Positions 1 to 64,000 of a DNA stretch of 64,000 nt are shown here, piece after piece. The DNA comes from Selenomonas sp. oral taxon 892 str. F0426. Its GTDB lineage: Bacteria; Bacillota; Negativicutes; Selenomonadales; Selenomonadaceae. Within the stretch, counting starts at the first letter, position 1, and every line of letters starts with the position of its first letter. The translations under genes and the position numbers were made by a program. The notes beneath the pieces were generated by a model. The model saw only the letters and a list, made by a program, of their open reading frames with translations. It was not told the origin of the DNA and ran no database searches. The stretch spans positions 1 through 64,000 of the forward strand of contig NZ_KI260535.1 in assembly GCF_000468035.1 (NCBI RefSeq). The letters are read 5' to 3'.

Positions 1-32
1 TGCTGCACGAAGCTTTTTAGCTTCGTGCAGCA
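1..32 (-). terminator. Terminator hairpin after lptB
   Basis: Perfect 14-bp inverted repeat (1-14 with 19-32) around a TTTT loop, just downstream of the lptB stop codon. The T-run expected on the minus strand would lie beyond the left edge, so termination is inferred. The inner part of the stem is GCACGAAG, which recurs in other terminators in this window. Confidence 0.7.
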
Positions 33-57
33 GCCCCTCTTCGTGTTCTTCCCCCGA

Positions 58-777
58 TTACAAACTGAAATTCTCTCCAAGATAAAACTTCCGCGCGATC
101 GGACTCTCGGCAATGGTCTTGCTGTCGCCCTCAAGGAGGAGTTTGCCCTCGCTGAGGAGGTAGACGCGATCAACGATGTGGAGGGTCTCGCGGACATTGT
201 GATCGGTGATGAGGATGCCCATGCCGCGCTGACGCAGATACTCGATGATCTCCTGAATATCTGCAACGGCGAGCGGATCAACGCCCGCGAACGGCTCATC
301 GAGCAGGATGAATTGCGGCTCAAGCGCGAGGCAGCGTGCAATCTCGACGCGGCGGCGCTCACCACCCGACAGCTCCGTACCACGTCGGTCGCGAACATGT
401 CCGATGTGAAACTCCTCGAGGAGTCCGTCGAGCTTGTGCTTTTGCTCCGCCTTCGAAAGCTTCGTCGTCTCAAGGATTGCCTCGATGTTCTCCGTGACGG
501 TCAGCTTGCGAAAGATGGACGGTTCCTGCGTAAGATAGCTGATCCCCAGCTCCGCACGCCGATACATAGGATAGTCCGTGATACAGATATCGGAGAGATA
601 GACATCACCGTGCGTGGGTTTCTCAAGACCGACGATCATGTAAAATGTGGTCGTCTTGCCCGCGCCATTGGGACCCAAGAGGCCAACGATCTCGCCCTTG
701 TCGATACGGACAGAGATACGGTCAACAACGGTGCGGCTGCCAAATTTCTTAATGAGGCTGCGGGATTCGAGATGCAA
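58..777 (-). CDS. lptB: LPS export ABC transporter ATP-binding protein LptB
   Basis: A 239-residue ABC ATPase of the usual LptB length. It has Walker A GPNGAGKTT at about 35-43, the signature LSGGE at about 136-140, and Walker B ILLDEPFAGVDP at about 157-168. LptB powers the LptFG permease that pulls LPS from the inner membrane. The start is TTG, 7-8 bases after a GAGGGGG Shine-Dalgarno-like stretch. It is the last gene of the lpxC-lptB operon and follows lptA by 12 bases. Its likely permease partner lies about 48 kb away at 48625-49725. The family call is firm and the Lpt role is supported by the adjacent lptA and lptC. Confidence 0.95.
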   Translation of the reverse strand: MHLESRSLIKKFGSRTVVDRISVRIDKGEIVGLLGPNGAGKTTTFYMIVGLEKPTHGDVYLSDICITDYPMYRRAELGISYLTQEPSIFRKLTVTENIEAILETTKLSKAEQKHKLDGLLEEFHIGHVRDRRGTELSGGERRRVEIARCLALEPQFILLDEPFAGVDPLAVADIQEIIEYLRQRGMGILITDHNVRETLHIVDRVYLLSEGKLLLEGDSKTIAESPIARKFYLGENFSL

Positions 778-789
778 GATAAAGCCCCC

Positions 790-1485
790 TCACTCGCTTA
801 CGGCTGTACCGTCATCCGAGAGATAGACGGTCATGTGATTGCTGCGCGCCATGTTGTTTCCCTGGAATACCCATGCGCTGCCATCTAAAACGACATAGGG
901 TCTCTCTGCATTGCCGAAATACTCCATGCGGTCGCCGCCGCCCTCGAGATCACGCGGAGGACTGACGATATGGGCATTGCCTGTACCGACAAAACGGTTT
1001 TCCTGCAGCCATCCCTCGAGACGATCGGCACTGAGTGTCCCATCGGCACTCGTCATCGTCCCGCCGCTCGGCGCAAGTACATATTCATTCTGCGCGGCAT
1101 AGTAGTCCACCTGTGCTCCTGTGAATGTGCGCCCTGCCTTCGTCATATGGACGCTGCCCATGGCCTGCCAATGATCCTGTCCAACACCAGAAAGGTGGTC
1201 GCAGGAGAGCTGCATATCGTCGCGCACCGCACGGACACCGCCCTCGACGGTTCCTTCTTCCGTTTTCGTATTATAGGTCGCACGCGCCCCTTCGATCCAT
1301 CCTGTGCCCTGTTCCATGCGGACGTTTTGCTCTGCTGTGATGAGTCCCGTGCGCGTGTCATAGGTGAGGCTGTCCGCCGTGACGCTGGTCGGCTCTGCGC
1401 TTCGCTGCGCCGCGGCTGCAGCCGTACAGACTGCTCCTGCTGCGAGCAGTGCGAGAACGCCGCGATACAAGGTCTTTTTCGTCAT
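790..1485 (-). CDS. lptA: LptA/OstA-like periplasmic LPS transport protein
   Basis: A 231-residue protein with a signal peptide (MTKKTLYRG, then a hydrophobic Ala-rich core, cleavage around residue 26). The rest is made of short beta-strand repeats of the form 'A..V.Y....', typical of the OstA/LptA jelly-roll (for example TADSLTYDTRTGLITAEQNV). LptA forms the periplasmic bridge that carries LPS between LptC and LptD. The ATG start overlaps the lptC stop by 4 bases, so the two are probably translationally coupled. It is longer than E. coli LptA (about 185 residues), which suggests extra strands. Confidence 0.88.
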   Translation of the reverse strand: MTKKTLYRGVLALLAAGAVCTAAAAAQRSAEPTSVTADSLTYDTRTGLITAEQNVRMEQGTGWIEGARATYNTKTEEGTVEGGVRAVRDDMQLSCDHLSGVGQDHWQAMGSVHMTKAGRTFTGAQVDYYAAQNEYVLAPSGGTMTSADGTLSADRLEGWLQENRFVGTGNAHIVSPPRDLEGGGDRMEYFGNAERPYVVLDGSAWVFQGNNMARSNHMTVYLSDDGTAVSE

Positions 1486-2024
1486 TTTTCCCCACCTTTT
1501 TCTATATGTGCATTTCCTATGACGCTAAACTTCTGAAATTGATCTGTGCTCACAATGCGGTCACCCGTTGCTCGGATGCCATCGCGAATGAGTTCGGCGT
1601 CCCCCTCGGCACTCAAGCTGCCGTCTGCTGCCGTCCATTTGACCTCTTTTGCCCGCAGGCGCGCACCATCGCTCGTTGTCGCCTCGATCGTCCCTGTGAG
1701 CACAATGTCGCGCGTCTTGCTGTCCATACACCCCTCGTCTGCTTTCAGCGTAAGGATGCGTCCATCGTCACTGTAGAATGTACCGTCGATCTTCACCATA
1801 CCCGTGTCATTCGTATCGATATCGACATTCACCTTTTCCGCTGTCATCTTCCAGACCGTGCGCCCGTCGCGCTCCTCACTGAGGGTATTGTCCGCATAGG
1901 ACATGATGCGTTTGCCGGACGCTTCGTCCGTTTGCTCCGGATCCTTAGGAACGGTTGCAATCGCCCAAATGATTACAGCAACGAGGAGGGCTGCACCGCC
2001 ATAAAGCCATTTGCGCTGCGCCAT
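1482..2024 (-). CDS. lptC: LPS export protein LptC
   Basis: A 180-residue protein with a short cytoplasmic N-terminus, one membrane anchor (about residues 6-25, WLYGGAALLVAVIIWAIA) and a periplasmic OstA/LptC-like beta domain (for example GTIEATTSDGARLRAKEV). LptC connects the LptBFG complex to LptA. The ATG start at 2024 overlaps the lpxL stop as TGATG and has a strong AAGGAGGGGG upstream. A TTG one codon further up is possible but less likely. Gene order lpxL-lptC-lptA-lptB supports the call. Confidence 0.88.
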   Translation of the reverse strand: MAQRKWLYGGAALLVAVIIWAIATVPKDPEQTDEASGKRIMSYADNTLSEERDGRTVWKMTAEKVNVDIDTNDTGMVKIDGTFYSDDGRILTLKADEGCMDSKTRDIVLTGTIEATTSDGARLRAKEVKWTAADGSLSAEGDAELIRDGIRATGDRIVSTDQFQKFSVIGNAHIEKGGEK

Positions 2025-2938
2025 CAAGCCCCCTCCTTCTGTGCTGCCGACATATGGTGTTTCCCCGTCTTCTGTTCTTCAGGCGCGGTATTCCAGCGCT
2101 TCTGGAACCAGATCCACTGCGTTGGATTCTCGCGAATGATCTGCTCGACGATCGCTGTCATCTGCACTGTAAATTCGTGAAGATCCCGGTCGCTGTCCCC
2201 CGTATCCGGACAGCGCATGATCTCACCGACGACGACCTTGTGCTTGCCATTCGGCTGACGCAGGATAAACGCAGGCACCACAGGCGATTTGAATTTACGT
2301 GAAAAGACGGCAGGACCAAGCGGCGTGGATGCTGTGCGCCCAAAGAACTCGATAAATGCACCGCCGGGGCCGCCGTCCTGATCCGCCAAAAAACCAAGGA
2401 GACGTCCGCGCTTGAGCGCCCGCGCCGCCGCGATCAGCTCACTCGTCCCGCGCGAGAATATCTCAACGTGGATCGTCGCGCGCAGATCATCGAGAACACG
2501 CGTGTACTGAATGTTCGGCTGCGGCTTTGCGATTGCACTGACAGGGATTCCATTCAGCGTAAACGCAGCTGAGAGCCACTCCCAACAGCCGATATGCCCC
2601 GTGAGCACGACGACACCGTGTCCCTCGGCGAGCGCCTCCTGCATACGTTCGAGATGGTCGATCTCGATGTAGTCACTGAGGTTCTTCTCGTTCAGCATCG
2701 GCATCGCAAGGATGTCGAGCACATTCCGTGCCATATTGATGAAGGAGGCACGCACGAGTTTCTTTGCCTCTGTCTCACCGATACCGAGGGCAGGCATCAT
2801 ATGCTCGACGGCGCGGTTTCGCATCTTCGGAATCAGCAGATAGTAGAAGTTGCCGAGCAGCCATCCTGCACCGAGCAGGAGGGGACGCGGCGTACGGCAC
2901 GCAAGCCAACTGAGAAACATGAGTGTATGGTAGAGCAC
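2024..2938 (-). CDS. lpxL: Lipid A biosynthesis acyltransferase (LpxL/HtrB family)
   Basis: A 304-residue protein of the lysophospholipid acyltransferase (HtrB/LpxL) family, which adds a secondary acyl chain to Kdo-lipid A at the inner membrane. The catalytic HX4E motif is visible in LTGHIGCWEW (about residues 115-124). An N-terminal hydrophobic segment (LLLGAGWLLGNFYYLLI) provides membrane association. The start is GTG, 7 bases after AGGAGG. It lies between kdsC and lptC. Whether it adds the first or second chain (LpxL or LpxM) cannot be told from sequence, and no second copy is present here. Confidence 0.9.
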   Translation of the reverse strand: MLYHTLMFLSWLACRTPRPLLLGAGWLLGNFYYLLIPKMRNRAVEHMMPALGIGETEAKKLVRASFINMARNVLDILAMPMLNEKNLSDYIEIDHLERMQEALAEGHGVVVLTGHIGCWEWLSAAFTLNGIPVSAIAKPQPNIQYTRVLDDLRATIHVEIFSRGTSELIAAARALKRGRLLGFLADQDGGPGGAFIEFFGRTASTPLGPAVFSRKFKSPVVPAFILRQPNGKHKVVVGEIMRCPDTGDSDRDLHEFTVQMTAIVEQIIRENPTQWIWFQKRWNTAPEEQKTGKHHMSAAQKEGA

Positions 2939-2964
2939 TGCCGCACCTCCTTTTTGTTGCCTTG

Positions 2965-3522
2965 CTACTGGGCAACACTGTCAACATCTGTCTGAAATGA
3001 TGTAAGGACTCTGTCCCATACTCCTTGTGTCTTTAGGATGATTTCGTAGATCTCGCGCACAGCACCGCGGCCTCCACGCTCACCTGCAATGATTTGTGCG
3101 ATCTCACGCACCTCAGTCACGGCATCGCCGACTGCGCAAGGCAGTCCGACCATGCGCATGATGGGCAGATCGACAATGTCATCACCGATATAGGCAATCT
3201 CCTCATCGGAGAGCCCCGTCTTTGCCTTGATGTCCGCATAGGCGGCACGCTTGTCGAGGTTCCCCTGATAAACAAGATCGATATGCAGCTCTCTCGCACG
3301 GTTCTCAACAATGGATGAGGCACGCCCTGTGATGATGGCAGTCGAGAGTCCCACTTTACGTGCAAGCGTGATCGCAAGCCCATCCCGCACAAAGAAGGGT
3401 TTGTAGAGTTCACTGCCATCGGACGTAATATAGACTCCACCGTCCGTGAGTACCCCATCCACATCGAGAATGATGCATTTGATTTTTTTGGCACGCTCAA
3501 TTGCGCCCTCACGAATCGGCAT
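2965..3522 (-). CDS. kdsC: KDO-8-phosphate phosphatase KdsC
   Basis: A 185-residue HAD hydrolase of the small C0 type without a large cap, matching KdsC length. Motif I is DVDGVLTDGG (about 20-29), motif II is the Thr in IITGRAS, and the acidic motif is IGDDIVDLP. It removes phosphate from Kdo-8-P to release Kdo. The ATG overlaps the kdsD stop as TAATG. The neighbours kdsD and kdsA are the preceding steps, which fixes the substrate well. Confidence 0.95.
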   Translation of the reverse strand: MPIREGAIERAKKIKCIILDVDGVLTDGGVYITSDGSELYKPFFVRDGLAITLARKVGLSTAIITGRASSIVENRARELHIDLVYQGNLDKRAAYADIKAKTGLSDEEIAYIGDDIVDLPIMRMVGLPCAVGDAVTEVREIAQIIAGERGGRGAVREIYEIILKTQGVWDRVLTSFQTDVDSVAQ

Positions 3523-4502
3523 TAGACGACTCCCTGCCGCAGAAGATCGGTCAGATGGACAATGCCGACAGGAACGCCTGCATCATCGACAACGGGCAGC
3601 ACAGTAACAGGGCGCGGCTGATGCTTCTCCATGACGGAGAGCGCTGCCGCTGCCATCTTGTCCGGTGCGATCGTGAGCGGCGTGGAAAACATGATGCTCT
3701 CCACATCCTTATCAAGAAAGGTGTAATCCTTTGCGAGTGCGCGGCGAATGATGCCGTCTGTGACAAGTCCGATGAATTTGCCGTCCGCATCGACGACGGA
3801 GACAGCACCCAGCCCCTTGTCCGTCATGACGAAAAGCGCGTCCTTTGCCGTCGTATGGTAGGACACGACAGGATTTTCGTCTCCCGTATGCATGACGTTT
3901 GCAACCGTCAGAAGCAGCTTGCGTCCGAGCGCACCGCCCGGATGGAAGAGAGCGTAGTCCTCCTTCTTGAAATCACGCGCGGACATAAGCGCCATCGCAA
4001 TCGCATCACCCATCGCGAGCGTCGCCGTGGTCGAGGCAGTCGGCGCCAGCCCCAGGGGGCATGCTTCACGCTCGACGCCGATGTCAATGTAGAAGTCCGC
4101 ACTGCGCCCAAGCTGTGATTTACGCCGGCCGCACATAGCGATGATGCGCGCGCCGATGCGATGAATGATCGAGAGGATATTTACGACCTCGTTCGACTCG
4201 CCGCTGTTGGAGATAGCGATGACAATGTCGTCTGCCGTCACCATGCCGAGGTCGCCGTGAAACGCTTCTGCGGGGTGCATAAAGAAGGCCGGCGTCCCCG
4301 TACTCGCGAGCGTCGCCGCAATCTTGCGCCCGACGTGACCGGATTTGCCCATCCCCGTGACAACAATGCGAGCCTTGCAGTCCAGAATAGCCCGTACCGC
4401 CGCCTCAAAATCATCATCGATACGCTCCGCAAGCTGCGCGACTGATTTTGCCTCGAGTTCCAATGTCTCGATTGCTTTTTCCCGAATCGTGCTCTGTGCC
4501 AT
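3522..4502 (-). CDS. kdsD: D-arabinose-5-phosphate isomerase KdsD
   Basis: A 326-residue protein with an N-terminal SIS sugar isomerase domain (GMGKSGHVGRKIAATLAST, about 50-68) followed by two CBS domains in the last ~120 residues (NVMHTGDENPVV and SIMFSTPLTIAPDKMAAAAL). It converts ribulose-5-phosphate to arabinose-5-phosphate, the substrate of KdsA. Length and domain order match KdsD/KpsF. It sits 9 bases downstream of kdsA and overlaps kdsC by one base, within the Kdo block kdsB-kdsA-kdsD-kdsC. Confidence 0.95.
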   Translation of the reverse strand: MAQSTIREKAIETLELEAKSVAQLAERIDDDFEAAVRAILDCKARIVVTGMGKSGHVGRKIAATLASTGTPAFFMHPAEAFHGDLGMVTADDIVIAISNSGESNEVVNILSIIHRIGARIIAMCGRRKSQLGRSADFYIDIGVEREACPLGLAPTASTTATLAMGDAIAMALMSARDFKKEDYALFHPGGALGRKLLLTVANVMHTGDENPVVSYHTTAKDALFVMTDKGLGAVSVVDADGKFIGLVTDGIIRRALAKDYTFLDKDVESIMFSTPLTIAPDKMAAAALSVMEKHQPRPVTVLPVVDDAGVPVGIVHLTDLLRQGVV

Positions 4503-4511
4503 GTATCTCTC

Positions 4512-5339
4512 CTAGTTCAACTTTTTCCGCACAACTTCGTAAATGGCCAGGGCTTCCCTCAGAAGCTCCTCGAGCTTGTCGAGATAGACCATGTTTGCGC
4601 CGTCCGAGAGTGCCTCCGGCGGATTGTCATGCACCTCGAGAAAGAGCCCATCGACACCTGCACCAACAGCAGCACGAACGAGGTGCTCAACATACTCGCG
4701 CTGCCCGCTTGAGCTCGTCCCTGCGCCTCCTGGGAGCTGAACACTGTGTGTCCCGTCGAAGATGACGGGATAGCCGAAACTGCGCATGATCGGAAGCGCA
4801 CGCATATCCACGACGAGATTGTTGTAGCCAAAGCTCGCTCCGCGCTCCGTGAGAAGGATGCGTTCACTGCCGCTCTCATGGATCTTGTCTACAACGTTGC
4901 GCATGTCGTTCGGCGCGAGGAACTGTCCCTTCTTCACGTTGATGATCGCGCCTGTCTGTGCCGCAGCGTGCAGAAGGTCCGTCTGACGCGAGAGAAATGC
5001 GGGGATCTGAAGAATGTCCGCAACCTTTGCAACCGGCTCGGCCTGGGCGTTTTCATGAATGTCCGTAACAATCGGAACGCCGAGTTCCTTGCGAATCTTC
5101 CCCAGGATCTTTAGGCCTTCCTTCATCCCCGGCCCACGAAAGCTATGGTAAGCGGAGCGATTTGCCTTGTCAAAGGAGGCCTTGAATACATAGGGGATGC
5201 CAAGGCGATCCGTGATCTCCTTGATCCCACGCCCAATCATGAGCGAGCGTTCCAATCCCTCGAGAACACAGGGTCCCGCGAGGAGTACGAGCGGCTCACC
5301 GCCGCCGATCTCAAAATTCGCCAGCTTCACTTTGTTCAT
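4512..5339 (-). CDS. kdsA: KDO-8-phosphate synthase KdsA (metal-type active site)
   Basis: A 275-residue DAHP/KDO8P synthase-family enzyme that condenses arabinose-5-phosphate with PEP. KdsA hallmarks are [12 protein letters not shown], the GAVINVKK-like segment ([11 protein letters not shown]) and [10 protein letters not shown]. Cys24 in LAGPCVLE, together with the His of DGTHSV, the Glu of FLEVHD and the Asp of SDGANM, are the residues that bind metal in the metal-dependent class, unlike the Asn form in E. coli. The ATG at 5339 lies 8 bases after AAAGGAG; an upstream TTG contains that site and is rejected. A separate promoter lies upstream. Confidence 0.95.
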
Positions 5340-5376
5340 CTTTAGGACTCCTTTCAATAATCATGTTATGTTCTAT

Positions 5377-5398
5377 CCGTATGCAGGAGTGCATACGG
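5377..5398 (-). other. Leader hairpin upstream of kdsA
   Basis: Perfect 9-bp inverted repeat CCGTATGCA-N4-TGCATACGG in the short leader between the internal promoter and the kdsA ribosome site. No T-run follows it in the minus-strand direction, so it is not a terminator. It could stabilise the mRNA or bind a regulator; the role is unknown. Confidence 0.55.
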
Positions 5399-5412
5399 GA
5401 TTTACAATCATT

Positions 5413-5441
5413 ATTATAGAGTTTTCGCTGACATCGGTCAA
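5413..5441 (-). promoter_or_regulatory. Promoter for kdsA-lptB sub-operon
   Basis: Minus-strand TTGACC (5436-5441), 17-base spacer, TATAAT (5413-5418). The -10 is a perfect match and the -35 is 5 of 6. The -35 overlaps the last codons of kdsB, so this is an internal promoter in the LPS operon. Confidence 0.75.
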
Positions 5442-6172
5442 TAAATGCCTTCTCTTTGATAGACTTCGTTAACCGCTGCAAGGTCCTCCTCGGTATCCAC
5501 TCCGATAAAGACGGCATCCGTCTCAATGACGCGGATCGTGTGCCCGTTCTCGATCGCGCGCAGCTGCTCGAGGGACTCAGAGAGCTCGAGCGGTGTCTGT
5601 GACATGCGTGCATAATCGAGCAAAAAATCTCGACGATACGCATAAATTCCAATATGCTTGTAGACCTTTGCCCCCGGATTGCGCGCATATGGAATGCGTG
5701 CGCGTGAGAAGTAGAGCGCATTGCCCGAGTGGTCGGTGATGACCTTGACGTTGTTCGGGTTCGCTATCTCCTCCTCGTCCGTGAGCAGGGTCTTTGCCGT
5801 TGCCATCGGCAGCTGTTCATCTGTAAGGAAAGGCTCAACGAGCGCATCAATCACCGCAGGGTCAATAAGCGGCTCATCGCCCTGCACGTTGATGATGAGA
5901 TCGTAGTCCTGCATTTTCTCAGCCACCTCGGCGAGGCGATCTGTTCCCGTCGCATGATCCGTACGCGTCATAACAGCGCGTCCGCCATACTCCCCGACAG
6001 CGGCACAAATACGCTCATCGTCCGTCGCTACGACGACATCCTGCACGAGTTCTGCCCGTACGGCACGTTCGTAGACACGCACGATCATGGGCTTGCCCGC
6101 GATGTCGCACAGGGGCTTGCCCGGCAGACGCGTGGATGCGTAACGCGCGGGGATAATGCAGAGAACTTTCAT
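5438..6172 (-). CDS. kdsB: CMP-KDO synthetase KdsB
   Basis: A 244-residue nucleotidyltransferase that activates Kdo with CTP to CMP-Kdo, the donor for WaaA. The N-terminal signature is IPARYASTRLPGKPL (about 7-21), followed by RTDHATGTDRLAEV, VQGDEPLIDP and KHIGIYAYRR. Length and motifs match KdsB closely. It follows the WaaA-LpxK fusion gene by 19 bases, and a 98-base gap holding a promoter and hairpin separates it from kdsA. Confidence 0.96.
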   Translation of the reverse strand: MKVLCIIPARYASTRLPGKPLCDIAGKPMIVRVYERAVRAELVQDVVVATDDERICAAVGEYGGRAVMTRTDHATGTDRLAEVAEKMQDYDLIINVQGDEPLIDPAVIDALVEPFLTDEQLPMATAKTLLTDEEEIANPNNVKVITDHSGNALYFSRARIPYARNPGAKVYKHIGIYAYRRDFLLDYARMSQTPLELSESLEQLRAIENGHTIRVIETDAVFIGVDTEEDLAAVNEVYQREGIY

Positions 6173-6191
6173 GCGATCACCTCAATCATAT

Positions 6192-8705
6192 TTAGGATAC
6201 TGGTCTCAGTTTTGCCGCAAGCTGTTCCTCGAGCGTACGGAAGAACTCCTCCTGCCCCTTCTGGAACGTCACCTCGACAGAGATGACATACATGGGAATG
6301 CGCCACTTCGCACGCACAACATCTGCCGGTACCTTGACCGCATCCTTCTCCGTGATGATGATCGCCTCGACGCCCAGTGTCTCTGCACGGTACAGCACCT
6401 CTGCCATATCGCGTTCACCGTAGTCGTGATGATCGGGGTAGCGCATGCTCTCCACCATCTCGACGCCGAGATCGGCAAGTGTCTGCTCAAAGGAAGCGGG
6501 GTTGCCGATCGCTGAGACGGCAAGCACCTTCTTTCCCTCCATCTCCGTAACGGGGACGCCGCCTGCTGCGATGTCCTCGTACCAGTCGGAGAGGCGCACG
6601 AACTGGCGCGGCTGATGGATGCTCTCGATGATGAGCCCGTCCTGATTGTAGCTGCGGAACGTCTCCCAAATATGCTGAATCGCGCCTGGTGCCGCCTGGT
6701 CGACCTTCGTCATGAGGCAGACATCCGCACGATCGATGTGCGACAGCGGTTCACGCAGCGTGCCGCGCGGCAGGAGATAGCCGTTGCCGAATACGTTCAC
6801 TGCATCCACGAGCAGGATGTCCATGTCACGCGCAAGCTGCCAGTGCTGATAGCCATCATCGAGGATCGCCACCTCCGCGCCGAAATGCTCGATCGCATAG
6901 CGCCCCGTAACAGCACGTTTCGGGCCGATCAGAACGGGAACATCCGGCAAATGCTTTGCCAGCATGAACGCCTCGTCTCCCGCCGTCTCCGCGTCCATTT
7001 TGAGCGTACGCCCATCGGACACGATGCCGACTTCTCCGCGCCACTTCGCTCGGTAGCCGCGGTTGAGAATCGCCACGCGGTAGCCCATCGCGTGAATCGC
7101 ACGCGCGAGATGCTGCGCCGTCGGAGTCTTGCCCGTACCCCCAACCGTTACGTTGCCCAGACTGATGACGAAGCAGGGCAGCTGCTCCTTCTTCACCCAG
7201 CCAAGGCGGTACATCGTGAGTTTCAGATTGACGAGCTGCTCATAGATGAGCGAGAATGCGTAGAATATGCCCACGATAAGTCTGCGTGAAACACCGCGCA
7301 CGTCCTTGTCATGGACGAGATCGATAAAGTACGTCTGGAAATTTGCGACCTTCTGCGTTGCACGCACACGATGTGCGCTGATACGCTCCTGCGCACGAAG
7401 GGCACGCCGGGCCTCGTACGCTGCGAGCATATCGACGAGGATCTGTGCCGACTTTGCAGACGCGCCCTTGTTCTCATTGATGATGGCAAGCGTCTCGTGT
7501 TCGAGTCGCGCACGTTCCTCCGCATTACCAAAGAGACGCAGGGTCTCGCGCACCAGCTCTTCTCCATTCGTGACTGTCACAACAGCATTGCGGTTGCGGA
7601 AGAGCGCATGGATGTCCTTAAAGTTGAACATCTGATTGCCGACGATGATCGCCTTTCCGTGTGCCGCCGGTTCGAGGATGTTGTGCCCGCCGTGCGGGAT
7701 AAGGCTGCCGCCGATGTAGATCACATCGCCGAGTCCATAGACGCGCCCCAGCTCGCCAACCGTATCGAGGATGACGATGTCCTCGCCGCCCTCTGCCCCC
7801 TTCTGCAGGTTCTTGCGCGTGTTGACTGTAAAGCCTGCCTTGCGGCAGAGATGCTCCACCTCGATGGTACGCAGCACCTCGCGCGGGGCAATGATGAGGC
7901 GCACCTTCGGGTCATGCTCGCGCACGGCGGCAAATGCCGCAAGCACGAGTTCCTCCTCACCGCGATGCGTCGATCCCGCGATCATGATGTGGCTCGCCCC
8001 CTCCAGGCCGAGCTCCTTGATGAGCGCGGCCCGTTCCTCAGGGCTGACACTCGTATACGCCTGATCGAACTTCGTGTTGCCTGTGACCGTGACAAGTTCG
8101 CGCGGCGCACCGAGACGCATGATATAGTCCGCATCGATGCTCGACTGCATCGCAAAACATTTCACCGTTCCGATCATCTCGCGCAGCATGCCGAGCAAAT
8201 ATTTATACTGCTTCACGCTGCGGTCGCTGATGCGGCCGTTGACCATCATGACGGGGACATCGAGCTGCTTTGCCTTCTTGAGAAAGTTCGGCCACAGCTC
8301 CGTCTCCACGGGCAGAAACACACGCGGCCGAATGCGTCCGACAACGCGTGAGGCGAGAAATGGCAAATCGAGCGGGAAGTAGATGATCGCATCCGCATCC
8401 TTGATGATGCGATGTGCCATCTCGTAGCCGCCCGTCGTCACGACCGAGACGAGGATGGGGCTGTCGGGGAACTTTTTACGGAACTCGCGGACAAGCGGAC
8501 TGGTCGCCACGATCTCACCGACGGACGCCGCATGCACCCAAATCGCATTTTTCCCCGCCACCTTGTCGATGGTCTCAGGCGGATAGAAGCCGAAGCTCTG
8601 CTTGATGCGCTCAACAAAGCCGCGCTCACGTGTCGCGCGCAGCAAGAAGATCGGTATGATGATGGTGACGATGAGGATTGCCGCTAAGTTATACAGGAAT
8701 CTCAT
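6192..8705 (-). CDS. waaA-lpxK: Fused Kdo transferase (WaaA) and lipid A 4'-kinase (LpxK)
   Basis: A single 837-residue reading frame with two enzymes. Residues ~1-430 are a GT30 Kdo transferase: N-terminal membrane helix (about 4-22), the Glu of RGFVERIKQSFG, VHAASVGEI (57-65), PVETELWPN (132-140), STHRGEE, and HGGHNILEPA (338-347). Residues ~470-837 are LpxK: membrane-proximal segment and P-loop SLGNVTVGGTGKTP (515-528), then LNRGYRAK and LDDGYQHW. LpxK normally phosphorylates the disaccharide at 4' before WaaA adds Kdo, so the order in the protein is the reverse of the pathway. The ATG at 8705 lies 7 bases after GGGGAG and 2 bases beyond the msbA stop. I see no stop or frameshift between the halves. 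Confidence 0.95.
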   Translation of the reverse strand: MRFLYNLAAILIVTIIIPIFLLRATRERGFVERIKQSFGFYPPETIDKVAGKNAIWVHAASVGEIVATSPLVREFRKKFPDSPILVSVVTTGGYEMAHRIIKDADAIIYFPLDLPFLASRVVGRIRPRVFLPVETELWPNFLKKAKQLDVPVMMVNGRISDRSVKQYKYLLGMLREMIGTVKCFAMQSSIDADYIMRLGAPRELVTVTGNTKFDQAYTSVSPEERAALIKELGLEGASHIMIAGSTHRGEEELVLAAFAAVREHDPKVRLIIAPREVLRTIEVEHLCRKAGFTVNTRKNLQKGAEGGEDIVILDTVGELGRVYGLGDVIYIGGSLIPHGGHNILEPAAHGKAIIVGNQMFNFKDIHALFRNRNAVVTVTNGEELVRETLRLFGNAEERARLEHETLAIINENKGASAKSAQILVDMLAAYEARRALRAQERISAHRVRATQKVANFQTYFIDLVHDKDVRGVSRRLIVGIFYAFSLIYEQLVNLKLTMYRLGWVKKEQLPCFVISLGNVTVGGTGKTPTAQHLARAIHAMGYRVAILNRGYRAKWRGEVGIVSDGRTLKMDAETAGDEAFMLAKHLPDVPVLIGPKRAVTGRYAIEHFGAEVAILDDGYQHWQLARDMDILLVDAVNVFGNGYLLPRGTLREPLSHIDRADVCLMTKVDQAAPGAIQHIWETFRSYNQDGLIIESIHQPRQFVRLSDWYEDIAAGGVPVTEMEGKKVLAVSAIGNPASFEQTLADLGVEMVESMRYPDHHDYGERDMAEVLYRAETLGVEAIIITEKDAVKVPADVVRAKWRIPMYVISVEVTFQKGQEEFFRTLEEQLAAKLRPVS

Positions 8706-8707
8706 AA

Positions 8708-10432
8708 TCACTCTCCCCGAAACTGAATATCATAAAGATGCTGATAGAGTCCGTCCTTCGCAAGCAGTGCCTCGTGTGTCCCCTGCTCCACGATATGTCC
8801 GCCGTCAATCACATAGATGCGGTCAGCGTTAAAGACCGTCGAAAGGCGATGTGCGATGACAAAGCTCGTACGTCCAACCATAAGATTATCGAGCGCCGCT
8901 TGTACGATCTTCTCGCTCTCCGTATCGAGCGCAGAGGTCGCCTCATCGAGGATGAGGATGCGCGGATCCTTGAGAATCGCGCGTGCAATGGCGACACGCT
9001 GCCGCTGGCCGCCAGAAATGCTGATGCCGCGCTCTCCGATCTTCGTATCGTACCCATGCTCGAGTTCCATAATGAAGTTATGTGCATTCGCTGCGCGTGC
9101 CGCTTCCTCGATCTCTGCATCCGTCGCATCGAGGCGACCATAGCGAATGTTCTCACGAACCGTTGTCGAGAACAGCATCGTCTCCTGCGGCACAAGTCCA
9201 ATCTGACCGCGCAGAGAAGCGAGCGTCACATCGCGGATGTCATGTCCGTCCACCGTGATCGCGCCGCTGCTCACCTCGTAGAAGCGCGGTATGAGGTTTG
9301 CAATCGTCGACTTGCCCGCACCCGAAGGTCCGACAAAGGCGATCATCTCGCCAGGAGCCGCCTCAAGCGTAATGCCCGCGAGCGCAGGACGCCCCTCCTT
9401 GTAGGAGAACGTCACGTTGTCAAAGCGCACATGCCCCTCGACTGGGGGGAGCGGCTTGGCGTTCGGACGATCTGTAATGCTTTCCTCAAGATCGACAATG
9501 GAAAATACACGATCAACCGCCGCCATTGCCTTTTGGAGGTTGCCGTAGATGCGCGAGAGACGCTTGACTGGATTTGCAAGGTTGACGGCATACGTGAGGA
9601 ACGCGACAAACGCACCTGCTGTGATATCGCCGTTGACGACCTCGTAGCCGCCAAACCAGACAATAAAGGTGACGGCAATCGCGGCGAGGAATTCAACCGT
9701 CGGCGTGAGCATACTCGTCTGCTGAACATTCTTCATCACTGCATCGAAATTACGCTGATTCGAGTGCACGAAACGGTCGATCTCATAGTCCTCACGCACG
9801 AAGGACTTCACAACGCGCGTTGCCGAGAAGCTTTCCTGCAGCAGTGCCGTGATCTCAGCAAGGCGCTCCTGAATGACCGTGCTCGACTTCTTGATCTTGC
9901 GTCCGAAGATCTTCATTGCCTGTCCAACCATTGGAATAACGACAAGTGTCAAGAGAGAGAGCTTCCAGTCGAGGTAGAACATGAGGACAAGGGAGCCAAT
10001 GAGAATGCAGCCCTCCGTCACGAGGTCAATGAGGTTGTCCACGAGGGCCGCCTGAATCGCAGCGACATCATTCGTAACATAGCTCATGATCTCGCCCGTC
10101 TGGTGACGGTCATAGTACGCGAGCGGCATCCGCTGGAATTTGCGGAACATGACCTCGCGCACATCAATGATAACCTTCTGTCCGATGTAGGAGACGAGAT
10201 ACGACTGCCCAAAGTAAAAAATCCCGCGCAGGAAGAAGATGACAACGATGCCGATGCAGATGGCGTTCAGCAGCGCCATGTTCTTGTCGGCAAGCACGTC
10301 GTCGATCATATCCTTGATGATCCACGGGACGTAGAGATTCGCTCCAGAAGCGAGGATGATGCACACGATCGCGAGCGCGAGTTTATTCACGTACGGCCGC
10401 ATATAGGCAAGCAGTCTCTTGTAATTCTTCAT
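8708..10432 (-). CDS. msbA: Lipid A export ABC transporter MsbA
   Basis: A 574-residue half-transporter: an N-terminal membrane domain of six helices (about 15-310) and a C-terminal nucleotide-binding domain with Walker A VGPSGAGKST, signature SISGGQRQR and Walker B ILILDEATSALD. It flips lipid A-core across the inner membrane. Position between lpxB and waaA-lpxK supports the MsbA role over a generic multidrug exporter, which has the same architecture. Confidence 0.92.
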   Translation of the reverse strand: MKNYKRLLAYMRPYVNKLALAIVCIILASGANLYVPWIIKDMIDDVLADKNMALLNAICIGIVVIFFLRGIFYFGQSYLVSYIGQKVIIDVREVMFRKFQRMPLAYYDRHQTGEIMSYVTNDVAAIQAALVDNLIDLVTEGCILIGSLVLMFYLDWKLSLLTLVVIPMVGQAMKIFGRKIKKSSTVIQERLAEITALLQESFSATRVVKSFVREDYEIDRFVHSNQRNFDAVMKNVQQTSMLTPTVEFLAAIAVTFIVWFGGYEVVNGDITAGAFVAFLTYAVNLANPVKRLSRIYGNLQKAMAAVDRVFSIVDLEESITDRPNAKPLPPVEGHVRFDNVTFSYKEGRPALAGITLEAAPGEMIAFVGPSGAGKSTIANLIPRFYEVSSGAITVDGHDIRDVTLASLRGQIGLVPQETMLFSTTVRENIRYGRLDATDAEIEEAARAANAHNFIMELEHGYDTKIGERGISISGGQRQRVAIARAILKDPRILILDEATSALDTESEKIVQAALDNLMVGRTSFVIAHRLSTVFNADRIYVIDGGHIVEQGTHEALLAKDGLYQHLYDIQFRGE

Positions 10433-10454
10433 AGCTCTCCTAGTGGGAAATGTA

Positions 10455-11588
10455 TTATGTACGCTTTGCGCGCGCGAAAATCTTCTCTGCTACGCGGCGC
10501 GCTGCATTTGGTTCGCCGAGTTCGGCAACGGCTCGCGCAAGGCAATCCGTCACATAGTCACGCTCTGTGCCGTCCACGATGATCCGCTCCATCGCCTCCG
10601 CGATGCGGTCAGGCTGCACCGCGTCCTGCAGCAACTCCGTCTCAAAAGTCTCTCCGAGCAGGATGTTCGGCAGCGAGAAGCGCGGCACATCGACGAGCAG
10701 GCGCCCGACGAGATAGGAGAGCGCAGACATACGGTAGAGAACGACAGCGGGCAGCCCCATAATGGCCGCCTCCATGATGACTGTTCCAGACGCCGCAATC
10801 GCTGCACGCGCAATGCTCATTAGCGCATAGCGTGCGTCATGAGTGAGCGTAACCGTAACGGAGGAGGCAGCAAGATGCTTCTCGAGCTGCGTGACATCCA
10901 CGCCGCCCGCGACAGGCAGGAAGAACCGCCGTGCGGGGTCACGCGCGGCGAGGATTTCTGCCGCTCCGAGCATGGACGGCAGTAGCCGTTCGATCTCCTC
11001 GCGCCGGCTGCCGGGCATGAGGAGGATTGGAACATCATCCGCGCCGATGCCAAAGTGATGCCGTGCCTCCTCTGCGTCCATCTCCGCATGCACCGTATCG
11101 ATGAGCGGATTCCCGACGAAGGAGATGTTCGCCCCCGCCTCCTCATAGGGCGGCAGTTCGTGCGGAAAGATCGCGACAATCTCATCCGCAAGTGCGGCGC
11201 AGGACTTCGCGCGTCCCTTGCGCCACGCCCACGCAGAGGGCGGAATATAAGAAAAAACGGGGATTCCCCGCTCTTTCGCCCGCGCCGCGAGCTGCCAATT
11301 AAAGTCCGGATAGTCGATGATGACAAGCACATCCGGCCGCTCCTCCTCCATGAGCCGCGTAAGGTCATCGAGAAGGGCAAAGATACGCCTGAGATTCAGC
11401 AGTACCGCCGAGATGCCCATGACGTTGTAGTCCACATAGTTTTGGCGGAGCTTCACTCCCGCCGCCTCCATCTCCGCTCCGCCAAATCCGATCAGCGAAA
11501 CGGTGGGGTCAAGTGCGCACAGCTCACGCGCGAGCGCCGCCCCGTGGAGGTCGCCCGAGGTCTCCCCCGCCGAAAGCATAATTTTCAA
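10455..11588 (-). CDS. lpxB: Lipid-A-disaccharide synthase LpxB
   Basis: A 377-residue GT19 glycosyltransferase. The N-terminal signature is SAGETSGDLHGAAL (about 6-19). Other LpxB motifs are VLVIIDYPDFNW, SYIPPSAWAWRKGR and FVGNPLIDTV. It joins lipid X to UDP-2,3-diacylglucosamine to form the tetraacyl disaccharide. The start is TTG (11586-11588), 7 bases after GGGAG; an ATG three codons later is the alternative. It follows lpxI, which makes its lipid X substrate, by 12 bases. Confidence 0.95.
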   Translation of the reverse strand: MKIMLSAGETSGDLHGAALARELCALDPTVSLIGFGGAEMEAAGVKLRQNYVDYNVMGISAVLLNLRRIFALLDDLTRLMEEERPDVLVIIDYPDFNWQLAARAKERGIPVFSYIPPSAWAWRKGRAKSCAALADEIVAIFPHELPPYEEAGANISFVGNPLIDTVHAEMDAEEARHHFGIGADDVPILLMPGSRREEIERLLPSMLGAAEILAARDPARRFFLPVAGGVDVTQLEKHLAASSVTVTLTHDARYALMSIARAAIAASGTVIMEAAIMGLPAVVLYRMSALSYLVGRLLVDVPRFSLPNILLGETFETELLQDAVQPDRIAEAMERIIVDGTERDYVTDCLARAVAELGEPNAARRVAEKIFARAKRT

Positions 11589-11600
11589 AAGGGAACTCCC

Positions 11601-12404
11601 TCACATGGCAGCAATCGTAATGCCGTTCGCCTCGGCGAGCGCGATCGCACGCTCTTTGTCGATGAAGAGCGTCCTGCCCGCCTCAAGGACAAGTGCCGAT
11701 GCCTTTGCAGCGACCAACGACTCGATCGTATCAAGTCCGACCGCAGGGACATCGAAGCGAAGATCCTGCTGCGGTTTTGCCGCCTTTGCGACAACTGCGC
11801 CGCCGCCCGCAAGCTGACCGCCGCGCCGAATGCACGCATCCGTCCCCTCGATCGCCTCGAGCGCCATCACCGCACGGTTCTTCACCACAGCGGTCTGTCC
11901 CACATCGAGGCGCCCGATCTCGCGCGCCATCTGGAGTCCATACTCCATATCCGCGCGCTCCGCATCCGTGGGCTGACGGCTCGTCAGAACACCTGACTCG
12001 GGCATCAGCGGACGGATGAGTGCCGTCTGATCGAGCGGCGTCACGCCGACCTTCATCAGCGCTCCGACAAACATCATCATGATCGTATCGTCATTCTGAT
12101 TCGGCAGCTGCATGAGCATTCCACGCAGCATTTCATCGGGCTGAATCTGCCCCGTGAAGAGCAGTTCCTTCGTCACCTTGCCGATCATCGTAACCTTCGT
12201 GATGCCCTCCTGTTGGAGATACGCCAGAATAGAAGCAATCGAGCCGATGCTGATCTCACGATAGACCGACGCGGCCTCCTTCAGATCAGGATCGCAGTCC
12301 GGCAGGAGCGCGATTACGTGTACCTCAAAACTCTGCGCACGCGCCGCACGCGCACACGCGGCGGGCAGATGTCCGACACCCGCGAGCAGTCCCAGTTTTT
12401 CCAT
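11601..12404 (-). CDS. lpxI: UDP-2,3-diacylglucosamine pyrophosphatase LpxI
   Basis: A 267-residue DUF1009-family protein. It starts MEKLGLLAGVGHLPAACA, has KVTMIGKVTKE and a C-terminal half with RAVMALEAIEGTDACIRRGG and KPQQDLRFDVPAVG, all typical of LpxI. LpxI hydrolyses UDP-2,3-diacylglucosamine to lipid X and UMP. It is the non-orthologous replacement of LpxH, known from Caulobacter and widespread in non-proteobacterial diderms. Placement between lpxA and lpxB fits. Confidence 0.94.
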   Translation of the reverse strand: MEKLGLLAGVGHLPAACARAARAQSFEVHVIALLPDCDPDLKEAASVYREISIGSIASILAYLQQEGITKVTMIGKVTKELLFTGQIQPDEMLRGMLMQLPNQNDDTIMMMFVGALMKVGVTPLDQTALIRPLMPESGVLTSRQPTDAERADMEYGLQMAREIGRLDVGQTAVVKNRAVMALEAIEGTDACIRRGGQLAGGGAVVAKAAKPQQDLRFDVPAVGLDTIESLVAAKASALVLEAGRTLFIDKERAIALAEANGITIAAM

Positions 12405-12413
12405 TATGATCCC

Positions 12414-13226
12414 TCACTCATCCTCGTGACGTTCGCGGCAGATCCCACGCTCCGCATTGCGGAGGAAGCGCAGGAGATGATCGATCTCCTCACAGGAGTC
12501 CACCTCCTGCTCAATGAGCGCTATTGCCTGCGTAAGGTTCAGTCCCGAACGATAGAGAATCTTGTATGCCTGCTTGATACGGCGGCGCACGTCAAGCGGA
12601 ATGCCCGCACGCGAGATGCCGACACTATTCAGCCCGACCGCACGTGCGGGATGCCCGTCCACCATTGTGAACGGAACGACATCCTGCACGAGCTTCGACG
12701 TGCCGCCGATCATCGCATTGCGTCCGATCTTCACGAACTGGTGCACGCCTGCCATGCCGCCGATCACGACGCCATCCTCGACAATCGCGTGTCCCGCAAG
12801 CATCGCTGCATTGCTCATGATGATGCGATTGCCCAGGATGCAGTTGTGCGCAATATGCGTGTACGCCATGAGGAGACAGTCGTCGCCGATGCGCGTCTCT
12901 TCCCCCTCACCTGTCGCACGATGTACCGTCGCACACTCGCGGATCGTCGTGCGGTCGCCAATGAACGTATAGCTCTTCTCGCCCTTGAACTTCAGATCCT
13001 GCGGCACCTCACCAATGGACGCCCCCTGGAATATATGGCAGTCACGACCGATCTGCGTCCACTCCTTGATCACGACGTGCGGGCCGATCTTCGTCCCCTC
13101 ACCGATCTGGACATGGTCCGAGATGACCGCATAGGGGCCAATCTCCACGTTCTTTGCGATGCGTGCTGTCGGTGCAATCACCGCCGTCTCATGGATGTAG
13201 GCAATAACCTTGCTGCTGCCTGTCAT
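12414..13226 (-). CDS. lpxA: UDP-GlcNAc O-acyltransferase LpxA
   Basis: A 270-residue left-handed beta-helix acyltransferase with hexapeptide repeats from about residue 10 to 190 (for example IHETAVIAPTARI and VEIGPYAVI). The catalytic His lies in MAGVHQFVKIG. The C-terminal helical domain (PLDVRRRIKQAYKILYRS) is typical of LpxA. It performs the first committed acylation of UDP-GlcNAc. The ATG lies 9 bases after AAGGAG. A 166-base gap separates it from fabZ upstream and holds an inverted repeat. Confidence 0.95.
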   Translation of the reverse strand: MTGSSKVIAYIHETAVIAPTARIAKNVEIGPYAVISDHVQIGEGTKIGPHVVIKEWTQIGRDCHIFQGASIGEVPQDLKFKGEKSYTFIGDRTTIRECATVHRATGEGEETRIGDDCLLMAYTHIAHNCILGNRIIMSNAAMLAGHAIVEDGVVIGGMAGVHQFVKIGRNAMIGGTSKLVQDVVPFTMVDGHPARAVGLNSVGISRAGIPLDVRRRIKQAYKILYRSGLNLTQAIALIEQEVDSCEEIDHLLRFLRNAERGICRERHEDE

Positions 13227-13339
13227 CTATTTCAACTCCTTCAGCCCTGTCTCTTGCCAGGGCAGACATTTTCCACTCTCTATTAACATCCGGTAGGAAC
13301 GCTGTGCTTTCACCTCGGAAAATCAGCCGTTATCGCCGA

Positions 13340-13364
13340 ATAATCCTCTTTCTCGGTGGATTAT
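13340..13364. other. Inverted repeat between fabZ and lpxA
   Basis: ATAATCC - 11 bases - GGATTAT, perfect 7-bp arms, in the only sizeable gap (13227-13392) near the start of the LPS operon. It has no adjacent T-run, so it is more like an operator or mRNA hairpin than a terminator. No confident promoter is visible here. Confidence 0.4.
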
Positions 13365-13392
13365 GTCCGTTTTTCCTGCATGTATCAGTTTT

Positions 13393-13833
13393 TTAGAGTT
13401 CATCACCGTTCTTCAGTGCAAACTTGAAGTCCGCCGATGCTACAAGTTCATCCTCAACGTAGGCATCTGCGTGCAGCACTCCGAATACGCCGCGCACACG
13501 TACAAGCTCCGCCTTCGTCACGACAACATCGCCGGGCACAACGGGGCGCTTGAATTTTACATTCTCCATGCCGCCGAAAAGGGCAATCTTGCCGCGGTGC
13601 TCCTCTGGATAGAGCATCGTGACACCGCCGACCTGCGCCATCCCCTCGAGAAGAAGAACACCGGGCATGATTGGATGTCCCGGGAAATGCCCGAGGAAGA
13701 ACGGCTCGTTCATCGTCACACACTTGATACCCGTCGCCGATTTGAACGGAACGAGCTCCGTGATCCTATCCACGAGCAGCATCGGCGGGCGATGCGGCAG
13801 AATCTGCTGAATCTCATTGATATCCAAAGTCAT
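13393..13833 (-). CDS. fabZ: 3-hydroxyacyl-ACP dehydratase FabZ
   Basis: A 146-residue hot-dog enzyme with the FabZ signature ILPHRPPMLLVDRI (about 8-21) and active-site GHFPGHPIMPGVLLLEGMAQ. It dehydrates 3-hydroxyacyl-ACP in fatty acid elongation and so competes with LpxA/LpxD for the same substrate. The ATG at 13833 immediately follows the lpxC stop; a longer in-frame reading into lpxC is rejected. The lpxC-fabZ-lpxA order is common in diderms. Confidence 0.96.
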   Translation of the reverse strand: MTLDINEIQQILPHRPPMLLVDRITELVPFKSATGIKCVTMNEPFFLGHFPGHPIMPGVLLLEGMAQVGGVTMLYPEEHRGKIALFGGMENVKFKRPVVPGDVVVTKAELVRVRGVFGVLHADAYVEDELVASADFKFALKNGDEL

Positions 13834-13834
13834 G

Positions 13835-14659
13835 CTATTCCCTCTCCTCTGCAATCTGTTTCGCCAGCGCTGTATTGAGCGCATGCCCAGAAGCAACCGC
13901 AATGATGTGGCCGCGAATCATACCCGCCAGGCGAATATCCCCAAGTACATCAAGGATCTTATGACGCACCAGCTCATTCGGGAAGTTGAGCGGATTCATC
14001 CACCCCTCATCGTTGTAGACAATCACCGTCTCGAGCGAGCCGCCAAGGCCGAGGCCATGCTCACGCAGCGCCGCGACCTCCTTCTCATAGGCAATCGTCC
14101 GCGCAGGTGCAATCTCTTTTTCATACGCCTCCGGCGTGACCTCGATATCGTAATATTGTACGCCAATCAGCGGATGATCGTTCAATGAGGTGAACGAGAC
14201 GCGCAGTCCATCATAGGGCAGTGCCATGATAAAGTGACTGCCGTCGTCCACGCGGTAGATACGATCGATCACCGTCACTTGACGCTTACGATCCTGCTCC
14301 ACCGTTCCCGCCTCCGCAATGAGCCGGAAAAACGTGCGTGCACTGCCGTCTACGACGGGCGGCTCCTCCGCATCGAGAAGCACAAGGCAGTTATCCACGC
14401 CGTGTACATGCAGAGCACTCATCAGATGCTCGATCGTAAAGAACTTCAGCGCATCCGTACCGATCGTCGTTGCACGCAGCGTTGCCGTCACATTCGCCGC
14501 TGTTGCAGCCACAGGCAGTGCCTCAGGCAGATCTGAACGTGCAAACAATATTCCCGTCCCCGGTGCGGCCGGAGCAAGTTCCATATGTACCGGCTTCCCC
14601 GAGTGAAGCCCGATTCCATCATAGACCACACGTGAAGCCAGCGTTCTCTCTCTTTGCAA
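13835..14659 (-). CDS. lpxC: UDP-3-O-acyl-GlcNAc deacetylase LpxC
   Basis: A 274-residue zinc deacetylase. Motifs are GIGLHSGKPV (about 16-25), zinc-ligand segment EHLMSALHVHGVDN, and the C-terminal RHKILDVLGDIRLAG with the second His/Asp set. It is a little shorter than E. coli LpxC (305) but has both halves. The start is TTG, 7 bases after GGAGG; no ATG fits better. It is the first gene of the operon, behind a strong promoter. lpxD and bamA, often next to lpxC in related genomes, are not here. Confidence 0.95.
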   Translation of the reverse strand: MQRERTLASRVVYDGIGLHSGKPVHMELAPAAPGTGILFARSDLPEALPVAATAANVTATLRATTIGTDALKFFTIEHLMSALHVHGVDNCLVLLDAEEPPVVDGSARTFFRLIAEAGTVEQDRKRQVTVIDRIYRVDDGSHFIMALPYDGLRVSFTSLNDHPLIGVQYYDIEVTPEAYEKEIAPARTIAYEKEVAALREHGLGLGGSLETVIVYNDEGWMNPLNFPNELVRHKILDVLGDIRLAGMIRGHIIAVASGHALNTALAKQIAEERE

Positions 14660-14701
14660 ACGTTATCCTCCTCGGACACTGACACATTATTACCCGCATA
14701 C

Positions 14702-14730
14702 ATGATACTAAAAATTTTTCGAACTTGCAA
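14702..14730 (-). promoter_or_regulatory. Promoter of the lpxC-lptB LPS operon
   Basis: Minus-strand TTGCAA (14725-14730), 17-base spacer, TATCAT (14702-14707), about 40 bases before the lpxC TTG start. Divergent from the ssrA promoter, with only about 14 bases between the two -35 boxes. Confidence 0.7.
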
Positions 14731-14743
14731 GAAAAAACACGAT

Positions 14744-14772
14744 TTGACAGCAGCAGAGCCTTCTGCTATGAT
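14744..14772 (+). promoter_or_regulatory. Promoter of ssrA
   Basis: TTGACA (14744-14749), 17-base spacer, TATGAT (14767-14772). The -35 is a perfect match and the -10 is 5 of 6, ending 28 bases before the mature tmRNA 5' end. Confidence 0.8.
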
Positions 14773-14800
14773 GTAAACAAGCACCAATGCTTCCATTATC

Positions 14801-15152
14801 GGGGATGTAATGGTCTCGACGGGGATGGGTAGTATGTGGACAGCGAGCCGGGGGGTCATCAACCCGTTAGTAAGGTGAACACTTTTATTAAACATAAAAG
14901 CAAACGAAGACTACGCTCTGGCGGCTTAAGCCAGCCCCTTTCCGTCTGCCTCCCGCACGGATGGAGTCAGGGGTCAAACGCGGGATACCTGAGAGCCACT
15001 GCACGATAACTCTCACGGGAACTCTATCGTGATCGGTGCGTCACAGCCTGTCTGCGGGCGGCGCCGCACCTAAAGCAATACACAGACTGCGCTCGGAGAA
15101 ATCCATGTAGTATTATCTTCGGACAGGAGTTCGATTCTCCTCATCTCCACCA
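14801..15152 (+). ncRNA. ssrA: Transfer-messenger RNA (tmRNA)
   Basis: A 352-base tmRNA that rescues stalled ribosomes and tags the stalled protein. The 5' end GGGGATGTAATGGTCTCGAC pairs with the 3' end, which carries the tRNA-like T-arm (GTTCGATTC) and an encoded CCA. The tag frame at 14900-14929 reads ANEDYALAA followed by TAA, a standard tmRNA tag ending in ALAA. SmpB is not encoded in this window. A terminator follows directly. Confidence 0.97.
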
Positions 15153-15163
15153 ATTTGATCTGC

Positions 15164-15189
15164 AAAACCGCCCATGAGGGCGGTTTTTT
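15164..15189 (+). terminator. Terminator of ssrA
   Basis: AAAACCGCCC-ATGA-GGGCGGTTTTTT: a GC-rich stem followed by a T-run, 11 bases after the tmRNA 3' CCA. Confidence 0.9.
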
Positions 15190-15240
15190 GTTGCGCAAAT
15201 AAAAAGCCGCACGCTCTCGCGCACGGCAGTTCATTCCATA

Positions 15241-15900
15241 TCACAGATTATTCTTCAGTTTTTCCAGATCAGGGAAGAGGTCGCCGATAGAGTTCGAGAG
15301 TCCTTCACTGGGTTCGAGGATTTCGAGGACGGGACGCATGGTCTCACGGAATTTTGCGTCATCCTGCATAAGCGTGAGCACGGCACTCGTATTGATCGCA
15401 TCGGCGAGCGCAGAGTGCTGACTGCCCTCGAATCTGCGCCCCATCGCACCGAGCGCATGCTTCAGCGCGAGACTGTTGTGAAGACCAAGGCGATCGTCGA
15501 ATGCCTGCTGCAGGTCAACCCAGCGCATATCCAACCAATTGACATCAAAGTCGGGCAGTTTCAGGCGGCATTCCTTGCGCAGCTGCTTGATGTCCGACAT
15601 GCTCCACGAGTAGATCTTCGTCTCGGATTCACCAATCCACGTAACAAAGGAGTGAAAGCTCTCAGAGAATACAGGATGGCCCGCGACCTTCTCCTGCGTG
15701 ATGCCCGTCAGTTCGGTGATGTGCTTCTTCACCATACCATACTCAGGGCAAACGTAGCACTGGAAGTCATCCTCCTGCTCAAAATTCTCATTCAGGCGGA
15801 CGGCGCCGATCTCGATGATCTCTCCATTGAGTTTTCTGCGGATCTCTCTGTGCTCCTTTGAGACAGGGTTCATCTCCAAATCTACAACGATGTGTTTCAT
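15241..15900 (-). CDS. DEDD-type 3'-5' exonuclease
   Basis: A 219-residue exonuclease of the RNase T/DNA polymerase III epsilon superfamily. Motif Exo I is VVDLEMNP (D and E metal ligands), and the C-terminal HSALADAINTSAVL supplies the His and Asp of a DEDDh site. Such stand-alone proteins resemble the KapD/Eri-1 type rather than PolC proofreading domains; the substrate is unknown. The ATG at 15900 lies 6 bases after AAGGA; a TTG two codons upstream is less likely. It has its own promoter and a leader with a terminator-like hairpin. Confidence 0.8.
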   Translation of the reverse strand: MKHIVVDLEMNPVSKEHREIRRKLNGEIIEIGAVRLNENFEQEDDFQCYVCPEYGMVKKHITELTGITQEKVAGHPVFSESFHSFVTWIGESETKIYSWSMSDIKQLRKECRLKLPDFDVNWLDMRWVDLQQAFDDRLGLHNSLALKHALGAMGRRFEGSQHSALADAINTSAVLTLMQDDAKFRETMRPVLEILEPSEGLSNSIGDLFPDLEKLKNNL

Positions 15901-15918
15901 GAGCAATCCTTACTTTCG

Positions 15919-15951
15919 AAAAAAATCTGCCGTAAGTGACGCGCGGCAGAC
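15919..15951 (-). terminator. Terminator-like hairpin in the exonuclease leader
   Basis: In the minus-strand direction TCTGCCG pairs with CGGCAGA (15926-15932 with 15944-15950) and is followed by seven Ts at 15919-15925. It lies between the promoter at 16023-16051 and the ribosome site of the exonuclease gene, the position of an attenuator. Confidence 0.6.
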
Positions 15952-16022
15952 GGTGTTGCGGTATTTTGTGGCGCTGTCGATTTGACATGCTTTTCTGCAT
16001 ATTATTTCGTGATTTCTCAAAT

Positions 16023-16051
16023 ATCATATCACAAAGTTTTCAGAAAATCAA
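16023..16051 (-). promoter_or_regulatory. Promoter of the exonuclease gene
   Basis: Minus-strand TTGATT (16046-16051), 17-base spacer, TATGAT (16023-16028). It gives a leader of roughly 115 bases before the ATG at 15900. Confidence 0.6.
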
Positions 16052-16094
16052 CGTCTAGGCAATTTGTCCTACGCTTATCTTTTTCCAAAAAACG

Positions 16095-16103
16095 TGATAG
16101 AAT
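16095..16103 (+). promoter_or_regulatory. Extended -10 promoter of the MFS gene
   Basis: TGATAGAAT is a TGn-extended -10 box (TAGAAT). The best -35 at the right spacing, TTATCT, is poor. It is divergent from the exonuclease promoter and 37 bases before the MFS start codon. Confidence 0.45.
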
Positions 16104-16139
16104 ACAAGCGTATATCTTATTGGAAAAGGAAGTCTGCGC

Positions 16140-17330
16140 ATGAATTGGAAAGTCGTGCTCGTTCTGCTCACATGCAACGTGCTCTTTATGTCCGCCAGCT
16201 ATACAATGATCATTCCGTTCCTTCCGATGTATCTGACGAGTGAGTTGGGTGTCGACGACAGCATGGTAAATCTCTGGTCAGGTGTGGCATTCTCGGTAAC
16301 ATTCCTGGTCTCGGCGGTGATGGCGCCGATCTGGGGCCGCATTGCTGACCGCAAAGGGAAGCGGCTCATGGCAATGCGCGCGAGTCTGCTCATCTCGATC
16401 AGCTACTTCCTCGGCGGCATTGTTACAAGTCCTGAGCAGCTTGTCCTCGTGCGGCTCTTCCAAGGATTTGCAGCGGGACTCTGGCCGATGGATCTTGCGA
16501 TCATGACACTCTACGCCCCGCGTGAACAGCTCGGCTTCTCTCTCGGCATCATGCAGGGCACACTAACGGCGGGCGGTGTCGTAGGGCCGCTGCTCGGCGG
16601 CGTGCTCGCAGAGGCGTTTGGGATGCGCGCGAGCTTCTACATCGGAGGACTGGCACTCTTCATCAACTTCCTCGCGTTCACCTTCATCATCAAGGAGCCG
16701 CCGATGCCCGAGGACAGCGCACCGCTTACGGCAGAGGAGAAAAGTCCGTGGCATCTGTGGCGCATCTCCATTCTGCGCACGATGATGATTGTGAGCACAC
16801 TCGCACAGATGGTCACATTCATCCTGATGCCTGTGTTGACGACCTACATCAAATATCTCGCCGGCGAAATGGGCAATATCGTCCTCGTCGCGGGCATTGT
16901 GTTCTCGCTCGGTGGGATTGCAGGCGCGATTGCCGCACCGCTTTGGGGTATCTTTGGATCACGGCGGAACTACTTCACCGCCATGTGTCTTGCGATGTTC
17001 TGTGCAGGCACAATGCTCGCACTGCAGGGGATTCCGGACACACTCATCCCCTTCGCCGCGATGCAGTTCGGTGTCGGACTCTTCCTTGCAGGCATCCAAC
17101 CCTCGCTGAATGCGGTCATCGCACAGCATACACCTGCGCAGCTCAAAGGGAGTGTATTTGGCATGCTCTTCGCCGCACAGCAGGTCGGAGGATTCACAGG
17201 GCCACTCCTCGGCGGCATTGTTGCGACGTATCTCGGCATGCACTACCTCTTCCCGACGGCGGGTTCGATTTTACTTGTGCTTGCACTATTTGTACAGTGG
17301 AAATATATACAAAGAGATGCAGAAACGTAA
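16140..17330 (+). CDS. MFS-type drug efflux transporter
   Basis: A 396-residue major facilitator protein with about 12 membrane helices. The loop 2-3 signature is seen as APIWGRIADRKGKRLMAMRA (motif A, about 62-81), and motif C-like GTLTAGGVVGPLLGGVLAEA lies in helix 5 (about 140-160), which points to the drug:proton antiporter group (MdtG/YfnI-like). The ATG follows AAAGGAAG by 8 bases. It is one of very few plus-strand genes here and stands alone between its promoter and a bidirectional terminator. The substrate cannot be predicted. Confidence 0.85.
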   Translation: MNWKVVLVLLTCNVLFMSASYTMIIPFLPMYLTSELGVDDSMVNLWSGVAFSVTFLVSAVMAPIWGRIADRKGKRLMAMRASLLISISYFLGGIVTSPEQLVLVRLFQGFAAGLWPMDLAIMTLYAPREQLGFSLGIMQGTLTAGGVVGPLLGGVLAEAFGMRASFYIGGLALFINFLAFTFIIKEPPMPEDSAPLTAEEKSPWHLWRISILRTMMIVSTLAQMVTFILMPVLTTYIKYLAGEMGNIVLVAGIVFSLGGIAGAIAAPLWGIFGSRRNYFTAMCLAMFCAGTMLALQGIPDTLIPFAAMQFGVGLFLAGIQPSLNAVIAQHTPAQLKGSVFGMLFAAQQVGGFTGPLLGGIVATYLGMHYLFPTAGSILLVLALFVQWKYIQRDAET

Positions 17331-17370
17331 AATGCGGTACGAAGCTGTTTTGACTTCGTACCGCATTTTT
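17331..17370. terminator. Bidirectional terminator between MFS gene and leuB
   Basis: 14-bp inverted repeat AATGCGGTACGAAG/CTTCGTACCGCATT (17331-17344 with 17354-17367) with a T-run on the plus strand; it lies between convergent genes. The inner core GTACGAAG is shared with other terminators in the window. Confidence 0.85.
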
Positions 17371-17393
17371 CGTTGGCGCGCTCAAGACGCCCC

Positions 17394-18467
17394 TTAGAGA
17401 TGGGCGAGCACAGCGTCGGTCATCTCCGTCGTGCCGACCTTCGTGCAGCCGCTTCCATCGATGTAGATGTCTGCCGTGCGCTTGCCATCCGCGAGCGCCG
17501 CATCCACTGCCGCCTCGACCGCAGCAGCAGCCTCCTCCTCATGCAGGGCATAGCGCAGGAGCATCGCCGCCGAGAGGATTGTCCCGAGCGGGTTCGCGAT
17601 GCCCTTCCCCGCGATGTCGGGCGCACTGCCGTGAATCGGCTCAAACAGGCTCGTGCCCGTGCCGATGGACGCGGACGGCATCAGCCCAATCGAGCCGCCG
17701 ATCACCGCCGCCTCATCGGAGAGGATGTCACCGAAGAGATTGCCCGTCACGATCACATCGAACTGTGTCGGTCGCACGGCAAGCTGCATCGCGCAGTTGT
17801 CCACATAGAGATGCTCGAGCGCCACATCACTGTACTCCGGTGCGAGCGCCGTCACCGTACGCCGCCAGAGGCGTGAGGTTGCGAGTACGTTCGCCTTGTC
17901 CACGGACGTGACCTTGCCGCGCCGCAGACGCGCCGTCTCGAACGCGAGACGCGCGATGCGCTCCACCTCGGGGACGGAGTAGTTCTCCATATCCCACGCG
18001 CGTTCTGTGCCGTCCACCTGCTCGGACTCGCATTTCTCACCGAAGTAGATGCCGCCGATCAGCTCGCGCACAATGACGAGGTCGACGCCGCGCACGAGTT
18101 CAGGCTTTAAGGGAGAATGCTCGATCAGTGCGTCCGCGACCTTTACGGGGCGCAAATTCGCATACAGTCCAAGTCCTTTGCGGAGGCCCAAAATCGCACG
18201 CTCGGGGCGCAGAGCAGGCTCCACGCTGTCCCACTTCGTTCCGCCGACCGCGCCGAAGAGTACGCCGTCCGAAGCCCTGCAAACCGCGAGCGTGTCCTCG
18301 GGCAGCGGCGTGCCGTATTTATCGTATGCCGTGCCGCCCGCATCGCGCGTCTCATACGTCAGACCGAGCGCGAATTTCGCATCGACGGCACGCAGAACGC
18401 GCACGGCTTCCGTCGTGATCTCCTGTCCGATGCCGTCGCCCGGGACAACTGCAATCTTATACGCCAT
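17394..18467 (-). CDS. leuB: 3-isopropylmalate dehydrogenase
   Basis: A 357-residue NAD-dependent decarboxylating dehydrogenase, the third step of leucine synthesis. Motifs are KIAVVPGDGIGQEI at the N-terminus, ERAILGLRKGLGLYANLRP, VRELIGGIYFGE and NLFGDILSDEAAVIGGSIGL. The ATG at 18467 starts MAYKIAVV; a reading seven codons longer lacks support. It overlaps the leuD end by 11 bases. Last gene of ilvHC-leuCDB. Confidence 0.97.
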   Translation of the reverse strand: MAYKIAVVPGDGIGQEITTEAVRVLRAVDAKFALGLTYETRDAGGTAYDKYGTPLPEDTLAVCRASDGVLFGAVGGTKWDSVEPALRPERAILGLRKGLGLYANLRPVKVADALIEHSPLKPELVRGVDLVIVRELIGGIYFGEKCESEQVDGTERAWDMENYSVPEVERIARLAFETARLRRGKVTSVDKANVLATSRLWRRTVTALAPEYSDVALEHLYVDNCAMQLAVRPTQFDVIVTGNLFGDILSDEAAVIGGSIGLMPSASIGTGTSLFEPIHGSAPDIAGKGIANPLGTILSAAMLLRYALHEEEAAAAVEAAVDAALADGKRTADIYIDGSGCTKVGTTEMTDAVLAHL

Positions 18468-18960
18468 GACGGAAGCCCCCATTCTCACGGATGTAGTTCA
18501 GCAGTCCGCCCGCGCGCGCGATGTCCTGCACAAAGCCCGGCAGAGGGTGTGCGTGGAACGTATCGCCTGTTGTGAGGTTCTCAATCGCCCCTGTCGCCGT
18601 ATCCACGCGCAGACGGTCTCCCGCGCTGATCTTCTCCACATTGTCGCCGATCTCAAGGAGCGGCAGCCCGATGTTGATGCCGTTGCGGTAGAAGATGCGT
18701 GCGAAGCTTGCCGCAATCACGACGGGTACGCCCGATGCCGCAATCGCAATCGGCGCGTGCTCACGTGAGGAGCCACAGCCGAAGTTTTTCCCGCCGACCA
18801 TGATATCGCCCGCCACGACCTCCTTGGCAAACGTCGTATCGATGTCCTCCATGCAGTGCGCTGCGAGTGCCTTCGGATCGAACGTGTTGAGATAGCGCGC
18901 AGGGATAATTACGTCCGTATCAATGTTGTCGCCGTAGCGCCAGACCTTTCCCTCGAACAT
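18457..18960 (-). CDS. leuD: 3-isopropylmalate dehydratase small subunit
   Basis: A 167-residue aconitase swivel-domain subunit. It starts [20 protein letters not shown] and has KNFGCGSSREHAPIAI (substrate-binding loop) and FARIFYRNGINIGLPLL. It partners LeuC. At about 167 residues it is the short type seen in bacteria and archaea with the two-subunit LeuC2/LeuD2 enzyme. The ATG shares one base with the leuC stop (TGATG), so it is translationally coupled. Confidence 0.97.
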   Translation of the reverse strand: MFEGKVWRYGDNIDTDVIIPARYLNTFDPKALAAHCMEDIDTTFAKEVVAGDIMVGGKNFGCGSSREHAPIAIAASGVPVVIAASFARIFYRNGINIGLPLLEIGDNVEKISAGDRLRVDTATGAIENLTTGDTFHAHPLPGFVQDIARAGGLLNYIRENGGFRHGV

Positions 18961-20222
18961 CAAGCCACCTCCTCGGGGGCCGCAATCCGCCCCAGTATCG
19001 CACTTGCCGCCGCAACATGCGGCCCTGCGAGATAGACCTCGCTGTCGACGTGTCCCATGCGCCCGCGGAAATTGCGGTTCGTTGTCGAGACGCACCGCTC
19101 GCCCGCCGCAAGGATGCCCATATAGCCGCCGAGACACGGCCCGCAGGTCGGCGTGGAGACCGCCGCGCCCGCATCCATGAAGATATCGAGGTAGCCACGC
19201 CGCATCGACTCCTGATAGACCCATGGCGAACCGGGGATGATGATGCAGCGCACACGCTCGTGCACCGTATGACCCTTCAAAATCTCTGCCGCAATCTCCA
19301 TATCCTCAAGCCGCCCGTTCGTGCACGAGCCGATGACAACCTGATCGATCTCAATCGGCTCTGCAATGTCCATCACGCGCTTCGTGTTCTCCGGCAGATG
19401 TGGGAACGAGACGACGGGACGCAATTCGCTGAGATTGATCTCCACCGTACGCGCGTACTGCGCGTCGAGATCGGCATATACAGGCTCGAACGGTGCAGTC
19501 ATGCGTCCCTCGACATATTCTTTGCACACATCGTCATACGGGAAAATGCCGTTCTTGCCGCCCGCCTCGATCGCCATATTGGCAATCGTCAGACGATCGG
19601 TCATGGTCAGCTCCGCAACGCCCTCACCCGTGAACTCAAGGCTCTGATAGAGCGCACCATCCACGCCGATCATGCCGATGAGCGTCAGAATGACGTCCTT
19701 GCCGCTGATATCGGCGGGCTTTCTGCCCGTCAGATGCACGTTGATCGCCTCGGGCACCTTGAACCACGCCTCGCCCGTCGCCATGCCGACCGCGAGATCG
19801 GTCGTGCCGACGCCCGTCGAGAAGCCGTTCACGGCACCGTAGGTGCACGTGTGTGAGTCCGCGCCGATCGTCAGCATGCCGGGGCCGACAATGCCCTTCT
19901 CCGGCAGGATGACGTGCTCGATGCCGACGCGCCCCTGCTCGTAGTAGTGCAGGATGTCGTGCTTGCGCGCAAAATCGCGCATGATCTTCGCCAGCTCCGA
20001 GGACTTGATGTCCTTCGCCGGCTGGAAATGATCGGGAATCAGCGCAATCTTCGTACGGTCAAAGACGGGTCGTCCCGTCTTTTCAAACTCCTTGATCGAC
20101 GGCGGTCCCGTCACGTCGTTTGCAAGTACCATGTCGAGGCGGCACGTCACGAGCTGCCCCGGCTCGACGTGATCCAGTCCCGCATGGCGTGCGAGAATCT
20201 TCTCGCTCATATTCATGCCCAT
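18960..20222 (-). CDS. leuC: 3-isopropylmalate dehydratase large subunit
   Basis: A 420-residue aconitase-family protein of the short LeuC type. The [4Fe-4S] cysteines are in VIGSCTNGR (about 298-306) and in [20 protein letters not shown] is conserved. It isomerises 2-isopropylmalate with LeuD. The ATG at 20222 lies 7 bases after GGAGG; a frame extending 56 codons further upstream runs through a terminator hairpin and a repeat element and is rejected. Confidence 0.96.
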
Positions 20223-20245
20223 TCGCTCTCCTCCATAAAATACAG

Positions 20246-20269
20246 AAAAAGGGGCTGTGCAGCCCCTTT
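20246..20269 (-). terminator. Terminator between ilvC and leuC
   Basis: AAAGGGGCTGCACAGCCCCTTTTT on the minus strand: an 8-9 bp stem with a T-run, ending only about 23 bases before the leuC start codon. It must reduce or regulate read-through from ilvC into leuCDB. Confidence 0.8.
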
Positions 20270-20270
20270 G

Positions 20271-20353
20271 TTGTGCCCCTGATGAAGCGCCCCTTCCACC
20301 ACGCTGTGCGTAGTCCCCCTTCCCCGCTGCAGCGGGGCAGGCAGGGGAGCGGG
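20271..20353. repeat. Dispersed palindromic element, copy A
   Basis: Contains CCCCTTCCACC, an imperfect inverted repeat (ACCACGC/GCGTAGT), then GTCCCCCTTCCCCGC and the perfect 16-base palindrome CCCCGCTGCAGCGGGG (20322-20337). It sits between the ilvC stop codon and the terminator. The same arrangement and much of the same sequence recur at 25776-25838. Confidence 0.65.
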
Positions 20354-21370
20354 TTAGTCCTTGCGGAGATCCGCGCCGTCCTTGAGCCACGACATCATGC
20401 CGCGCAGCTCCTTGCCGACCTCCTCGATTGGATGCTCGGCGTGGAGACGGCGCTCGGCGAGGAAGTTCGCACGCCCTGCGGCGTTGTTCTCCGTGAGCCA
20501 GCGGCGCGCGAATGTGCCGTCCTGAATCTCAGCGAGAACACGCTTCATCTCCGCCTTTGTTTCCTCGGTGATGATGCGCGGGCCGGTCATGTAGTCGCCG
20601 TACTCCGCCGTGTCGGAGATGGACTTGCGCATCTTCGCCATGCCGCCCTCGTACATGAGGTCGACGATGAGCTTCATCTCGTGGAAGCACTCGAAGTATG
20701 CGATCTCCGGCTGATAGCCCGCCTCGATCAGCGTCTCAAAGCCGTTCTGGATGAGGTGCGTCACGCCGCCGCAGAGGACGACCTGCTCACCGAAGAGATC
20801 CGTCTCCGTCTCCTCCTGGAACGTCGTCTGGATGACGCCCGAGCGCGTGCCGCCGATGCCGCGTGCATACGCAAGCGCGAGATCAAAGCACTTGCCCGTC
20901 GCGTCCTGACCGACCGCAAACACATCCGGCACACCGCCGCCCTCACGGAACGTGCGGCGCACGAGATGGCCGGGTCCCTTCGGTGCAACCATGAACACGT
21001 CGATGTCGTCCGCCGGGACAATCTGGTTAAAATGGATATTGAAGCCGTGCGCAAACGCGAGCGCGCTGCCGGGCTTGAGGTTCGGAGCAATCTCGCTCTT
21101 GTAGAGCGCCGCCTGCTTCTCATCCGGAATGAGGACCATCGTAACATCGGCCGCCTTTACCGCCTCAGCCACAGGGAGAACCTTGAGCCCGTCTTCCTCG
21201 GCGAGCTTCGCCGACTTCGATCCCGCATAGAGACCGACGACGACACTCACTCCACTGTCCTTGAGATTCAGCGCATGTGCATGCCCCTGGCTGCCGTAGC
21301 CGATGACCGCAACCGTCTTGCCCTCCAGAACGCTCCAGTTGACATCCTGATCATAGTAAGTTTTTGCCAT
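20354..21370 (-). CDS. ilvC: Ketol-acid reductoisomerase
   Basis: A 338-residue class I KARI. It starts [20 protein letters not shown], has the dinucleotide-binding loop [19 protein letters not shown], then [13 protein letters not shown] and the C-terminal knotted domain ([16 protein letters not shown] with metal-binding Asp/Glu). It acts in isoleucine and valine synthesis. The ATG at 21370 is inside the last codons of ilvH (20-base overlap), so coupling is likely. Confidence 0.97.
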
Positions 21371-21881
21371 AGTACTCCCGCTCCTCACAATGTTCATAAA
21401 TGGTGTGTTCCCCTCGCTCGAGTGCGATGAGCCCCGTGCGAATGACCTCGACGATGCCGTAGGGTTTGATGACCTTCAGGAACGCCGTGACCTTGTCGTC
21501 ACTGCCTGTAATCTCAAAGATGATTGAGGAGGACTCCACATCGACGACATGCGCGCGGAACAGTTCCCCCATCTTCAGCACGTCGAGGCGATTGTCGTCG
21601 TCCGCCCGCACCTTGATGAGCGTCATGCCGCGACACACCGCACTTTTTTCGTCCAGTCGCTGAACCGCCCGCACGACGGGCATCTTCTCCAGCTGTTTGA
21701 TCATCTGCTCGACGAGATTTCCATCCCCCTGCATCACAACCGTGATGCGTGAGAAATCCGGCGACTCCGTCACACCGACAGACAGGCTGTCGATATTGAA
21801 CTCACGCCGTGAAAACATACTCACGACGCGCACCAGAACCCCCGTCTGGTTCTCGACAAAGACGGACAGCACATGTTTCAT
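21351..21881 (-). CDS. ilvH: Acetolactate synthase small (regulatory) subunit
   Basis: A 176-residue protein with an N-terminal ACT domain ([20 protein letters not shown], about 3-22) and the IlvH C-terminal domain. It binds valine and regulates the catalytic subunit IlvB. Both length and motifs match. No ilvB lies upstream or elsewhere in the window, so this small subunit is separated from its catalytic partner. First gene of ilvHC-leuCDB, behind a near-consensus promoter. Confidence 0.95.
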
Positions 21882-21933
21882 CGAAGCAATCTCCTCTCCG
21901 CCGCGTCATAAGGGTTTTCGTGAAAACTTCTTC

Positions 21934-21962
21934 ATTATCGCCGACGCATGAGCATTTGTCAA
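21934..21962 (-). promoter_or_regulatory. Promoter of ilvHC(-leuCDB)
   Basis: Minus-strand TTGACA (21957-21962), 17-base spacer, GATAAT (21934-21939); about 50 bases before the ilvH ATG. No T-box or leader peptide could be made out in the short leader. Confidence 0.8.
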
Positions 21963-21994
21963 TATGTTTTGGCTGCTGCATGCGTGTATACGCG

Positions 21995-22942
21995 CTAAAC
22001 ACGCACCTCAAAGCGCGGCTTCTCCTCGACATCCTCCGCCTGTGCAGCGGGTTTTGCGGGACTTTTTGGCGCAGGGGGGGGTATCGTTGGTGTGGCTTTG
22101 GGTGGTGCAGGTGATACGTTCACCGCTGCTGCGCGCCGCGCGGCAGCGGGCTTCGGTAGAGCGATATGCGGCGGTGCATCCGCGGTTCGAGGTGTCTGCG
22201 GTCCAGCCGTCTCCTCCTCCATCAGACGTGCAAGCGCCTCGCCCGCCGTCAGCCCCGTGAACTCGGGCAGAATCTCACCGCGCGTGTCGCGTGCACGCCG
22301 CGTCCGCTCTGCCGCCGCAAGGAGATCATCGTGTGCGCCGTACTGCTGTGTCGGCCGCGCCATTTCGTGCGAATCAGCCTCACGCTCACGTACCAGAATG
22401 CGCTCCCCGAGCGATGGTTCTTCCGGTGCGGCAGTCTCCGCCTTCTGCTGAAAGAAGCGTCGAACGAATACCAGCCCCAGTGCAAGGGCGACAACGATCA
22501 TCCCTGCCCAATACAGCCCGCTTGTCGCTGTGTAGGACTGCGGTGCTTGCGGCGGCTGCTTCTGCTCCGTATTTGCAAGCTGCTGTTTGAGTACCGCATT
22601 CTCCTGCGCCATGTCGAGCCCGTTTGCGACATCCGCTCCCGTTTGTCCCTCGACCTTTGTCCCGCGATCCACCTTCGAAGCAGAGGTGCTGACGGGATCT
22701 CCCTTTGCGGCATCCGTGCGTGCGGCAGCATTCGGACGCTCTGTGGAACTCCCTTTCGACGCACCCGTCGTCGTCTTGGAAAGCGCGCCATTTCCCTGCG
22801 CCACGGAGTCGCGTGCCTGCTGCTCCGCCTGCGCGTCGCCCGTCGTATGCGTCGTGTTCGCCTGTGCATCGCGTGCCGCATCCCCAATCGTAATCTTCGG
22901 CGGCGTCGGAGGCGTGGGCGGTGTCGGCGGTGTAATCGGCAT
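21995..22942 (-). CDS. Pro/Ala-rich single-pass membrane protein, unknown
   Basis: A 315-residue protein of unknown function. It begins with PPTPPTPPTPP repeats (about 4-15), followed by a ~120-residue low-complexity Ala/Thr/Gln/Lys region ending in a short possible coiled coil (MAQENAVLKQQLANTEQK). One membrane helix follows (about 143-162, YWAGMIVVALALGLVFV) with positive RR after it, so the C-terminal half is probably cytoplasmic and the N-terminal half outside. The C-terminus is again Pro/Ala-rich. Good ribosome site (AAAGGAG). Single-gene unit between a terminator and the ilvH promoter. No family recognised. Confidence 0.7.
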   Translation of the reverse strand: MPITPPTPPTPPTPPKITIGDAARDAQANTTHTTGDAQAEQQARDSVAQGNGALSKTTTGASKGSSTERPNAAARTDAAKGDPVSTSASKVDRGTKVEGQTGADVANGLDMAQENAVLKQQLANTEQKQPPQAPQSYTATSGLYWAGMIVVALALGLVFVRRFFQQKAETAAPEEPSLGERILVREREADSHEMARPTQQYGAHDDLLAAAERTRRARDTRGEILPEFTGLTAGEALARLMEEETAGPQTPRTADAPPHIALPKPAAARRAAAVNVSPAPPKATPTIPPPAPKSPAKPAAQAEDVEEKPRFEVRV

Positions 22943-23009
22943 GACGGCACTCCTTTCTCATCCGGTCTATGCCCTTACTATAGCAGAAAATATCGTTCGG
23001 CGAAATAGC

Positions 23010-23040
23010 AAAAGCGTCCCGCCAGCTGTGGGACGCTTTT
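23010..23040 (-). terminator. Terminator after the methyltransferase gene
   Basis: 11-bp inverted repeat AAAAGCGTCCC/GGGACGCTTTT downstream of the stop codon at 23059. Confidence 0.8.
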
Positions 23041-23058
23041 ATCACATCAAAAAGACTG

Positions 23059-23685
23059 CTACGCCTTATACGCCCGAACGTTCAGGCGGTCTGCCTTCAA
23101 ATCCTCATCAATCTCCACGCGTGCAAATCCCGCGCCCGTGAGCAGTGCCTCAAGTTCCTCACCCGTATAGACAGACAGTCCATCAACGAGTTTCTGCCAC
23201 TTTTCATGTGCGCCCGTCTTTCCGCTTGTTTCGTTCGTTATCATAAACACGCCGCCCGCTTTCAGCACACGATGAATTTCAGTAAAGCAGCGTGCAATCT
23301 CCGGCCAGAAATACACCGTTTCGAACGCCGTCACAACGTCAAACTGTTCATTCTCAAAGGGCAGCTCCAGTACATTCCCCTGCACGATTTCACAGCGTCC
23401 CGCATCAATCGCCGCACGATTCACCTCACGCGCCTTCGCTACGGAGACCGTTGAATAGTCCAGCCCCGTCACATGCCCCTCGTCCACCATCCGCAGGAAC
23501 ACGGCGACGTTCGCACCACCGCCGCAGCCGCAGTCAAGCACCTGCTCATTCCCTTGCAGGTCGAGATGCGAAAAGCCCCACGCCGCAATGCCCGCATGAC
23601 CGCGATTCATCATGGCGATGACAAATTTCCCCATCTTCCCTTGAGGGTTTCCCATATTGCTGAAAAATTTACGAAGCAAGCCCAT
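23059..23685 (-). CDS. Class I SAM-dependent methyltransferase
   Basis: A 208-residue methyltransferase. Motif I is VLDCGCGGGANV (about 49-60), the acidic loop is VTGLDYSTVSV, and post-I motifs follow (FDVVTAFETVYFWPEI, then LKAGGVFMITNE). The fold resembles UbiE/Methyltransf_11 small-molecule enzymes. The ATG at 23685 lies after GGAGG; a longer frame running 71 codons upstream passes through a terminator and is rejected. The neighbours give no substrate clue. Confidence 0.8.
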   Translation of the reverse strand: MGLLRKFFSNMGNPQGKMGKFVIAMMNRGHAGIAAWGFSHLDLQGNEQVLDCGCGGGANVAVFLRMVDEGHVTGLDYSTVSVAKAREVNRAAIDAGRCEIVQGNVLELPFENEQFDVVTAFETVYFWPEIARCFTEIHRVLKAGGVFMITNETSGKTGAHEKWQKLVDGLSVYTGEELEALLTGAGFARVEIDEDLKADRLNVRAYKA

Positions 23686-23723
23686 GCTGCTCCTCCTTTC
23701 TGCGAATGCCGCAGCACCAATAC

Positions 23724-23755
23724 AAAAGTGCCCCGTGCAAAAATGCACGAGACAC
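23724..23755 (-). terminator. Terminator after ddh
   Basis: Inverted repeat AGTG..GTGCA / TGCAC..CACT followed by TTTTG on the minus strand, just below the ddh stop. Confidence 0.65.
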
Positions 23756-23761
23756 TGGATT

Positions 23762-24742
23762 TTACAACAGAGCCGCACGCAGCTCCTCACCGCTCTTCGC
23801 CGAGAGATAGGCGGGAGCGATGTCGAGCACGGTCTTGCAGCCTTTTGCGCCCTCGGACGCAAGGCGATGCGCCGCACGTGCATATGCCGCGAGAACACAC
23901 GCCGTAAACTCGGGGTTCGAGTCGAGCTTCAGGTTGAACTCAATGACGTGCTTGTGCTCGCCATCCTTGCCCGTCGCGCCCGAGCGAACGACAAAGCCCG
24001 CATGGGGAAGCCCCGCATGGTCACGCTGCAGCTCCTCCTCACTGATGAAGTGCACCGTCGTATCATAGTCCGCGAAATAGTTCGGCATCGTCACGATCGC
24101 CTTCTCCACGGCAGCGGCGTCTGCGCCCTCCTCAAGCACGACGTAGCACTCACGCGTATGCTTCTCACGCGTCGAGAGCGTCGGATTCGCACCGCTGCGC
24201 ACGGCATCGAGTGCCGCCGGAACGGGTACGGTATACTGCTTGGCATTCTTGACGCCCGGAATGCGGCGAATCGCATCCGAGTGTCCCTGACTGACGCCGC
24301 GCCCCCAGAACGTATAGTCTGCGCCGTTCGTAAGCACCGCATTGCCATAGACACGCGCGAGCGAGAACATCCCCGGATCCCAGCCGACCGAGATCACACC
24401 GACGTGCCCCGCCGCCTTTGCCGCCGCATCCACCGCCGCAAAATGCGCGGGGATCTTTGCATGCGTATCGAAGCTGTCCACCACATTGAACAGCTTGGCA
24501 AATGCGGGTGTCTGCTCGGGAAGATCGGTTGCGGAACCGCCGCAGAGGATCAGAACGTCGACCTTGTCCTGCCACTCCGCCGCCTTGTCAGCATGGACGA
24601 CCGGCACATTCGTGCGCGGCTTCACCGATGCAGGGTCGCGCCGCGTAAAGACGGCGACCAGCTCCATATCCTCATTTGCCTCCACGGCATACTCCACGCC
24701 GCGGCCGAGATTGCCATAGCCAAGAATACCAATACGAATCAT
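23762..24742 (-). CDS. ddh: meso-Diaminopimelate D-dehydrogenase
   Basis: A 326-residue NADPH-dependent DAP dehydrogenase. It begins IRIGILGYGNLGRGVEYA (Rossmann GxGxxG), has CGGSATDLPEQTP and GWDPGMFSLARVYGNAVL, which are signatures of this family. The enzyme aminates tetrahydrodipicolinate directly to meso-DAP, a one-step bypass of the succinylase/acetylase routes for peptidoglycan and lysine. The ATG at 24742 starts MIRIGIL. Single gene with its own terminator; the start lies 38 bases below the next gene's stop. Confidence 0.95.
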   Translation of the reverse strand: MIRIGILGYGNLGRGVEYAVEANEDMELVAVFTRRDPASVKPRTNVPVVHADKAAEWQDKVDVLILCGGSATDLPEQTPAFAKLFNVVDSFDTHAKIPAHFAAVDAAAKAAGHVGVISVGWDPGMFSLARVYGNAVLTNGADYTFWGRGVSQGHSDAIRRIPGVKNAKQYTVPVPAALDAVRSGANPTLSTREKHTRECYVVLEEGADAAAVEKAIVTMPNYFADYDTTVHFISEEELQRDHAGLPHAGFVVRSGATGKDGEHKHVIEFNLKLDSNPEFTACVLAAYARAAHRLASEGAKGCKTVLDIAPAYLSAKSGEELRAALL

Positions 24743-24780
24743 AAAAACTCCTCCCGCCATCCCCCCGGATGACGTCAAAC

Positions 24781-25095
24781 TCAGTAATGCGGGTGCACCT
24801 TTACATAGTCGACGGGACGCGACCAGTCCACCTGGACATTCGTCTCATTCCACAAGCGTGTGAGAGCCAGTTCAAAGCTCTCCTGATCCGCGAGCGGAGT
24901 AACGGTCTCCTTCGTGAAGTCCATCAGAGTCTTATGCGGCACCTCAACCTCATGCTCAGCGGCAAGAAACTCCTCCACCGCCGTACGGCCCTTCTCATCC
25001 GCAAGATTCACCGTCGCCGAATGCGAAGCCGCATCATAATCAATCCAGCCGAGAACGTCGCCATAGCTGATGGCGACACTGTACGTATCACTCAC
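24781..25095 (-). CDS. Small conserved-looking protein, unknown
   Basis: About 104 residues, soluble and acidic, no signal peptide or membrane helix. It reads like a real protein (for example YGDVLGWIDYDAASHSATV and LTRLWNETNVQVDWSRPVDY). I do not recognise the family. The likely start is GTG at 25095, 8 bases after AGAGG; an upstream GTG at 25104 is too close to the ribosome site. It is just upstream of ddh and may be co-transcribed. Confidence 0.6.
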   Translation of the reverse strand: MSDTYSVAISYGDVLGWIDYDAASHSATVNLADEKGRTAVEEFLAAEHEVEVPHKTLMDFTKETVTPLADQESFELALTRLWNETNVQVDWSRPVDYVKVHPHY

Positions 25096-25233
25096 TCGTA
25101 TCACCTCTTTTATATACTGCCCCTGCGGGCGTCCTTATTATAGAACGATTCTCCCACACACGCAACTGCCCAATGAAAATAATTCTGTATACAGGAGACA
25201 GGCATATCCGCCGTTTGGAGGCCCTTCACCTAC

Positions 25234-25262
25234 TGGACAGGGCTTTATATTGTGCTTATAAT
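25234..25262 (+). promoter_or_regulatory. Promoter of the thioesterase gene
   Basis: TGGACA (25234-25239), 17-base spacer, TATAAT (25257-25262); about 50 bases before the start codon. Confidence 0.7.
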
Positions 25263-25314
25263 ATGCGTAGGTTTTCAAATGCTCAGTCTGTATGATAAGC
25301 AAAGGAGCAGACAA

Positions 25315-25713
25315 ATGGACTACACAAGCAAGATCGCCGTCGGCATGACCCATGAGGCAGTGGACACGGTAACGGACGTGAATACGGCGGTAACCGTCGG
25401 CAGCGGCTCGCTCGCGGTGTACGCAACGCCCGCGATGGCAGCCCTTATGGAGCGTGCGGCAGCGGAACTCTGCCAGCAGGAGTGTCCCGAGGGCTGGACA
25501 ACAGTCGGTACGGAGCTGCATATCAAGCATCGTGCGGCAACGCCGACGGGACTCACTGTCCGCGCCATCGCCGAGGTAACGGCAGTGGACGGGCGTGCAA
25601 TCTCACTCAAGGTGACGGCGTACGACGAGCGCGAGGAGATCGGTACGGGCACACACATGCGCTTTGCTGTTGCCGTTGAGAAATTTATGGAAAAGGCAGA
25701 GGGGAAGCGCTGA
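25315..25713 (+). CDS. Hot-dog thioesterase, FlK-like
   Basis: A 132-residue hot-dog fold protein resembling the FlK (fluoroacetyl-CoA thioesterase)-like group: THEAVDTVTDVNTAVTVGSG, ATPAMAALMERAA, TVGTELHIKHRAATPTG and GTHMRFAVAVEKF. It probably hydrolyses a small acyl-CoA; the substrate is unknown and fluoroacetate is not implied. The ATG at 25315 lies after AAAGGAG; an in-frame extension upstream overlaps the promoter. It is a single-gene unit, convergent with the autotransporter. Confidence 0.8.
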   Translation: MDYTSKIAVGMTHEAVDTVTDVNTAVTVGSGSLAVYATPAMAALMERAAAELCQQECPEGWTTVGTELHIKHRAATPTGLTVRAIAEVTAVDGRAISLKVTAYDEREEIGTGTHMRFAVAVEKFMEKAEGKR

Positions 25714-25721
25714 TATAACGC

Positions 25722-25775
25722 AATAAAATAGACGGCGGTACGAAGTGTGAACTTCGTACCGCCGTCCGTTTTATT
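25722..25775. terminator. Bidirectional terminator, thioesterase/autotransporter
   Basis: 15-bp perfect stem GACGGCGGTACGAAG/CTTCGTACCGCCGTC (25731-25745 with 25752-25766), extended by AATAAAA/TTTTATT. Inner core GTACGAAG is identical to the terminator at 17331. Confidence 0.88.
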
Positions 25776-25838
25776 GTGCCCCTTCCACCGCTTACGCGGT
25801 CCCCCTTCCCCGTCAAACGGGGAAGGCTAGGGGTTGGT
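25776..25838. repeat. Dispersed palindromic element, copy B
   Basis: Two small hairpins in a row: ACCGC-TTAC-GCGGT (25787-25800) and CCTTCCCCG-N5-CGGGGAAGG (25804-25826), inside GCCCCTTCCACC...GTCCCCCTTCCCCG. It lies between the autotransporter stop and the terminator, exactly as copy A lies after ilvC, and in the same orientation. Confidence 0.65.
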
Positions 25839-25840
25839 GT

Positions 25841-28800
25841 TTAGAATCCCCAGGCAATGTTGAAACCGCCCGTGATGCCCTTACGCTTGCCCGCATATCC
25901 CGTGAGGTTCAGACCATAGGTGACGGTGCTGTCCGCCGGAGCGAAGCGGTAGCCAAGCTCGAAGAGTGTCGTGCCTCCCTTGAGGCTCGTACCCGGCAGG
26001 CCAAAGCCCTGATAGGACGCCGAGCTCTTGCCGTCAAATTCATACTCCCACGCAAGTCCTGCGTAGAGTTCCGAGTCAAGGCCGTTCTTGATCGTATAGC
26101 GCGTACCGAAGCGCAGGCGGCTCGAGTTCGACGCACCGAAGTCATACGTCTCACCGCTCGAGAGTTTCGTGCTCATCCCCGCCTGATGTGCATAGAAGTA
26201 CTTTGCATAGGTCTCAAACCGGTTGCCGCTCAGGAACTCTCTCTTCTGTCCGACGCCAAGATGTCCGGCAAAGTAGGTGCTCGATCCGTCATAGCTTGTC
26301 GCACGATCACCGACTGCACCGCTGTAGTCACTCTTTGCCTTACCGACGCGGAGGCTTCCCTCAATGTAGGTGCCACTCGTATTCTCCGACTTCGCCATGA
26401 CACCGAAGCCGAGGTAGCTCGTCTTGCCGTCCCCATGCGCGCCATCATCCAGGTAGGAGTCATACGAGCCGCGTCCGTACTCAATGAAAGGCCCGAAGGT
26501 GAGCGAGCTGCTCAGAAGCTCGTTGCGGCGTGCAAAGCCGACATTGAGGTTCCATCCCTTCGCATCGACGTGCGAGCCAGTCTTGAGGCGCATACTGCCA
26601 TAGCTCTGTGCTGCGAACAGCTGATAGCTGCCAAGGGTTGACAGGGGCACCGCCGTTGCGCCGGAATTTTTCTCGCCGCTCGCAAGCGGTGCATCCACGA
26701 TGTCCGCGATCTGCGTTGCGGCAACCTCTGCCGCAGGGATACCGACATCCGTGAGGAGGTCTGAGCCGCTTGTGAGGAAGGCAATCGCCGCCGACTGCGT
26801 CTCGACGAGAGATTTCGCTCCCTCCTTCACAGTAACCGACTTCACCCGCCCGATCAGTTCATTCTTATAGCTCGACGAGGCGTTGACGCTATTGCGTGTC
26901 TCAAGCGCAAAGGTATAGTTCAGCGTGACTCCCTGAGTCGTCTTGTACTCCTTGCCGGTAAAGTCATCCGTCGTGAGGTTCTTGTCCGAGGGCAGTTTGA
27001 TGAGGCTGACAATATCGCCGTTATGAATCGGTGCACCGTCTCCATCAATATCGATGCCAAGACTCATCCCCCGAATGTCCTTATGTGACGAATCGGTCAG
27101 CGTCAGCATCGAGAAACGCATATCCGATTTCGGGCTGAGGTAGAAGTTGAGGTTCTGGAAACCCTCGAAATAGCCCACCGTTGTGCCCGTATCATAGATA
27201 TTCAGCGTATTTCCGTCCGTAAGGGGTGCGGGGCCGTCGTTCGCGGGCGATCCCGTCGAAAGCCAGCCGCCGTAGACATGCCCCTTCACGGTCGTACCGC
27301 GCAGCGTGACGGTGTTGTCTTTTGCCGTCTTGCCCCAGCCGCCGTAGACATTGCCGCCGATCATGCTGCCGTTGTCTGCAATCCTGCCGATGGTAACGCG
27401 CCCGAGATCGACAATGCTCTTTTCCACGTCACCGCTGACCGAATAGCCGCCGTAGATATTGCCGACGACCGAACCATTCAGCACCTGAACGCGGTTGGAT
27501 GAGAGCTTCAGCTTACTCTCGGACTTTGCGCCGTAGATATTGCCTGTGAGATTGCCGTGCAGGAGGGTGACACTGTTGTCCGTCATCTCTCCGTCGCTCG
27601 CAATGTTCTTCGCATACGCGCCGTAAACGTCACGGATGCTCAGAGCAACATCGCGGTCGATGGTGAGCGCGTTGCTCGTGAGGTTCGCCTTCTTTTCGCC
27701 CGTCGTGACACCGGCCGCAGCAAAGGTCTTGATGCCGTCCGCCTGCGTTCCCGTGATGAGGAGCTTGTTCCGCTCCACATCATAGCCCATCGCAGAGATT
27801 CCTGTGAACACCTCATCGCTCACGAGTTTGGCATCTGTGCCGTCATAGCGGCGATCACCGTCGCGCAGACGGTTGACCGTCAGCAGAACATCCTGCCCTG
27901 TGACCGTCCCCGCAGCCGTTGTCGTGCTCTGGTTGCCGTTGATATGCAGATAAGCTTCGTAGGGATCGTTCGGATAGTAGGTCTTTGTGATATCCGTCGC
28001 AGAGTAGTTCGAGAAGTTCATCCCGTCCGCACTCTGAATGAGTCTGAGCGAATGTGAACCCATCCACGTCGGATCAATGTTGAACTTCTGAGCATCCACC
28101 GTGATCTTCTTAAAATCAACGATTGTGCCAAGACCGCCCGCGCCCTTGATATGGAGCATGGTCTTCCCGATGAGCGTGTTGTTGTGGAGAACGAATTTGA
28201 AGGTGTCGAAATTGCGAACCTTGTTGACCACAACCTGTTTCTTGTTGTCCGAGCTGTCGCCCGCCTGCACAATGAGCGTGTTGTCCGCGCCCGCGCCGGT
28301 ATCGTTCGCACCGTAGATATCGCCCTCGATGGTCGCGTCGTAGCTGCCGTTGTCCGCACCGAGGATGAGTGTATTCTTCGTCGCCTGACCTGCAGACGCA
28401 GACCAGCCTGCAAAGACGTTGCCCGTCACCTTGCCGCCCGTAATCTGAACGGTATTGTCCGTAACTGCACCCGTACCTGCAGAGTAGCCGCCATAGAGCG
28501 TCCCCGCCGTACCGCCTGCCATAAGGACGCGGTTGTTCTGCACTGTGCCGTCATTGTTGCTGCGCCCGATGTAGCCGCCATAGCCCTCCGTCACAGAGAA
28601 GGGATTTGTGCCCGTGGATCGAATCTCGAGGGTATTCCCGTCATTGGGGGTTGTGCCGCCCGATCCGCCTGTCTTGCCGAGTGTCTTGGCGCCGTATGCT
28701 CTGATACTGCGGGTCAGCGTGCCATCGATGGTCAGACGGTTGTGCCTGGTCGTCTGCCCGCCGTAAGAGCGACCGCCAAACCACTCCTCCTTGCTTGCAT

Positions 28801-31800
28801 CCGTTGCATCGTATGTCAGATTTCCGTTTTGGAAACGGTTGTAGTCGAGCAGGAGCTTCTGCGCAGACGCTGTGTTCGTGTTCGTACGCATTGAGTACTC
28901 ATAGTCGCCGTTTGTCAGTGTCACAGCCGAGGCAGCAATCGGATCGTAGCTTCTAAATACAAGTCCATTGGTTCGGCTGGCGTCGATCAGCGTGACAGTA
29001 CCTGCAACCTGCCGATTCGACATCCGCTCCGTATCAAGTCCGAAGTTGGCAGCGTTAAAGTCCACCGTCTGATAGTCGAACCCATTCGGATCAGTCAGCG
29101 TAAGCATGGTATCGCCGGCATTCACCTGATCCGTGAGGAAGAACTTATAGCTCTGGAAGTTGTGGACCCCCTTGACTGTGATGTTCTTCGCCTTGACATT
29201 CAGCGTATTTCCGTCTGCCGTTGTTGCACCGCCGTACAGAGTCACATGGGTGAGGTCTGCGGCATACGCGCCGTCCTTTGAACCAAGGTTGATTGTATTC
29301 CCTGTCTCAACGGTCTTATTCGTCCCGCGGGCATAGCCGCCATAGATGGTGGAATCCACCGTCGAGTTATCCTCGCGCAAGCCGCCGACACGACCGCCCG
29401 TGATGGTAACGATGTTCTTGCCGGAGGAAGATGCCTTTATGCTCGAGTTCAAGGGAGGCAGGTTGGCATGGGTCACGCCGCCGTAGATATTGCCGTGAAC
29501 CGTGCCGCCATCGACATTGACCTCATTCTCCGTGACAGCGGCTGCATTCACAGCGGCTGAGGTGCTCTCACCGCCTGTGATATGATTGCGAACATCCCCG
29601 CTCGAGATTGTGACGATGTTCTTCGTCACCGCTGCCGTATCTCCTGCACCGGCAGACATTGCTCCATAGATATCGTTCACACGGGCAGCATCGGAGGAGA
29701 CTGTGACCTCGTTTGCCTCTATACGGCCGCTGCCGTCTGTATGAGCACCGTAGATCGTCTCTCCGACCTTCGCCGTACCTGTAACTATGACCTTATTTTC
29801 CTTCGCCGTACCGATATCCGTCAGATGAGCGCCGTAGATCTCCTTGGCAGAGCCTCCACTCATCGTGACCGTGTTCTTCTCGACAGTCGGCGTATAGGTA
29901 TCCTGTGCACCGCTGGCCAAGAAATCACCGTAGACACCATAGACGATCGCCCGAATATCGCCCTCTGTGATCGTTACTGTATTCCCCGTAGCCTTGCGGC
30001 TGACACGGTCATCCCCGTCGATATAACCGCCGACAACATTCCCGCCAATGACCGAGTGAACGGTATTTGTGATGTGATTGCCTCCGACATTGATCTCATT
30101 CTCCTCGACGAGGGTCTTGCCGGAGCCGCCTGTCACGCTGCCATAAACCGTGGCGTTCTCCACGGTAACTTTATTCTTTCGAACCGTGCCTGTCCCATTG
30201 GACGAGAAACCACCGGTGATATTTCCCGTTACCGTCCCACCGGTCAGCGCGACCTCATTCTCCTCTACATTGCCTGCCATTTCAGCATGTCCGCCATAGA
30301 GGTTCTGCATCACGCCGCCCGTCATCGTGAGGGTATTTTTCATGACGTGTGCACCGGTGGAGCTATAGCCACCATATGCTTCCAACGTTGCCTGATAGCG
30401 ACTGTTTGGCAGGAGAGTGCCGCCCGCATTTGTAATTTTCAGCTTGTTGTTTTGGACAATCTGGTTCTCCCAGATGGAGTACCCGCCATAAATTTTTCCA
30501 TTCACAATGGAGGAACTGCTGTAAGTGGCATCCGCATTCTGGAAACGGTGGAGTTCCGCCTTAACCTCATTCCAGGCCGTTGAATGCGCAGGAGTAAGAG
30601 GATAGTCCCGTGTCGTATAAGAGTTCACCGAAAGTTGATACTCATAGTCACCGCTGACTCCCGTCGGCTGCGCGGAGGGGTTCGTGATATAGAGGTTTGA
30701 GACACGGTCGCTGAGCGTAGGATTGTTTGGCGTTTTGCCGTCTTTCATCAGGGTGATTGTGCCAACATTGCCATAGTATTTCTTTACGCCATCGGGCTTC
30801 CCCTCTGCTGTCGTTCCGCTCCAGCCAGCTGCATCAACGCTGAAGTCTTCGAGGCTCACACCGCGTCCAAGGGCATTGCCGTCCTCTGTGAGCGTCAACA
30901 TCGTATGCCCTGTACGGGAAAGCGTTGTATTCTCCGCATCGATGCCCGTATTCAGTGCAAAGGTATATTTATTAAAATTCTTCGCAGAGATTGCATCAAC
31001 ATTCTTTGTACGGACGGTCAGTATGTTATTGCCGTAGTGAACCGTATCATTGCCGCCATAAATCTCAGCCTGTGAGAGGTTTGGCGTATAAATGCCGTTC
31101 TCATCCCCAAGTGTGACACGGTTTCCCGCCGTTGCTCCGTTGGTGGAGATGTTCTCAGCATATCCGCCGTAGATCCGCCCCTCGACTCTGCCGCGTTCGA
31201 TGACAACATCGTTGTTGTTTGCCGAGGTCTTTCCCCTGCCGCCCGCAATGGCAATGCCGTCCGCTCCGGCTCTGACGGATCCCTCAATCGAGCCGCCCGC
31301 ATTCGTCATCTCCACCTTGCCGCTTGTTGCACCGCCTGCAACAGAGTATGCGCCGTACAACGATCCAATGACCGTTCCGCCGCTCATCCGAACCGTGTTC
31401 TTCGGAGCCTTTGCATCTGTCTGCTGAACCATGCTCTGTGCATGACCGCCATGAAGCTGACCCCTTACCATACCGCCGTTCATCACAACGGTATTGTTGA
31501 CAACATTTCCCTTGCCGATGCCGCCGTAGCCATTGCCAACGAGACCGATGTTATTGATGGTGAGCGTATTGCCTGTCACCAGATTCGTTGTGTCACTCGT
31601 TCCGCCCGCTGTAATCGTGCCGTTCACACGGGGGAGGTTGATGCTCGGCTGTGTCAGCACACCAATCGTAAGATGGTTGTCTGCTACGGAGCCGTTCATC
31701 AGATTCGTACCGACAATGTCACCGTACGGCTTCAGTGCAGTACCATCCTGTCCGTTGATGACATCGCCCGTACGGACCGTGTGCTCTGCCGCATACGCCG

Positions 31801-31882
31801 CAGGCAGCCCCGCAAAGGCGCCGCCGACCGCGAGTGCCACGAATGCGGCGAGCTGCCGCTGAGATTTCATTCCTTTGAGCAT
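25841..31882 (-). CDS. Large autotransporter adhesin-like protein with C-terminal beta-barrel
   Basis: A 2013-residue secreted protein. The signal peptide is residues 1-31 (MLKGMKSQRQ, hydrophobic core, cleavage after PAAYA). The passenger, to about residue 1730, is dozens of short beta-helix repeats of the form N-x-V-x-(I/M)-x-GG-x-V-x-G-x-IYGG, broken by several spacer blocks with related sequence (for example MLTLTEDGNALGRGVSLEDF and MLTLTDPNGFDYQTVDF). The last ~280 residues form an autotransporter barrel ending in Phe (FNIAWGF). It is probably displayed on the outer membrane as an adhesin. The ATG at 31882 lies 7 bases after AGGAG. Own promoter and terminator, so a single-gene unit. No catalytic motif seen. 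Confidence 0.88.
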   Translation of the reverse strand: MLKGMKSQRQLAAFVALAVGGAFAGLPAAYAAEHTVRTGDVINGQDGTALKPYGDIVGTNLMNGSVADNHLTIGVLTQPSINLPRVNGTITAGGTSDTTNLVTGNTLTINNIGLVGNGYGGIGKGNVVNNTVVMNGGMVRGQLHGGHAQSMVQQTDAKAPKNTVRMSGGTVIGSLYGAYSVAGGATSGKVEMTNAGGSIEGSVRAGADGIAIAGGRGKTSANNNDVVIERGRVEGRIYGGYAENISTNGATAGNRVTLGDENGIYTPNLSQAEIYGGNDTVHYGNNILTVRTKNVDAISAKNFNKYTFALNTGIDAENTTLSRTGHTMLTLTEDGNALGRGVSLEDFSVDAAGWSGTTAEGKPDGVKKYYGNVGTITLMKDGKTPNNPTLSDRVSNLYITNPSAQPTGVSGDYEYQLSVNSYTTRDYPLTPAHSTAWNEVKAELHRFQNADATYSSSSIVNGKIYGGYSIWENQIVQNNKLKITNAGGTLLPNSRYQATLEAYGGYSSTGAHVMKNTLTMTGGVMQNLYGGHAEMAGNVEENEVALTGGTVTGNITGGFSSNGTGTVRKNKVTVENATVYGSVTGGSGKTLVEENEINVGGNHITNTVHSVIGGNVVGGYIDGDDRVSRKATGNTVTITEGDIRAIVYGVYGDFLASGAQDTYTPTVEKNTVTMSGGSAKEIYGAHLTDIGTAKENKVIVTGTAKVGETIYGAHTDGSGRIEANEVTVSSDAARVNDIYGAMSAGAGDTAAVTKNIVTISSGDVRNHITGGESTSAAVNAAAVTENEVNVDGGTVHGNIYGGVTHANLPPLNSSIKASSSGKNIVTITGGRVGGLREDNSTVDSTIYGGYARGTNKTVETGNTINLGSKDGAYAADLTHVTLYGGATTADGNTLNVKAKNITVKGVHNFQSYKFFLTDQVNAGDTMLTLTDPNGFDYQTVDFNAANFGLDTERMSNRQVAGTVTLIDASRTNGLVFRSYDPIAASAVTLTNGDYEYSMRTNTNTASAQKLLLDYNRFQNGNLTYDATDASKEEWFGGRSYGGQTTRHNRLTIDGTLTRSIRAYGAKTLGKTGGSGGTTPNDGNTLEIRSTGTNPFSVTEGYGGYIGRSNNDGTVQNNRVLMAGGTAGTLYGGYSAGTGAVTDNTVQITGGKVTGNVFAGWSASAGQATKNTLILGADNGSYDATIEGDIYGANDTGAGADNTLIVQAGDSSDNKKQVVVNKVRNFDTFKFVLHNNTLIGKTMLHIKGAGGLGTIVDFKKITVDAQKFNIDPTWMGSHSLRLIQSADGMNFSNYSATDITKTYYPNDPYEAYLHINGNQSTTTAAGTVTGQDVLLTVNRLRDGDRRYDGTDAKLVSDEVFTGISAMGYDVERNKLLITGTQADGIKTFAAAGVTTGEKKANLTSNALTIDRDVALSIRDVYGAYAKNIASDGEMTDNSVTLLHGNLTGNIYGAKSESKLKLSSNRVQVLNGSVVGNIYGGYSVSGDVEKSIVDLGRVTIGRIADNGSMIGGNVYGGWGKTAKDNTVTLRGTTVKGHVYGGWLSTGSPANDGPAPLTDGNTLNIYDTGTTVGYFEGFQNLNFYLSPKSDMRFSMLTLTDSSHKDIRGMSLGIDIDGDGAPIHNGDIVSLIKLPSDKNLTTDDFTGKEYKTTQGVTLNYTFALETRNSVNASSSYKNELIGRVKSVTVKEGAKSLVETQSAAIAFLTSGSDLLTDVGIPAAEVAATQIADIVDAPLASGEKNSGATAVPLSTLGSYQLFAAQSYGSMRLKTGSHVDAKGWNLNVGFARRNELLSSSLTFGPFIEYGRGSYDSYLDDGAHGDGKTSYLGFGVMAKSENTSGTYIEGSLRVGKAKSDYSGAVGDRATSYDGSSTYFAGHLGVGQKREFLSGNRFETYAKYFYAHQAGMSTKLSSGETYDFGASNSSRLRFGTRYTIKNGLDSELYAGLAWEYEFDGKSSASYQGFGLPGTSLKGGTTLFELGYRFAPADSTVTYGLNLTGYAGKRKGITGGFNIAWGF

Positions 31883-31975
31883 TGCTTTCTCTCCTTCATC
31901 GTACAGTAGAACGTATCCATCCTTTGCAGCGCCGGGCACTGCGTTCATTGGCTATGAAGTTTTCTCATTTATCTA

Positions 31976-32004
31976 TTATATTACGCACGTCCGAAAACGT
32001 CAAT
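31976..32004 (-). promoter_or_regulatory. Promoter of the autotransporter gene
   Basis: Minus-strand TTGACG (31999-32004), 17-base spacer, TATAAT (31976-31981). It leaves a leader of about 85 bases. It starts just below the trmN6-like stop codon. Confidence 0.8.
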
Positions 32005-32011
32005 CGTAAGT

Positions 32012-32755
32012 TCACATCTCCTGCCCGTAGATCGCACGAATCTCCTCGGTATAGCTTCCATCCGCGTCACGCACGATGAGAGCCGGTTCGTGGCGCAGTC
32101 CTGCGGGCGATGCTCCCTTAGCCGCTTCGATGAGCATGAGGTTCGGCGGACGATCGGCACGCGGCTGCACCATCTGCAGACGCTTGACGGCAAGCCCCTC
32201 AACATGGAGGGCGAGAACAATCTCGCTGACTCGCTCGGGCAGGTGCACCATAGCAAGCCGCCCACCATGCCGAAGGGCGTATGCCGCCGCACGCACTGTG
32301 TCGGCGAGGGTCGCGGTGATCTCGTGCCGCGCCGCCGCACGTGCCCCCATACTGACGGCGCCGCTCGTAACAGGACGATAGGGCGGGTTGCTGTATACGA
32401 GATCGTATTCCGCACACGCAAAAAGTGCGGAAGGGGCACGATAGTCGCCCTCCCGCACTGTAATTTTGTCTATGAGATTGTTCATGCGAACATTCCGTAC
32501 GGCAAGAGATGCCTGCACGGGGCTGAGCTCAACGGCTGTGATATGTGCCGCATGATCCGCGACGAGGAGAGGAATGACACCCGTGCCCGTCCCGAGGTCG
32601 AGGACACGTTCCCGCCCTGTGAGGTGCGGAAAATGTGCGAGAAGTACGGCATCCATTGAGAAACAGAACTCATCCGTACGCTGGATAATATACCGTCCTC
32701 TGCAGCATAGATCATCGATTCTCTCGCTTGCAGTCAGTGTCTCCATATCACTCAT
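32012..32755 (-). CDS. tRNA1(Val) adenine-N6 methyltransferase-like (TrmN6/YfiC)
   Basis: A 247-residue SAM methyltransferase. Motif I is VLDLGTGTGVIPLL and the catalytic N6-adenine motif is SNPPYRP (about 119-125). An N-terminal segment (CRGRYIIQRTDEFCFSMDAVLLAHF) is typical of YfiC/TrmN6 and its Firmicute relative YabB. It probably methylates tRNA adenine. The ATG at 32755 overlaps the ricT end by 8 bases; gene order ricT-yabB-like matches the Bacillus holB-yaaT-yabB region. Confidence 0.85.
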   Translation of the reverse strand: MSDMETLTASERIDDLCCRGRYIIQRTDEFCFSMDAVLLAHFPHLTGRERVLDLGTGTGVIPLLVADHAAHITAVELSPVQASLAVRNVRMNNLIDKITVREGDYRAPSALFACAEYDLVYSNPPYRPVTSGAVSMGARAAARHEITATLADTVRAAAYALRHGGRLAMVHLPERVSEIVLALHVEGLAVKRLQMVQPRADRPPNLMLIEAAKGASPAGLRHEPALIVRDADGSYTEEIRAIYGQEM

Positions 32756-33809
32756 GGATCTCCTCGTTCTGCCTGGGGTGCGGTCGGCGCGACTGCCGTT
32801 TATTCGAGCGGCGTCGCTGTTCTGTGCCCTTGGCATGCCGCTCACCATGCTCCTGACGCTGTCTGGCTCCTGCGTGACGTTCACGACGCTCGTGCCCCTC
32901 ACGCCCTTCGCGCGGCGACCGTCCCTCACGCGGCGGTCGTTTCTTCTGTTCCTGCGCAGCGCACGGGCTGCCCGTACTGCCCTCCTCGTCCTCGACGTGT
33001 GCGATCTCCTCCCATGCCGTGACGACGGTCTTCCCATCGTCCATGAGTATGGTCACCGTACGGCGCTGTTCGTTCAGTGCTACGACGCGTCCCTCTCCGT
33101 CCCTGGCCATGACACGGTCGTTCTGAGCGGGGATATACTCGACCTTTTTCGCCTTCATGCACCCGCCGCAGCCGTAGCCCTCGCTCTCGTATTTCAGGCA
33201 GCACATGAGCCGCCCGCAGATCCCCGAGATCTTCGTCGGATTGAGCGAGAGGTTCTGCTCCTTTGCCATGCGGATGGAGACGGGCACGAAGTCACCGAGG
33301 AAGGTCGCGCAGCAGAGCGGCCGCCCGCAGCAGCCCATGCCGCCCATCATCTTTGCCTCGTCGCGCACACCGATCTGACGCAGTTCGATGCGGGTGCGGA
33401 ATACCCCCGCAAGTTCGCGCACGAGCTGACGGAAATCGATGCGGCCGTCTGCGGTAAAGTAAAAGAGCATCTTCGAGAGGTCAAAGGTCAGCTCGACATC
33501 GACAAGCTTCATCTTGAGGTCGAGGTCTCTGATCTTCTCCTCACAGACCGTGCGAGCCTCACGCTCGCGCGCATGGTTTTCCTCGATACGTGCGAGGTCG
33601 GAGTCATCGGCAATGCGGTGTACGATGCGCAGATTCGGCGGGACAGATTCGTCCGGCACCTCACGCGGAGCGATGACAACCTTGCCGCACTCCATGCCGC
33701 GCGCGGTCTCGACGATGACATGATCGCCCTCTGCGATGGTGAGCTGTCCCTGCCCAAAGGAATATATCTTGCCCGCCGGTTTAAAGCGGACACCTACAAT
33801 GGTTTGCAA
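32748..33809 (-). CDS. ricT: PSP1-domain protein RicT (YaaT)
   Basis: A 353-residue PSP1 protein. The conserved cysteines appear in GCCGRPLCCATFLG, ICGRLMCCLKYE and GYGCGGCMKAKK; in B. subtilis such cysteines help the RicAFT complex hold [4Fe-4S] clusters that promote RNase Y-dependent mRNA processing. Residues ~1-265 are the conserved part. The last ~75 residues are an unusual Arg/Glu/Gly-rich basic tail (REGRSPREGREGHERRERH) that may bind RNA. It lies between holB and a yabB-like gene as in Bacillus. Confidence 0.92.
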   Translation of the reverse strand: MQTIVGVRFKPAGKIYSFGQGQLTIAEGDHVIVETARGMECGKVVIAPREVPDESVPPNLRIVHRIADDSDLARIEENHAREREARTVCEEKIRDLDLKMKLVDVELTFDLSKMLFYFTADGRIDFRQLVRELAGVFRTRIELRQIGVRDEAKMMGGMGCCGRPLCCATFLGDFVPVSIRMAKEQNLSLNPTKISGICGRLMCCLKYESEGYGCGGCMKAKKVEYIPAQNDRVMARDGEGRVVALNEQRRTVTILMDDGKTVVTAWEEIAHVEDEEGSTGSPCAAQEQKKRPPREGRSPREGREGHERRERHAGARQRQEHGERHAKGTEQRRRSNKRQSRRPHPRQNEEIHE

Positions 33810-33894
33810 AACTTCCTCCTAAATGTATATATACCCCTCTCAGAGAGGAAAATTATTTCTATCGTTCAAAACGACCCTTCTGCTGCGCTTCACG

Positions 33895-34941
33895 TCATCC
33901 CTTTGCACGCAGCAAAAAGGCTTCTGCCTGGAGTGCAGGATTTACATTTGCCCCAATGCGGTGCGAGAGTTCCTGCGTCTCACGCAGGAGATCAAAAAGG
34001 TGTGCGCGGCTCATTCGCGACAAGAGCACCATGAGATCATCGCGGCGGTCAGTGTGATAGAGGGCCGTACTGCCGCCATCCTCATGCAGGATGAGGAGAT
34101 CGCGCAGCGCCATCTGCAGATAGGAGATCCATGCTGTGCGCTCCTCATGTGTTCGTGCGCCAAGCGCTTCCGCGCGTGCCCATATGTCCTCCACGCGAAG
34201 GGTATCCAGCTCCATGAGCAGTGTTAACGCATCATCGCGCAGCGCCAGCCCCTCTTCGGCAAGGGCATATGCCTTACCAAGGCTGCCGTCTGCAAGCGCA
34301 GCAATCGCCGCAGCATTCTTTGCATCATGCTCTCTCAGTGCCGCCGCAATCTCTGCGCGCGGCAGGGAGCCAAAAGCGATCCGCACCGTACGTGAGCGTA
34401 TGGTCGGCAGGAGGGCGTCGTAGGCATTCGTCACGAGGATGAAGAATGCTGTGCCCGCCGGCTCCTCGATGGTCTTGAGGAGGCGGTTCGCTGCCGTCTC
34501 ATTCATGCTGTCAGCGCCGTCAATCAGGATGATCCGGCGCCCTGCCAGGGTGGGTGCTCCCGATGCCGCGACGAGGATGTCGCGGATGGCATCCGTGCGG
34601 ATCATGGCCGCACTCTTGCCGCGTGCCTCAGGGGCCGTCTCGAAGTAGTCGGGATGAATCCCGGCCGCCATCGTACGACAGGAGTCACAAATGCCACAGG
34701 GGCTGTCTCCCGGACGCTCACAGAGGATTGTCCGCGCGAGCACACGCGCCGTCCGGCGCTTGCCAACGCCCTCCATTCCGCTGAAAAGCAATGCATGGGG
34801 GAATCGGTCCTCGGCCGCCAGTATACGCAGCCGACGGATAATCTCCGCATGCCCGCGGATGTCCGTCCAGTCACGCGGAAACAGAACCCGTACAGGCGCC
34901 TCTGGTGCAGCCATGGGCGCCGCGTTCTTCATACGCGCCAT
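33895..34941 (-). CDS. holB: DNA polymerase III delta' subunit
   Basis: A 348-residue clamp-loader subunit of the AAA+ family. It has a P-loop-like FSGMEGVGKRRTA (about 53-65), a four-cysteine zinc module CERPGDSPCGICDSC, sensor region IIIDG-type ILIDGADSMNETAANRLLKT followed by IEEP, and the arginine finger region PTIRSRTVRI. The usual SRC is SRT here. The ATG at 34941 overlaps the yaaR stop as TGATG. The order yaaR-holB-ricT-yabB-like is the Firmicute arrangement. Confidence 0.92.
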   Translation of the reverse strand: MARMKNAAPMAAPEAPVRVLFPRDWTDIRGHAEIIRRLRILAAEDRFPHALLFSGMEGVGKRRTARVLARTILCERPGDSPCGICDSCRTMAAGIHPDYFETAPEARGKSAAMIRTDAIRDILVAASGAPTLAGRRIILIDGADSMNETAANRLLKTIEEPAGTAFFILVTNAYDALLPTIRSRTVRIAFGSLPRAEIAAALREHDAKNAAAIAALADGSLGKAYALAEEGLALRDDALTLLMELDTLRVEDIWARAEALGARTHEERTAWISYLQMALRDLLILHEDGGSTALYHTDRRDDLMVLLSRMSRAHLFDLLRETQELSHRIGANVNPALQAEAFLLRAKG

Positions 34942-35405
34942 CACATATAGAGGTCAACGAGAAGGCCTCGGATGGCATCATGACTCGCGATGATATCAAG
35001 CTGCTCGGCCTGACCGAGACGGATCTTCTCCGCCATTTCCTCAAGTTTTTTGTCAATCTTACGCACAGAGGTATAGACTTTCTGCCGCCCCAGGCGATCC
35101 CAGCCCGCCTGCGTATGCAGCTCATACATCGTATCAACGGCCTCACCGATGAAGCTTTGAATGAGCGCACGATATGAGCGCAGTTCATCAAAGGTCGGTG
35201 ATTTCGAGAGACGCGCTCCCTGTTCGTCAATCTGCTCGAGCAGACGATCCATCGCCTCGCGCGACATGGATGACTCTTGATCGGCCAGCTCCATGCTGAA
35301 ATCCGTCGCTGTTCCGCGCACGCCCGCGTCACTTTCTGGACGCGGGATCGTAAGCGACGTACTGCGCGAAATGCTGCTGTCTATCTTCATCGCCATCGCG
35401 TTCAC
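34941..35405 (-). CDS. yaaR: YaaR-family (DUF327) protein
   Basis: A 154-residue helical protein of the DUF327/YaaR family, always found near holB and ricT in Firmicutes; its function is unknown. The N-terminus is Ser/Arg-rich, followed by a helical core (MDRLLEQIDEQGARLSKSPT, then a C-terminal coiled coil KIDKKLEEMAEKIRLGQAEQ). The start is GTG at 35405 with AAGGGA upstream, or ATG three codons later. First gene of its operon, behind a strong promoter divergent from the PilZ gene. Confidence 0.82.
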   Translation of the reverse strand: MNAMAMKIDSSISRSTSLTIPRPESDAGVRGTATDFSMELADQESSMSREAMDRLLEQIDEQGARLSKSPTFDELRSYRALIQSFIGEAVDTMYELHTQAGWDRLGRQKVYTSVRKIDKKLEEMAEKIRLGQAEQLDIIASHDAIRGLLVDLYM

Positions 35406-35457
35406 CCAATCCCTTTTCCTGTATTTCTAAACGAAATGATATAATGCACCGATTATT

Positions 35458-35486
35458 ATTATAGCCCGAACATATACTAAAGTCAA
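35458..35486 (-). promoter_or_regulatory. Promoter of yaaR-holB-ricT
   Basis: Minus-strand TTGACT (35481-35486), 17-base spacer, TATAAT (35458-35463). It is divergent from the promoter of the PilZ gene; the two -35 boxes are about 15 bases apart. Confidence 0.8.
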
Positions 35487-35501
35487 AGAGGGAAATTGAC
35501 T

Positions 35502-35530
35502 TTGACGTGATACTTTGCTATCCTTATTTA
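35502..35530 (+). promoter_or_regulatory. Promoter of the PilZ gene
   Basis: TTGACG (35502-35507), 17-base spacer, TATTTA (35525-35530). An overlapping pair, TTGACT at 35496 with TATCCT, is the alternative. Confidence 0.55.
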
Positions 35531-35567
35531 TATTAAACTAATATAATTGCGGAAAGGATCTGACAGT

Positions 35568-36293
35568 ATGGTTGAGGGGGACAAACTCTACGCGCTGCTC
35601 AAGCACGGAGCCTCTATCCACATCATTAGCCAAGAACTCTCGATCGACTACTACGGCGTACTCGAACTCAGTGAGGAGGAGCAGACAGCGGGCAAGCCTG
35701 CCGGGGCGCTGGCCGCGCGTCTCGATATCCCCGTGGGAAAATTTGTTGATACGCCCAGTGCCGGGCAGATGCTCCAGTGTCACCTCACGGGTGCCGGCTG
35801 CGTTTATCATTTTGATGTCCCCTACCGCTCTGCCTCTCCGCTGCCCGATACGATCTGGTATCTCGATCTGCCGGAGAGTGCGGAGCGCATCCAGCTGCGT
35901 GACTTCGTCCGTGTTCCCATCCCGATGTCAATTGAGGTGAAACTGCCGGGCGATCACGGGAGTCTAAAAGATTACCGCGAGGTCGCACTCATCGATATCA
36001 GCGGCGGCGGACTCTGCTTCGTTCACAGCGAGCCGCTCATTATGGAGGCGCCAATCGTGGTGCGTGTACCCGATCTGCCGCACATTGGCACGCTCGATGC
36101 TGAGGGAACAGTGCGGCGCGCAACACCGATTGAGACAAACCTCGGCATGACGTACCACATCGGCGTGATGTTCGGCGATGCACTGGGGCGCCGTGAGCGT
36201 GACCGCCTCGTACAGAGCGTCTATCAGCTCCAACAGAGTTACCTGCGCAAGGGACTCAAGGTGCCGCAGATCGATCATACGAAGAGGGGCTGA
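35568..36293 (+). CDS. PilZ-domain c-di-GMP-binding protein
   Basis: A 241-residue protein with the two-domain YcgR plan. Residues ~1-100 form the N-terminal YcgR-like beta domain. The PilZ domain follows with the c-di-GMP motif RDFVR (RxxxR) and DISGGGLCF (D/NxSxxG). Such proteins transmit c-di-GMP levels to flagella or to secretion and envelope systems. The ATG follows AAGGA by 9-10 bases; a TTG seven codons upstream overlaps the ribosome site. Single-gene unit, so its target is not indicated. Confidence 0.88.
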   Translation: MVEGDKLYALLKHGASIHIISQELSIDYYGVLELSEEEQTAGKPAGALAARLDIPVGKFVDTPSAGQMLQCHLTGAGCVYHFDVPYRSASPLPDTIWYLDLPESAERIQLRDFVRVPIPMSIEVKLPGDHGSLKDYREVALIDISGGGLCFVHSEPLIMEAPIVVRVPDLPHIGTLDAEGTVRRATPIETNLGMTYHIGVMFGDALGRRERDRLVQSVYQLQQSYLRKGLKVPQIDHTKRG

Positions 36294-36304
36294 ATACATA
36301 AAAA

Positions 36305-36350
36305 GGCTGTTGCACGAAGCTAGAAAACTTCGTGCAACAGCCCATTTTTT
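36305..36350. terminator. Bidirectional terminator, PilZ gene/YbjN-like gene
   Basis: 15-bp perfect stem GGCTGTTGCACGAAG/CTTCGTGCAACAGCC (36305-36319 with 36328-36342) with T-runs on both strands, between convergent genes. The inner GCACGAAG core is identical to the hairpin at 1-32. Confidence 0.88.
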
Positions 36351-36359
36351 GTATTAAAC

Positions 36360-36845
36360 TCACGCCCAACGTAGCTTCATCAGCTCGGGATAGACCTCCT
36401 CGAGCACCTGGAGGCCGACACCGACCATCGCCATGAAGCTGTCCGACTGAAAGGCACCAACGTGCAGGTCAAGCGGCAAGTCGATGTCGACAACGACATC
36501 CCGCTCATCATCCACAACGAACTTTACATAGCGATACTCACTGTTCCACTCGTTGAGTTTCTCGTGAAACACCTGCGGATCCATATTCTCATCAAGACGA
36601 ACAAGGCCGAAGTACTTGATCTTGATGAAGTCGTTCGTGTCTCCGTTCTCTGTGACAACGATGGCGATGCTCACAACGCTGCCATTATCGAGCTGCTGCC
36701 GCATGCGGATGATCCGCTCCTCGCCGTCATCGGTGACATCCTCACCGTATTTCATATCCTGCTTGTCCAGCTCTGCTTTGATCGCTTCAAACGCGCTGTT
36801 CTTGAGCCCTTCCTCGCTCCCGCTGAAACCGTCAAAAAGTCCCAT
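36360..36845 (-). CDS. YbjN-like protein, paralogue 1
   Basis: A 161-residue cytoplasmic protein starting MGLFDGFSGSEEG. The middle region (FIKIKYFGLVRLDENM, LNEWNSEYRYVKFVVDDERD, DIDLPLDLHVGAF) resembles the YbjN (bacterial sensory transduction regulator) fold. It is a tandem paralogue of the next gene with the same N-terminus and the same core motifs. The ATG follows CGGAGG. Function unknown; YbjN-like proteins often resemble type III secretion chaperones in fold. Confidence 0.7.
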   Translation of the reverse strand: MGLFDGFSGSEEGLKNSAFEAIKAELDKQDMKYGEDVTDDGEERIIRMRQQLDNGSVVSIAIVVTENGDTNDFIKIKYFGLVRLDENMDPQVFHEKLNEWNSEYRYVKFVVDDERDVVVDIDLPLDLHVGAFQSDSFMAMVGVGLQVLEEVYPELMKLRWA

Positions 36846-36880
36846 GGAGTTCCTCCGTTCAACGTTCGTATTTTGTTTCT

Positions 36881-37396
36881 TTATTCCTGCGGGCGCGGTT
36901 GATGCCCACGTGTGCAAAGTTCCATCAGGTCGTCATAGACCTTTTCTACAATGCGCATGCCGACTCCCATCATCGCCATGACACTGCTTGGCTGAAACGT
37001 CCCTTCATGCAGGTCGAGCGGCAGGTCGATGTCGAGAACAACATCCTGGTCGCGATCAAGGCAGAACTTCACGTAGCGAAAATCGGCGTTCCACTCGTTG
37101 ATCTTTGCAAGCAATGCTCCGCGCAGATGGTCTTCCTCGAGATAGGCAATATCATAGAGCTTGATCTTGATAAAGCCATCAGCATGGTTGTACTCACGCA
37201 CGACAATGACCGCTGTGATGGTCTCATCGTTCTCGAGTTCGTTCCGCATATAAAAGTATGTCTCTTTACGGTCTTCCTCACTCTCGTCACTCAGCTCATA
37301 GTTCCAGTCGTGCCGATCAAGCTCTGCCTTGAGCGCATCGCAAATGCCCAGCGAGGCCGTTTCATCACCGCCGTGAAATCCATCAAAGAGTCCCAT
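36881..37396 (-). CDS. YbjN-like protein, paralogue 2
   Basis: A 171-residue protein starting MGLFDGFHGGDET, clearly paralogous to the adjacent 36360-36845 gene (shared FIKIKLYDIAYLEED, INEWNADFRYVKFCLDRDQD, DIDLPLDLHEGTFQ). The N-terminal third is more acidic and the C-terminus differs. The 35-base gap and same direction suggest co-transcription. A TATAAT lies about 45 bases upstream of the ATG but without a convincing -35. Function unknown. Confidence 0.7.
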   Translation of the reverse strand: MGLFDGFHGGDETASLGICDALKAELDRHDWNYELSDESEEDRKETYFYMRNELENDETITAVIVVREYNHADGFIKIKLYDIAYLEEDHLRGALLAKINEWNADFRYVKFCLDRDQDVVLDIDLPLDLHEGTFQPSSVMAMMGVGMRIVEKVYDDLMELCTRGHQPRPQE

Positions 37397-37444
37397 TTGT
37401 CCCCTCCATATTCGCCCTTCTGTGAGAGCATTGTCCCCATTATA

Positions 37445-38761
37445 TTATGGCGCTGGAGCAATTAAACCGATCGCCGTAAGCGTATCGATCGCAGCAGTGC
37501 CGCGTTCATTTTGAAAATCGAGTGTCGAGACGACAACCTGTCGGATGTAGTGCTGCACTCCATCTTCGTAGTAGCTGCTGATGTCATGAATCACGTACGG
37601 GATGCCCCCTGCATCCTGTCCAAGATAGAGCATAACATGCCCGGGGCGAAAGAGCAGTGCCCCAGGTGGTGCGTGCGCGAGGCGCTCATAGCGCTCCGCG
37701 GTGGTACGACCGGTCAGAGGCAGGAGCGCACAGGCGCGCTCCTGCATATCCGCATCGCGCGGCAGCTCTACCCCCATAGCACGATAGATGTTCTGCACGT
37801 AGGATGAGCAGTCCATCCCATCATTTCCCCCGCCCCATCCGTACTCGGTACGGAGCGGACGAAAGGCGAGGCGGATGAGATTGTTGTGCGTCAGCGGCAG
37901 CCGTCCCTCCGTAAGACTGCCGTCATCCGTCCTCCGCACCTCCTGAACGGCGAGATGTCCCCCGGCATCCCGTACAGGCAGGTACAGATGGAGCGTCCCA
38001 TCCGTCGCCCGTGTGCCCGAAATCTTTGCTCCGAGTTGATAGAGGTGTTCTCTCCCCGCCTCCGCCAGGCGGAGCTGCGCCGCCGTCACGGTGAAGAACT
38101 CCTCCGGCGCGGCGAATCCACACCATGTCTCCCAATCCGCATATGCGAGCGCATCCACATCGACCCAGCCGTGATAGTCCCGCGTCTCGACAAAGGCGAA
38201 GCGCCGATCTCCCGAGGTATGGAGGACGAGCACCGCCTCCCCCGGATCCAGCACCGTTCCCTGCAGGGCATCATAGTACATATCATCCGGTGACTCGTAC
38301 CAACCGTCCGCTGTCGGCAGGAGGCGTACATCGGCGCGCCGAACAGCAACGGCAGGACGAACATCGATGATCGCCCCGAGGCTCTCGATAGCACGGTTGG
38401 CACAAACAGACTGCCAGCGTTCTGCTGTGAGCGGCTGCCCGCCATCGTAGAGATCCGGCAGCGTCTCGTCGTATCCCTGTGCTGCAGCGTGTATCTGCAT
38501 GCCCACGCGCGCGTCCGCCGCTGCTGTAAGGTCGTATGTCAGGCCACGCTGCACATTCACGCGCGCGAGCTCCGCGCATGCCTCTGCTGTGAGGAGCGGT
38601 GTGTCTCCGTTCACGCGCAGCCATGCATCTGCAGTCGCAGCCTTCCCCATCACAGGCAGCTCCGCATGAACCACGCCTGCGCTCAGCTCCGCGATGACGA
38701 GGAATGCAGCAGCAACAGCGATAATGCGAAGAAACGATCTGACACAGGAGTCCTCAGGCAC
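37445..38761 (-). CDS. Secreted NlpC/P60 cell-wall peptidase with SH3-like domains
   Basis: A 438-residue protein with a signal peptide (RSFLRIIAVAAAFLVIAELS, about 8-27, cleavage near VHA). The middle (about 130-300) resembles the SH3 modules of NlpC/P60 enzymes (VLHTSGDRRFAFVETRDYHG). The C-terminal ~130 residues are the peptidase: catalytic Cys in GMDCSSYVQNIYRAMG, His in RPGHVMLYLG, and a third polar residue in HDISSYY. It probably cleaves gamma-D-Glu-DAP bonds in peptidoglycan. The GTG start overlaps the end of the upstream gene by 8 bases. Confidence 0.87.
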   Translation of the reverse strand: MPEDSCVRSFLRIIAVAAAFLVIAELSAGVVHAELPVMGKAATADAWLRVNGDTPLLTAEACAELARVNVQRGLTYDLTAAADARVGMQIHAAAQGYDETLPDLYDGGQPLTAERWQSVCANRAIESLGAIIDVRPAVAVRRADVRLLPTADGWYESPDDMYYDALQGTVLDPGEAVLVLHTSGDRRFAFVETRDYHGWVDVDALAYADWETWCGFAAPEEFFTVTAAQLRLAEAGREHLYQLGAKISGTRATDGTLHLYLPVRDAGGHLAVQEVRRTDDGSLTEGRLPLTHNNLIRLAFRPLRTEYGWGGGNDGMDCSSYVQNIYRAMGVELPRDADMQERACALLPLTGRTTAERYERLAHAPPGALLFRPGHVMLYLGQDAGGIPYVIHDISSYYEDGVQHYIRQVVVSTLDFQNERGTAAIDTLTAIGLIAPAP

Positions 38762-39662
38762 TCTCCTGCTCCCCGCGCAGCTCAGTCAGTCCCCACGCGA
38801 AGAACGCATCCATACCGATGAAGGCGAACTCGTTGTCCGCCACCGCCTCTCCGAACTCCTCCATCGTCCCGATGGCAAAGGAGCCTGCATGACGACCAGG
38901 AGCGCGTCGGGGGAGATCCCCCCGTACGCCACGCTCAAAAAACGCCTCTGTGTCTGTGTTGACCGCTGCGAGTTCCTGTAGGAAGTTGCGCGCCATCTTC
39001 ATCTTGCCGAGGCGATAAAAGAGCATCGCCAGAGGCAGATACATCAGTGCAACCCCCTCTTCATAGCGCTGATAGAGCTGTATCGCGGCGTCCCCCTCCT
39101 CGATCGCGGCATAGATAAACATGAGCTGATAGCGCCGCCCAAGCCCGTCGTGTTCCGAGAGGCGGAGCATCTCCTCGCATTCCTTTGCCGCGAGACGAAG
39201 CTTGCGTGCTGCCAGAAGGGACTCCAGATAGGAGAGGCGCAGGAACATATATGGCTTCGTCGCGGGCATCGCCCAAAACTTGCCGATGTTCTCCTCGGAG
39301 AACATCCCCTGCTCCTCGAACTGCGCCGTTGCCTTGCGCGTCAGATCCTCGTAGTGATGCACGCGGTCGTCTGCATTTTGGGCAAGATACTCGATCTGCA
39401 TGCAGGCAGCCGTAAGATTGTCCGGCTCCATGCGCAGAATGCGCTTGATGATGCGATAGCGCTCCTCGCCCGTCTTCTGTCGTGCACGTGCGATGAGTTC
39501 GTCTGCAGTGAGGGTATTTACCTCACGCGGCAGATTCGGATTCTCACGCAGCCGTCGGCTGAGATCTGATACGATCTCGGTCATGCGCTCAACGCTGATC
39601 TTTCCACCCTCGGCCTTTACCATGCGGTTCAGTTCAAGCTGCATCCATTCCTTGTCTGTCAT
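38754..39662 (-). CDS. Helical-repeat (TPR-like) protein, unknown
   Basis: A 302-residue soluble protein. Much of it looks like paired helices (for example YLESLLAARKLRLAAKECEE, QLMFIYAAIEEGDAAIQLYQ and LPLAMLFYRLGKMKMARNFL), which suggests tetratricopeptide-like repeats at about 60-240, though consensus positions are loose. No signal peptide. The ATG at 39662 follows AAGGAAGGG; a longer frame upstream crosses a promoter and is rejected. It is translationally coupled to the NlpC/P60 gene. Confidence 0.65.
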   Translation of the reverse strand: MTDKEWMQLELNRMVKAEGGKISVERMTEIVSDLSRRLRENPNLPREVNTLTADELIARARQKTGEERYRIIKRILRMEPDNLTAACMQIEYLAQNADDRVHHYEDLTRKATAQFEEQGMFSEENIGKFWAMPATKPYMFLRLSYLESLLAARKLRLAAKECEEMLRLSEHDGLGRRYQLMFIYAAIEEGDAAIQLYQRYEEGVALMYLPLAMLFYRLGKMKMARNFLQELAAVNTDTEAFFERGVRGDLPRRAPGRHAGSFAIGTMEEFGEAVADNEFAFIGMDAFFAWGLTELRGEQESA

Positions 39663-39698
39663 GCAATTTCCCTTCCTTTGCTGGTAGTTCCTATACTT

Positions 39699-39704
39699 AT
39701 TATA
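39699..39704 (-). promoter_or_regulatory. -10 box of the 39662 operon
   Basis: Minus-strand perfect TATAAT about 37 bases before the ATG at 39662, following the terminator of the upstream gene. No good -35 is visible at the right spacing. Confidence 0.4.
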
Positions 39705-39728
39705 CCTTGTTTTTACAGAAAAAGCTAC

Positions 39729-39770
39729 AAAAAAGAACTGCCGCCCCAACCATGTATGGGACGGCAGTTC
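39729..39770 (-). terminator. Terminator of the secreted protein gene at 39776
   Basis: Stem GAACTGCCG/CGGCAGTTC (39735-39743 with 39762-39770), extended inward by C/G pairs, followed by six Ts on the minus strand at 39729-39734. Confidence 0.85.
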
Positions 39771-39775
39771 ATCTG

Positions 39776-40420
39776 CTATTTTTCCTTCTTGTTTTTTGCT
39801 TTCTTTCCCTTTTTTGCGGGTTTTTCATGTGTGTTCGCAGGTTCCTCGATCGTTTGCTGTTTCGCTGCGGCAAGTGCCGCGCGATCCGCATCGGTCAGGA
39901 TGCCGCGTGAGCGGCGGATAAGCGCCTCCTGATTTGCTGCTGCATATTGGATGATCGCATCGAAGAACTTCTTTTCAACGTCCTTGTCCGACAGCGCAGA
40001 GAGCGTGATCTCCTTTGTATTCTCCTCGCGGGAGAGCGTTCCCCAGAGACTGTCCAGATCCTCGTGCGCCGTGATGTGGACGACACCGGCGCGCAGGTCG
40101 ATCAGAAGATACTCCGCTGCACCCGAGAGGTCACTATAGCCATCGAGCGGCAGCATGCGCCAGCGCCGCTTGGAGACGACATCCTGGATCTGTATGTTAT
40201 CGTAGATACGGAGCGTAGGCACGACGATCTTTGTGAGGTCGATATAGCCGTGTGCGTCCGTCGCATACTGAATCTGTTCTTTGTTAAAGTAATAGCCTTG
40301 GCGTGCCGTTGACTGCACCCACTGATAGATGTGCTTTGGAATCTCCTCGGCGGCTGCAGGGCGAGCGTCCATAAACAGAGCGGCGCAGAGAAGGAGTACC
40401 GCTCCCCATTTTTTTTGCAC
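39776..40420 (-). CDS. Secreted protein with lysine-rich tail, unknown
   Basis: A 214-residue protein with a signal peptide (KKWGAVLLLCAALFMDARPA, cleavage near PAAA). The mature part is mixed alpha/beta with two strand-rich segments (YIDLTKIVVPTLRIYDNIQI and YLLIDLRAGVVHITAHEDLD) and ends in a 16-residue Lys-rich tail (KPAKKGKKAKNKKEK). The start is GTG. No family recognised. It is followed by its own strong terminator. Confidence 0.6.
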   Translation of the reverse strand: MQKKWGAVLLLCAALFMDARPAAAEEIPKHIYQWVQSTARQGYYFNKEQIQYATDAHGYIDLTKIVVPTLRIYDNIQIQDVVSKRRWRMLPLDGYSDLSGAAEYLLIDLRAGVVHITAHEDLDSLWGTLSREENTKEITLSALSDKDVEKKFFDAIIQYAAANQEALIRRSRGILTDADRAALAAAKQQTIEEPANTHEKPAKKGKKAKNKKEK

Positions 40421-40517
40421 GTATCATCGCTCCCATCGCATGTTGAGTTTATGTCCGATATGTTATGACGAAAATCTGAATTTTTGCTGAACACGATAGG
40501 TCGCGGTGCTCCTCCGC

Positions 40518-41465
40518 TTAAAGCCCTGAGTGCAGCTCCCAATCATCGGCGTTGTCGAGGCTGTCAAGCTCATACGGCGTCCCCTGATAGACGTAGTAGT
40601 TCAGCCAGTTCGCAAAAAGAAGATGTGCTACGCTGCGCCAGCGCACAGTCGGTGCACAGTTCGGATCATCATCGGGGTAGTAATTGCACGGGATGTCAGG
40701 ATCAAGTCCCGCTACGAGATCACGATCATACTCCGCCTTGAGCGTCAGGGGATCGTACTCTGCATGTCCGGTAATGAAGAATTGGCGGCGATGGAGGTTT
40801 GCAATGATGTAGGGGCCCGCCGCACCGTCAGCGAGAACGGTCAGCTCCGGCACGCGCGCAATATCCTCACGACGCGTCTCTGTATGACGTGAGTGAGGGA
40901 CGTAGAAGCCATCATCAAAGCCGCGCAGGAGCGGCTCATGCTGGACACAGAGGCGATGCTCGAACACACCGAAGATCTTCTTGTCCATCCAGTGCTTCGG
41001 GATATCATAGTGGTAGTACAGCCCCGCCTGCGCGCCCCAACAGATATGAAATGTGGAGTAGGCGTGTTTCCGGCTCCACTGCATGATCTCAGAGACCTCA
41101 TCCCAGTAGGCAACACGCTCGAATGGCAGCTGTTCAATTGGCGCACCTGTGATGATGAACCCATCGTACTTCTTGTGCCGCACCTCGGCAAATGTGCCAT
41201 AGAACTCCGTCAGATAGTCACGCGGCGTGTGGGATGGAATATAGGACTCCGTATAGATAAAATCCACCTCAACCTGCAGCGGCGTATTGCCAAGGAGGCG
41301 CAGGAGCTGTGTCTCTGTCACGTCCTTGATCGGCATGAGATTCAGAATGAGGATGCGCAGCGGACGAATATCCTGACTGTACGCACGCGCCGCATTCATG
41401 ACGAAGATGTTCTCCCCCTCCAGAACATTCGTCGCAGGCAGGCTGTTCGGTATCTTAATCGGCAT
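40518..41465 (-). CDS. metA: Homoserine O-acetyltransferase, MetA type
   Basis: A 315-residue MetA-family acyltransferase, first step of methionine synthesis. Catalytic Cys142 lies in HICWGAQAGLYYHY, and the His/Glu of the triad in TGHAEYD (His235, Glu237). Residue 111 is Glu (TGAPIEQLPFERVAYW); in this family Glu111 goes with acetyl-CoA use and Gly with succinyl-CoA use (shown for Bacillus cereus and E. coli MetA), so acetyl-homoserine is the likely product. The ATG at 41465 starts MPIKIPNSLP; a longer frame is rejected. Last gene of the 44089-40518 run. Confidence 0.93.
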   Translation of the reverse strand: MPIKIPNSLPATNVLEGENIFVMNAARAYSQDIRPLRILILNLMPIKDVTETQLLRLLGNTPLQVEVDFIYTESYIPSHTPRDYLTEFYGTFAEVRHKKYDGFIITGAPIEQLPFERVAYWDEVSEIMQWSRKHAYSTFHICWGAQAGLYYHYDIPKHWMDKKIFGVFEHRLCVQHEPLLRGFDDGFYVPHSRHTETRREDIARVPELTVLADGAAGPYIIANLHRRQFFITGHAEYDPLTLKAEYDRDLVAGLDPDIPCNYYPDDDPNCAPTVRWRSVAHLLFANWLNYYVYQGTPYELDSLDNADDWELHSGL

Positions 41466-41521
41466 CGTTTCCCGTTCCCTTTCGTATGGAATTGCGCAGA
41501 GGAGACCTCCGCTCCATAAAA

Positions 41522-42409
41522 TTATTTCAGCTGATAGCGCGTCACCCACGTGCTGTATCCATTTGCGAATGCACGCAGACGGATGAGACCACGCTCCTCA
41601 GGAGCATTGCGCGCAATCATACGATAGGCGCCCTCATAGCCGTCATCAAGGGGCTGCCACCCATCGGCAGGCGACCAATAGCGCCCTGTAACAATGCGCT
41701 CCGTCCCCTGTGGCAGGTTCACTGCACGCTTATCGAATTTGATCTCAACAGCCTTACCTGCTGCATCGCGCACCTCTGTCCACGCCCAAAAGATCAAATT
41801 GTCCCCCATGCGGCGCATCGTCGATGTGTCGGCTGTCACCTGCGTCTTGATTCCGGACAAAGCCTCCTCGGACCACAGCAGGATCCAGCGGTCATCTGCA
41901 CGCATGCGTTCCAGCTCTCCGCGATGAAATACAGTGTCGATGATTGCCGCATAGAACTCCTCATCAAACTGCTGTGAATTCATCTCCTTCTCCGTGCCCT
42001 CGCCTTTTGACCAGAGCACATTGCCCGCAGCATCGTAGAATGTCTCCCCTATGTATTGGAGCAGGCGATTCTGCGGCGAGACTCGTACCTGCGCAATCGC
42101 ATAGGAAAGCTGACTGGGGCTGGTAATGACGTGTCCGATCTTGTAGTTGCGGATCGTCTCCTCTGCTCCTTCATAGCTGAACGATGTCTTGATCTCCCCC
42201 TCGATCTCCGTCGCAGCCGTCTTGCCTGCGGCGGTCTTTCCAGACTTCAGCACATGAACCGTTGCCGGTGCATAGAATTTTGAATAGCGATCATTCGAGC
42301 TCAGCCAAACCCATGTGCGCCCATCCTCTGCAAGAGCTGCAGGGCACATCATCAGCAGGAGGAGGAACGACAGCAAGAGTCCCGTTCCATATCGTATCTT
42401 CGTGCTCAT
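41522..42409 (-). CDS. Secreted protein with repeated surface-antigen-like segments, unknown
   Basis: A 295-residue protein with a signal peptide (LLLSFLLLLMMCPAALAED, cleavage after ALA). The N-terminal part of the mature protein (WVWLSSNDRYSKFYAPATVH) and a C-terminal part (WSPADGWQPLDDGYEGAYRM) are Trp/Tyr/Asp-rich strands. No lipobox or membrane anchor. No family recognised. It lies between a PHP phosphatase gene and metA, 17 and 57 bases away, so probably in one transcript. Confidence 0.6.
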   Translation of the reverse strand: MSTKIRYGTGLLLSFLLLLMMCPAALAEDGRTWVWLSSNDRYSKFYAPATVHVLKSGKTAAGKTAATEIEGEIKTSFSYEGAEETIRNYKIGHVITSPSQLSYAIAQVRVSPQNRLLQYIGETFYDAAGNVLWSKGEGTEKEMNSQQFDEEFYAAIIDTVFHRGELERMRADDRWILLWSEEALSGIKTQVTADTSTMRRMGDNLIFWAWTEVRDAAGKAVEIKFDKRAVNLPQGTERIVTGRYWSPADGWQPLDDGYEGAYRMIARNAPEERGLIRLRAFANGYSTWVTRYQLK

Positions 42410-42425
42410 CTCAGGCTCTCCTCTC

Positions 42426-43277
42426 TCAGTCGAGTGCGACAGTCTCTCGTCCGCGCGCTCCCAGGAATCTTATCTGTTCTCTATAGCCAAAGGAGTACGC
42501 GTACTGCACCGCCTCCTCGTTATAGCGCGCACAGTCCTCGGGCTTATGCGCGTCCGAAGTTGTGATGATCGGCAGGTCATACGCCCTTGCCATGTGCATA
42601 AAATCGGGATATGGTGAAAACTCCTCGATGGGATAGCGGTAGTATGTCCCCGTATTGAGGTCAACAATCATATTGGCAGCCTTCATCACTTTCGCCGCGC
42701 GTTCCAGATACGGTGTCACGTCAAAGTCAGGAATGTGACGATAGAGCCGAATGTTGAACGGATGACCAAGGGCATCGTAGAGCCCAGCCGCCGCGAGCTT
42801 TTCAACCTCCTGCGTGTACCACTCATAGATATCCGTGAGCGGATGATTCTCCCACTCTGCCTTGATCGCTCCGGTATCATACGCCCAGCCGCGCAGGAAA
42901 TGAACCGAGCCAATCACGTAGTCGAAGGGATAGTCGCGGAGGATCTTCGCCACAGCCGCCTGATCCTTAAAGTTGCAGACCTCGATGCCCGCGAGTACCT
43001 TGTGCCTCCTCCTGAGTTTTTCGATGAACGCAAAATACTCATCGAGTGTGTACTTAAACTTGTTTGACTTCAGCCATTTTCGCTGAAAACTCCCCACAAA
43101 GGTGTCGTCAAGGATGAGATCATCGTAGTAAAGCTGCTCGAACTCAGGAAATGTGTGGGAGTGCTCGGAGAAGCCGATCTCATAGACGCCGCGCTCTGCA
43201 GCCGCGCGAAAAAACCCCTCCGCATAGGCTTCATCATAGGAGCCATACTCCAGGTGCATATGATAGTCAAATCGCAT
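42426..43277 (-). CDS. PHP-domain histidinol-phosphatase-like protein
   Basis: A 283-residue PHP metallohydrolase. Motif I is FDYHMHLEYGS, motif II is IGFSEHSHTF, then GIEVCNF, VIGSVHFL, DALGHPFNI and TTSDAHKPED, the full set of metal ligands. The family includes HisJ/HisK-type histidinol-phosphatase, the likely activity, but other phosphoesters are possible because no other his gene is nearby. It lies 9 bases below the HAD gene. Confidence 0.8.
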   Translation of the reverse strand: MRFDYHMHLEYGSYDEAYAEGFFRAAAERGVYEIGFSEHSHTFPEFEQLYYDDLILDDTFVGSFQRKWLKSNKFKYTLDEYFAFIEKLRRRHKVLAGIEVCNFKDQAAVAKILRDYPFDYVIGSVHFLRGWAYDTGAIKAEWENHPLTDIYEWYTQEVEKLAAAGLYDALGHPFNIRLYRHIPDFDVTPYLERAAKVMKAANMIVDLNTGTYYRYPIEEFSPYPDFMHMARAYDLPIITTSDAHKPEDCARYNEEAVQYAYSFGYREQIRFLGARGRETVALD

Positions 43278-43285
43278 GGCACACC

Positions 43286-44089
43286 TCAGTCAAACTCGCC
43301 CGCAAGGATGCGCTCGCAGACCGCCATCACGCCATTTTCGCGGTTGCCCGGTGCGCGGTAGCGTGCACGCTCTTTTATCTCCGGGATGGCATTGTCCATC
43401 GCAAAGCTGTGTGTGACGGCCCCCATAAGCTCCAGGTCATTTCCATAGTCGCCGAATGCAGCGCACTCATCCGGCGTCACCCCGAGCCGCTGTTGGATCT
43501 GCTGTGCGGCGGAGCCCTTGTTCACACCAAGGTTGTAGAGATCGACCCACTCCGTACTCGAGAGCGACACCTGCAGACGATCACGGAACGCCTGCATTGC
43601 AGGGAGGATCGTTGTCTCTGCATGTCCGCTGAAGTCACAGAACGACATCTTGATCGGTACATCATCCACGGCAGCAAAATCGCCCACTACAGCCGCCTGT
43701 GAAACGTATTTCGAAAGTTCAGCACGAAATGCCGGCGCATCGTCAGCACTGTGCAGATACCCCTGCCGCTTACCGCAGAATACAGACTGCACACCGGAAA
43801 GACGCTCGCCCATCCGCATGACCTCAAGCGCAAGACTCCGCTCCACGGGGCTCGAAAAGAGTTCCCTGCCGCCCTCCATCACCATCGTTCCATTCTCTGC
43901 CACGAAGATCATCTCGTCACGCCATGGTGCAAACGTATGCACGAGTGATGCATACTGCCGCCCCGATGCAGGCGCAAAGCGAATCCCGCGCTCCTTCAGC
44001 CGCGCGTACATCGCGCCGAACTCTGCGGGCAAGTTTCCATTCTCATCCAGGAGTGTTCCATCCATATCCGAAAAGATCAGCCGTATCAT
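43286..44089 (-). CDS. HAD-superfamily phosphatase, Cof type
   Basis: A 267-residue HAD hydrolase with a C2B cap. Motif I is IFSDMDGTLLDENG (about 5-18), motif II is the Ser of APASGRQYAS, the Lys of motif III lies in LGVNKGSAAQQIQ, and motif IV is AFGDYGNDLELM. Family members act on sugar phosphates, FMN and pyridoxal phosphate; the substrate is unknown. The ATG at 44089 starts MIRLIFSD. It is first in the HAD-PHP-secreted-metA run. Confidence 0.85.
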   Translation of the reverse strand: MIRLIFSDMDGTLLDENGNLPAEFGAMYARLKERGIRFAPASGRQYASLVHTFAPWRDEMIFVAENGTMVMEGGRELFSSPVERSLALEVMRMGERLSGVQSVFCGKRQGYLHSADDAPAFRAELSKYVSQAAVVGDFAAVDDVPIKMSFCDFSGHAETTILPAMQAFRDRLQVSLSSTEWVDLYNLGVNKGSAAQQIQQRLGVTPDECAAFGDYGNDLELMGAVTHSFAMDNAIPEIKERARYRAPGNRENGVMAVCERILAGEFD

Positions 44090-44131
44090 CCCGTCACCTC
44101 TCTTCCCTATCCCTCTGTATACAATGTTATC

Positions 44132-44159
44132 ATTATAACAAAGAATCGATTCGGTGCAA
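44132..44159 (-). promoter_or_regulatory. Promoter of the HAD-PHP-metA run
   Basis: Minus-strand TTGCAC (44154-44159), 16-base spacer, TATAAT (44132-44137), about 43 bases before the ATG at 44089. Confidence 0.7.
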
Positions 44160-44172
44160 AGAAAAACCTTCC

Positions 44173-44367
44173 TCAAACGAGGCCATATTCTGCCTGCGTC
44201 TCATACCCCAGCAGTATCATCGTGAGTTCTGGATTCATCACGGCGCCGCCAAGTTCCACATGTCCAATGCCCATGCTGTCGAGCGATGCTTTCACACTGC
44301 CGAGCAGGTCAGAGCGAACGACACTCCCACTGTCATATTGAATGACATCACTTGATCCGTATAACAC
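44173..44367 (-). pseudogene. Relic of an iron-containing alcohol dehydrogenase gene
   Basis: About 64 codons that resemble residues ~30-90 of butanol dehydrogenase/YqhD-type iron alcohol dehydrogenases: a degraded YGSSDVIQYDSGSVVRSDLL (compare the usual YGGGSIKKSGLY), then KASLDSMG, and GHVELGGAVMNPEL (compare VELGGVxPNPRL). There is no plausible start or ribosome site, the N-terminal ~30 residues are replaced by a terminator, and the catalytic domain is missing. It occupies most of the 333-base gap 44090-44422. The match is by eye, so moderate confidence. Confidence 0.5.
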
Positions 44368-44374
44368 AAAAAGC

Positions 44375-44411
44375 AAAAACGCCTCTAAGATAAAATAATC
44401 TGAGAGGCGTT
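44375..44411 (-). terminator. Terminator after atpZ
   Basis: AACGCCTCT/AGAGGCGTT (44378-44386 with 44403-44411) followed by TTTTT on the minus strand; inner loop can also pair (AGAT/ATCT). Confidence 0.85.
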
Positions 44412-44422
44412 GTAAGATAAAA

Positions 44423-44662
44423 TTATACAATTTTATAGTATTTCAGCTGCCGATAGAGCGAATAGATCGCAGCGGGGAAACCGAGCACCGCACCGGTGAT
44501 GGTACAGGCGTGCCCCGATCCGAAGAAGTCATCCGCCCACTGTCCGAGATAGATAAAGATGCCGAGAAAGACGACGAAGTAAACACCCACCCCGGAGAGA
44601 AGCCCGACCGCTTTCAGCGCATCAAGGGCGCCGGAGGACGGCGGAGATTTCTTTTCTTCCAT
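44423..44662 (-). CDS. AtpZ/AtpI-family small membrane protein
   Basis: A 79-residue protein with two membrane helices (about 21-42, VGLLSGVGVYFVVFLGIFIY, and 51-70, ACTITGAVLGFPAAIYSLYR), matching the AtpZ/ATP synthase gene I family that precedes F0F1 operons and helps c-ring assembly or Mg2+ uptake. The start is ATG at 44662; an in-frame ATG at 44680 overlaps the AGGAG ribosome site. It is followed by a terminator and no ATP synthase genes, which is unusual. Confidence 0.78.
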   Translation of the reverse strand: MEEKKSPPSSGALDALKAVGLLSGVGVYFVVFLGIFIYLGQWADDFFGSGHACTITGAVLGFPAAIYSLYRQLKYYKIV

Positions 44663-44689
44663 CACGCATCCACTCCTCATATCACTTCG

Positions 44690-45847
44690 TCATGCGCTGT
44701 GAAAGGCATCGGGAGGCTCAGGAAAGCGTCCTGCATGATACAGAATCGCCTCGATAATGCGGCGAGCCGCCTCGCCATCGCCATAGGGGTTCACCGCCTC
44801 TGCCATATGTGTATAGGCAGTCGGCTCAGTGAGAAGGCGCATGGTCTCACTATAGACGCGCTGCTCATCCGTTCCAATGAGGCGCACCGTACCTGCCGCG
44901 ACAGCCTCGGGACGCTCTGTCGTATCACGCAGGACGAGGACGGGTTTGCCGAGGGAGGGTGCCTCCTCCTGGATGCCGCCCGAATCCGTGAGGACGATAT
45001 CGACACGTGCCATGAGATTCGCAAATGGTTCATAGTCGAGCGGGTCGATGAGGTGGACGCGCTCCAGGCCCCCGAGTTCCTCGCGTACAATTTCACGCAC
45101 CTTCGGGTTACGGTGCACCGGGAAGATGACCTCCACAGCCTCCATCTGCTCTATCACGTCGCGGATCGCACGGTAGACATGGCGCATCGGTTCGCCGAGA
45201 TTCTCCCGGCGATGGGTCGTGACGAGAAGGACACGGTGATTCCTAAAATCGACCTGCGACAGTTCCTCCGGCAGCACGTAGTCTTCCCGAACGGTATGGT
45301 GCAGGGCATCGATAACGGTGTTGCCCGTGACAAAGATACGCCCATCCGGGACACCCTCCGCGCGCAGATTCTCATATGAACTTGATGTTGGGGCAAAGTG
45401 CAGGGTCGCTATCCCTCCCGTCAGGCGTCGATTCATCTCCTCTGGAAATGGTGAGTAGATATCGTGTGTCCGAAGCCCAGCCTCGACATGTCCGACAGGA
45501 ATCTGATGATAGTACGCGGCCAACGCTCCCGCGAAGGTCGTCGTCGTATCGCCGTGAACGAGCACGAGATCCGGGCGTTCCTGCAAAAAGACCTCGTTGA
45601 TGCCATGCATGGCTCGTGAGGTAATGTCGAAAAGAGTCTGTCCCTCAGCCATTATGTTGAGATCATAGTCGGGGACAATCCGAAAGAGATGCAGTACCTG
45701 ATCGAGCATTTCGCGGTGCTGTGCCGTGACGAGTGTCCTCGTTTCGATTGCATCTGTATGACGCATGAGTTCCATGACAACAGGTGCCATCTTGATCGCC
45801 TCGGGACGTGTGCCAAAGATCGACATGACTTTGATTTTGCCAGTCAT
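44690..45847 (-). CDS. wecB: UDP-N-acetylglucosamine 2-epimerase (non-hydrolysing)
   Basis: A 385-residue enzyme converting UDP-GlcNAc to UDP-ManNAc. Motifs are SIFGTRPEAIKMAPVV (about 9-24), VHGDTTTTFAGALAAYY, VEAGLRTHDIYSPFPEEMNR and TDSGGIQEEAPSLGKPVLVL. Length is typical. UDP-ManNAc feeds surface polysaccharide; WecA is encoded directly upstream, 30 bases away. Same transcript as lptF/G-DUF3084-wecA. Confidence 0.96.
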   Translation of the reverse strand: MTGKIKVMSIFGTRPEAIKMAPVVMELMRHTDAIETRTLVTAQHREMLDQVLHLFRIVPDYDLNIMAEGQTLFDITSRAMHGINEVFLQERPDLVLVHGDTTTTFAGALAAYYHQIPVGHVEAGLRTHDIYSPFPEEMNRRLTGGIATLHFAPTSSSYENLRAEGVPDGRIFVTGNTVIDALHHTVREDYVLPEELSQVDFRNHRVLLVTTHRRENLGEPMRHVYRAIRDVIEQMEAVEVIFPVHRNPKVREIVREELGGLERVHLIDPLDYEPFANLMARVDIVLTDSGGIQEEAPSLGKPVLVLRDTTERPEAVAAGTVRLIGTDEQRVYSETMRLLTEPTAYTHMAEAVNPYGDGEAARRIIEAILYHAGRFPEPPDAFHSA

Positions 45848-45877
45848 TCTGCCTGTACTCCTCTCTGGGGTAGGGGT

Positions 45878-46927
45878 TTATTTCTGCTGCGACACATCCA
45901 TCTGAAGAATGCCCAGCTTGCGCGCACCGATGAATACTGCTGCAGCAACAATCGCAATGATCAGGAGTGCCGCCTGCATGCTGACTGCCGTAAGGGCAAG
46001 CGCACAAAGTCCAAAAAGGCCACTGACGACGTACATAAGAAGTACCGCCTGTTTCTGCGTGAACCCATGCGCAAGCAGGCGATGGTGCAGATGTCCCTTG
46101 TCCGGTTTGAAGATCGGACGATGATTGCGTGCACGGCGCACAATGGCAAAGGTCGTATCGAGAATCGGGAGGCCGAGCGCAAGGATCGGAACAATGAGTG
46201 CAATGGTCGCAGCACTCTTAACCGCCCCGACCACAGATATACCTGCAAGCATAAAGCCGAGGAACATACTCCCCGTGTCCCCCATAAAAATACGTGCGGG
46301 GTTGAAGTTGTAGTAGAGAAAACCGATTGCAGAGCCCGCAAGCGCCGCGGTCACCATGGCGACGAAGGGAATCCCCTCCTCCATAGCAACCAAAAAAATC
46401 GTAACAGCCGCGATAGAGGACACGCCCGCCGCAAGGCCATCAAGCCCGTCAATGAGGTTGACGGTATTCGTCAGCCCAACGATCCAGAAAATCGTGGCGG
46501 GAATCGCAAAAAGCTCGAGATAGATGAAGTCACCCAGTGGATCGGTGATGAAGTCAATACGCACATCAAAACCAACAACGAGCACCACCGCCGCAAAAAT
46601 CTGTCCGAGCAGCTTGATCTTTGCCGGCAAATCGCAGTAGTCGTCGATGATACCAAGCGCAACAATGATACTGCCGCCGATGGCCAGGCCGATGAGGCTC
46701 ATCATGAATTCCGGCGTCAGCTCGATAAAGGAAAGCTGCACGAGAATTGACACCATGAACGCAGCATATATACCGATGCCGCCAATGCGCGGGATCGGTC
46801 GTGCGTGCACCTTGCGTGCGTCCGGCTTGTCGAGGGCCCCCGTACGGCGTGCAAAGGCAATAACGCCGGGGGTCAGTACGAGCGCCATGCCAAGTGCGAT
46901 CATAAATGCTAATACATTATCAGGCAT
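45878..46927 (-). CDS. wecA: UDP-GlcNAc:undecaprenyl-phosphate GlcNAc-1-P transferase
   Basis: A 349-residue polytopic membrane enzyme of the WecA/TagO/MraY family with about 10-11 helices. Motifs are DKPDARKVHARPIPRIGG (about 33-50), GIIDDYCDLPAKIKLLGQ (catalytic Asp pair), NLIDGLDGLAAG and FMGDTGSMFLGF, plus a cytoplasmic HLHHRLL loop. It loads GlcNAc-1-P on the lipid carrier to start polysaccharide. The ATG at 46927 follows GAAGGAG. Companion of wecB. Confidence 0.94.
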   Translation of the reverse strand: MPDNVLAFMIALGMALVLTPGVIAFARRTGALDKPDARKVHARPIPRIGGIGIYAAFMVSILVQLSFIELTPEFMMSLIGLAIGGSIIVALGIIDDYCDLPAKIKLLGQIFAAVVLVVGFDVRIDFITDPLGDFIYLELFAIPATIFWIVGLTNTVNLIDGLDGLAAGVSSIAAVTIFLVAMEEGIPFVAMVTAALAGSAIGFLYYNFNPARIFMGDTGSMFLGFMLAGISVVGAVKSAATIALIVPILALGLPILDTTFAIVRRARNHRPIFKPDKGHLHHRLLAHGFTQKQAVLLMYVVSGLFGLCALALTAVSMQAALLIIAIVAAAVFIGARKLGILQMDVSQQK

Positions 46928-47005
46928 GAAATATTGTTCTCCTTCGAGGCTTGATCTGCGAAATGCACTTCTGACCATCTTACCGCAGGAGCGGAACGCT
47001 GTCAA

Positions 47006-47419
47006 TCAGGCATTTTGCTTCGCTAAAAAACGTTGGGCCAAGATCACGGCGACAAAATCATCGACAGGCACGGGCGGCACGAGCATGCCGCGCGGGACGA
47101 GACGCCGCCACCCACGCGGAGGATTGGCCGTCCAATAGGCCTCCTTTGCCGCATCCGTCGTACGGTACTCATCCACGAGCAATACAGAGCATCCCAACAT
47201 CTCTACACGTTCCTTTGCCGCAGCACTCGTCGTACCATTGCCCATGATAACGGTCGGCTCATGTTCTGCCGCAAGCGCTCCAATCATATCTGCAAGCTGC
47301 CCAGTCGGCACAACGCGCTGTATCAGCACCGCTCCGTCCGGCGCAAGCAGAGCCACACCGCATTTCTCGCGTCCGGGATCGACGGCGAGAACAGGAACAC
47401 TCTCCACATTACATCCCAT
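47006..47419 (-). CDS. RNase H-like fold protein (YqgF/RuvC-like)
   Basis: A 137-residue protein with VLAVDPGREKCGVALL at the N-terminus, the first strand and catalytic-type Asp of RuvC/YqgF RNase H-like nucleases. VIMGNGTTS and LLVDEYRTTDAAKEAYW follow, and the C-terminus VDDFVAVILAQRFL carries the final acidic residues. Probably nuclease-like; not a standard YqgF, since the ERxxT motif differs. The ATG at 47419 is within the last codons of the DUF3084 gene. Confidence 0.7.
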   Translation of the reverse strand: MGCNVESVPVLAVDPGREKCGVALLAPDGAVLIQRVVPTGQLADMIGALAAEHEPTVIMGNGTTSAAAKERVEMLGCSVLLVDEYRTTDAAKEAYWTANPPRGWRRLVPRGMLVPPVPVDDFVAVILAQRFLAKQNA

Positions 47420-48578
47420 GTTCACTCTCGACCTTAAACTTCAGACGCAGAGGCCCCATTGCATCCGTATCTCCATCAGCATAGGCAGAGATAATAACGG
47501 CACCTGTGTATGCTCTAAGCTCCTGCACGAGACCATAGAACTCAGCACCATCAATAACACCGACCGTACCGCGGATCGGATCAGGGAGAATGCCCTTCGC
47601 CGATGCCGCTGCATTGACCTCCCGCAGGAAGGTCATCACGGCCTGCTCTGCCGCATCGTTAACACCATCAGCACGGTAGACACGCGCCAAGATAAGCTCC
47701 CCGTCATAGTAAATCACGCGATTCGGATAGAGTTCGATTGAGGCACGGATCTCATCTCCACGAACGAGATTGCCCGCAGCAACAATCCGCACGATCATAT
47801 CTACAGAGCTTTTCTCGATCGCATAAACGGCCGCATCGTACTCGGGGCCGTAGATCCAGATATCCTGATCTGTATGATTTTCACCGAGGCGCGCAGAGAT
47901 GTTGCGCGTACCAAGCTGTGCAATGCCAGCTAGGCCGCGTTCAATCTCATCGTGACTGAGCCCGCTTGGAATGGTGCCGCTCGAGATAATCTCTCCTGCC
48001 TGATAGATGATGTTCCCCTCACGCAGGTTGAGAATGTTATCGCGCAATTCATTCGCACGAATACCGAGGGCATCAATATCTGCCAGGAGTACCGCATTTT
48101 CGCTGGAGAGGCGCCCATTGAGTGAAATTAGTCCTTCCTTTTCCATCATGAGCGCACGATTGCCGGCAGAGAGGCGGTCAGACTCGGCACGCAGATCTTC
48201 CTGCTCTCCCTCGAGGCGTGAAATTTCCTCCTCCGACTTTTTGAGATCGGCACTTGCCTTCTCCTGCGCCGTCTGTGCACGGCTGAGTTCACTGGACGTA
48301 AAATCCAGCGCAGCACGTGTATCTGCGATCATGTCATTGAGGCGCTCCATCCCAAAAAGAGCCGTACGAACATTCTCCGAAACCGCTGCCATGATGCCAA
48401 ATGTCACCGTTGTAATGCAAATGCCGGTAAAGATTGTAACGACCACTGCTGTATGACGCGGCCGCAGGCCAAAGATGGAAAGTTTCTTCTTGCCGATGCG
48501 TGTACCGAGGCGATCTCCAATAAAGGCGATGACGCCGCCGACCACGGCCAGGACGAGAATAAGTGTAATGCCGTACAT
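47409..48578 (-). CDS. DUF3084-domain membrane-anchored coiled-coil protein
   Basis: A 389-residue protein of the DUF3084 family, known from cyanobacteria and Negativicutes. It has two N-terminal helices (about 2-21 and 43-66), a long coiled coil (about 75-185, SSELSRAQTAQEKASADLKK and similar) and a C-terminal alpha/beta domain. Function is unknown; the location directly after an LPS permease gene suggests envelope work, as inference. It overlaps the next gene by 11 bases. Confidence 0.8.
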   Translation of the reverse strand: MYGITLILVLAVVGGVIAFIGDRLGTRIGKKKLSIFGLRPRHTAVVVTIFTGICITTVTFGIMAAVSENVRTALFGMERLNDMIADTRAALDFTSSELSRAQTAQEKASADLKKSEEEISRLEGEQEDLRAESDRLSAGNRALMMEKEGLISLNGRLSSENAVLLADIDALGIRANELRDNILNLREGNIIYQAGEIISSGTIPSGLSHDEIERGLAGIAQLGTRNISARLGENHTDQDIWIYGPEYDAAVYAIEKSSVDMIVRIVAAGNLVRGDEIRASIELYPNRVIYYDGELILARVYRADGVNDAAEQAVMTFLREVNAAASAKGILPDPIRGTVGVIDGAEFYGLVQELRAYTGAVIISAYADGDTDAMGPLRLKFKVESEHGM

Positions 48579-48624
48579 AAAGCGCCGTCACCCCTTTCTA
48601 TGTCCAAAGTATATCATGTGGCAG

Positions 48625-49725
48625 CTACTGTGAGGCGCGCCGCAGGAGGTAGGCTCCCGCGATCATGCCGACAATATTCGGCAGCCAAACTGCAAACATT
48701 GCGGGCAGCACTTCGCCGCGTGCAAAGGCATTCCCCATCGTCATCAGGGCATAATAAAAGAAGATAATGATGACACTCATCGCAAACCCTGCCGACGAGG
48801 AATTACGCGTTGGCTGCAGTCCAAGCGGAACGCCGATCAGAGTAAAGATCAAGCTCGCCATGGGGATGGAGACACGCTGATAGAGTTCCGTCTCTAGTTT
48901 GCTCGTATTGACATACTGCGTCTGCATCAATGCAATTTGCTCACGCAGCTCGCTCATCGTCATTTCCTCAGGCTTCTTTTGTTCACGGATGATCTGGCGT
49001 GGATCCTTCTGCACAGGCAGCACCTGAGTCTCAAAACGCATGCGGCGCTCGAGATGCTCCTCTGCAATCTCATAGAGATCCCCCTTATGCATGATCCACT
49101 CAGATCCGGTCCATTCGGCGTACTCCGCATTTTCGACATGCGTTACCTTGCCGTTGGCATCGAACACCTGCAGGCTGACCCCCGTCAGCCGCTGCTGCTC
49201 CGCATCGTAGGAACGCGCATAGACGAGGCGCTGGATCTTCCCGTCTGTAATCTCCTTGATGATGAGATGTTCCTGCGACTTCATGCCGGAGTTACCCTCA
49301 ATCTCATAGTAGATGACGTTACGGTAGGCCGTATTTGCACGCGGTACAACATACTCATTGAAGAGGATCGCACCGATGCTCACGACGAAGCCAAGGAGAA
49401 TCGCAGGCGCCGCAATCCGACTAAATCCGATACCGCACGACTTCATCGCTGTAATTTCACTGGCGGAGGAGAGACGACCAAACGTCAAAAGACTCGCGAG
49501 CAGCATGGACATGGGAAATGTCCACATGACGACACCGGGCAGACTAAATACAAAGATCTTGATGATGGACGGCAGTGATGCACCGTAGTCCGTAATGTAC
49601 TGCGCAATACGAAAGAGCGTGCCCGAACCGATGAATACGGCTGAGAACGCACAAATTGCAAAGAGAAAGGACAAAAAGACCTCTCGGAAGATGTATTTAT
49701 CAAGGATTCGGATCTCCAGCCGCAT
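48625..49725 (-). CDS. LPS export permease of the LptF/LptG family
   Basis: A 366-residue YjgP/YjgQ-family permease. It begins EIRILDKYIFREVFLSFLFA, has three N-terminal helices (about 13-115), a periplasmic jelly-roll (about 135-260) and three C-terminal helices (about 285-362), the LptF/G plan. In E. coli two such proteins pair with LptB. Only one is present here, so it may form a homodimer or have a distant partner. First gene of its transcript, with its own promoter. Confidence 0.9.
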   Translation of the reverse strand: MRLEIRILDKYIFREVFLSFLFAICAFSAVFIGSGTLFRIAQYITDYGASLPSIIKIFVFSLPGVVMWTFPMSMLLASLLTFGRLSSASEITAMKSCGIGFSRIAAPAILLGFVVSIGAILFNEYVVPRANTAYRNVIYYEIEGNSGMKSQEHLIIKEITDGKIQRLVYARSYDAEQQRLTGVSLQVFDANGKVTHVENAEYAEWTGSEWIMHKGDLYEIAEEHLERRMRFETQVLPVQKDPRQIIREQKKPEEMTMSELREQIALMQTQYVNTSKLETELYQRVSIPMASLIFTLIGVPLGLQPTRNSSSAGFAMSVIIIFFYYALMTMGNAFARGEVLPAMFAVWLPNIVGMIAGAYLLRRASQ

Positions 49726-49769
49726 AGAACACTCCTCTGATCATATCTGTCATGGGTATTATCCGTTTT

Positions 49770-49798
49770 ATTTTATCATTTTCATACGACGTTGACAA
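49770..49798 (-). promoter_or_regulatory. Promoter of the lptF/G-wecA-wecB-atpZ transcript
   Basis: Minus-strand TTGTCA (49793-49798), 17-base spacer, TAAAAT (49770-49775), directly after the mmdC terminator and about 45 bases before the start codon. Confidence 0.7.
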
Positions 49799-49804
49799 GG
49801 ATAC

Positions 49805-49833
49805 AAAAAAGGAGCCCCACACGGGGCTCCCCT
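49805..49833 (-). terminator. Terminator of the propionate operon (after mmdC)
   Basis: GGGGAGCCCC-GTGT-GGGGCTCC followed by six Ts on the minus strand, 17 bases below the mmdC stop. Confidence 0.92.
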
Positions 49834-49850
49834 GTATTGCTCTGCTGAGA

Positions 49851-50252
49851 TTAGCCGAGAACGACGAGCGATTCACGAACCTTGACGGACTGGCCTGCCG
49901 AGCAGTTGATCGCCTTGACCGTGCCATCGACCGGAGCTGCGATCTCATTCTGCATCTTCATAGCCTCGAGGATGAGAAGCGTGTCGCCGGCCTTAACAGC
50001 CTGACCGACCGAGACCTTGACCTCGATGATCTTGCCAGGCATCGGAGCATCCACAGCTGTCTCGCCTGCAGCTGCCGTAACAGCAGGTGCCGCAGGAGCA
50101 GCCGGTGCAGCCTTAGGAGCAGCAGCCGGTGCCGGTGCAGCAGCCGGAGCAGCAGCACGCGGAGCAGCCGGAGCAGCAGCGCCGCCTGCGCGTACCTCCT
50201 CGACCTCAACGTCGTATGCGGTACCATTGACAGTGATGTTGAACTTCTTCAT
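49851..50252 (-). CDS. mmdC: Biotin carrier subunit (gamma) of methylmalonyl-CoA decarboxylase
   Basis: A 133-residue biotin carrier. Residues 1-22 form a short N-terminal segment (KKFNITVNGTAYDVEVEEV). A flexible Ala/Pro linker (about 23-60) follows, then a biotinyl domain (about 65-133) with the biotinylation site LILEAMKMQNEI. This is the layout of the Veillonella MmdC and the propionibacterial 1.3S carrier. It is last in the operon; a strong terminator follows and no beta-subunit gene does. Confidence 0.92.
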   Translation of the reverse strand: MKKFNITVNGTAYDVEVEEVRAGGAAAPAAPRAAAPAAAPAPAAAPKAAPAAPAAPAVTAAAGETAVDAPMPGKIIEVKVSVGQAVKAGDTLLILEAMKMQNEIAAPVDGTVKAINCSAGQSVKVRESLVVLG

Positions 50253-50349
50253 GTGTTATTCCTCCAACATTTATAATCCCAGAGAACATCCCAGACTACA
50301 CTGCGTCCAAGACTCCTGGTGACAGGACTCCTGCGTGTGCAGGGTTTCC

Positions 50350-50487
50350 TCAAATATTGCTGCGGTTGGCAATCGTCCAAACCTCAGCCGGCTTTATGCG
50401 CACAGCGACGACCTTCGTACCCATCGCCGACTGAACAGCAGCGGTGATGGCAGCGACGATCTCCGGCGCCACAGTGTGTGCAGCCAT
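50350..50487 (-). CDS. mmdE: Epsilon-like small subunit of methylmalonyl-CoA decarboxylase
   Basis: A 45-residue gene. It reads MAAHTVAPEIVAAITAAVQS, then AMGTKVVAVRIKPAEVW and a short tail. The helix plus strand resembles MmdE of Veillonella parvula (about 55 residues), itself like the C-terminal end of the delta subunit. It lies between mmdA and mmdC, where mmdD-mmdE sit in Veillonella. The ATG follows GGGGGT; mmdA ends 18 bases upstream. No membrane helix, so it is not a delta subunit. Confidence 0.72.
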   Translation of the reverse strand: MAAHTVAPEIVAAITAAVQSAMGTKVVAVRIKPAEVWTIANRSNI

Positions 50488-50505
50488 GGTAGTACCCCCA
50501 GCTCC

Positions 50506-52035
50506 TTAGAGAGGAATGTTCCCGTGCTTCTTCGAGGGATTCTCCTCACGCTTGCTCGCAAGTGCATTGAGAGCCGTGATGATGTAGGGGCGCGTCTCGC
50601 TCGGCGTGATAACCATATCGATGTAGCCGCGCTCTGCCGCCTTGTAGGGGGTTGCGAACTCCTCGATATACTCTGCCGTACGTGCATCCTTGTCTGGATC
50701 CTTGCGGAAGATGATATTTGCTGCGCCCGCAGGTCCCATAACAGCGATTTCGGACGTCGGCCATGCCATGACCTGATCTGCACCGAGCTCGCGGTTGCAC
50801 ATTGCGATGTAGGATCCGCCATATGCCTTACGCGTGATGACAGTAACCTTCGGCACAGTCGCTTCGCTGTATGCATAAAGCATCTTTGCGCCGTGACGGA
50901 TAATGCCGTTGTACTCCTGGTCGACACCCGGCAGGAAGCCCGGGACGTCAACAAGGTTGACGAGCGGAATGTTGAACGCATCGCAGAAGCGGATGAAACG
51001 TGCCGACTTGTTGGACGCATCGACATCGAGGCAGCCTGCCATGACGTTCGGTTCATTTGCAATGATACCAACGGAACGACCATCAAAGCGTGCGAAGCAG
51101 CAGATGATGTTCGTCGCAAAGTGCTCGTGCACCTCATAGAACTCACCGTTGTCAACGAGAGCGCGGATAACATCCTTCATGTCATATGGTGCGTTCGGGT
51201 TGTCGGGGATGAGCGTGTTGAGGCTCTCGTCCTGACGATCCGGATCATCACCCGTATCGACGAGCGGGGTTTCCTCCATGTTGTTGCTCGGGAGGAAGGA
51301 AAGGAGGTAGCGAATCTGCTCAATGCAGTCCTCATCGTTCTCCGCTGCGAAATGTGCAACACCGGAACGGCTGTTGTGCGTCATTGCGCCGCCGAGCTCC
51401 TCAGCCGTGACTTCCTCAGCCGTAACGGACTTGATAACTGCAGGGCCAGTAATGAACATCTGGCTTGTGTTCTTTACCATGTAGATGAAGTCTGTGAGAG
51501 CTGGGCTGTAAACAGCACCGCCCGCGCAGGGTCCCATGATAACAGAGATCTGCGGGATAACGCCCGAGGACTTCGTGTTGCGGTAGAAGATGCCGCCGTA
51601 GCCCGAGAGAGCATCGACCGCCTCCTGGATACGCGCACCGCCCGAATCGTTGATGCCGATGCAGGGCGCGCCCATCTTCATCGCAAGATCCATGACCTTC
51701 CAGATCTTGTGTGCATGCTTCTCACCGAGCGAGCCGCCCTCAACCGTAAAGTCCTGTGCGAACGCATAGACAAGACGACCGTTAACCGTGCCGTAGCCCG
51801 TTACAACACCCTCGCCCGGGAGCTCTTTCTTCTCCTGGCCGAAGTTGGTGCAGCGATGGCGAACGAACATATCAAGCTCGACAAAGCTGTCCTCATCGAA
51901 AAGCAGATTCAGACGCTCACGAGACGTAAGCTTGCCCTTTGCGTGCTGCTTCTCGATGGCCTTCTCGCCGCCGCCGAGCATGAGATGCTCTTTCTTCTTG
52001 AGCATCAGCTCAATTTTTTCCTGAACTGTGGACAT
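50506..52035 (-). CDS. mmdA: Methylmalonyl-CoA decarboxylase alpha subunit (carboxyltransferase)
   Basis: A 509-residue biotin-dependent carboxyltransferase of the MmdA/PccB/12S family, which moves CO2 from methylmalonyl-CoA to biotin. Motifs are KGKLTSRERLNLLFDEDSF at about 29-47, GINDSGGARIQEAVDALSGY, IMGPCAGGAVYSPALTDF, and VDVPGFLPG and YGGSYIAMCNRELGAD in the second half. It could serve a Na+-pumping decarboxylase or a transcarboxylase; the missing beta subunit leaves this open. Confidence 0.94.
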   Translation of the reverse strand: MSTVQEKIELMLKKKEHLMLGGGEKAIEKQHAKGKLTSRERLNLLFDEDSFVELDMFVRHRCTNFGQEKKELPGEGVVTGYGTVNGRLVYAFAQDFTVEGGSLGEKHAHKIWKVMDLAMKMGAPCIGINDSGGARIQEAVDALSGYGGIFYRNTKSSGVIPQISVIMGPCAGGAVYSPALTDFIYMVKNTSQMFITGPAVIKSVTAEEVTAEELGGAMTHNSRSGVAHFAAENDEDCIEQIRYLLSFLPSNNMEETPLVDTGDDPDRQDESLNTLIPDNPNAPYDMKDVIRALVDNGEFYEVHEHFATNIICCFARFDGRSVGIIANEPNVMAGCLDVDASNKSARFIRFCDAFNIPLVNLVDVPGFLPGVDQEYNGIIRHGAKMLYAYSEATVPKVTVITRKAYGGSYIAMCNRELGADQVMAWPTSEIAVMGPAGAANIIFRKDPDKDARTAEYIEEFATPYKAAERGYIDMVITPSETRPYIITALNALASKREENPSKKHGNIPL

Positions 52036-52122
52036 CGTATCCCTCCTGTATATCTGCCAAATCCCGAAAGCACTGCTTCACGCAGTGCTCCCAGGAAAGG
52101 TATCTTCTTCAGCGGTCGCTTT

Positions 52123-52539
52123 TCAGCGATCCTCGTGCTCGCAGATCTCGAGGAGAACGCCCTTCGTCGCTTTCGGATGAAGGAACGCGATCTTCGCGCC
52201 GCCTGCACCGATACGCGGCTTCTCGTCGATCATGCGAACGCCCTTTGCCATGAGGTCGGCAATCGCGTTCTCAATGTTGTCAACGCGCAGAGCGACGTGC
52301 TGGATGCCCTCGCCGTTCTTCTCAATGTACTTCGTGATGGGGCTGTCCGGCGCCGTGCCGATGAGCAGCTCGATCTCGCTGCCGTTCGGCGTCGGATGGA
52401 ATGTCGTCGTAACCTTCTGCTCAGCAACCGTCTCCTGGTTCGTGCAGGCAATGCCGATAACGTCCGACCAGAAATTCTTTCCGTCTTCGAGATCCTTTAC
52501 GGCAACGCCGATGTGATCTACTCCCAGAACCTTGAACAT
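52123..52539 (-). CDS. mce: Methylmalonyl-CoA epimerase
   Basis: A 138-residue glyoxalase-fold (VOC) enzyme. It begins FKVLGVDHIGVAVKDLEDG (metal His), has GSEIELLIGTAPDSPITKYI, GEGIQHVALRVDNIENAI (second His) and HPKATKGVLLEICEHED (metal Glu), which are epimerase hallmarks. It converts the mutase product (R)-methylmalonyl-CoA to the (S) form used by MmdA. It sits between meaB and mmdA. Confidence 0.96.
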   Translation of the reverse strand: MFKVLGVDHIGVAVKDLEDGKNFWSDVIGIACTNQETVAEQKVTTTFHPTPNGSEIELLIGTAPDSPITKYIEKNGEGIQHVALRVDNIENAIADLMAKGVRMIDEKPRIGAGGAKIAFLHPKATKGVLLEICEHEDR

Positions 52540-52618
52540 TGGTACATCCTCCTAGTGAATCGAGGTGTGCCTGGTGCGAGCAGTCTCCACTGAAGAGTCC
52601 ACCGCCGTCAGCACTTCC

Positions 52619-53557
52619 TCACGCCAACATTTCGGCCATGAGCTCGCCCACAATCGTGTATGGATCGTTCTCATGTGCCTTGATTTTCGCCACATAGTCA
52701 TCGAGTCGCCCCGTATCGACAATGCGGCTTTCGATGCGGCGCCGAACTCCTGCATGCAGGATATCCAGCATCTCATCGCGGGTGCGGCGCGTACGCCGCT
52801 CTGCAAGAACGCCGTTGCCTTCAATGTGTGCACGGTGTTCTTCCAGTGTGTCGACCAGCTCCTCAATCCCTTCGCTGCGATTTGCAACGACCTTACGGAT
52901 TGGTGCGCGCCAGTCAGACTTATGGTCATCCAGATCCAGCATCATATTGATTTCACGGACGAGTTTATCCGCGCCCTCAAGGTCGGACTTATTGATGGCG
53001 AACACATCGCCGATCTCAAGAATTCCTGCCTTGATGGCCTGGATATCGTCGCCCATGCCTGGTATGAGCACAACCATCGTAGTGTCCGCCGCCCGCACGA
53101 TATCCACCTCGGACTGCCCGACACCGACGGTCTCGACAAAGATGATATCCTTGCCGAATGCATCCATGACCTTTACCGCGTCAGCCGTCTTGTGCGAGAG
53201 GCCGCCAAGGCTGCCGCGCGTACCCATGCTGCGGATAAAGACGCCCTCATCGAGCGTCAGGTCGTTCATTCGGATGCGGTCACCCAAAATGGCGCCGCCG
53301 GAAAAGGGGCTCGTAGGGTCGACGGCGATGATACCAACAGTTTTCCCGCGCTTGCGGTATTCCTTGGCAATCTTATCCGTCATGGTGCTTTTGCCCGCAC
53401 CTGGAGGGCCGGTAATACCGAGAACATAGGCATGTCCCGTATGCGGATAGAGCGCTTTCATAATGCCCGTCGCCGTTTCGCGTTCGTTCTCGATCGCCGT
53501 GATGGCGCGCGAGAGTGCGAGGCGGTTTCCGTTCAGCACTTCGGCTGCAATATCCAT
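52619..53557 (-). CDS. meaB: MeaB/ArgK-type GTPase, B12 mutase chaperone
   Basis: A 312-residue G3E-family GTPase. The P-loop is GITGPPGAGKSTMTDKIA, followed by IAVDPTSPFSGGAILGDRI, the Walker B region FVETVGVGQSEVD, and NKSD (GTP specificity). MeaB guards methylmalonyl-CoA mutase and helps load or repair its adenosylcobalamin. The ATG at 53557 starts MDIAAEVLNG, after GGAGG. Directly below the mutase small subunit, as expected. Confidence 0.95.
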   Translation of the reverse strand: MDIAAEVLNGNRLALSRAITAIENERETATGIMKALYPHTGHAYVLGITGPPGAGKSTMTDKIAKEYRKRGKTVGIIAVDPTSPFSGGAILGDRIRMNDLTLDEGVFIRSMGTRGSLGGLSHKTADAVKVMDAFGKDIIFVETVGVGQSEVDIVRAADTTMVVLIPGMGDDIQAIKAGILEIGDVFAINKSDLEGADKLVREINMMLDLDDHKSDWRAPIRKVVANRSEGIEELVDTLEEHRAHIEGNGVLAERRTRRTRDEMLDILHAGVRRRIESRIVDTGRLDDYVAKIKAHENDPYTIVGELMAEMLA

Positions 53558-53653
53558 AGGCCCACCTCCTTCACGCAGTGATTTCACGGAAAACAGTGAG
53601 AGATGGAGGCAGAACATACGCCTGCCATCCATCTGCCCGTTTACAAGACGCTG

Positions 53654-54049
53654 TTATGCCTTGGCGTTTGCCTTGATGAAATCAACAATCGCGCTGGTCG
53701 GTGTGCCAGGTGTAAAGACCTCGGCAACGCCTGCCTGCTTGAGAGCGGGGATGTCGCCCTCGGGAATAACTCCGCCGCCGATGATGAGCACGTCGTTCAT
53801 GCCCTTCTCGCGGACGAGATTCACAACCGTCGGGAAGAGATGCGGATGTGCACCAGAGAGGATGCTCATTGCAACAACATTAACGTCCTCCTGGAGAGCC
53901 GCCTCAGCAATCTCCTCCGGGGTCTGACGAAGTCCCGTGTAAACTACCTCAAAGCCTGCATCACGCAGTGCGCGCGCAACGACCTTGGCGCCGCGATCAT
54001 GACCATCCAGACCCGGTTTTGCAACAAGCACTCTGATTTTATCTGCCAT
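53654..54049 (-). CDS. mcmB: Methylmalonyl-CoA mutase small (B12-binding) subunit
   Basis: A 131-residue cobalamin-binding domain. It begins [20 protein letters not shown] with the DxHxxG motif (Asp15, His17, Gly20; His17 is the lower cobalt ligand), and has [13 protein letters not shown] and GGGVIPEGD (SxL and GG motifs). It supplies B12 to the large subunit. Split mutases of this kind occur in archaea and some bacteria; many bacteria have a fused chain. A strong hairpin lies in the 75-base gap to mcmA. Confidence 0.95.
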
Positions 54050-54068
54050 TTTTATATTCCTCCTGAGG

Positions 54069-54099
54069 GGGACGGAGCGCCGCCCTGCGGCGCTGTCCC
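54069..54099 (-). other. Intergenic hairpin between mutase subunit genes
   Basis: Perfect 8-bp stem AGCGCCGC-N3-GCGGCGCT (54076-54094), extended by GGGAC/GTCCC with a small bulge. No T-run follows, so it is a candidate mRNA stability or processing element rather than a terminator. Confidence 0.5.
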
Positions 54100-54124
54100 A
54101 CATTATCTACCAAACAACCGCTTC

Positions 54125-55771
54125 TTACAGGTTGACGTGTGCCTCGTACTCACCGAAGACTTCACGCATAACGCCGCAGATTTCGCCGAGCGTCGCATAG
54201 GTCTTGACTGCTGCAAGAATGTGCGGCATGAGGTTTTCGTTCTCATCCGAGCAAGCATTCTTGAGGTCAGCCAGAGCCGCCTGAACAGCTGCGTTGTCGC
54301 GCTTCGCCTTCATCGCCTCGACCTTTGCCTTCTGCTTCTCGCCGACGGAAGCATCCACGCGGAGGAGGTTCTTCGGAGCCTCTTCCTCCACCTGGAACTT
54401 GTTGACACCGACGATGACGCGTGCACCGGACTCAACATCCATCTGCCACTTGTAAGCGCTGTCCTGGATCTCCTTCTGGATGTAGCCCTTCTCGATCGCC
54501 GCAACAGCGCCGCCGAGATCATCAATCTTCTTGATGTACTCCCAAGCCTCTGCCTCGATGCGGTTCGTCATCGCCTCGACATAGTAGGAGCCTGCGAGCG
54601 GGTCAATCACATCGGCAAGACCGCTCTCATGCGCAACGATCTGCTGCGTACGGAGTGCGACCATAACCGAATCCTCCGTCGGAAGCGCAAGCGCCTCGTC
54701 GCGGGAGTTCGTGTGCAGCGACTGCGTGCCGCCCATGACTGCTGCTGCAGTCTGAAGCGCAACGCGGACGATGTTGTTGTTCGGCTGCTGTGCTGTGAGC
54801 ATAGAGCCGGCTGTCTGCGTGTGAACGCGGAGCATCTGGGACTTGGACTTCTCTGCCTTGAAGCGTTCCTTCATGACCTTTGCCCAGATGCGGCGGGATG
54901 CGCGGAACTTCGCAACCTCCTCGAGAACGTTGTTGTGTGCGTTCCAGAAGAAGGAGAGACGTCCTGCGAAATCGTCGACGTTGAGGCCAGCCTTGATCGC
55001 AGCCTCGACGTAGGCGATACCGTCTGCAATGGTGAATGCGATTTCCTGCGATGCCGTGGAACCAGCCTCGCGGATGTGGTAGCCCGAGATGGAAATCGTG
55101 TTCCAATTCGGGACGTTCTTGGAGCAATATTCAAAAATGTTCGTGATAAGGCGCATGGACGGACGCGGCGGGAAGATGTACGTGCCGCGTGCTGCATACT
55201 CCTTCAGAATGTCGTTCTGGATCGTGCCCTTCAGCTTGTCTGCCGAAACGCCCTGCTTCTCTGCTACAGCGATGTACATCGCAAGCAGGACAGAAGCCGG
55301 AGCGTTGATCGTCATGGACGTCGAAACCTTGCCGAGGTCGATCTGATCGAAGAGGATTTCCATATCGGCGAGGGAGTCAATCGCAACGCCAACCTTACCG
55401 ACTTCGCCCTCAGAGATGGCGTCCGTCGAATCGTAGCCGATCTGCGTCGGGAGGTCAAATGCGCACGAAAGGCCCGTTGCGCCGCTCTCGATGAGGTAGC
55501 GATAGCGCTTGTTGGACTCCTCCGCTGTGGAGAAACCTGCGTACATACGCATCGTCCAGAAACGCCCGCGGTACATCGTCGGCTGAACGCCTCGGGTGTA
55601 GGGGTAGACACCGGGGAAGCCGATGTCCTCTGCGTAGTCCGTTTCCTTGATGTCGAGCGGGGTGTAGAGGCCCTGCTCAGGAATGCTCTTACGCATAGGG
55701 AACTTTGCTGCTGCCTTCTCTACGGTGGCGTTGTACTTATCAAGCCCCGCCTGGATCTTTTCATTGCTCAT
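54125..55771 (-). CDS. mcmA: Methylmalonyl-CoA mutase large (catalytic) subunit
   Basis: A 548-residue TIM-barrel mutase chain without a B12 domain, which is supplied by mcmB. Motifs are [20 protein letters not shown] (about 53-72; the Tyr of PTMY is the tyrosine expected in true methylmalonyl-CoA mutases), [30 protein letters not shown]-like [20 protein letters not shown] and [20 protein letters not shown]. It interconverts succinyl-CoA and methylmalonyl-CoA. Context makes the methylmalonyl role near certain. Confidence 0.95.
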
Positions 55772-55849
55772 GAAAGTATTCTCCTTTACCTTAACAGTTC
55801 TTCTTGGGTTCTTTGACCCTAAAGGGCTTTTATGCCCTTTTTATCTGTG

Positions 55850-57346
55850 TTATTTCTGCATCGACCCCGTCGCCACAAAGCGCTGATGGAAGGAAAGCGC
55901 CTCGTCCAAAAGGTGCGGTGTCTGTGCGCCCTTCGTTGCCTCGAGTGCACGGTTGTAGTAATCGAGCAGAAGCGGACGATAGTCCGGATGTGCGCAGTTG
56001 TTGATGATCTCGAGCGCACGCTCACGCGGGCACTTGCCGCGCAGATCCGCGACGCCCTGCTCCGTGATGATGACATCGACGTCATGGCAGCCATGGTCAA
56101 TGTGCGAGCAGAACGGAACGACCGAGGAGATCTTGCCGCCCTTTGCCTCGGAAGTCGTGAAGAAGATGGTGATGTAGGCATTGCGTGCGAAGTCGCCGCT
56201 GCCGCCGATACCGTTCATCATCTTCGTTCCCATGACATGGGTGGAGTTGACGTTGCCGTAGATGTCAACCTCGATTGCCGTGTTCATCGCGATGACGCCA
56301 AGACGGCGGACAACCTCAGGGTTGTTCGAGATCTCCTGCGGACGGAGCATCATGATCTTCTTGTACTTATCGATGTCCTTGTAGAAGCGCTGGAGTCCTT
56401 CCGGAGAGGGCGAGAACGCCGTACCGGACGCAGCCTTGAGCTTGCCTGCATCAGCAAGGTCGAACATGCCATCCTGGATGACCTCGGTGTAGACCTCGAG
56501 ATCCGTGAAGTCGGAGTTGACGAAGCCAGCGATGACCGCGTTTGCGACGTTGCCAACACCAGACTGCAGTGGGAGAAGGCCCTTCGGCATACGGCCTTCT
56601 GCGATCTCCTTCTTGAGGAACTCAACCGTTAACTCACCCATCTTCTTCGATGCATCATCGAGCGGTGCGAGCGGACGCGTCTTGTCCGTGATGTCGCAGG
56701 GGACGACATACTTGATCTTCTCCAGCGGGCACGGGATGAAGTGCGTACCGATACGGTCACCAGCCTTCGTGATGGGGATCGGCAAACGATTCGGCGGATC
56801 GAGAGGGATGTAGATGTCGTGCATACCGACGAGTTCCATCGGCTGGCTCGTGTTTACCTCGACGATGACCACATCTGCACTCTGGATGAAGGACGGTGTG
56901 TTGCCGACCGACGTCGAGGGAATGATGCCCTCATCCGTGATCGCGACGGCCTCAACGAGTGCGACATCAATCTTGCCGAGGAATCCCTCGCGCGACTGCT
57001 GTGCGACCTGCGAAAGGTGCATATCGAGGTAGCTGACCTTTCCGGAGTTGATCGCATTGCGCAGCGGCGTGTTTGTCTGATAGGGGAGACGCTGCTTGAG
57101 GCCGTCCGCTTCAACCAACGCGCCATCCAGCTCAGGCCCCGTCGAAGCGCCAGTCCAAAGGCTTACTTTGAACGGGTTCTTCTTCATGCGCTCGGCAATG
57201 GCCTGAGGCACTGCCTTCGGATAGCCGGACGGCGTGAAGCCGCTGGCACCGATGACCATGCCGTCAGAGAAATACTCTGCCGCCACTTCCGCGCTCACAA
57301 TCTTGTCCGCTAGGGACTTGGGTACGCGATCGGAAATATCGATCAT
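55850..57346 (-). CDS. Propionyl/acetyl-CoA:succinate CoA-transferase
   Basis: A 498-residue class I CoA-transferase of the acetyl-CoA hydrolase/transferase (Cat1, ScpC, AarC) family. Motifs are VIGASGFTPSGYPKAVPQA, SLWTGASTGPELDGALVEA, and the active-site Glu region DLEVYTEVIQDGMFDL, followed by NAYITIFFTTSEAKGGKISS. It would transfer CoA from propionyl-CoA to succinate, closing the propionate cycle. The ATG at 57346 follows GGGAGG. First gene of the operon, behind a promoter with a palindrome. Confidence 0.92.
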   Translation of the reverse strand: MIDISDRVPKSLADKIVSAEVAAEYFSDGMVIGASGFTPSGYPKAVPQAIAERMKKNPFKVSLWTGASTGPELDGALVEADGLKQRLPYQTNTPLRNAINSGKVSYLDMHLSQVAQQSREGFLGKIDVALVEAVAITDEGIIPSTSVGNTPSFIQSADVVIVEVNTSQPMELVGMHDIYIPLDPPNRLPIPITKAGDRIGTHFIPCPLEKIKYVVPCDITDKTRPLAPLDDASKKMGELTVEFLKKEIAEGRMPKGLLPLQSGVGNVANAVIAGFVNSDFTDLEVYTEVIQDGMFDLADAGKLKAASGTAFSPSPEGLQRFYKDIDKYKKIMMLRPQEISNNPEVVRRLGVIAMNTAIEVDIYGNVNSTHVMGTKMMNGIGGSGDFARNAYITIFFTTSEAKGGKISSVVPFCSHIDHGCHDVDVIITEQGVADLRGKCPRERALEIINNCAHPDYRPLLLDYYNRALEATKGAQTPHLLDEALSFHQRFVATGSMQK

Positions 57347-57461
57347 AGAAAAACCTCCCTCTGCTACGCCGGACAGCAAACGCCGCCGTCGTCCACTGAT
57401 ACTCTTCTGACATCTGCATAAACGATCGCGATTCGTTCGAACGTCATTTTTTTATACACCG

Positions 57462-57490
57462 ATTATTCACGGCAGGAATGTTCTTGATAA
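57462..57490 (-). promoter_or_regulatory. Promoter of the propionate operon
   Basis: Minus-strand TTATCA (57485-57490), 17-base spacer, AATAAT (57462-57467); about 115 bases before the CoA-transferase start. A palindrome overlaps the -35 box. Confidence 0.5.
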
Positions 57491-57502
57491 CCGCAAGTTA
57501 TC
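57486..57502. promoter_or_regulatory. Operator-like palindrome at the propionate operon promoter
   Basis: GATAAC-N5-GTTATC, perfect 6-bp arms, overlapping the likely -35 box. It does not match the Rex consensus (TTGTGA-type). A second palindrome, CGTTCGAACG, lies downstream at 57434-57443. Confidence 0.45.
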
Positions 57503-57544
57503 GTATATGCCTACGTCAATTATATCTTCCCATAGGATATCACG

Positions 57545-57580
57545 AAAAAAAAATGTCGTCAAGATTACATTGACGGCATT
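57545..57580 (-). terminator. Terminator of the valS-folC-waaL-rex operon
   Basis: AATGCCGTCAA pairs with TTGACGACATT (one C-A mismatch) and is followed by eight or more Ts on the minus strand, about 35 bases below the rex stop. Confidence 0.85.
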
Positions 57581-57614
57581 TTCTGTGATTTGTGAAAAAA
57601 AGGGCAAGTAAGTT

Positions 57615-58286
57615 TTAACTCAATGAATTTTTGTCTGAAAAATCACCGTTTCCTGCATCTACATGATTCAAATAATACGAGAGAGAGCTGAGTCCGACAG
57701 ACAAATCCTCGCTGACAAATGGGATGTGCGGAGGCACTTGCAGCTTCACAGGCGCGAAGTTCCAAATGGCGCGGATCCCAGCTGCAACGAGCAGGTCAGC
57801 AACGGCCTGTGCATGTTCGGCAGGCACGGCGATCACACCGATCTGCACACCCCGCTCTGCAATGATCTCAGCGAGGTATGCAATATCCTCGACACGTCTC
57901 TGTCCGACGCGCGTGCCGACGACAACCGGATTGGAATCAAAGATTGCAACGAGCCGAAATCCGAGGCGTGCAATTCCCTGGTAGTTGGCAATGGCAACCC
58001 CCAGATGCCCCATTCCGACAATGGCAATGTTCCAATGATGATCGAGACCAAGAATGCTGCCTATGCTCTCCTTAAGCTCAGCAACATAGTAGCCCACACC
58101 TTTTTTCCCAAATTGTCCGAAAAACGCCAGATCCTTCCGAATCTGTTCCGGGTTGATCGCAAGTCGGCGCCCAAGATCCTCCGAGGAGGTAATCTCCACA
58201 CCTTCATCTGTGAGCTGGTGCAAGCAGCGGTAGTAGCGCGGCAGTCGATCAACCGTGGCCTTCGATATCGATAGATGTTCCTGCAT
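57615..58286 (-). CDS. rex: Redox-sensing transcriptional repressor Rex
   Basis: A 223-residue Rex protein. The N-terminal winged helix has SKATVDRLPRYYRCLHQL and GRRLAINPEQIRKDLAFFGQ (DNA recognition). The C-terminal Rossmann domain has NIAIVGMGHLGVAIANYQG (NAD(H) binding) and a final domain-swapped helix. Rex senses NADH/NAD+ and represses fermentation genes. The ATG at 58286 lies just below the waaL-like stop; an upstream extension is rejected. The gap 57347-57614 below it holds its terminator and the propionate promoter. Confidence 0.95.
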   Translation of the reverse strand: MQEHLSISKATVDRLPRYYRCLHQLTDEGVEITSSEDLGRRLAINPEQIRKDLAFFGQFGKKGVGYYVAELKESIGSILGLDHHWNIAIVGMGHLGVAIANYQGIARLGFRLVAIFDSNPVVVGTRVGQRRVEDIAYLAEIIAERGVQIGVIAVPAEHAQAVADLLVAAGIRAIWNFAPVKLQVPPHIPFVSEDLSVGLSSLSYYLNHVDAGNGDFSDKNSLS

Positions 58287-58288
58287 AA

Positions 58289-59632
58289 TCAGCTTTCCTT
58301 CATCTCCCCCGCGGCCGTATGCACTGCCGCCGTCATGGCAGCAAGCATCCAAAGCAGCATGGAGGACGGTATATTAAAGAGCAGATGGTCCGTGATGCCA
58401 TTGAGCGCAACGGAGATAAGCGCAAGGCCAAGGCCAAGCGAGAGGCCCTCAGTGAAACGGCGCCTGCGCCAGCGCTCGAGACCCGCACGCACATCAGCGA
58501 GCGTCTTCCACGCACTCTCATGTGCGGCAAGCTCCGCCTCCCACAACGGAGTTTTACGCGGTGTGCGAAAGGCAAGTGTGAGCGAGCCGAAAAAGAACCA
58601 GAGAAACGAGAGCGCTCCCGGTACACCGATCTCGGCGGCATAGTTCAGATACATATTGTGTGCGTGGACAATCTGTACAGGTGCTCCCTGCAAGTAGAAG
58701 TCATACTCAGGATAAACCATGAAATACACCCCCCAGCCAATGCCGAGAAAGGGATGATCCAGGATCATTGCAATCGTGCTCTCCCAAAACGCAAGCCGCA
58801 TCTCCGAGGATGTATCCACACGCGTAAAGACGGAAAGCAGACGATCGGCAAGCACAGGATCGAAGAGGAGCGCCCCCGCGCCGATGACGACAATACCCGC
58901 GAGAACACGCCAGTCCCGCAGCACACCATAGCCCGCAAGCACGACAGCGATGACAAGGCATGCACCGCGTGCATACGTCATGCCCAGACAAGCAAGAGCA
59001 CCAACGAGTATCAGGATCGCAAGGATGCGCCAACCGCGCGGCAGAGCCGCCATCAGCCCCACTGCAAGGCAGGCGACGATGTCCAGATAACCCGCCAGGA
59101 TATTTGGATTCTCCCACGTCGAAAAGACCCGCTTTGAAAGCTCGGGGAAAGCCTCTCCGTCCACCCATTTCATTGCAGAGATATCGATGCCGAAGATGAA
59201 CTGATAAAAGCCATAGAGGATGACAATCACAGCCGATGCAGCCATCGCCAGCACGATGCGCTGGAGCTCACGCGCTGTACGGAGTGTCTGCCCGACAAGC
59301 AAATAGGTGAGCGCATAGATCGGCACGAGATGGTAGAAGTTATAGAAACTGAACGACTTGTCCGGAGCAGCAGCAACGGAAAGCAGTCCAATGACGACAA
59401 AAAGAAGTGCCGGTGCATCGTAGGGCAGACGGCGCAAATGAAAGCTTGGATCAATCCGCAGGCGCAGAAGGAGGGCCGCTCCTCCCACGAGCAGTACCGC
59501 CATTGCCGCAAGCGGCGCAAGGGGGATCAAAAAGGCCTCAGCGATAACAGCATACGTCATTACACGCGCCATTCGCCCACCCCAGCGACGGCGCCGCCGT
59601 GCGCGCCTCCGTTCCTGAAAATTCTCTCCCAA
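58289..59632 (-). CDS. O-antigen ligase/polymerase-like membrane protein
   Basis: A 447-residue polytopic membrane protein (about 12 helices) of the Wzy_C/O-antigen ligase (WaaL) superfamily. A basic N-terminus (RRRARRRRRWGG) precedes the first helix. The large periplasmic loop with the superfamily motif lies at about 270-330, including RLAFWESTIAMILDHPFLGI and HAHNMYLNYAAEIG (conserved His). It could join O-polysaccharide to lipid A-core or polymerise it. The TTG start at 59632 lies 7 bases after GGGGAGG, which overlaps the folC stop codon. Confidence 0.82.
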   Translation of the reverse strand: MGENFQERRRARRRRRWGGRMARVMTYAVIAEAFLIPLAPLAAMAVLLVGGAALLLRLRIDPSFHLRRLPYDAPALLFVVIGLLSVAAAPDKSFSFYNFYHLVPIYALTYLLVGQTLRTARELQRIVLAMAASAVIVILYGFYQFIFGIDISAMKWVDGEAFPELSKRVFSTWENPNILAGYLDIVACLAVGLMAALPRGWRILAILILVGALACLGMTYARGACLVIAVVLAGYGVLRDWRVLAGIVVIGAGALLFDPVLADRLLSVFTRVDTSSEMRLAFWESTIAMILDHPFLGIGWGVYFMVYPEYDFYLQGAPVQIVHAHNMYLNYAAEIGVPGALSFLWFFFGSLTLAFRTPRKTPLWEAELAAHESAWKTLADVRAGLERWRRRRFTEGLSLGLGLALISVALNGITDHLLFNIPSSMLLWMLAAMTAAVHTAAGEMKES

Positions 59633-59636
59633 ACGC

Positions 59637-60938
59637 TTACCTCCCCTCTGTGAGAAGCGCACGTATGCCCCCTACTAGATAGAGGGAGCCGGCGACGACA
59701 AGGAGTGCGCCGCGCGCGTCCGCACGGCGGAGAGCCTCAGCAAGCCCCTGCCTCCGGTCGGCGCAGGCGAGGGTATCAAGTCCCATTGCCGCAGAGACAG
59801 CACCGACCACATCGGCTGCCGCCGCACGGTCGGAGTCCGGACGGACTGTGACAACCTGGTCACCGGGGCGCAAAAGCAGCGCAAGCATGGTATCTATATC
59901 CTTGTCCTTCAGGATACCGAGCAGAAAAACACGCGGCAGGTTTGGAAAATATGCGTCGAGCGCCGCACGCAGTGCCTTCATGCCAGCAGGATTGTGTGCC
60001 CCATCGATGATGATGTGCCTGTCACCCTGAGGCAGGAGCTCAAATCGCGCAGGATGGCGTACACTGCGCAGTCCGGCACGCAGTGCTGCCTCCGTAAAGC
60101 GCACATCTTCCCGGCTCATAATCTGCGCTGCCATAATAACGAGTGCGGCGTTCTCCGCCTGATATCCCCCCGCCAAAGCAAGTTCAAACGGCTCGGGCTC
60201 ACGACAGATGATAGAGTGAAACGCGACACACTGTCCCCCCTCCTTTGGAAAGAAGAGCTGTGCAGAGAAATCCTCGCCGCAGACGAAGATGTCTGCGCCA
60301 AGTTCCTCAGCGCGTTGATCGATAATTTGGAGTGCCTCTCCTGTCGCCGCCGTGATGACAGGCACTCCCTCCTTGATGATCCCAGCCTTATGTTCGGCGA
60401 TCCCTGCAAGCGTCCCTCCACATCGATCAGCGTGATCCATTGCCACATTTGTGATGATCGTGAGCGAAGGCTCAATCACATTCGTCGAGTCAAGGAGGCC
60501 GCCAAGCCCTGTCTCGATGACAGCAATCTCCACCTTCTCCTGTGCAAAATAAAGAAAGGCAAGTGCCGTCAGCGCCTCAAACTGTGTCGGGTGCTCATGT
60601 CCATCGGTGACCATTGCATCCGCAGCCGCTCGTACGCGCGTGAGCAGGGCGGCAAATATTTCCTCAGAAATATCGTGTCCGTCGACGCTCATGCGCTCTG
60701 TGTAGGAGATGAGATGCGGAGAGAGATAGCGCCCTGCACGGATGCCCGCCGCACGGCAGACCGCATCCATCATCTGCGTGACCGATCCTTTTCCGTTCGT
60801 CCCCGCGATGTGGATCGTCTGACAGCTGCGCTCGGGGTGTCCGAGGCGCGCACAGAGTTCCTCCATACGCGCAAGTCCCAAACGAATGCCAAAGGTATTC
60901 AGTTCATCAAGATAAATCAGAGACTCCTGATAGTCCAT
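59637..60938 (-). CDS. folC: Folylpolyglutamate/dihydrofolate synthase
   Basis: A 433-residue Mur-ligase-family enzyme. The ATP loop is IHIAGTNGKGSVTQMMDAVC (about 42-61), then SPHLISYTERMSVDG, VIETGLGGLLDSTNVIEP and ITNVAMDHADRCGGTLAGIA. The C-terminal domain has HIIIDGAHNPAGM. It adds glutamate to (dihydro)folate. The valS-folC order is very common in Firmicutes; the gap to valS is 9 bases. Confidence 0.95.
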   Translation of the reverse strand: MDYQESLIYLDELNTFGIRLGLARMEELCARLGHPERSCQTIHIAGTNGKGSVTQMMDAVCRAAGIRAGRYLSPHLISYTERMSVDGHDISEEIFAALLTRVRAAADAMVTDGHEHPTQFEALTALAFLYFAQEKVEIAVIETGLGGLLDSTNVIEPSLTIITNVAMDHADRCGGTLAGIAEHKAGIIKEGVPVITAATGEALQIIDQRAEELGADIFVCGEDFSAQLFFPKEGGQCVAFHSIICREPEPFELALAGGYQAENAALVIMAAQIMSREDVRFTEAALRAGLRSVRHPARFELLPQGDRHIIIDGAHNPAGMKALRAALDAYFPNLPRVFLLGILKDKDIDTMLALLLRPGDQVVTVRPDSDRAAAADVVGAVSAAMGLDTLACADRRQGLAEALRRADARGALLVVAGSLYLVGGIRALLTEGR

Positions 60939-60947
60939 CCAGATACC

Positions 60948-63611
<2,664 letters not shown>

Positions 63612-63702
63612 CAATCTTGTTCCTCCCGAAAGAAATGCCCCCGTCCCGAGGGGACGAGGGCGTCCGCACATCGTCAATACTATTGTATGAATTGCAACGC
63701 TA

Positions 63703-63731
63703 AGATTAGCATAAAACAATATTTTTTGCAA
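63703..63731 (-). promoter_or_regulatory. Promoter of valS-folC-waaL-rex
   Basis: Minus-strand TTGCAA (63726-63731), 17-base spacer, TAATCT (63703-63708). The leader (about 90 bases) holds a GC-rich hairpin, GCCCTCGTCCC-CTC-GGGACGGGGGC, near 63637-63661, with no T-run. It lacks T-box features. Confidence 0.5.
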
Positions 63732-63755
63732 GAATTGCCATCATATACGCGAGGC

Positions 63756-64000
63756 TCATCGCCGAAAACTCTCCGTATACTGCCATACAATGTCGAGGAA
63801 GCCGCGCGCAAGTCTATCGTCGAACACCTCACAGTAATCTTCGTTTCGCTCGTGGATGTGATATTTATACCGTGCAAAGGAGACGGTCCCGTCCTCGCGC
63901 GTAGCGTCCTCTGTCTCCAGATGGAACGCGTGACGCTCGGTGCGCACACAGATCTTGTACGTCTGTCCCGGATAGATGGAGTTGCTGACGGTATATGTCC
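63756..64000 (-). CDS. 3' end of an unknown gene, cut by the right edge
   Basis: About 81 codons open to the window edge; the start is outside. The visible end reads TYTVSNSIYPGQTYKICVRT, HAFHLETEDA, GTVSFARYKYHIHERNEDYC and finishes WQYTESFRR. It is a strand-rich, probably soluble segment. No family recognised. The frame is continuous to the edge and has coding character. Confidence 0.6.
   Translation of the reverse strand, partial: TYTVSNSIYPGQTYKICVRTERHAFHLETEDATREDGTVSFARYKYHIHERNEDYCEVFDDRLARGFLDIVWQYTESFRR

Follow-up and report, generated by a model that had tools for sequence, protein, structure and literature searches.

Genomic context of the fused gene

The window analysed here is a stretch of 64,000 nucleotides from Selenomonas sp. 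oral taxon 892 str. F0426 (contig NZ_KI260535.1, positions 1 to 64,000). It carries a gene in which waaA, encoding the Kdo transferase, is joined to lpxK, encoding the lipid A 4'-kinase. Both enzymes serve the assembly of the outer-membrane lipid of Gram-negative bacteria, at consecutive steps. The gene and its immediate surroundings are as follows:

8708..10432, minus strand: msbA-type ABC transporter gene, immediately upstream of the fusion gene (ORF, Pfam and sequence)
8711..8718, minus strand: ribosome-binding site ggggagag of the fusion gene, directly before the ATG at 8705 (sequence)
6192..8705, minus strand: waaA–lpxK fusion gene (ORF, Pfam/NCBIfam, kept in 80 named loci)
5438..6172, minus strand: kdsB (CMP-Kdo synthetase), immediately downstream after a gap of 19 nt (ORF and family scan)

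The fusion frame comprises 837 codons and runs without interruption from the ATG at 8705 to the TAA at 6194–6192 on the minus strand, a strand that the original prediction had not given and that is added here. The computed mass of the encoded protein is 93.5 kDa. An in-frame GTG at 8711 is an alternative start, which would lengthen the protein by 2 aa, and the msbA stop codon (8708–8710) lies 2 nt upstream of the ATG.

The gene is part of a compact minus-strand lipid A/Kdo/Lpt operon with the order, in the direction of transcription, lpxC, fabZ, lpxA, lpxI, lpxB, msbA, waaA–lpxK, kdsB, kdsA, kdsD, kdsC, an LpxL-type acyltransferase gene, lptC, lptA, and lptB. The genes from lpxA to lptB were identified by family scans, lptA being a weak match under its curated cut-off, while lpxC and fabZ were identified from ORF translations. 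The same clustered lpx/waaA/kds region belongs to the lipid A, Kdo, and LPS-export cluster previously described for the Negativicutes (Antunes et al. 2016, PMC5007114). No other copy of waaA or lpxK was found elsewhere in the genome, each domain being single-copy. Two long open frames lie antisense to this region, one of 346 aa opposite the fusion gene (7311-8351, plus strand) and one of 614 aa opposite msbA (8738-10582, plus strand); both are probably by-products of the codon usage of the genome.

All 80 named loci fetched contain the fused frame, with 62–98% identity over essentially the full length. The single unbroken 837-residue frame that had been predicted is thus borne out by the ORF, its Pfam domains, and its conservation, and no stop codon or frameshift interrupts the junction in these loci. 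The frame errors seen in individual relatives, such as G149 and G256, could speak for a sequencing or assembly artefact that merged two neighboring genes. However, a frame conserved at full length in 80 independently sequenced named genomes and MAGs is explained neither by chance nor by assembly error, and the probability that we attach to an artefact is close to nil. As for the single relatives, small indels break the frame in G149 (locus L162, from the genus of the window, with a 2-nt difference near residue 305) and in G256 (locus L163), which may reflect either sequencing error or real decay. In G250, the fused frame is shortened to 683 aa.

Active sites of the two halves

The N-terminal half corresponds to WaaA:

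7422..8705, minus strand: WaaA (Kdo transferase) part, residues 1–428 (Glycos_transf_N, NF004388, Foldseek 2xci and 4bfc)
8628..8702, minus strand: N-terminal hydrophobic helix of WaaA, residues 2–26 (predicted structure and hydropathy)
8514..8516, minus strand: Glu64, equivalent of Aquifex WaaA E31 (alignment to 2xci; 60/60 fused proteins)
8304..8306, minus strand: Glu134, equivalent of Aquifex WaaA E98 (alignment to 2xci; 60/60 fused proteins)
7665..7694, minus strand: HGGHNILEPA motif, residues 338–347, CMP-Kdo site (sequence position and residue conservation)

The Glycos_transf_N domain matches residues 33–215 (E 1e-57, 194.6 bits against a Pfam gathering score of 23.9). The NCBIfam model NF004388 gives a strong match over residues 1–426, but its 365 bits stay under the equivalog cut-off of 438, and other lineage-specific WaaA models score lower, which counts against the reading of a bifunctional enzyme; these equivalog cut-offs are those of lineage-specific models and do not define the WaaA family. 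The GT-B fold of this half was recognized by Foldseek in the predicted structure (2xci_A, E 1e-22; 4bfc, E 1e-10). Residue equivalences were derived from alignments to the solved Aquifex enzymes (WaaA 2xci and LpxK 4ehx), and conservation was scored in a sample of 60 fused proteins drawn from across the class. Aquifex E31, E98, K162, R212, N273, and E276 correspond to E64, E134, K212, R275, N342, and E345, all of them kept in 60/60 fused proteins; H341, N342, and E345 of the HGGHNILEPA motif are invariant.

The C-terminal half is a complete LpxK:

6195..7340, minus strand: LpxK (lipid A 4'-kinase) part, residues 456–837 (PF02606, TIGR00682, Foldseek 4ehx)
7206..7292, minus strand: helix 472–500, equivalent of the N-terminal amphipathic membrane helix of LpxK (predicted structure; the 4ehx alignment begins there)
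7122..7142, minus strand: P-loop GGTGKTP, residues 522–528, with K526 and T527 equivalent to Aquifex LpxK K51 and T52 (alignment and conservation)
6972..6977, minus strand: Asp577–Glu578, equivalents of LpxK D99/E100 (alignment and conservation)
6852..6860, minus strand: Walker B Asp-Asp-Gly, residues 616–618, D138/D139 (alignment and conservation)
6429..6431, minus strand: His759, equivalent of LpxK H261, the catalytic base (alignment and conservation)

PF02606 matches residues 481–827 (E 2e-88, 297 bits against 27), and the TIGR00682 LpxK equivalog score is above its curated cut-off (194.3 against 91.95). The equivalents of Aquifex K51, T52, R72, D99, E100, D138, D139, H143, and H261 are all kept, and K526, T527, D577, E578, D616, D617, and H759 are found in 60/60 fused proteins. 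At LpxK alignment position 621 (Aquifex H143, lipid-binding), Tyr replaces His in 4 of 41 unfused LpxK proteins and in none of the fused ones.

Each half was also predicted to keep a membrane-associated segment, and the predicted structure and hydropathy agree. Helix 2–26 of WaaA is the most hydrophobic stretch of the protein, with a peak 19-residue hydropathy of 2.6 at residues 4–22. In LpxK, the predicted helix 472–500 is of mixed hydropathy and is putatively membrane-binding; the N-terminal amphipathic helix is needed for the activity of Aquifex LpxK (PMC6286764).

Fusions sometimes carry dead domains, and the fused protein might catalyze a single reaction, with one half vestigial. Nothing was found in favor of this reading, which we regard as highly improbable. 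Both predicted active-site motifs lie in the frame, HGGHNILEPA from residue 338 and GGTGKTP from residue 522. The 16 catalytic or binding residues examined across the two halves are all present in all 60 fused proteins, and both active sites are intact. In addition, the dN/dS ratios of the halves are similarly low (~0.05), and the genome has no second waaA or lpxK.

The junction between WaaA and LpxK

7341..7421, minus strand: linker, residues 429–455, or about 429–449 in the strict sense (rich in Ala and Arg, modelled with low confidence, under purifying selection)
7356..7358, minus strand: codon 450 (ACG, Thr), at the position of the stand-alone lpxK start and not a start codon (comparison with unfused lpxK)

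The original prediction described an Arg/Ala-rich linker of ~40 residues. The composition was correct, with 7 A and 6 R among 27 residues, but the length was not. The stand-alone LpxK of related genomes begins at the equivalent of about residue 450, so the real linker is ~21–27 residues long and the excess is the N-terminus of LpxK itself. The linker has a dN/dS of ~0.10, compared with ~0.05 in either flank (27 pairs within a genus-level group, the set being the window and its seven closest relatives, with proteins 92–98% identical and a linker of 27 codons). The junction is therefore selected as protein. Both the sequence and the length of the linker (~9–28 residues) vary between fused clades.

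The frame might also yield a separate LpxK, by internal initiation or by proteolysis of the linker, beside or instead of the fusion. The linker is predicted to be flexible, hence cleavable. The old lpxK ATG survives in some recently fused relatives, one of which (G128) retains the ribosome site too, and a start codon with a ribosome-site match of 4 bases or longer is found near the junction in 22 of 140 fused frames. The start Met of lpxK, retained in some fused members of other families, is gone in most fused proteins of the Selenomonadaceae and of family f14. In the window, the old start is ACG, and no internal lpxK start with a ribosome site was found at the junction, the nearest candidate being a GTG (codon 447) that lacks a ribosome-site match. 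We consider a separate LpxK unlikely for these reasons. A linker selected as coding sequence and the loss of any lpxK start with a ribosome site favor a single bifunctional enzyme of ~93.5 kDa, which is by far the best reading of the sequence, the single product and both activities being what we infer from it.

Distribution of the fusion in the Negativicutes

The 80 named loci, fused without exception, are nearly all from the Selenomonadaceae (Selenomonas, Centipeda, Mitsuokella, Megamonas, Schwartzia, Propionispira, and MAGs, plus Quinella). A survey of the class was based on a draw of 300 genomes, with lpxK found in 293 of the 300. In families f1 (Selenomonadaceae, the family of the window) and f14, the listed genomes are fused save for a few broken frames or contig ends. 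Fused genes are also found in f2, f5, f7, f12, f16, f28, f32, and f33, with f12 represented by one genome that is cut at a contig end. Both states occur within f9, f17, and f22, and the remaining sampled families are unfused. The search in other Negativicutes proposed with the original prediction thus recovered the fusion in all the named relatives and in roughly a dozen of the family codes used for the class. The fusion is not a peculiarity of this strain; it is the norm in the Selenomonadaceae and in other families of the class, having arisen repeatedly through the joining of waaA and lpxK genes that already formed a pair. It is never universal in the class, and unfused pairs therefore work too.

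Unfused genomes of the class in which both genes are readable always have a tandem waaA–lpxK pair in the same order. Relative to the waaA stop, the lpxK start is located between about −17 and +117 nt, so that the genes range from overlapping to ~117 nt apart, and often just one stop codon separates genes lying in the same frame. Outside the class, a full-length LpxK was found in seven genomes of the phylum, each time as a stand-alone protein; in six of these genomes, the few kilobases fetched contained no recognized waaA, and the pair is tandem in the seventh.

A different arrangement is seen in G021 of family f21 (L166, G021:C23:56000-64000; completeness estimate 100%), where waaA (2699-4075, minus strand) is followed directly by kdsB. 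No lpxK lies between these two genes and no LpxK match was found anywhere in this genome. Judging from its gene content, G021 may make its lipid A without the 4'-phosphate.

Number and mode of origins

On an RpoB tree, which is independent of the locus, the fused/unfused state requires six changes, of which well-supported branches force five, and a constraint uniting all fused genomes is rejected (AU p 3e-144). The WaaA+LpxK tree requires five changes, four of them forced, and likewise rejects the grouping of all fused genomes (AU p 8e-175). One ancestral fusion is rejected by the AU tests on both trees. Since the WaaA+LpxK tree also rejects a single origin, the transfer of a single fused gene fails as an explanation as well. 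The supported branches of these trees force at least four to five changes of state across the class.

Within genus g49 of family f22, two genomes are fused and six are split. The fused genomes, G031 and G128, fall into different supported subclades among unfused congeners on the WaaA+LpxK tree. Compared with these congeners, G128 has the waaA stop codon changed from TGA to TGG and lacks 2 nt just before lpxK, which brings the frames into register. The fusion of G128 (L194, compared with L197-L200) is recent, and the old ribosome site and ATG of lpxK remain inside the fused frame; this genome may still make some free LpxK.

The change counts alone do not separate gain from loss of the fusion. 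We favor repeated gain because LpxK is stand-alone outside the class and because of the G128 case. In this view, the ancestral genes formed a translationally coupled waaA–lpxK pair, which would have been fused several separate times through loss of the waaA stop codon along with small indels.

Proposed mechanism and possible value of the fusion

The predicted structure of the fused protein has two confident domains, matched by Foldseek to Aquifex LpxK (4ehx) and Aquifex WaaA (2xci). Confidence is low at residues 439–468, with pLDDT < 50 in the linker. This model leaves the relative orientation of the two halves unfixed (overall pTM 0.53). It therefore speaks neither for nor against strict channelling of intermediates, which the original prediction had raised as a possibility, and any gain in kinetics is a matter of conjecture.

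E. coli WaaA uses the non-phosphorylated disaccharide poorly, and LpxK is inactive on Kdo-bearing lipid (PMC6286764); LpxK must therefore precede WaaA. It was correctly noted in the original prediction that the order of the domains reverses the order of the reactions, but this calls for no special explanation, as the unfused pairs have the same gene order. With the reaction order set by substrate use, the domain order is irrelevant and simply inherits that of the tandem genes from which the fusion arose.

We propose that the LpxK half would make lipid IVA by phosphorylating the lipid A disaccharide at the 4' position. The WaaA half would then add Kdo to this lipid, using CMP-Kdo presumably supplied by the product of the neighboring kdsB, in an order dictated by substrate specificity rather than by domain order. 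The N-terminal helix of WaaA would anchor the chain, the short flexible linker would connect the halves, and the amphipathic helix of LpxK would position the kinase on the same membrane as WaaA. The covalent link most likely only sets a 1:1 ratio and keeps the two active sites together on one patch of membrane, and the benefit of such tethering would be a higher local concentration of lipid IVA for WaaA. Taken as a whole, the reading of one bifunctional membrane-surface enzyme with tethered halves, fused through loss of the waaA stop several separate times in the Negativicutes, is one that we hold to be very likely.

Why the genes were fused is a separate question. The fusion may be real but neutral or nearly so, an easy by-product of coupled, overlapping genes losing one stop codon and bringing no kinetic benefit. 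Fused and unfused genes coexist within f9, f17, f22, and genus g49, the unfused pairs are already adjacent and coupled, and the linker is conserved between fused clades neither in length nor in sequence. On the other hand, the fused state looks stable, as nearly all listed f1 and f14 genomes have it, the repeated convergence within one class suggests some advantage, and the linker is under purifying selection in the group of the window. We give a neutral origin somewhat less than an even chance, which makes it a serious rival for the why of the fusion, although not for what it is. It is rather doubtful that the fusion was convergent for a real advantage, namely a membrane-anchored unit in which lipid IVA would go straight from the kinase to the Kdo transferase, or in which the turnover of the two would be coupled. 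Were this the case, free lipid IVA or lipid A disaccharide would not accumulate in these diderm Firmicutes.

Comparison with known systems

The WaaA half shares with WaaA/KdtA of Aquifex (2xci) and Acinetobacter (4bfc) the Glycos_transf_N domain, a GT-B fold match, the catalytic Glu pair, the HGGHN motif, and the N-terminal hydrophobic helix. These solved relatives are stand-alone, whereas here WaaA continues at its C-terminal end into a linker and a whole LpxK. With Aquifex LpxK (4ehx and 4lkv), the other half shares the P-loop, the Walker B motif, the D99/E100/H261 equivalents, and the N-terminal amphipathic helix, but its N-terminus is joined to WaaA and it lacks a separate start codon.

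Tandem waaA–lpxK genes are an often-found cluster of consecutive steps (Opiyo et al. 2010, PMC3087551). The two genes had been expected to be separate in Proteobacteria, which holds for E. coli; in Sinorhizobium plasmid records (e.g., CP090106.1:900848-903832), they are adjacent and in the same order, although they are still two genes giving two proteins, compared with one protein here. The lpxC/fabZ fusion of Bacteroidetes, Chlorobi, and Verrucomicrobia (PMC3087551) is likewise a single gene made from two neighbors in the lipid A cluster, but it involves other enzymes, which do not catalyze consecutive steps of the same pathway branch.

The main text of the study that described the Negativicutes cluster (Antunes et al. 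2016, PMC5007114) makes no mention of a waaA–lpxK fusion. A literature search limited to open-licence PMC papers found no description of the fusion or of its repeated origin. Long LpxK entries with a WaaA–LpxK architecture presumably exist in public protein databases, and the fused protein itself is therefore probably catalogued. The recurrence of the fusion appears to be the new part, and we claim no priority for it.

Two implications follow for the Negativicutes. A survey that looks for LpxK and WaaA as two proteins may misname or miss one of the activities in the Selenomonadaceae and the other fused families. Moreover, successive genes of an essential envelope pathway were fused several times in one class, and twice in one genus, with unfused sisters in existence. 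This is a natural experiment in which the usefulness of such fusions, through tethering, stoichiometry, or channelling, becomes directly testable against mere accident.

What the first reader, a model, noticed from the sequence alone, without database searches (positions are those of the whole stretch)
25841..31882. A 2013-residue autotransporter with dozens of IYGG beta-helix repeats
The passenger repeats share an N-x-V-x-I-x-GG...IYGG pattern, interrupted by at least three related longer blocks (around MLTLTEDGN, MLTLTDPNG and MLHIKGAGG), which suggests internal duplication of a ~350-450-residue unit. The gene has its own strong promoter. It may be phase- or length-variable by recombination between the blocks.
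Basis: partly seen in the sequence, partly recalled or inferred. Interest (0 to 1): 0.5.

Follow-up and report, generated by a model that had tools for sequence, protein, structure and literature searches.

The report
Mosaic giant autotransporter of oral Selenomonas
A very long surface protein of a mouth bacterium is built from old internal repeats, and parts of it have been swapped between related species while the genes around it have not, a pattern already described for surface proteins of other mouth bacteria.

Summary
The gene is real: 25841-31882, minus strand, 2013 aa. By architecture it is a classical (type Va) autotransporter: Sec-type signal, long parallel beta-helix passenger, linker helix, 12-strand barrel (AlphaFold2; best Foldseek matches EstA, BrkA, EspP, AIDA-I, NalP). 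The repeats and larger blocks exist; there are four blocks, not three. Phase or length variation by recombination between the blocks is not supported for this gene: seven aligned orthologs (own included) keep the four blocks, each block is orthologous by position, lengths are 1938-2020 aa, and the own gene has no long near-identical internal repeat and no homopolymer of 7 or more. Strains of one species could not be compared. What varies is which passenger a species carries. At 4-fold sites flanking genes are 54-66% identical in all 21 species pairs, but passenger aa 157-1677 is 91.5% identical between Centipeda periodontii and S. massiliensis, with breaks at aa 156 and 1678, the second near the passenger/translocator junction. 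The barrel has a different history. The window's gene shares aa 1043-1649 with Selenomonas sp. FOBRC6. The locus is occupied in 12 of 14 genus genomes. Likely role: surface adhesin (inferred). Similar mosaicism is published for Fusobacterium and Veillonella adhesins: a new member of a known kind.

The parts
25841..31882 (-). autotransporter gene, 2013 aa plus stop
   Evidence: (full-length open orthologs in 6 other genomes)
31975..32003 (-). sigma-70-type promoter TTGACG-17-TATAAT
   Evidence: equivalent site upstream of 7 of 7 orthologs, (by eye)
31787..31882 (-). signal peptide, aa 1-32 (MLKGMKSQRQLAAFVALAVGGAFAGLPAAYAA)
   Evidence: hydrophobic core; cleavage site inferred by eye; conserved
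31415..31786 (-). aa 33-156, N-terminal passenger stretch outside the exchanged segment of two species pairs
   Evidence: breakpoints at aa 156 and 157
26849..31414 (-). aa 157-1678, passenger segment that is nearly identical as one piece in the C. periodontii / S. massiliensis pair
28133..30520 (-). aa 455-1250, predicted parallel beta-helix (pLDDT 89.2)
30473..31081 (-). block B1, aa 268-470 (anchor MLTLTEDGN, M328)
28748..29287 (-). block B2, aa 866-1045 (anchor MLTLTDPNG, M926)
27791..28339 (-). block B3, aa 1182-1364 (anchor MLHIKGAGG, M1242)
   Evidence: (above shuffles against B2 only)
26936..28756 (-). aa 1043-1649, segment nearly identical with Selenomonas sp. FOBRC6 (89.5% at 4-fold sites against 54.1% in flanking genes)
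26696..26824 (-). predicted linker helix, aa 1687-1729
   Evidence: model residues 280-322
25850..26623 (-). predicted 12-strand beta-barrel, aa 1754-2011; the protein ends in F
25730..25767 (-). strong hairpin terminator, scored on both strands, between this gene and the convergent thioesterase gene

Best explanation
The gene encodes a classical type Va autotransporter. A signal peptide sends it through Sec, the 12-strand barrel sits in the outer membrane with the linker helix in its pore, and a passenger of about 1650 residues folds outside as a long parallel beta-helix whose coils carry the N-x-V-x-I...IYGG motif and whose four larger blocks interrupt it. It most likely works as a surface adhesin (self-aggregation or co-aggregation in dental biofilm). 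It lies at a fixed chromosomal locus between a methyltransferase gene and diaminopimelate dehydrogenase, which holds one or two such genes in 12 of 14 genus genomes. Homologous recombination between species of the genus has replaced passenger and barrel segments separately, so the surface changes while signal, export barrel and neighbouring genes stay. Shown: gene, architecture by prediction, locus, mosaicism. Inferred: adhesion, DNA uptake as the route, and selection for a changed surface.
For: Translocator: 8 of 21 family C-termini match PF03797, best 1.4e-15, the window's own does not; AlphaFold2 of aa 1408-2013 (pLDDT 87.1) shows one long helix then 12 strands (strands counted by me, split ones taken as one); Foldseek best hits EstA, BrkA (TM 0.88 by target), EspP, AIDA-I, NalP. 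Passenger model pLDDT 89.2 aligns to beta-helices: Z 19.8 antifreeze 3p4g, 17.9 TibA, 15.2 antigen 43, 13.6 pertactin. Mosaicism: the flank (6696 nt, 8 genes) is 81.5-87.3% identical in all 21 pairs; AU tests reject the passenger and barrel trees on the flank data and the flank tree on each of three passenger segments and the barrel. 300-nt windows of 94% or more: 34 of 441 in the gene, 2 of 462 in the flank. 4-fold sites: C. periodontii / S. massiliensis 91.5% in aa 157-1677 against 59.0% flank and 62.6% barrel; FOBRC6 / S. massiliensis 90.4% in aa 1676-1895 against 49.1% in the passenger. Locus: positions against searches show it occupied in 12 of 14 genus genomes. ComEC (PF03772) in 14 of 14.
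Against: No function was tested. The window's protein alone hits no Pfam model at E 0.01 or NCBIfam model at E 1. Foldseek gives only weak passenger matches (best E 2.9e-3, none at 0.001), and beta-helix enzymes and phage tailspikes score about as well as adhesins. ComEC rings in 10 of 14 control genomes including E. coli, so it is weak evidence for transformation. High identity between species is not confined to autotransporter genes: some stretches run into neighbouring genes. Seven species, one genome each; direction of exchange unknown. Weak branches: bootstrap 41 (aa 1-90) and 54 (aa 91-450) inside the passenger group of the window, 70 for the FOBRC6 / S. massiliensis barrel pair. On aa 1-90 one passenger tree is not rejected (p 0.137) and two only just (0.043, 0.049).
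Confidence: 0.7

Rival explanations
1. The gene varies in length or phase within a strain by slippage or by recombination between its own blocks.
For: Blocks are related. Four sibling genes of S. massiliensis and S. infelix have internal DNA matches of 89-99% over 230-600 nt among the best four shown for each. Family frames differ widely in length, up to 4106 aa (fragments, frame-split genes and a gene with unresolved bases included).
Against: In this gene no long near-identical DNA repeat, no tandem repeat, no homopolymer of 7 or more, and four position-specific blocks and 1938-2020 aa in 7 of 7 orthologs.
Confidence: 0.07
2. The passenger identity between species reflects strong purifying selection on the protein, not exchange.
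For: Protein identity is high in the shared segments (94-100% per 100-column window for C. periodontii / S. massiliensis from aa 184 to 1668).
Against: 4-fold sites are also 87-92% identical in the shared segments, against 54-66% in flanking genes, with sharp edges; the same passenger DNA is only 55-79% identical per window to the other passenger types in the genus (aa 84-1668).
Confidence: 0.03
3. The passenger is an enzyme (polysaccharide lyase-like beta-helix) acting on glycans in plaque rather than an adhesin.
For: PL6 alginate lyases and tailspikes align at Z 12-16; a weak polysaccharide-lyase resemblance was reported for Veillonella autotransporter Vpar_0330 (PMC5491611, passages read).
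Against: These share a fold only (6-12% identity); no Pfam enzyme model matches; the Gly/Thr/Asn-rich repeats without cysteine look structural.
Confidence: 0.12
4. Surface cover under diversifying selection from phages or the immune system, with adhesion secondary; the exchange of passengers is mainly for changing the face shown.
For: Several passenger types at one locus, with barrel and promoter kept; one genus genome (G013) has an empty locus, so the gene is dispensable there.
Against: No phage or immune data; the same pattern would follow from swapping adhesin specificities.
Confidence: 0.2

Closest known systems
Type Va autotransporter adhesins of Fusobacterium nucleatum (fap2, radD, cmpA; PMC10995627, abstract and one results section read)
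   Same: Type Va surface proteins of an oral anaerobe; recombination between lineages and subspecies gives mosaic alleles, while it was rare in the housekeeping genes tested there (gyrB the main exception).
   Different: There the mixing is mainly among F. nucleatum subspecies and lies all along the gene; here it is between species 81.5-87.3% identical in flanking genes, and two pairs break next to the passenger/translocator junction. No sequence relation was tested.
Trimeric autotransporter cluster of Veillonella (PMC7549365, passages read)
   Same: Negativicutes, oral, adhesin repertoire with domain swaps that the authors attribute to homologous recombination.
   Different: Those are trimeric YadA-type proteins; here YadA_anchor is in 0 of 14 genus genomes, in line with PMC5491611 (passages), which reports that Selenomonadaceae generally lack them.
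Chlamydia polymorphic membrane proteins (PMC11166332, outline and abstract only)
   Same: Autotransporter family with short motif repeats forming coils of a beta-helix.
   Different: Other motifs (GGA[ILV], FxxN) and another lineage.
Antigen 43, TibA, pertactin (solved passengers)
   Same: Parallel beta-helix passengers among the structural alignments with Z 13.6-17.9.
   Different: Shorter and 9-14% identical.

Membership tests
Type Va (classical) autotransporter | N-terminal Sec signal peptide | tested here: inconclusive
   Basic start, hydrophobic core and AYAA end seen, conserved in orthologs; no signal-peptide predictor was available.
Type Va (classical) autotransporter | C-terminal 12-strand barrel in the same chain | tested here: met
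   12 strands in the model (counted by me); TM by target 0.88 BrkA, 0.65-0.74 EspP and NalP for most rows.
Type Va (classical) autotransporter | Linker helix before the barrel | tested here: met
   Helix at aa 1687-1729 in the model.
Type Va (classical) autotransporter | Match to PF03797 | tested here: inconclusive
   Window protein: none at E 0.01; its C-terminus none at E 1. Relatives: 8 of 21 match. Of the six near orthologs, those in G002, G011, G007, G006 and G005 pass the curated cut-off; that of G008 and the window's own are not listed there.
Type Va (classical) autotransporter | Passenger is a parallel beta-helix | tested here: met
   Model of aa 455-1250 aligned to beta-helices with Z up to 19.8 over the first about 520 of its 796 residues; Foldseek alone weak. 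Of the rest only aa 1408 on was modelled.
Type Vc trimeric autotransporter (YadA type) | YadA_anchor domain | tested here: not met
   No Pfam match in the protein; 0 of 14 genus genomes carry PF03895 (the control rings in E. coli).
Phase-variable (contingency) gene | Simple-sequence tract or long internal repeats in gene or promoter | tested here: not met
Adhesin | Binding to cells or surfaces | not testable with these tools
   No assay; inferred from architecture only.

The most novel reading that the evidence does not exclude
The locus between the methyltransferase gene and diaminopimelate dehydrogenase is a genus-wide exchange site of oral Selenomonas/Centipeda: conserved signal region and translocator serve as homology arms, and whole passengers of about 1500 residues, or barrels, pass between species as cassettes, giving a shared pool of surface proteins across species borders. 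The window genome's sibling gene on contig C35 shows the same pattern (92.6-93.7% to S. massiliensis inside the gene against 72-74% in the two downstream matches).
Probability: 0.45. Interest if true: 0.55.

Novelty: new member of a known kind. Interest (0 to 1): 0.4.

Why it matters
Oral Selenomonas occur in periodontal plaque, and I know of little on how they attach (recalled, not searched beyond the calls named). This gives a defined locus, a domain plan and a set of natural passenger types on related barrels, which makes adhesion specificity testable by comparing species. It also shows that a species tree or strain typing based on these giant surface genes would mislead, since they do not follow the history of their neighbours.

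Tried and rejected
Self-BLASTP of the protein gave only the diagonal, so I used windowed local alignments with shuffles instead. A first flank tree was wrong, I think because stop symbols were lost in the aligner and shifted codons; one search replaces it and no number is used. The ORF 25138-25530 (-) that seemed conserved next to the gene lies antisense to a thioesterase gene. A DNA-uptake-like motif: terminator hairpins with an ACGAAG stem recur, but no 8-10-mer stands out in the window or in nine further stretches. Frame-split siblings as signs of phase variation: no homopolymer of 6 or more in the six stretches examined, with N in three of them, so they look like decay or assembly gaps. 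A profile search of the PDB by sequence gave only BrkA at E 0.5 and a de novo protein at 0.68. Passenger folds absent from the structural lists are not taken as excluded. Papers: the listings (30 of 34 shown; 12 of 12; 4 of 4; 15 of 55 shown; 5 of 5; 7 of 7) show, by title and start of abstract, none about an autotransporter gene of oral Selenomonas or Centipeda; the library lacks most subscription journals. PMC12089946 (Selenomonas shuttle vector) was seen in a listing only.
Full report
The observation. The gene at 25841-31882 on the minus strand encodes 2013 residues. The start at 31882 is better than the in-frame ATG at 31948: it has a ribosome-binding site and its M is invariant in 7 of 7 aligned orthologs, own included. 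A TTGACG-17-TATAAT promoter lies at 32003-31975 and an equivalent site is visible upstream of 7 of 7 orthologs (by eye). A strong hairpin at 25730-25767 follows the gene; on its other side is a convergent FlK-like thioesterase gene on the plus strand. The repeats are far beyond chance (26 relaxed motifs against a shuffled maximum of 11).

Larger blocks. Four blocks exist, anchored at M328, M926, M1242 and M1592. Four of the six block pairs score above all 300 shuffles of that pair; B1-B4 and B3-B4 do not. In a tree of 28 block sequences (four blocks from seven orthologs) each block type groups by its position and not by its genome (some deep branches have low support). The duplications are therefore older than these species.

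What kind of protein. The window's protein matches no Pfam model at E 0.01 and no NCBIfam model at E 1, but 8 of 21 relatives aligned over the last 580 residues match PF03797. AlphaFold2 on aa 1408-2013 with 46 sequences (pLDDT 87.1) gives beta strands of the passenger end, a helix at aa 1687-1729 and 12 barrel strands; the best structural matches are type Va autotransporters. The model of aa 455-1250 with 16 sequences (pLDDT 89.2) has only weak Foldseek matches, none at E 0.001. The second aligner, run on the 241 chains that Foldseek ranked highest, gives parallel beta-helices up to Z 19.8, among them TibA, antigen 43 and pertactin, but also tailspikes and lyases. No cysteine occurs in the protein.

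Family and distribution. In one search the own genome holds four further members (contigs C35, C5, C32 and a fragment at the start of C37); one search lists three more PF03797 places in it (C29 twice, C12). Of 60 genomes examined, own included, 28 have a match to the window's protein. A scan of the named genome collection gave 65 loci; most titles name Selenomonas, Centipeda, Anaerovibrio or other Selenomonadaceae, and weaker ones include Phascolarctobacterium, Betaproteobacteria and Planctomycetes. Contig lengths identify G011 as Centipeda periodontii DSM 2778, G008 as Selenomonas sp. FOBRC6, G007 as S. massiliensis and G005 as S. infelix. All 14 genus genomes have a PF03797 match (13 over the cut-off) and none has YadA_anchor, as PMC5491611 reports for Selenomonadaceae in general (passages).

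The locus. The methyltransferase and diaminopimelate dehydrogenase genes are present in 14 of 14 genus genomes. Comparing positions, members of the family (not all of them close orthologs) lie between them in 12 of 14. In S. flueggei (G009) the one there is in two frames with unresolved bases. G013 has about 1 kb there and no match to the window's protein, and in G003 the two genes are on different contigs. A second autotransporter lies beside the first in C. periodontii, S. infelix, FOBRC6, G006, G012 and G001; those of FOBRC6 and G001 are split into frames. The window has one.

Mosaicism. Seven full-length orthologs were compared. In the flank (8 genes, 6696 nt, including diaminopimelate dehydrogenase) every pair is 81.5-87.3% identical. 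In the gene, pairs range from 53 to 99% per 300-nt window. Passenger trees join own with FOBRC6 and G002, C. periodontii with S. massiliensis, and G006 with S. infelix; the barrel tree joins FOBRC6 with S. massiliensis (bootstrap 70) and puts G002 with G006 and S. infelix (100); the flank tree joins FOBRC6 with G006 and G002 with S. infelix (both 100). AU tests reject the barrel and flank trees on each of the three passenger segments, the passenger and flank trees on the barrel, and all gene trees on the flank. Among the passenger segments themselves, aa 91-450 does not distinguish the three passenger trees, while aa 451-1090 and aa 1100-1660 reject each other's tree, in line with the break near aa 1040. 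The short stretch aa 1-90 is poorly resolved. Best single breakpoints: aa 156 and 1678 for C. periodontii / S. massiliensis, 1674 for FOBRC6 / S. massiliensis, 157 for G006 / S. infelix, 1043 and 1649 for own / FOBRC6, 1040 for own / G002 (maximum-likelihood change points in chosen ranges, without a multiple-testing correction).

Why it is exchange. At 4-fold degenerate sites the flank is 53.6-66.4% identical in the 21 pairs. Inside the segments it is 91.5% (C. periodontii / S. massiliensis, aa 157-1677), 89.5% (own / FOBRC6, aa 1044-1648), 87.2% (G006 / S. infelix, aa 158-2013) and 90.4% (FOBRC6 / S. massiliensis, aa 1676-1895), and it falls to 49-63% next to them, except that own / FOBRC6 rises again to 91.3% in aa 1879-2013. 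Own / G002 and FOBRC6 / G002 are intermediate in places (76.4% and 72-72.4%). Selection on the protein is not expected to produce this. As a matched control, 2 of 462 flank windows reach 94%, both in diaminopimelate dehydrogenase, against 34 of 441 in the gene. The 1674-1678 breaks lie about ten residues before the predicted linker helix. The sibling gene on contig C35 shows the same contrast with S. massiliensis. One search lists 13 inter-species stretches of 500 nt or more at 92% or more among the autotransporter loci given to it; the window's gene is not among them, and some run into neighbouring genes, so high identity is not limited to this family. A genome-wide background was not computed; besides the flank, the first 20 kb of the window match the six other genomes in long blocks of 81-92%.

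What is not supported. The gene itself has no long near-identical repeats, no tandem repeat and no homopolymer of 7 or more.

Place in what is known. Mosaic type Va adhesins between subspecies of F. nucleatum are published (PMC10995627, abstract and one section read), and domain swaps among Veillonella trimeric adhesins are published (PMC7549365, passages read). I therefore call this a new member of a known kind. What I did not meet in the listings is this group, its fixed locus, and the break at the passenger/translocator junction seen in two pairs.

Noticed in passing
window 25252-25713 (+): FlK-like hotdog thioesterase gene (PF22636, 3.9e-33) convergent with the autotransporter; the minus-strand ORF 25138-25530 over it is probably spurious.
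   Followed up: yes
window 1-35, 17333-17365, 25731-25767: Hairpins share an ACGAAG stem, and the first 30-54 bases of the window match dozens of places in relatives. No uptake-motif-like enrichment of 8-10-mers.
   Followed up: partly
L059, L061, L060, L062: Sibling autotransporters of S. massiliensis (4106, 3459, 3658 aa) and S. infelix (3250 aa) hold internal DNA repeats of 89-99% over 230-600 nt: candidates for real length variation. The 4106-aa one contains unresolved bases.
   Followed up: partly
L055:1869-8841: The second autotransporter of FOBRC6 at this locus is split into three frames with no homopolymer at the junctions; possibly a decaying gene.
   Followed up: partly
L057:13584-13760: The leader of the G002 ortholog carries a run of 9 G between promoter and start, a possible slippage site absent from the window.
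   Followed up: no
L019: The window genome's own 2820-aa sibling is 92.6-93.7% identical to S. massiliensis inside the gene and 72-74% in two downstream matches.
   Followed up: partly
G013: One genus genome has the locus empty and no match to the window's protein.
   Followed up: no
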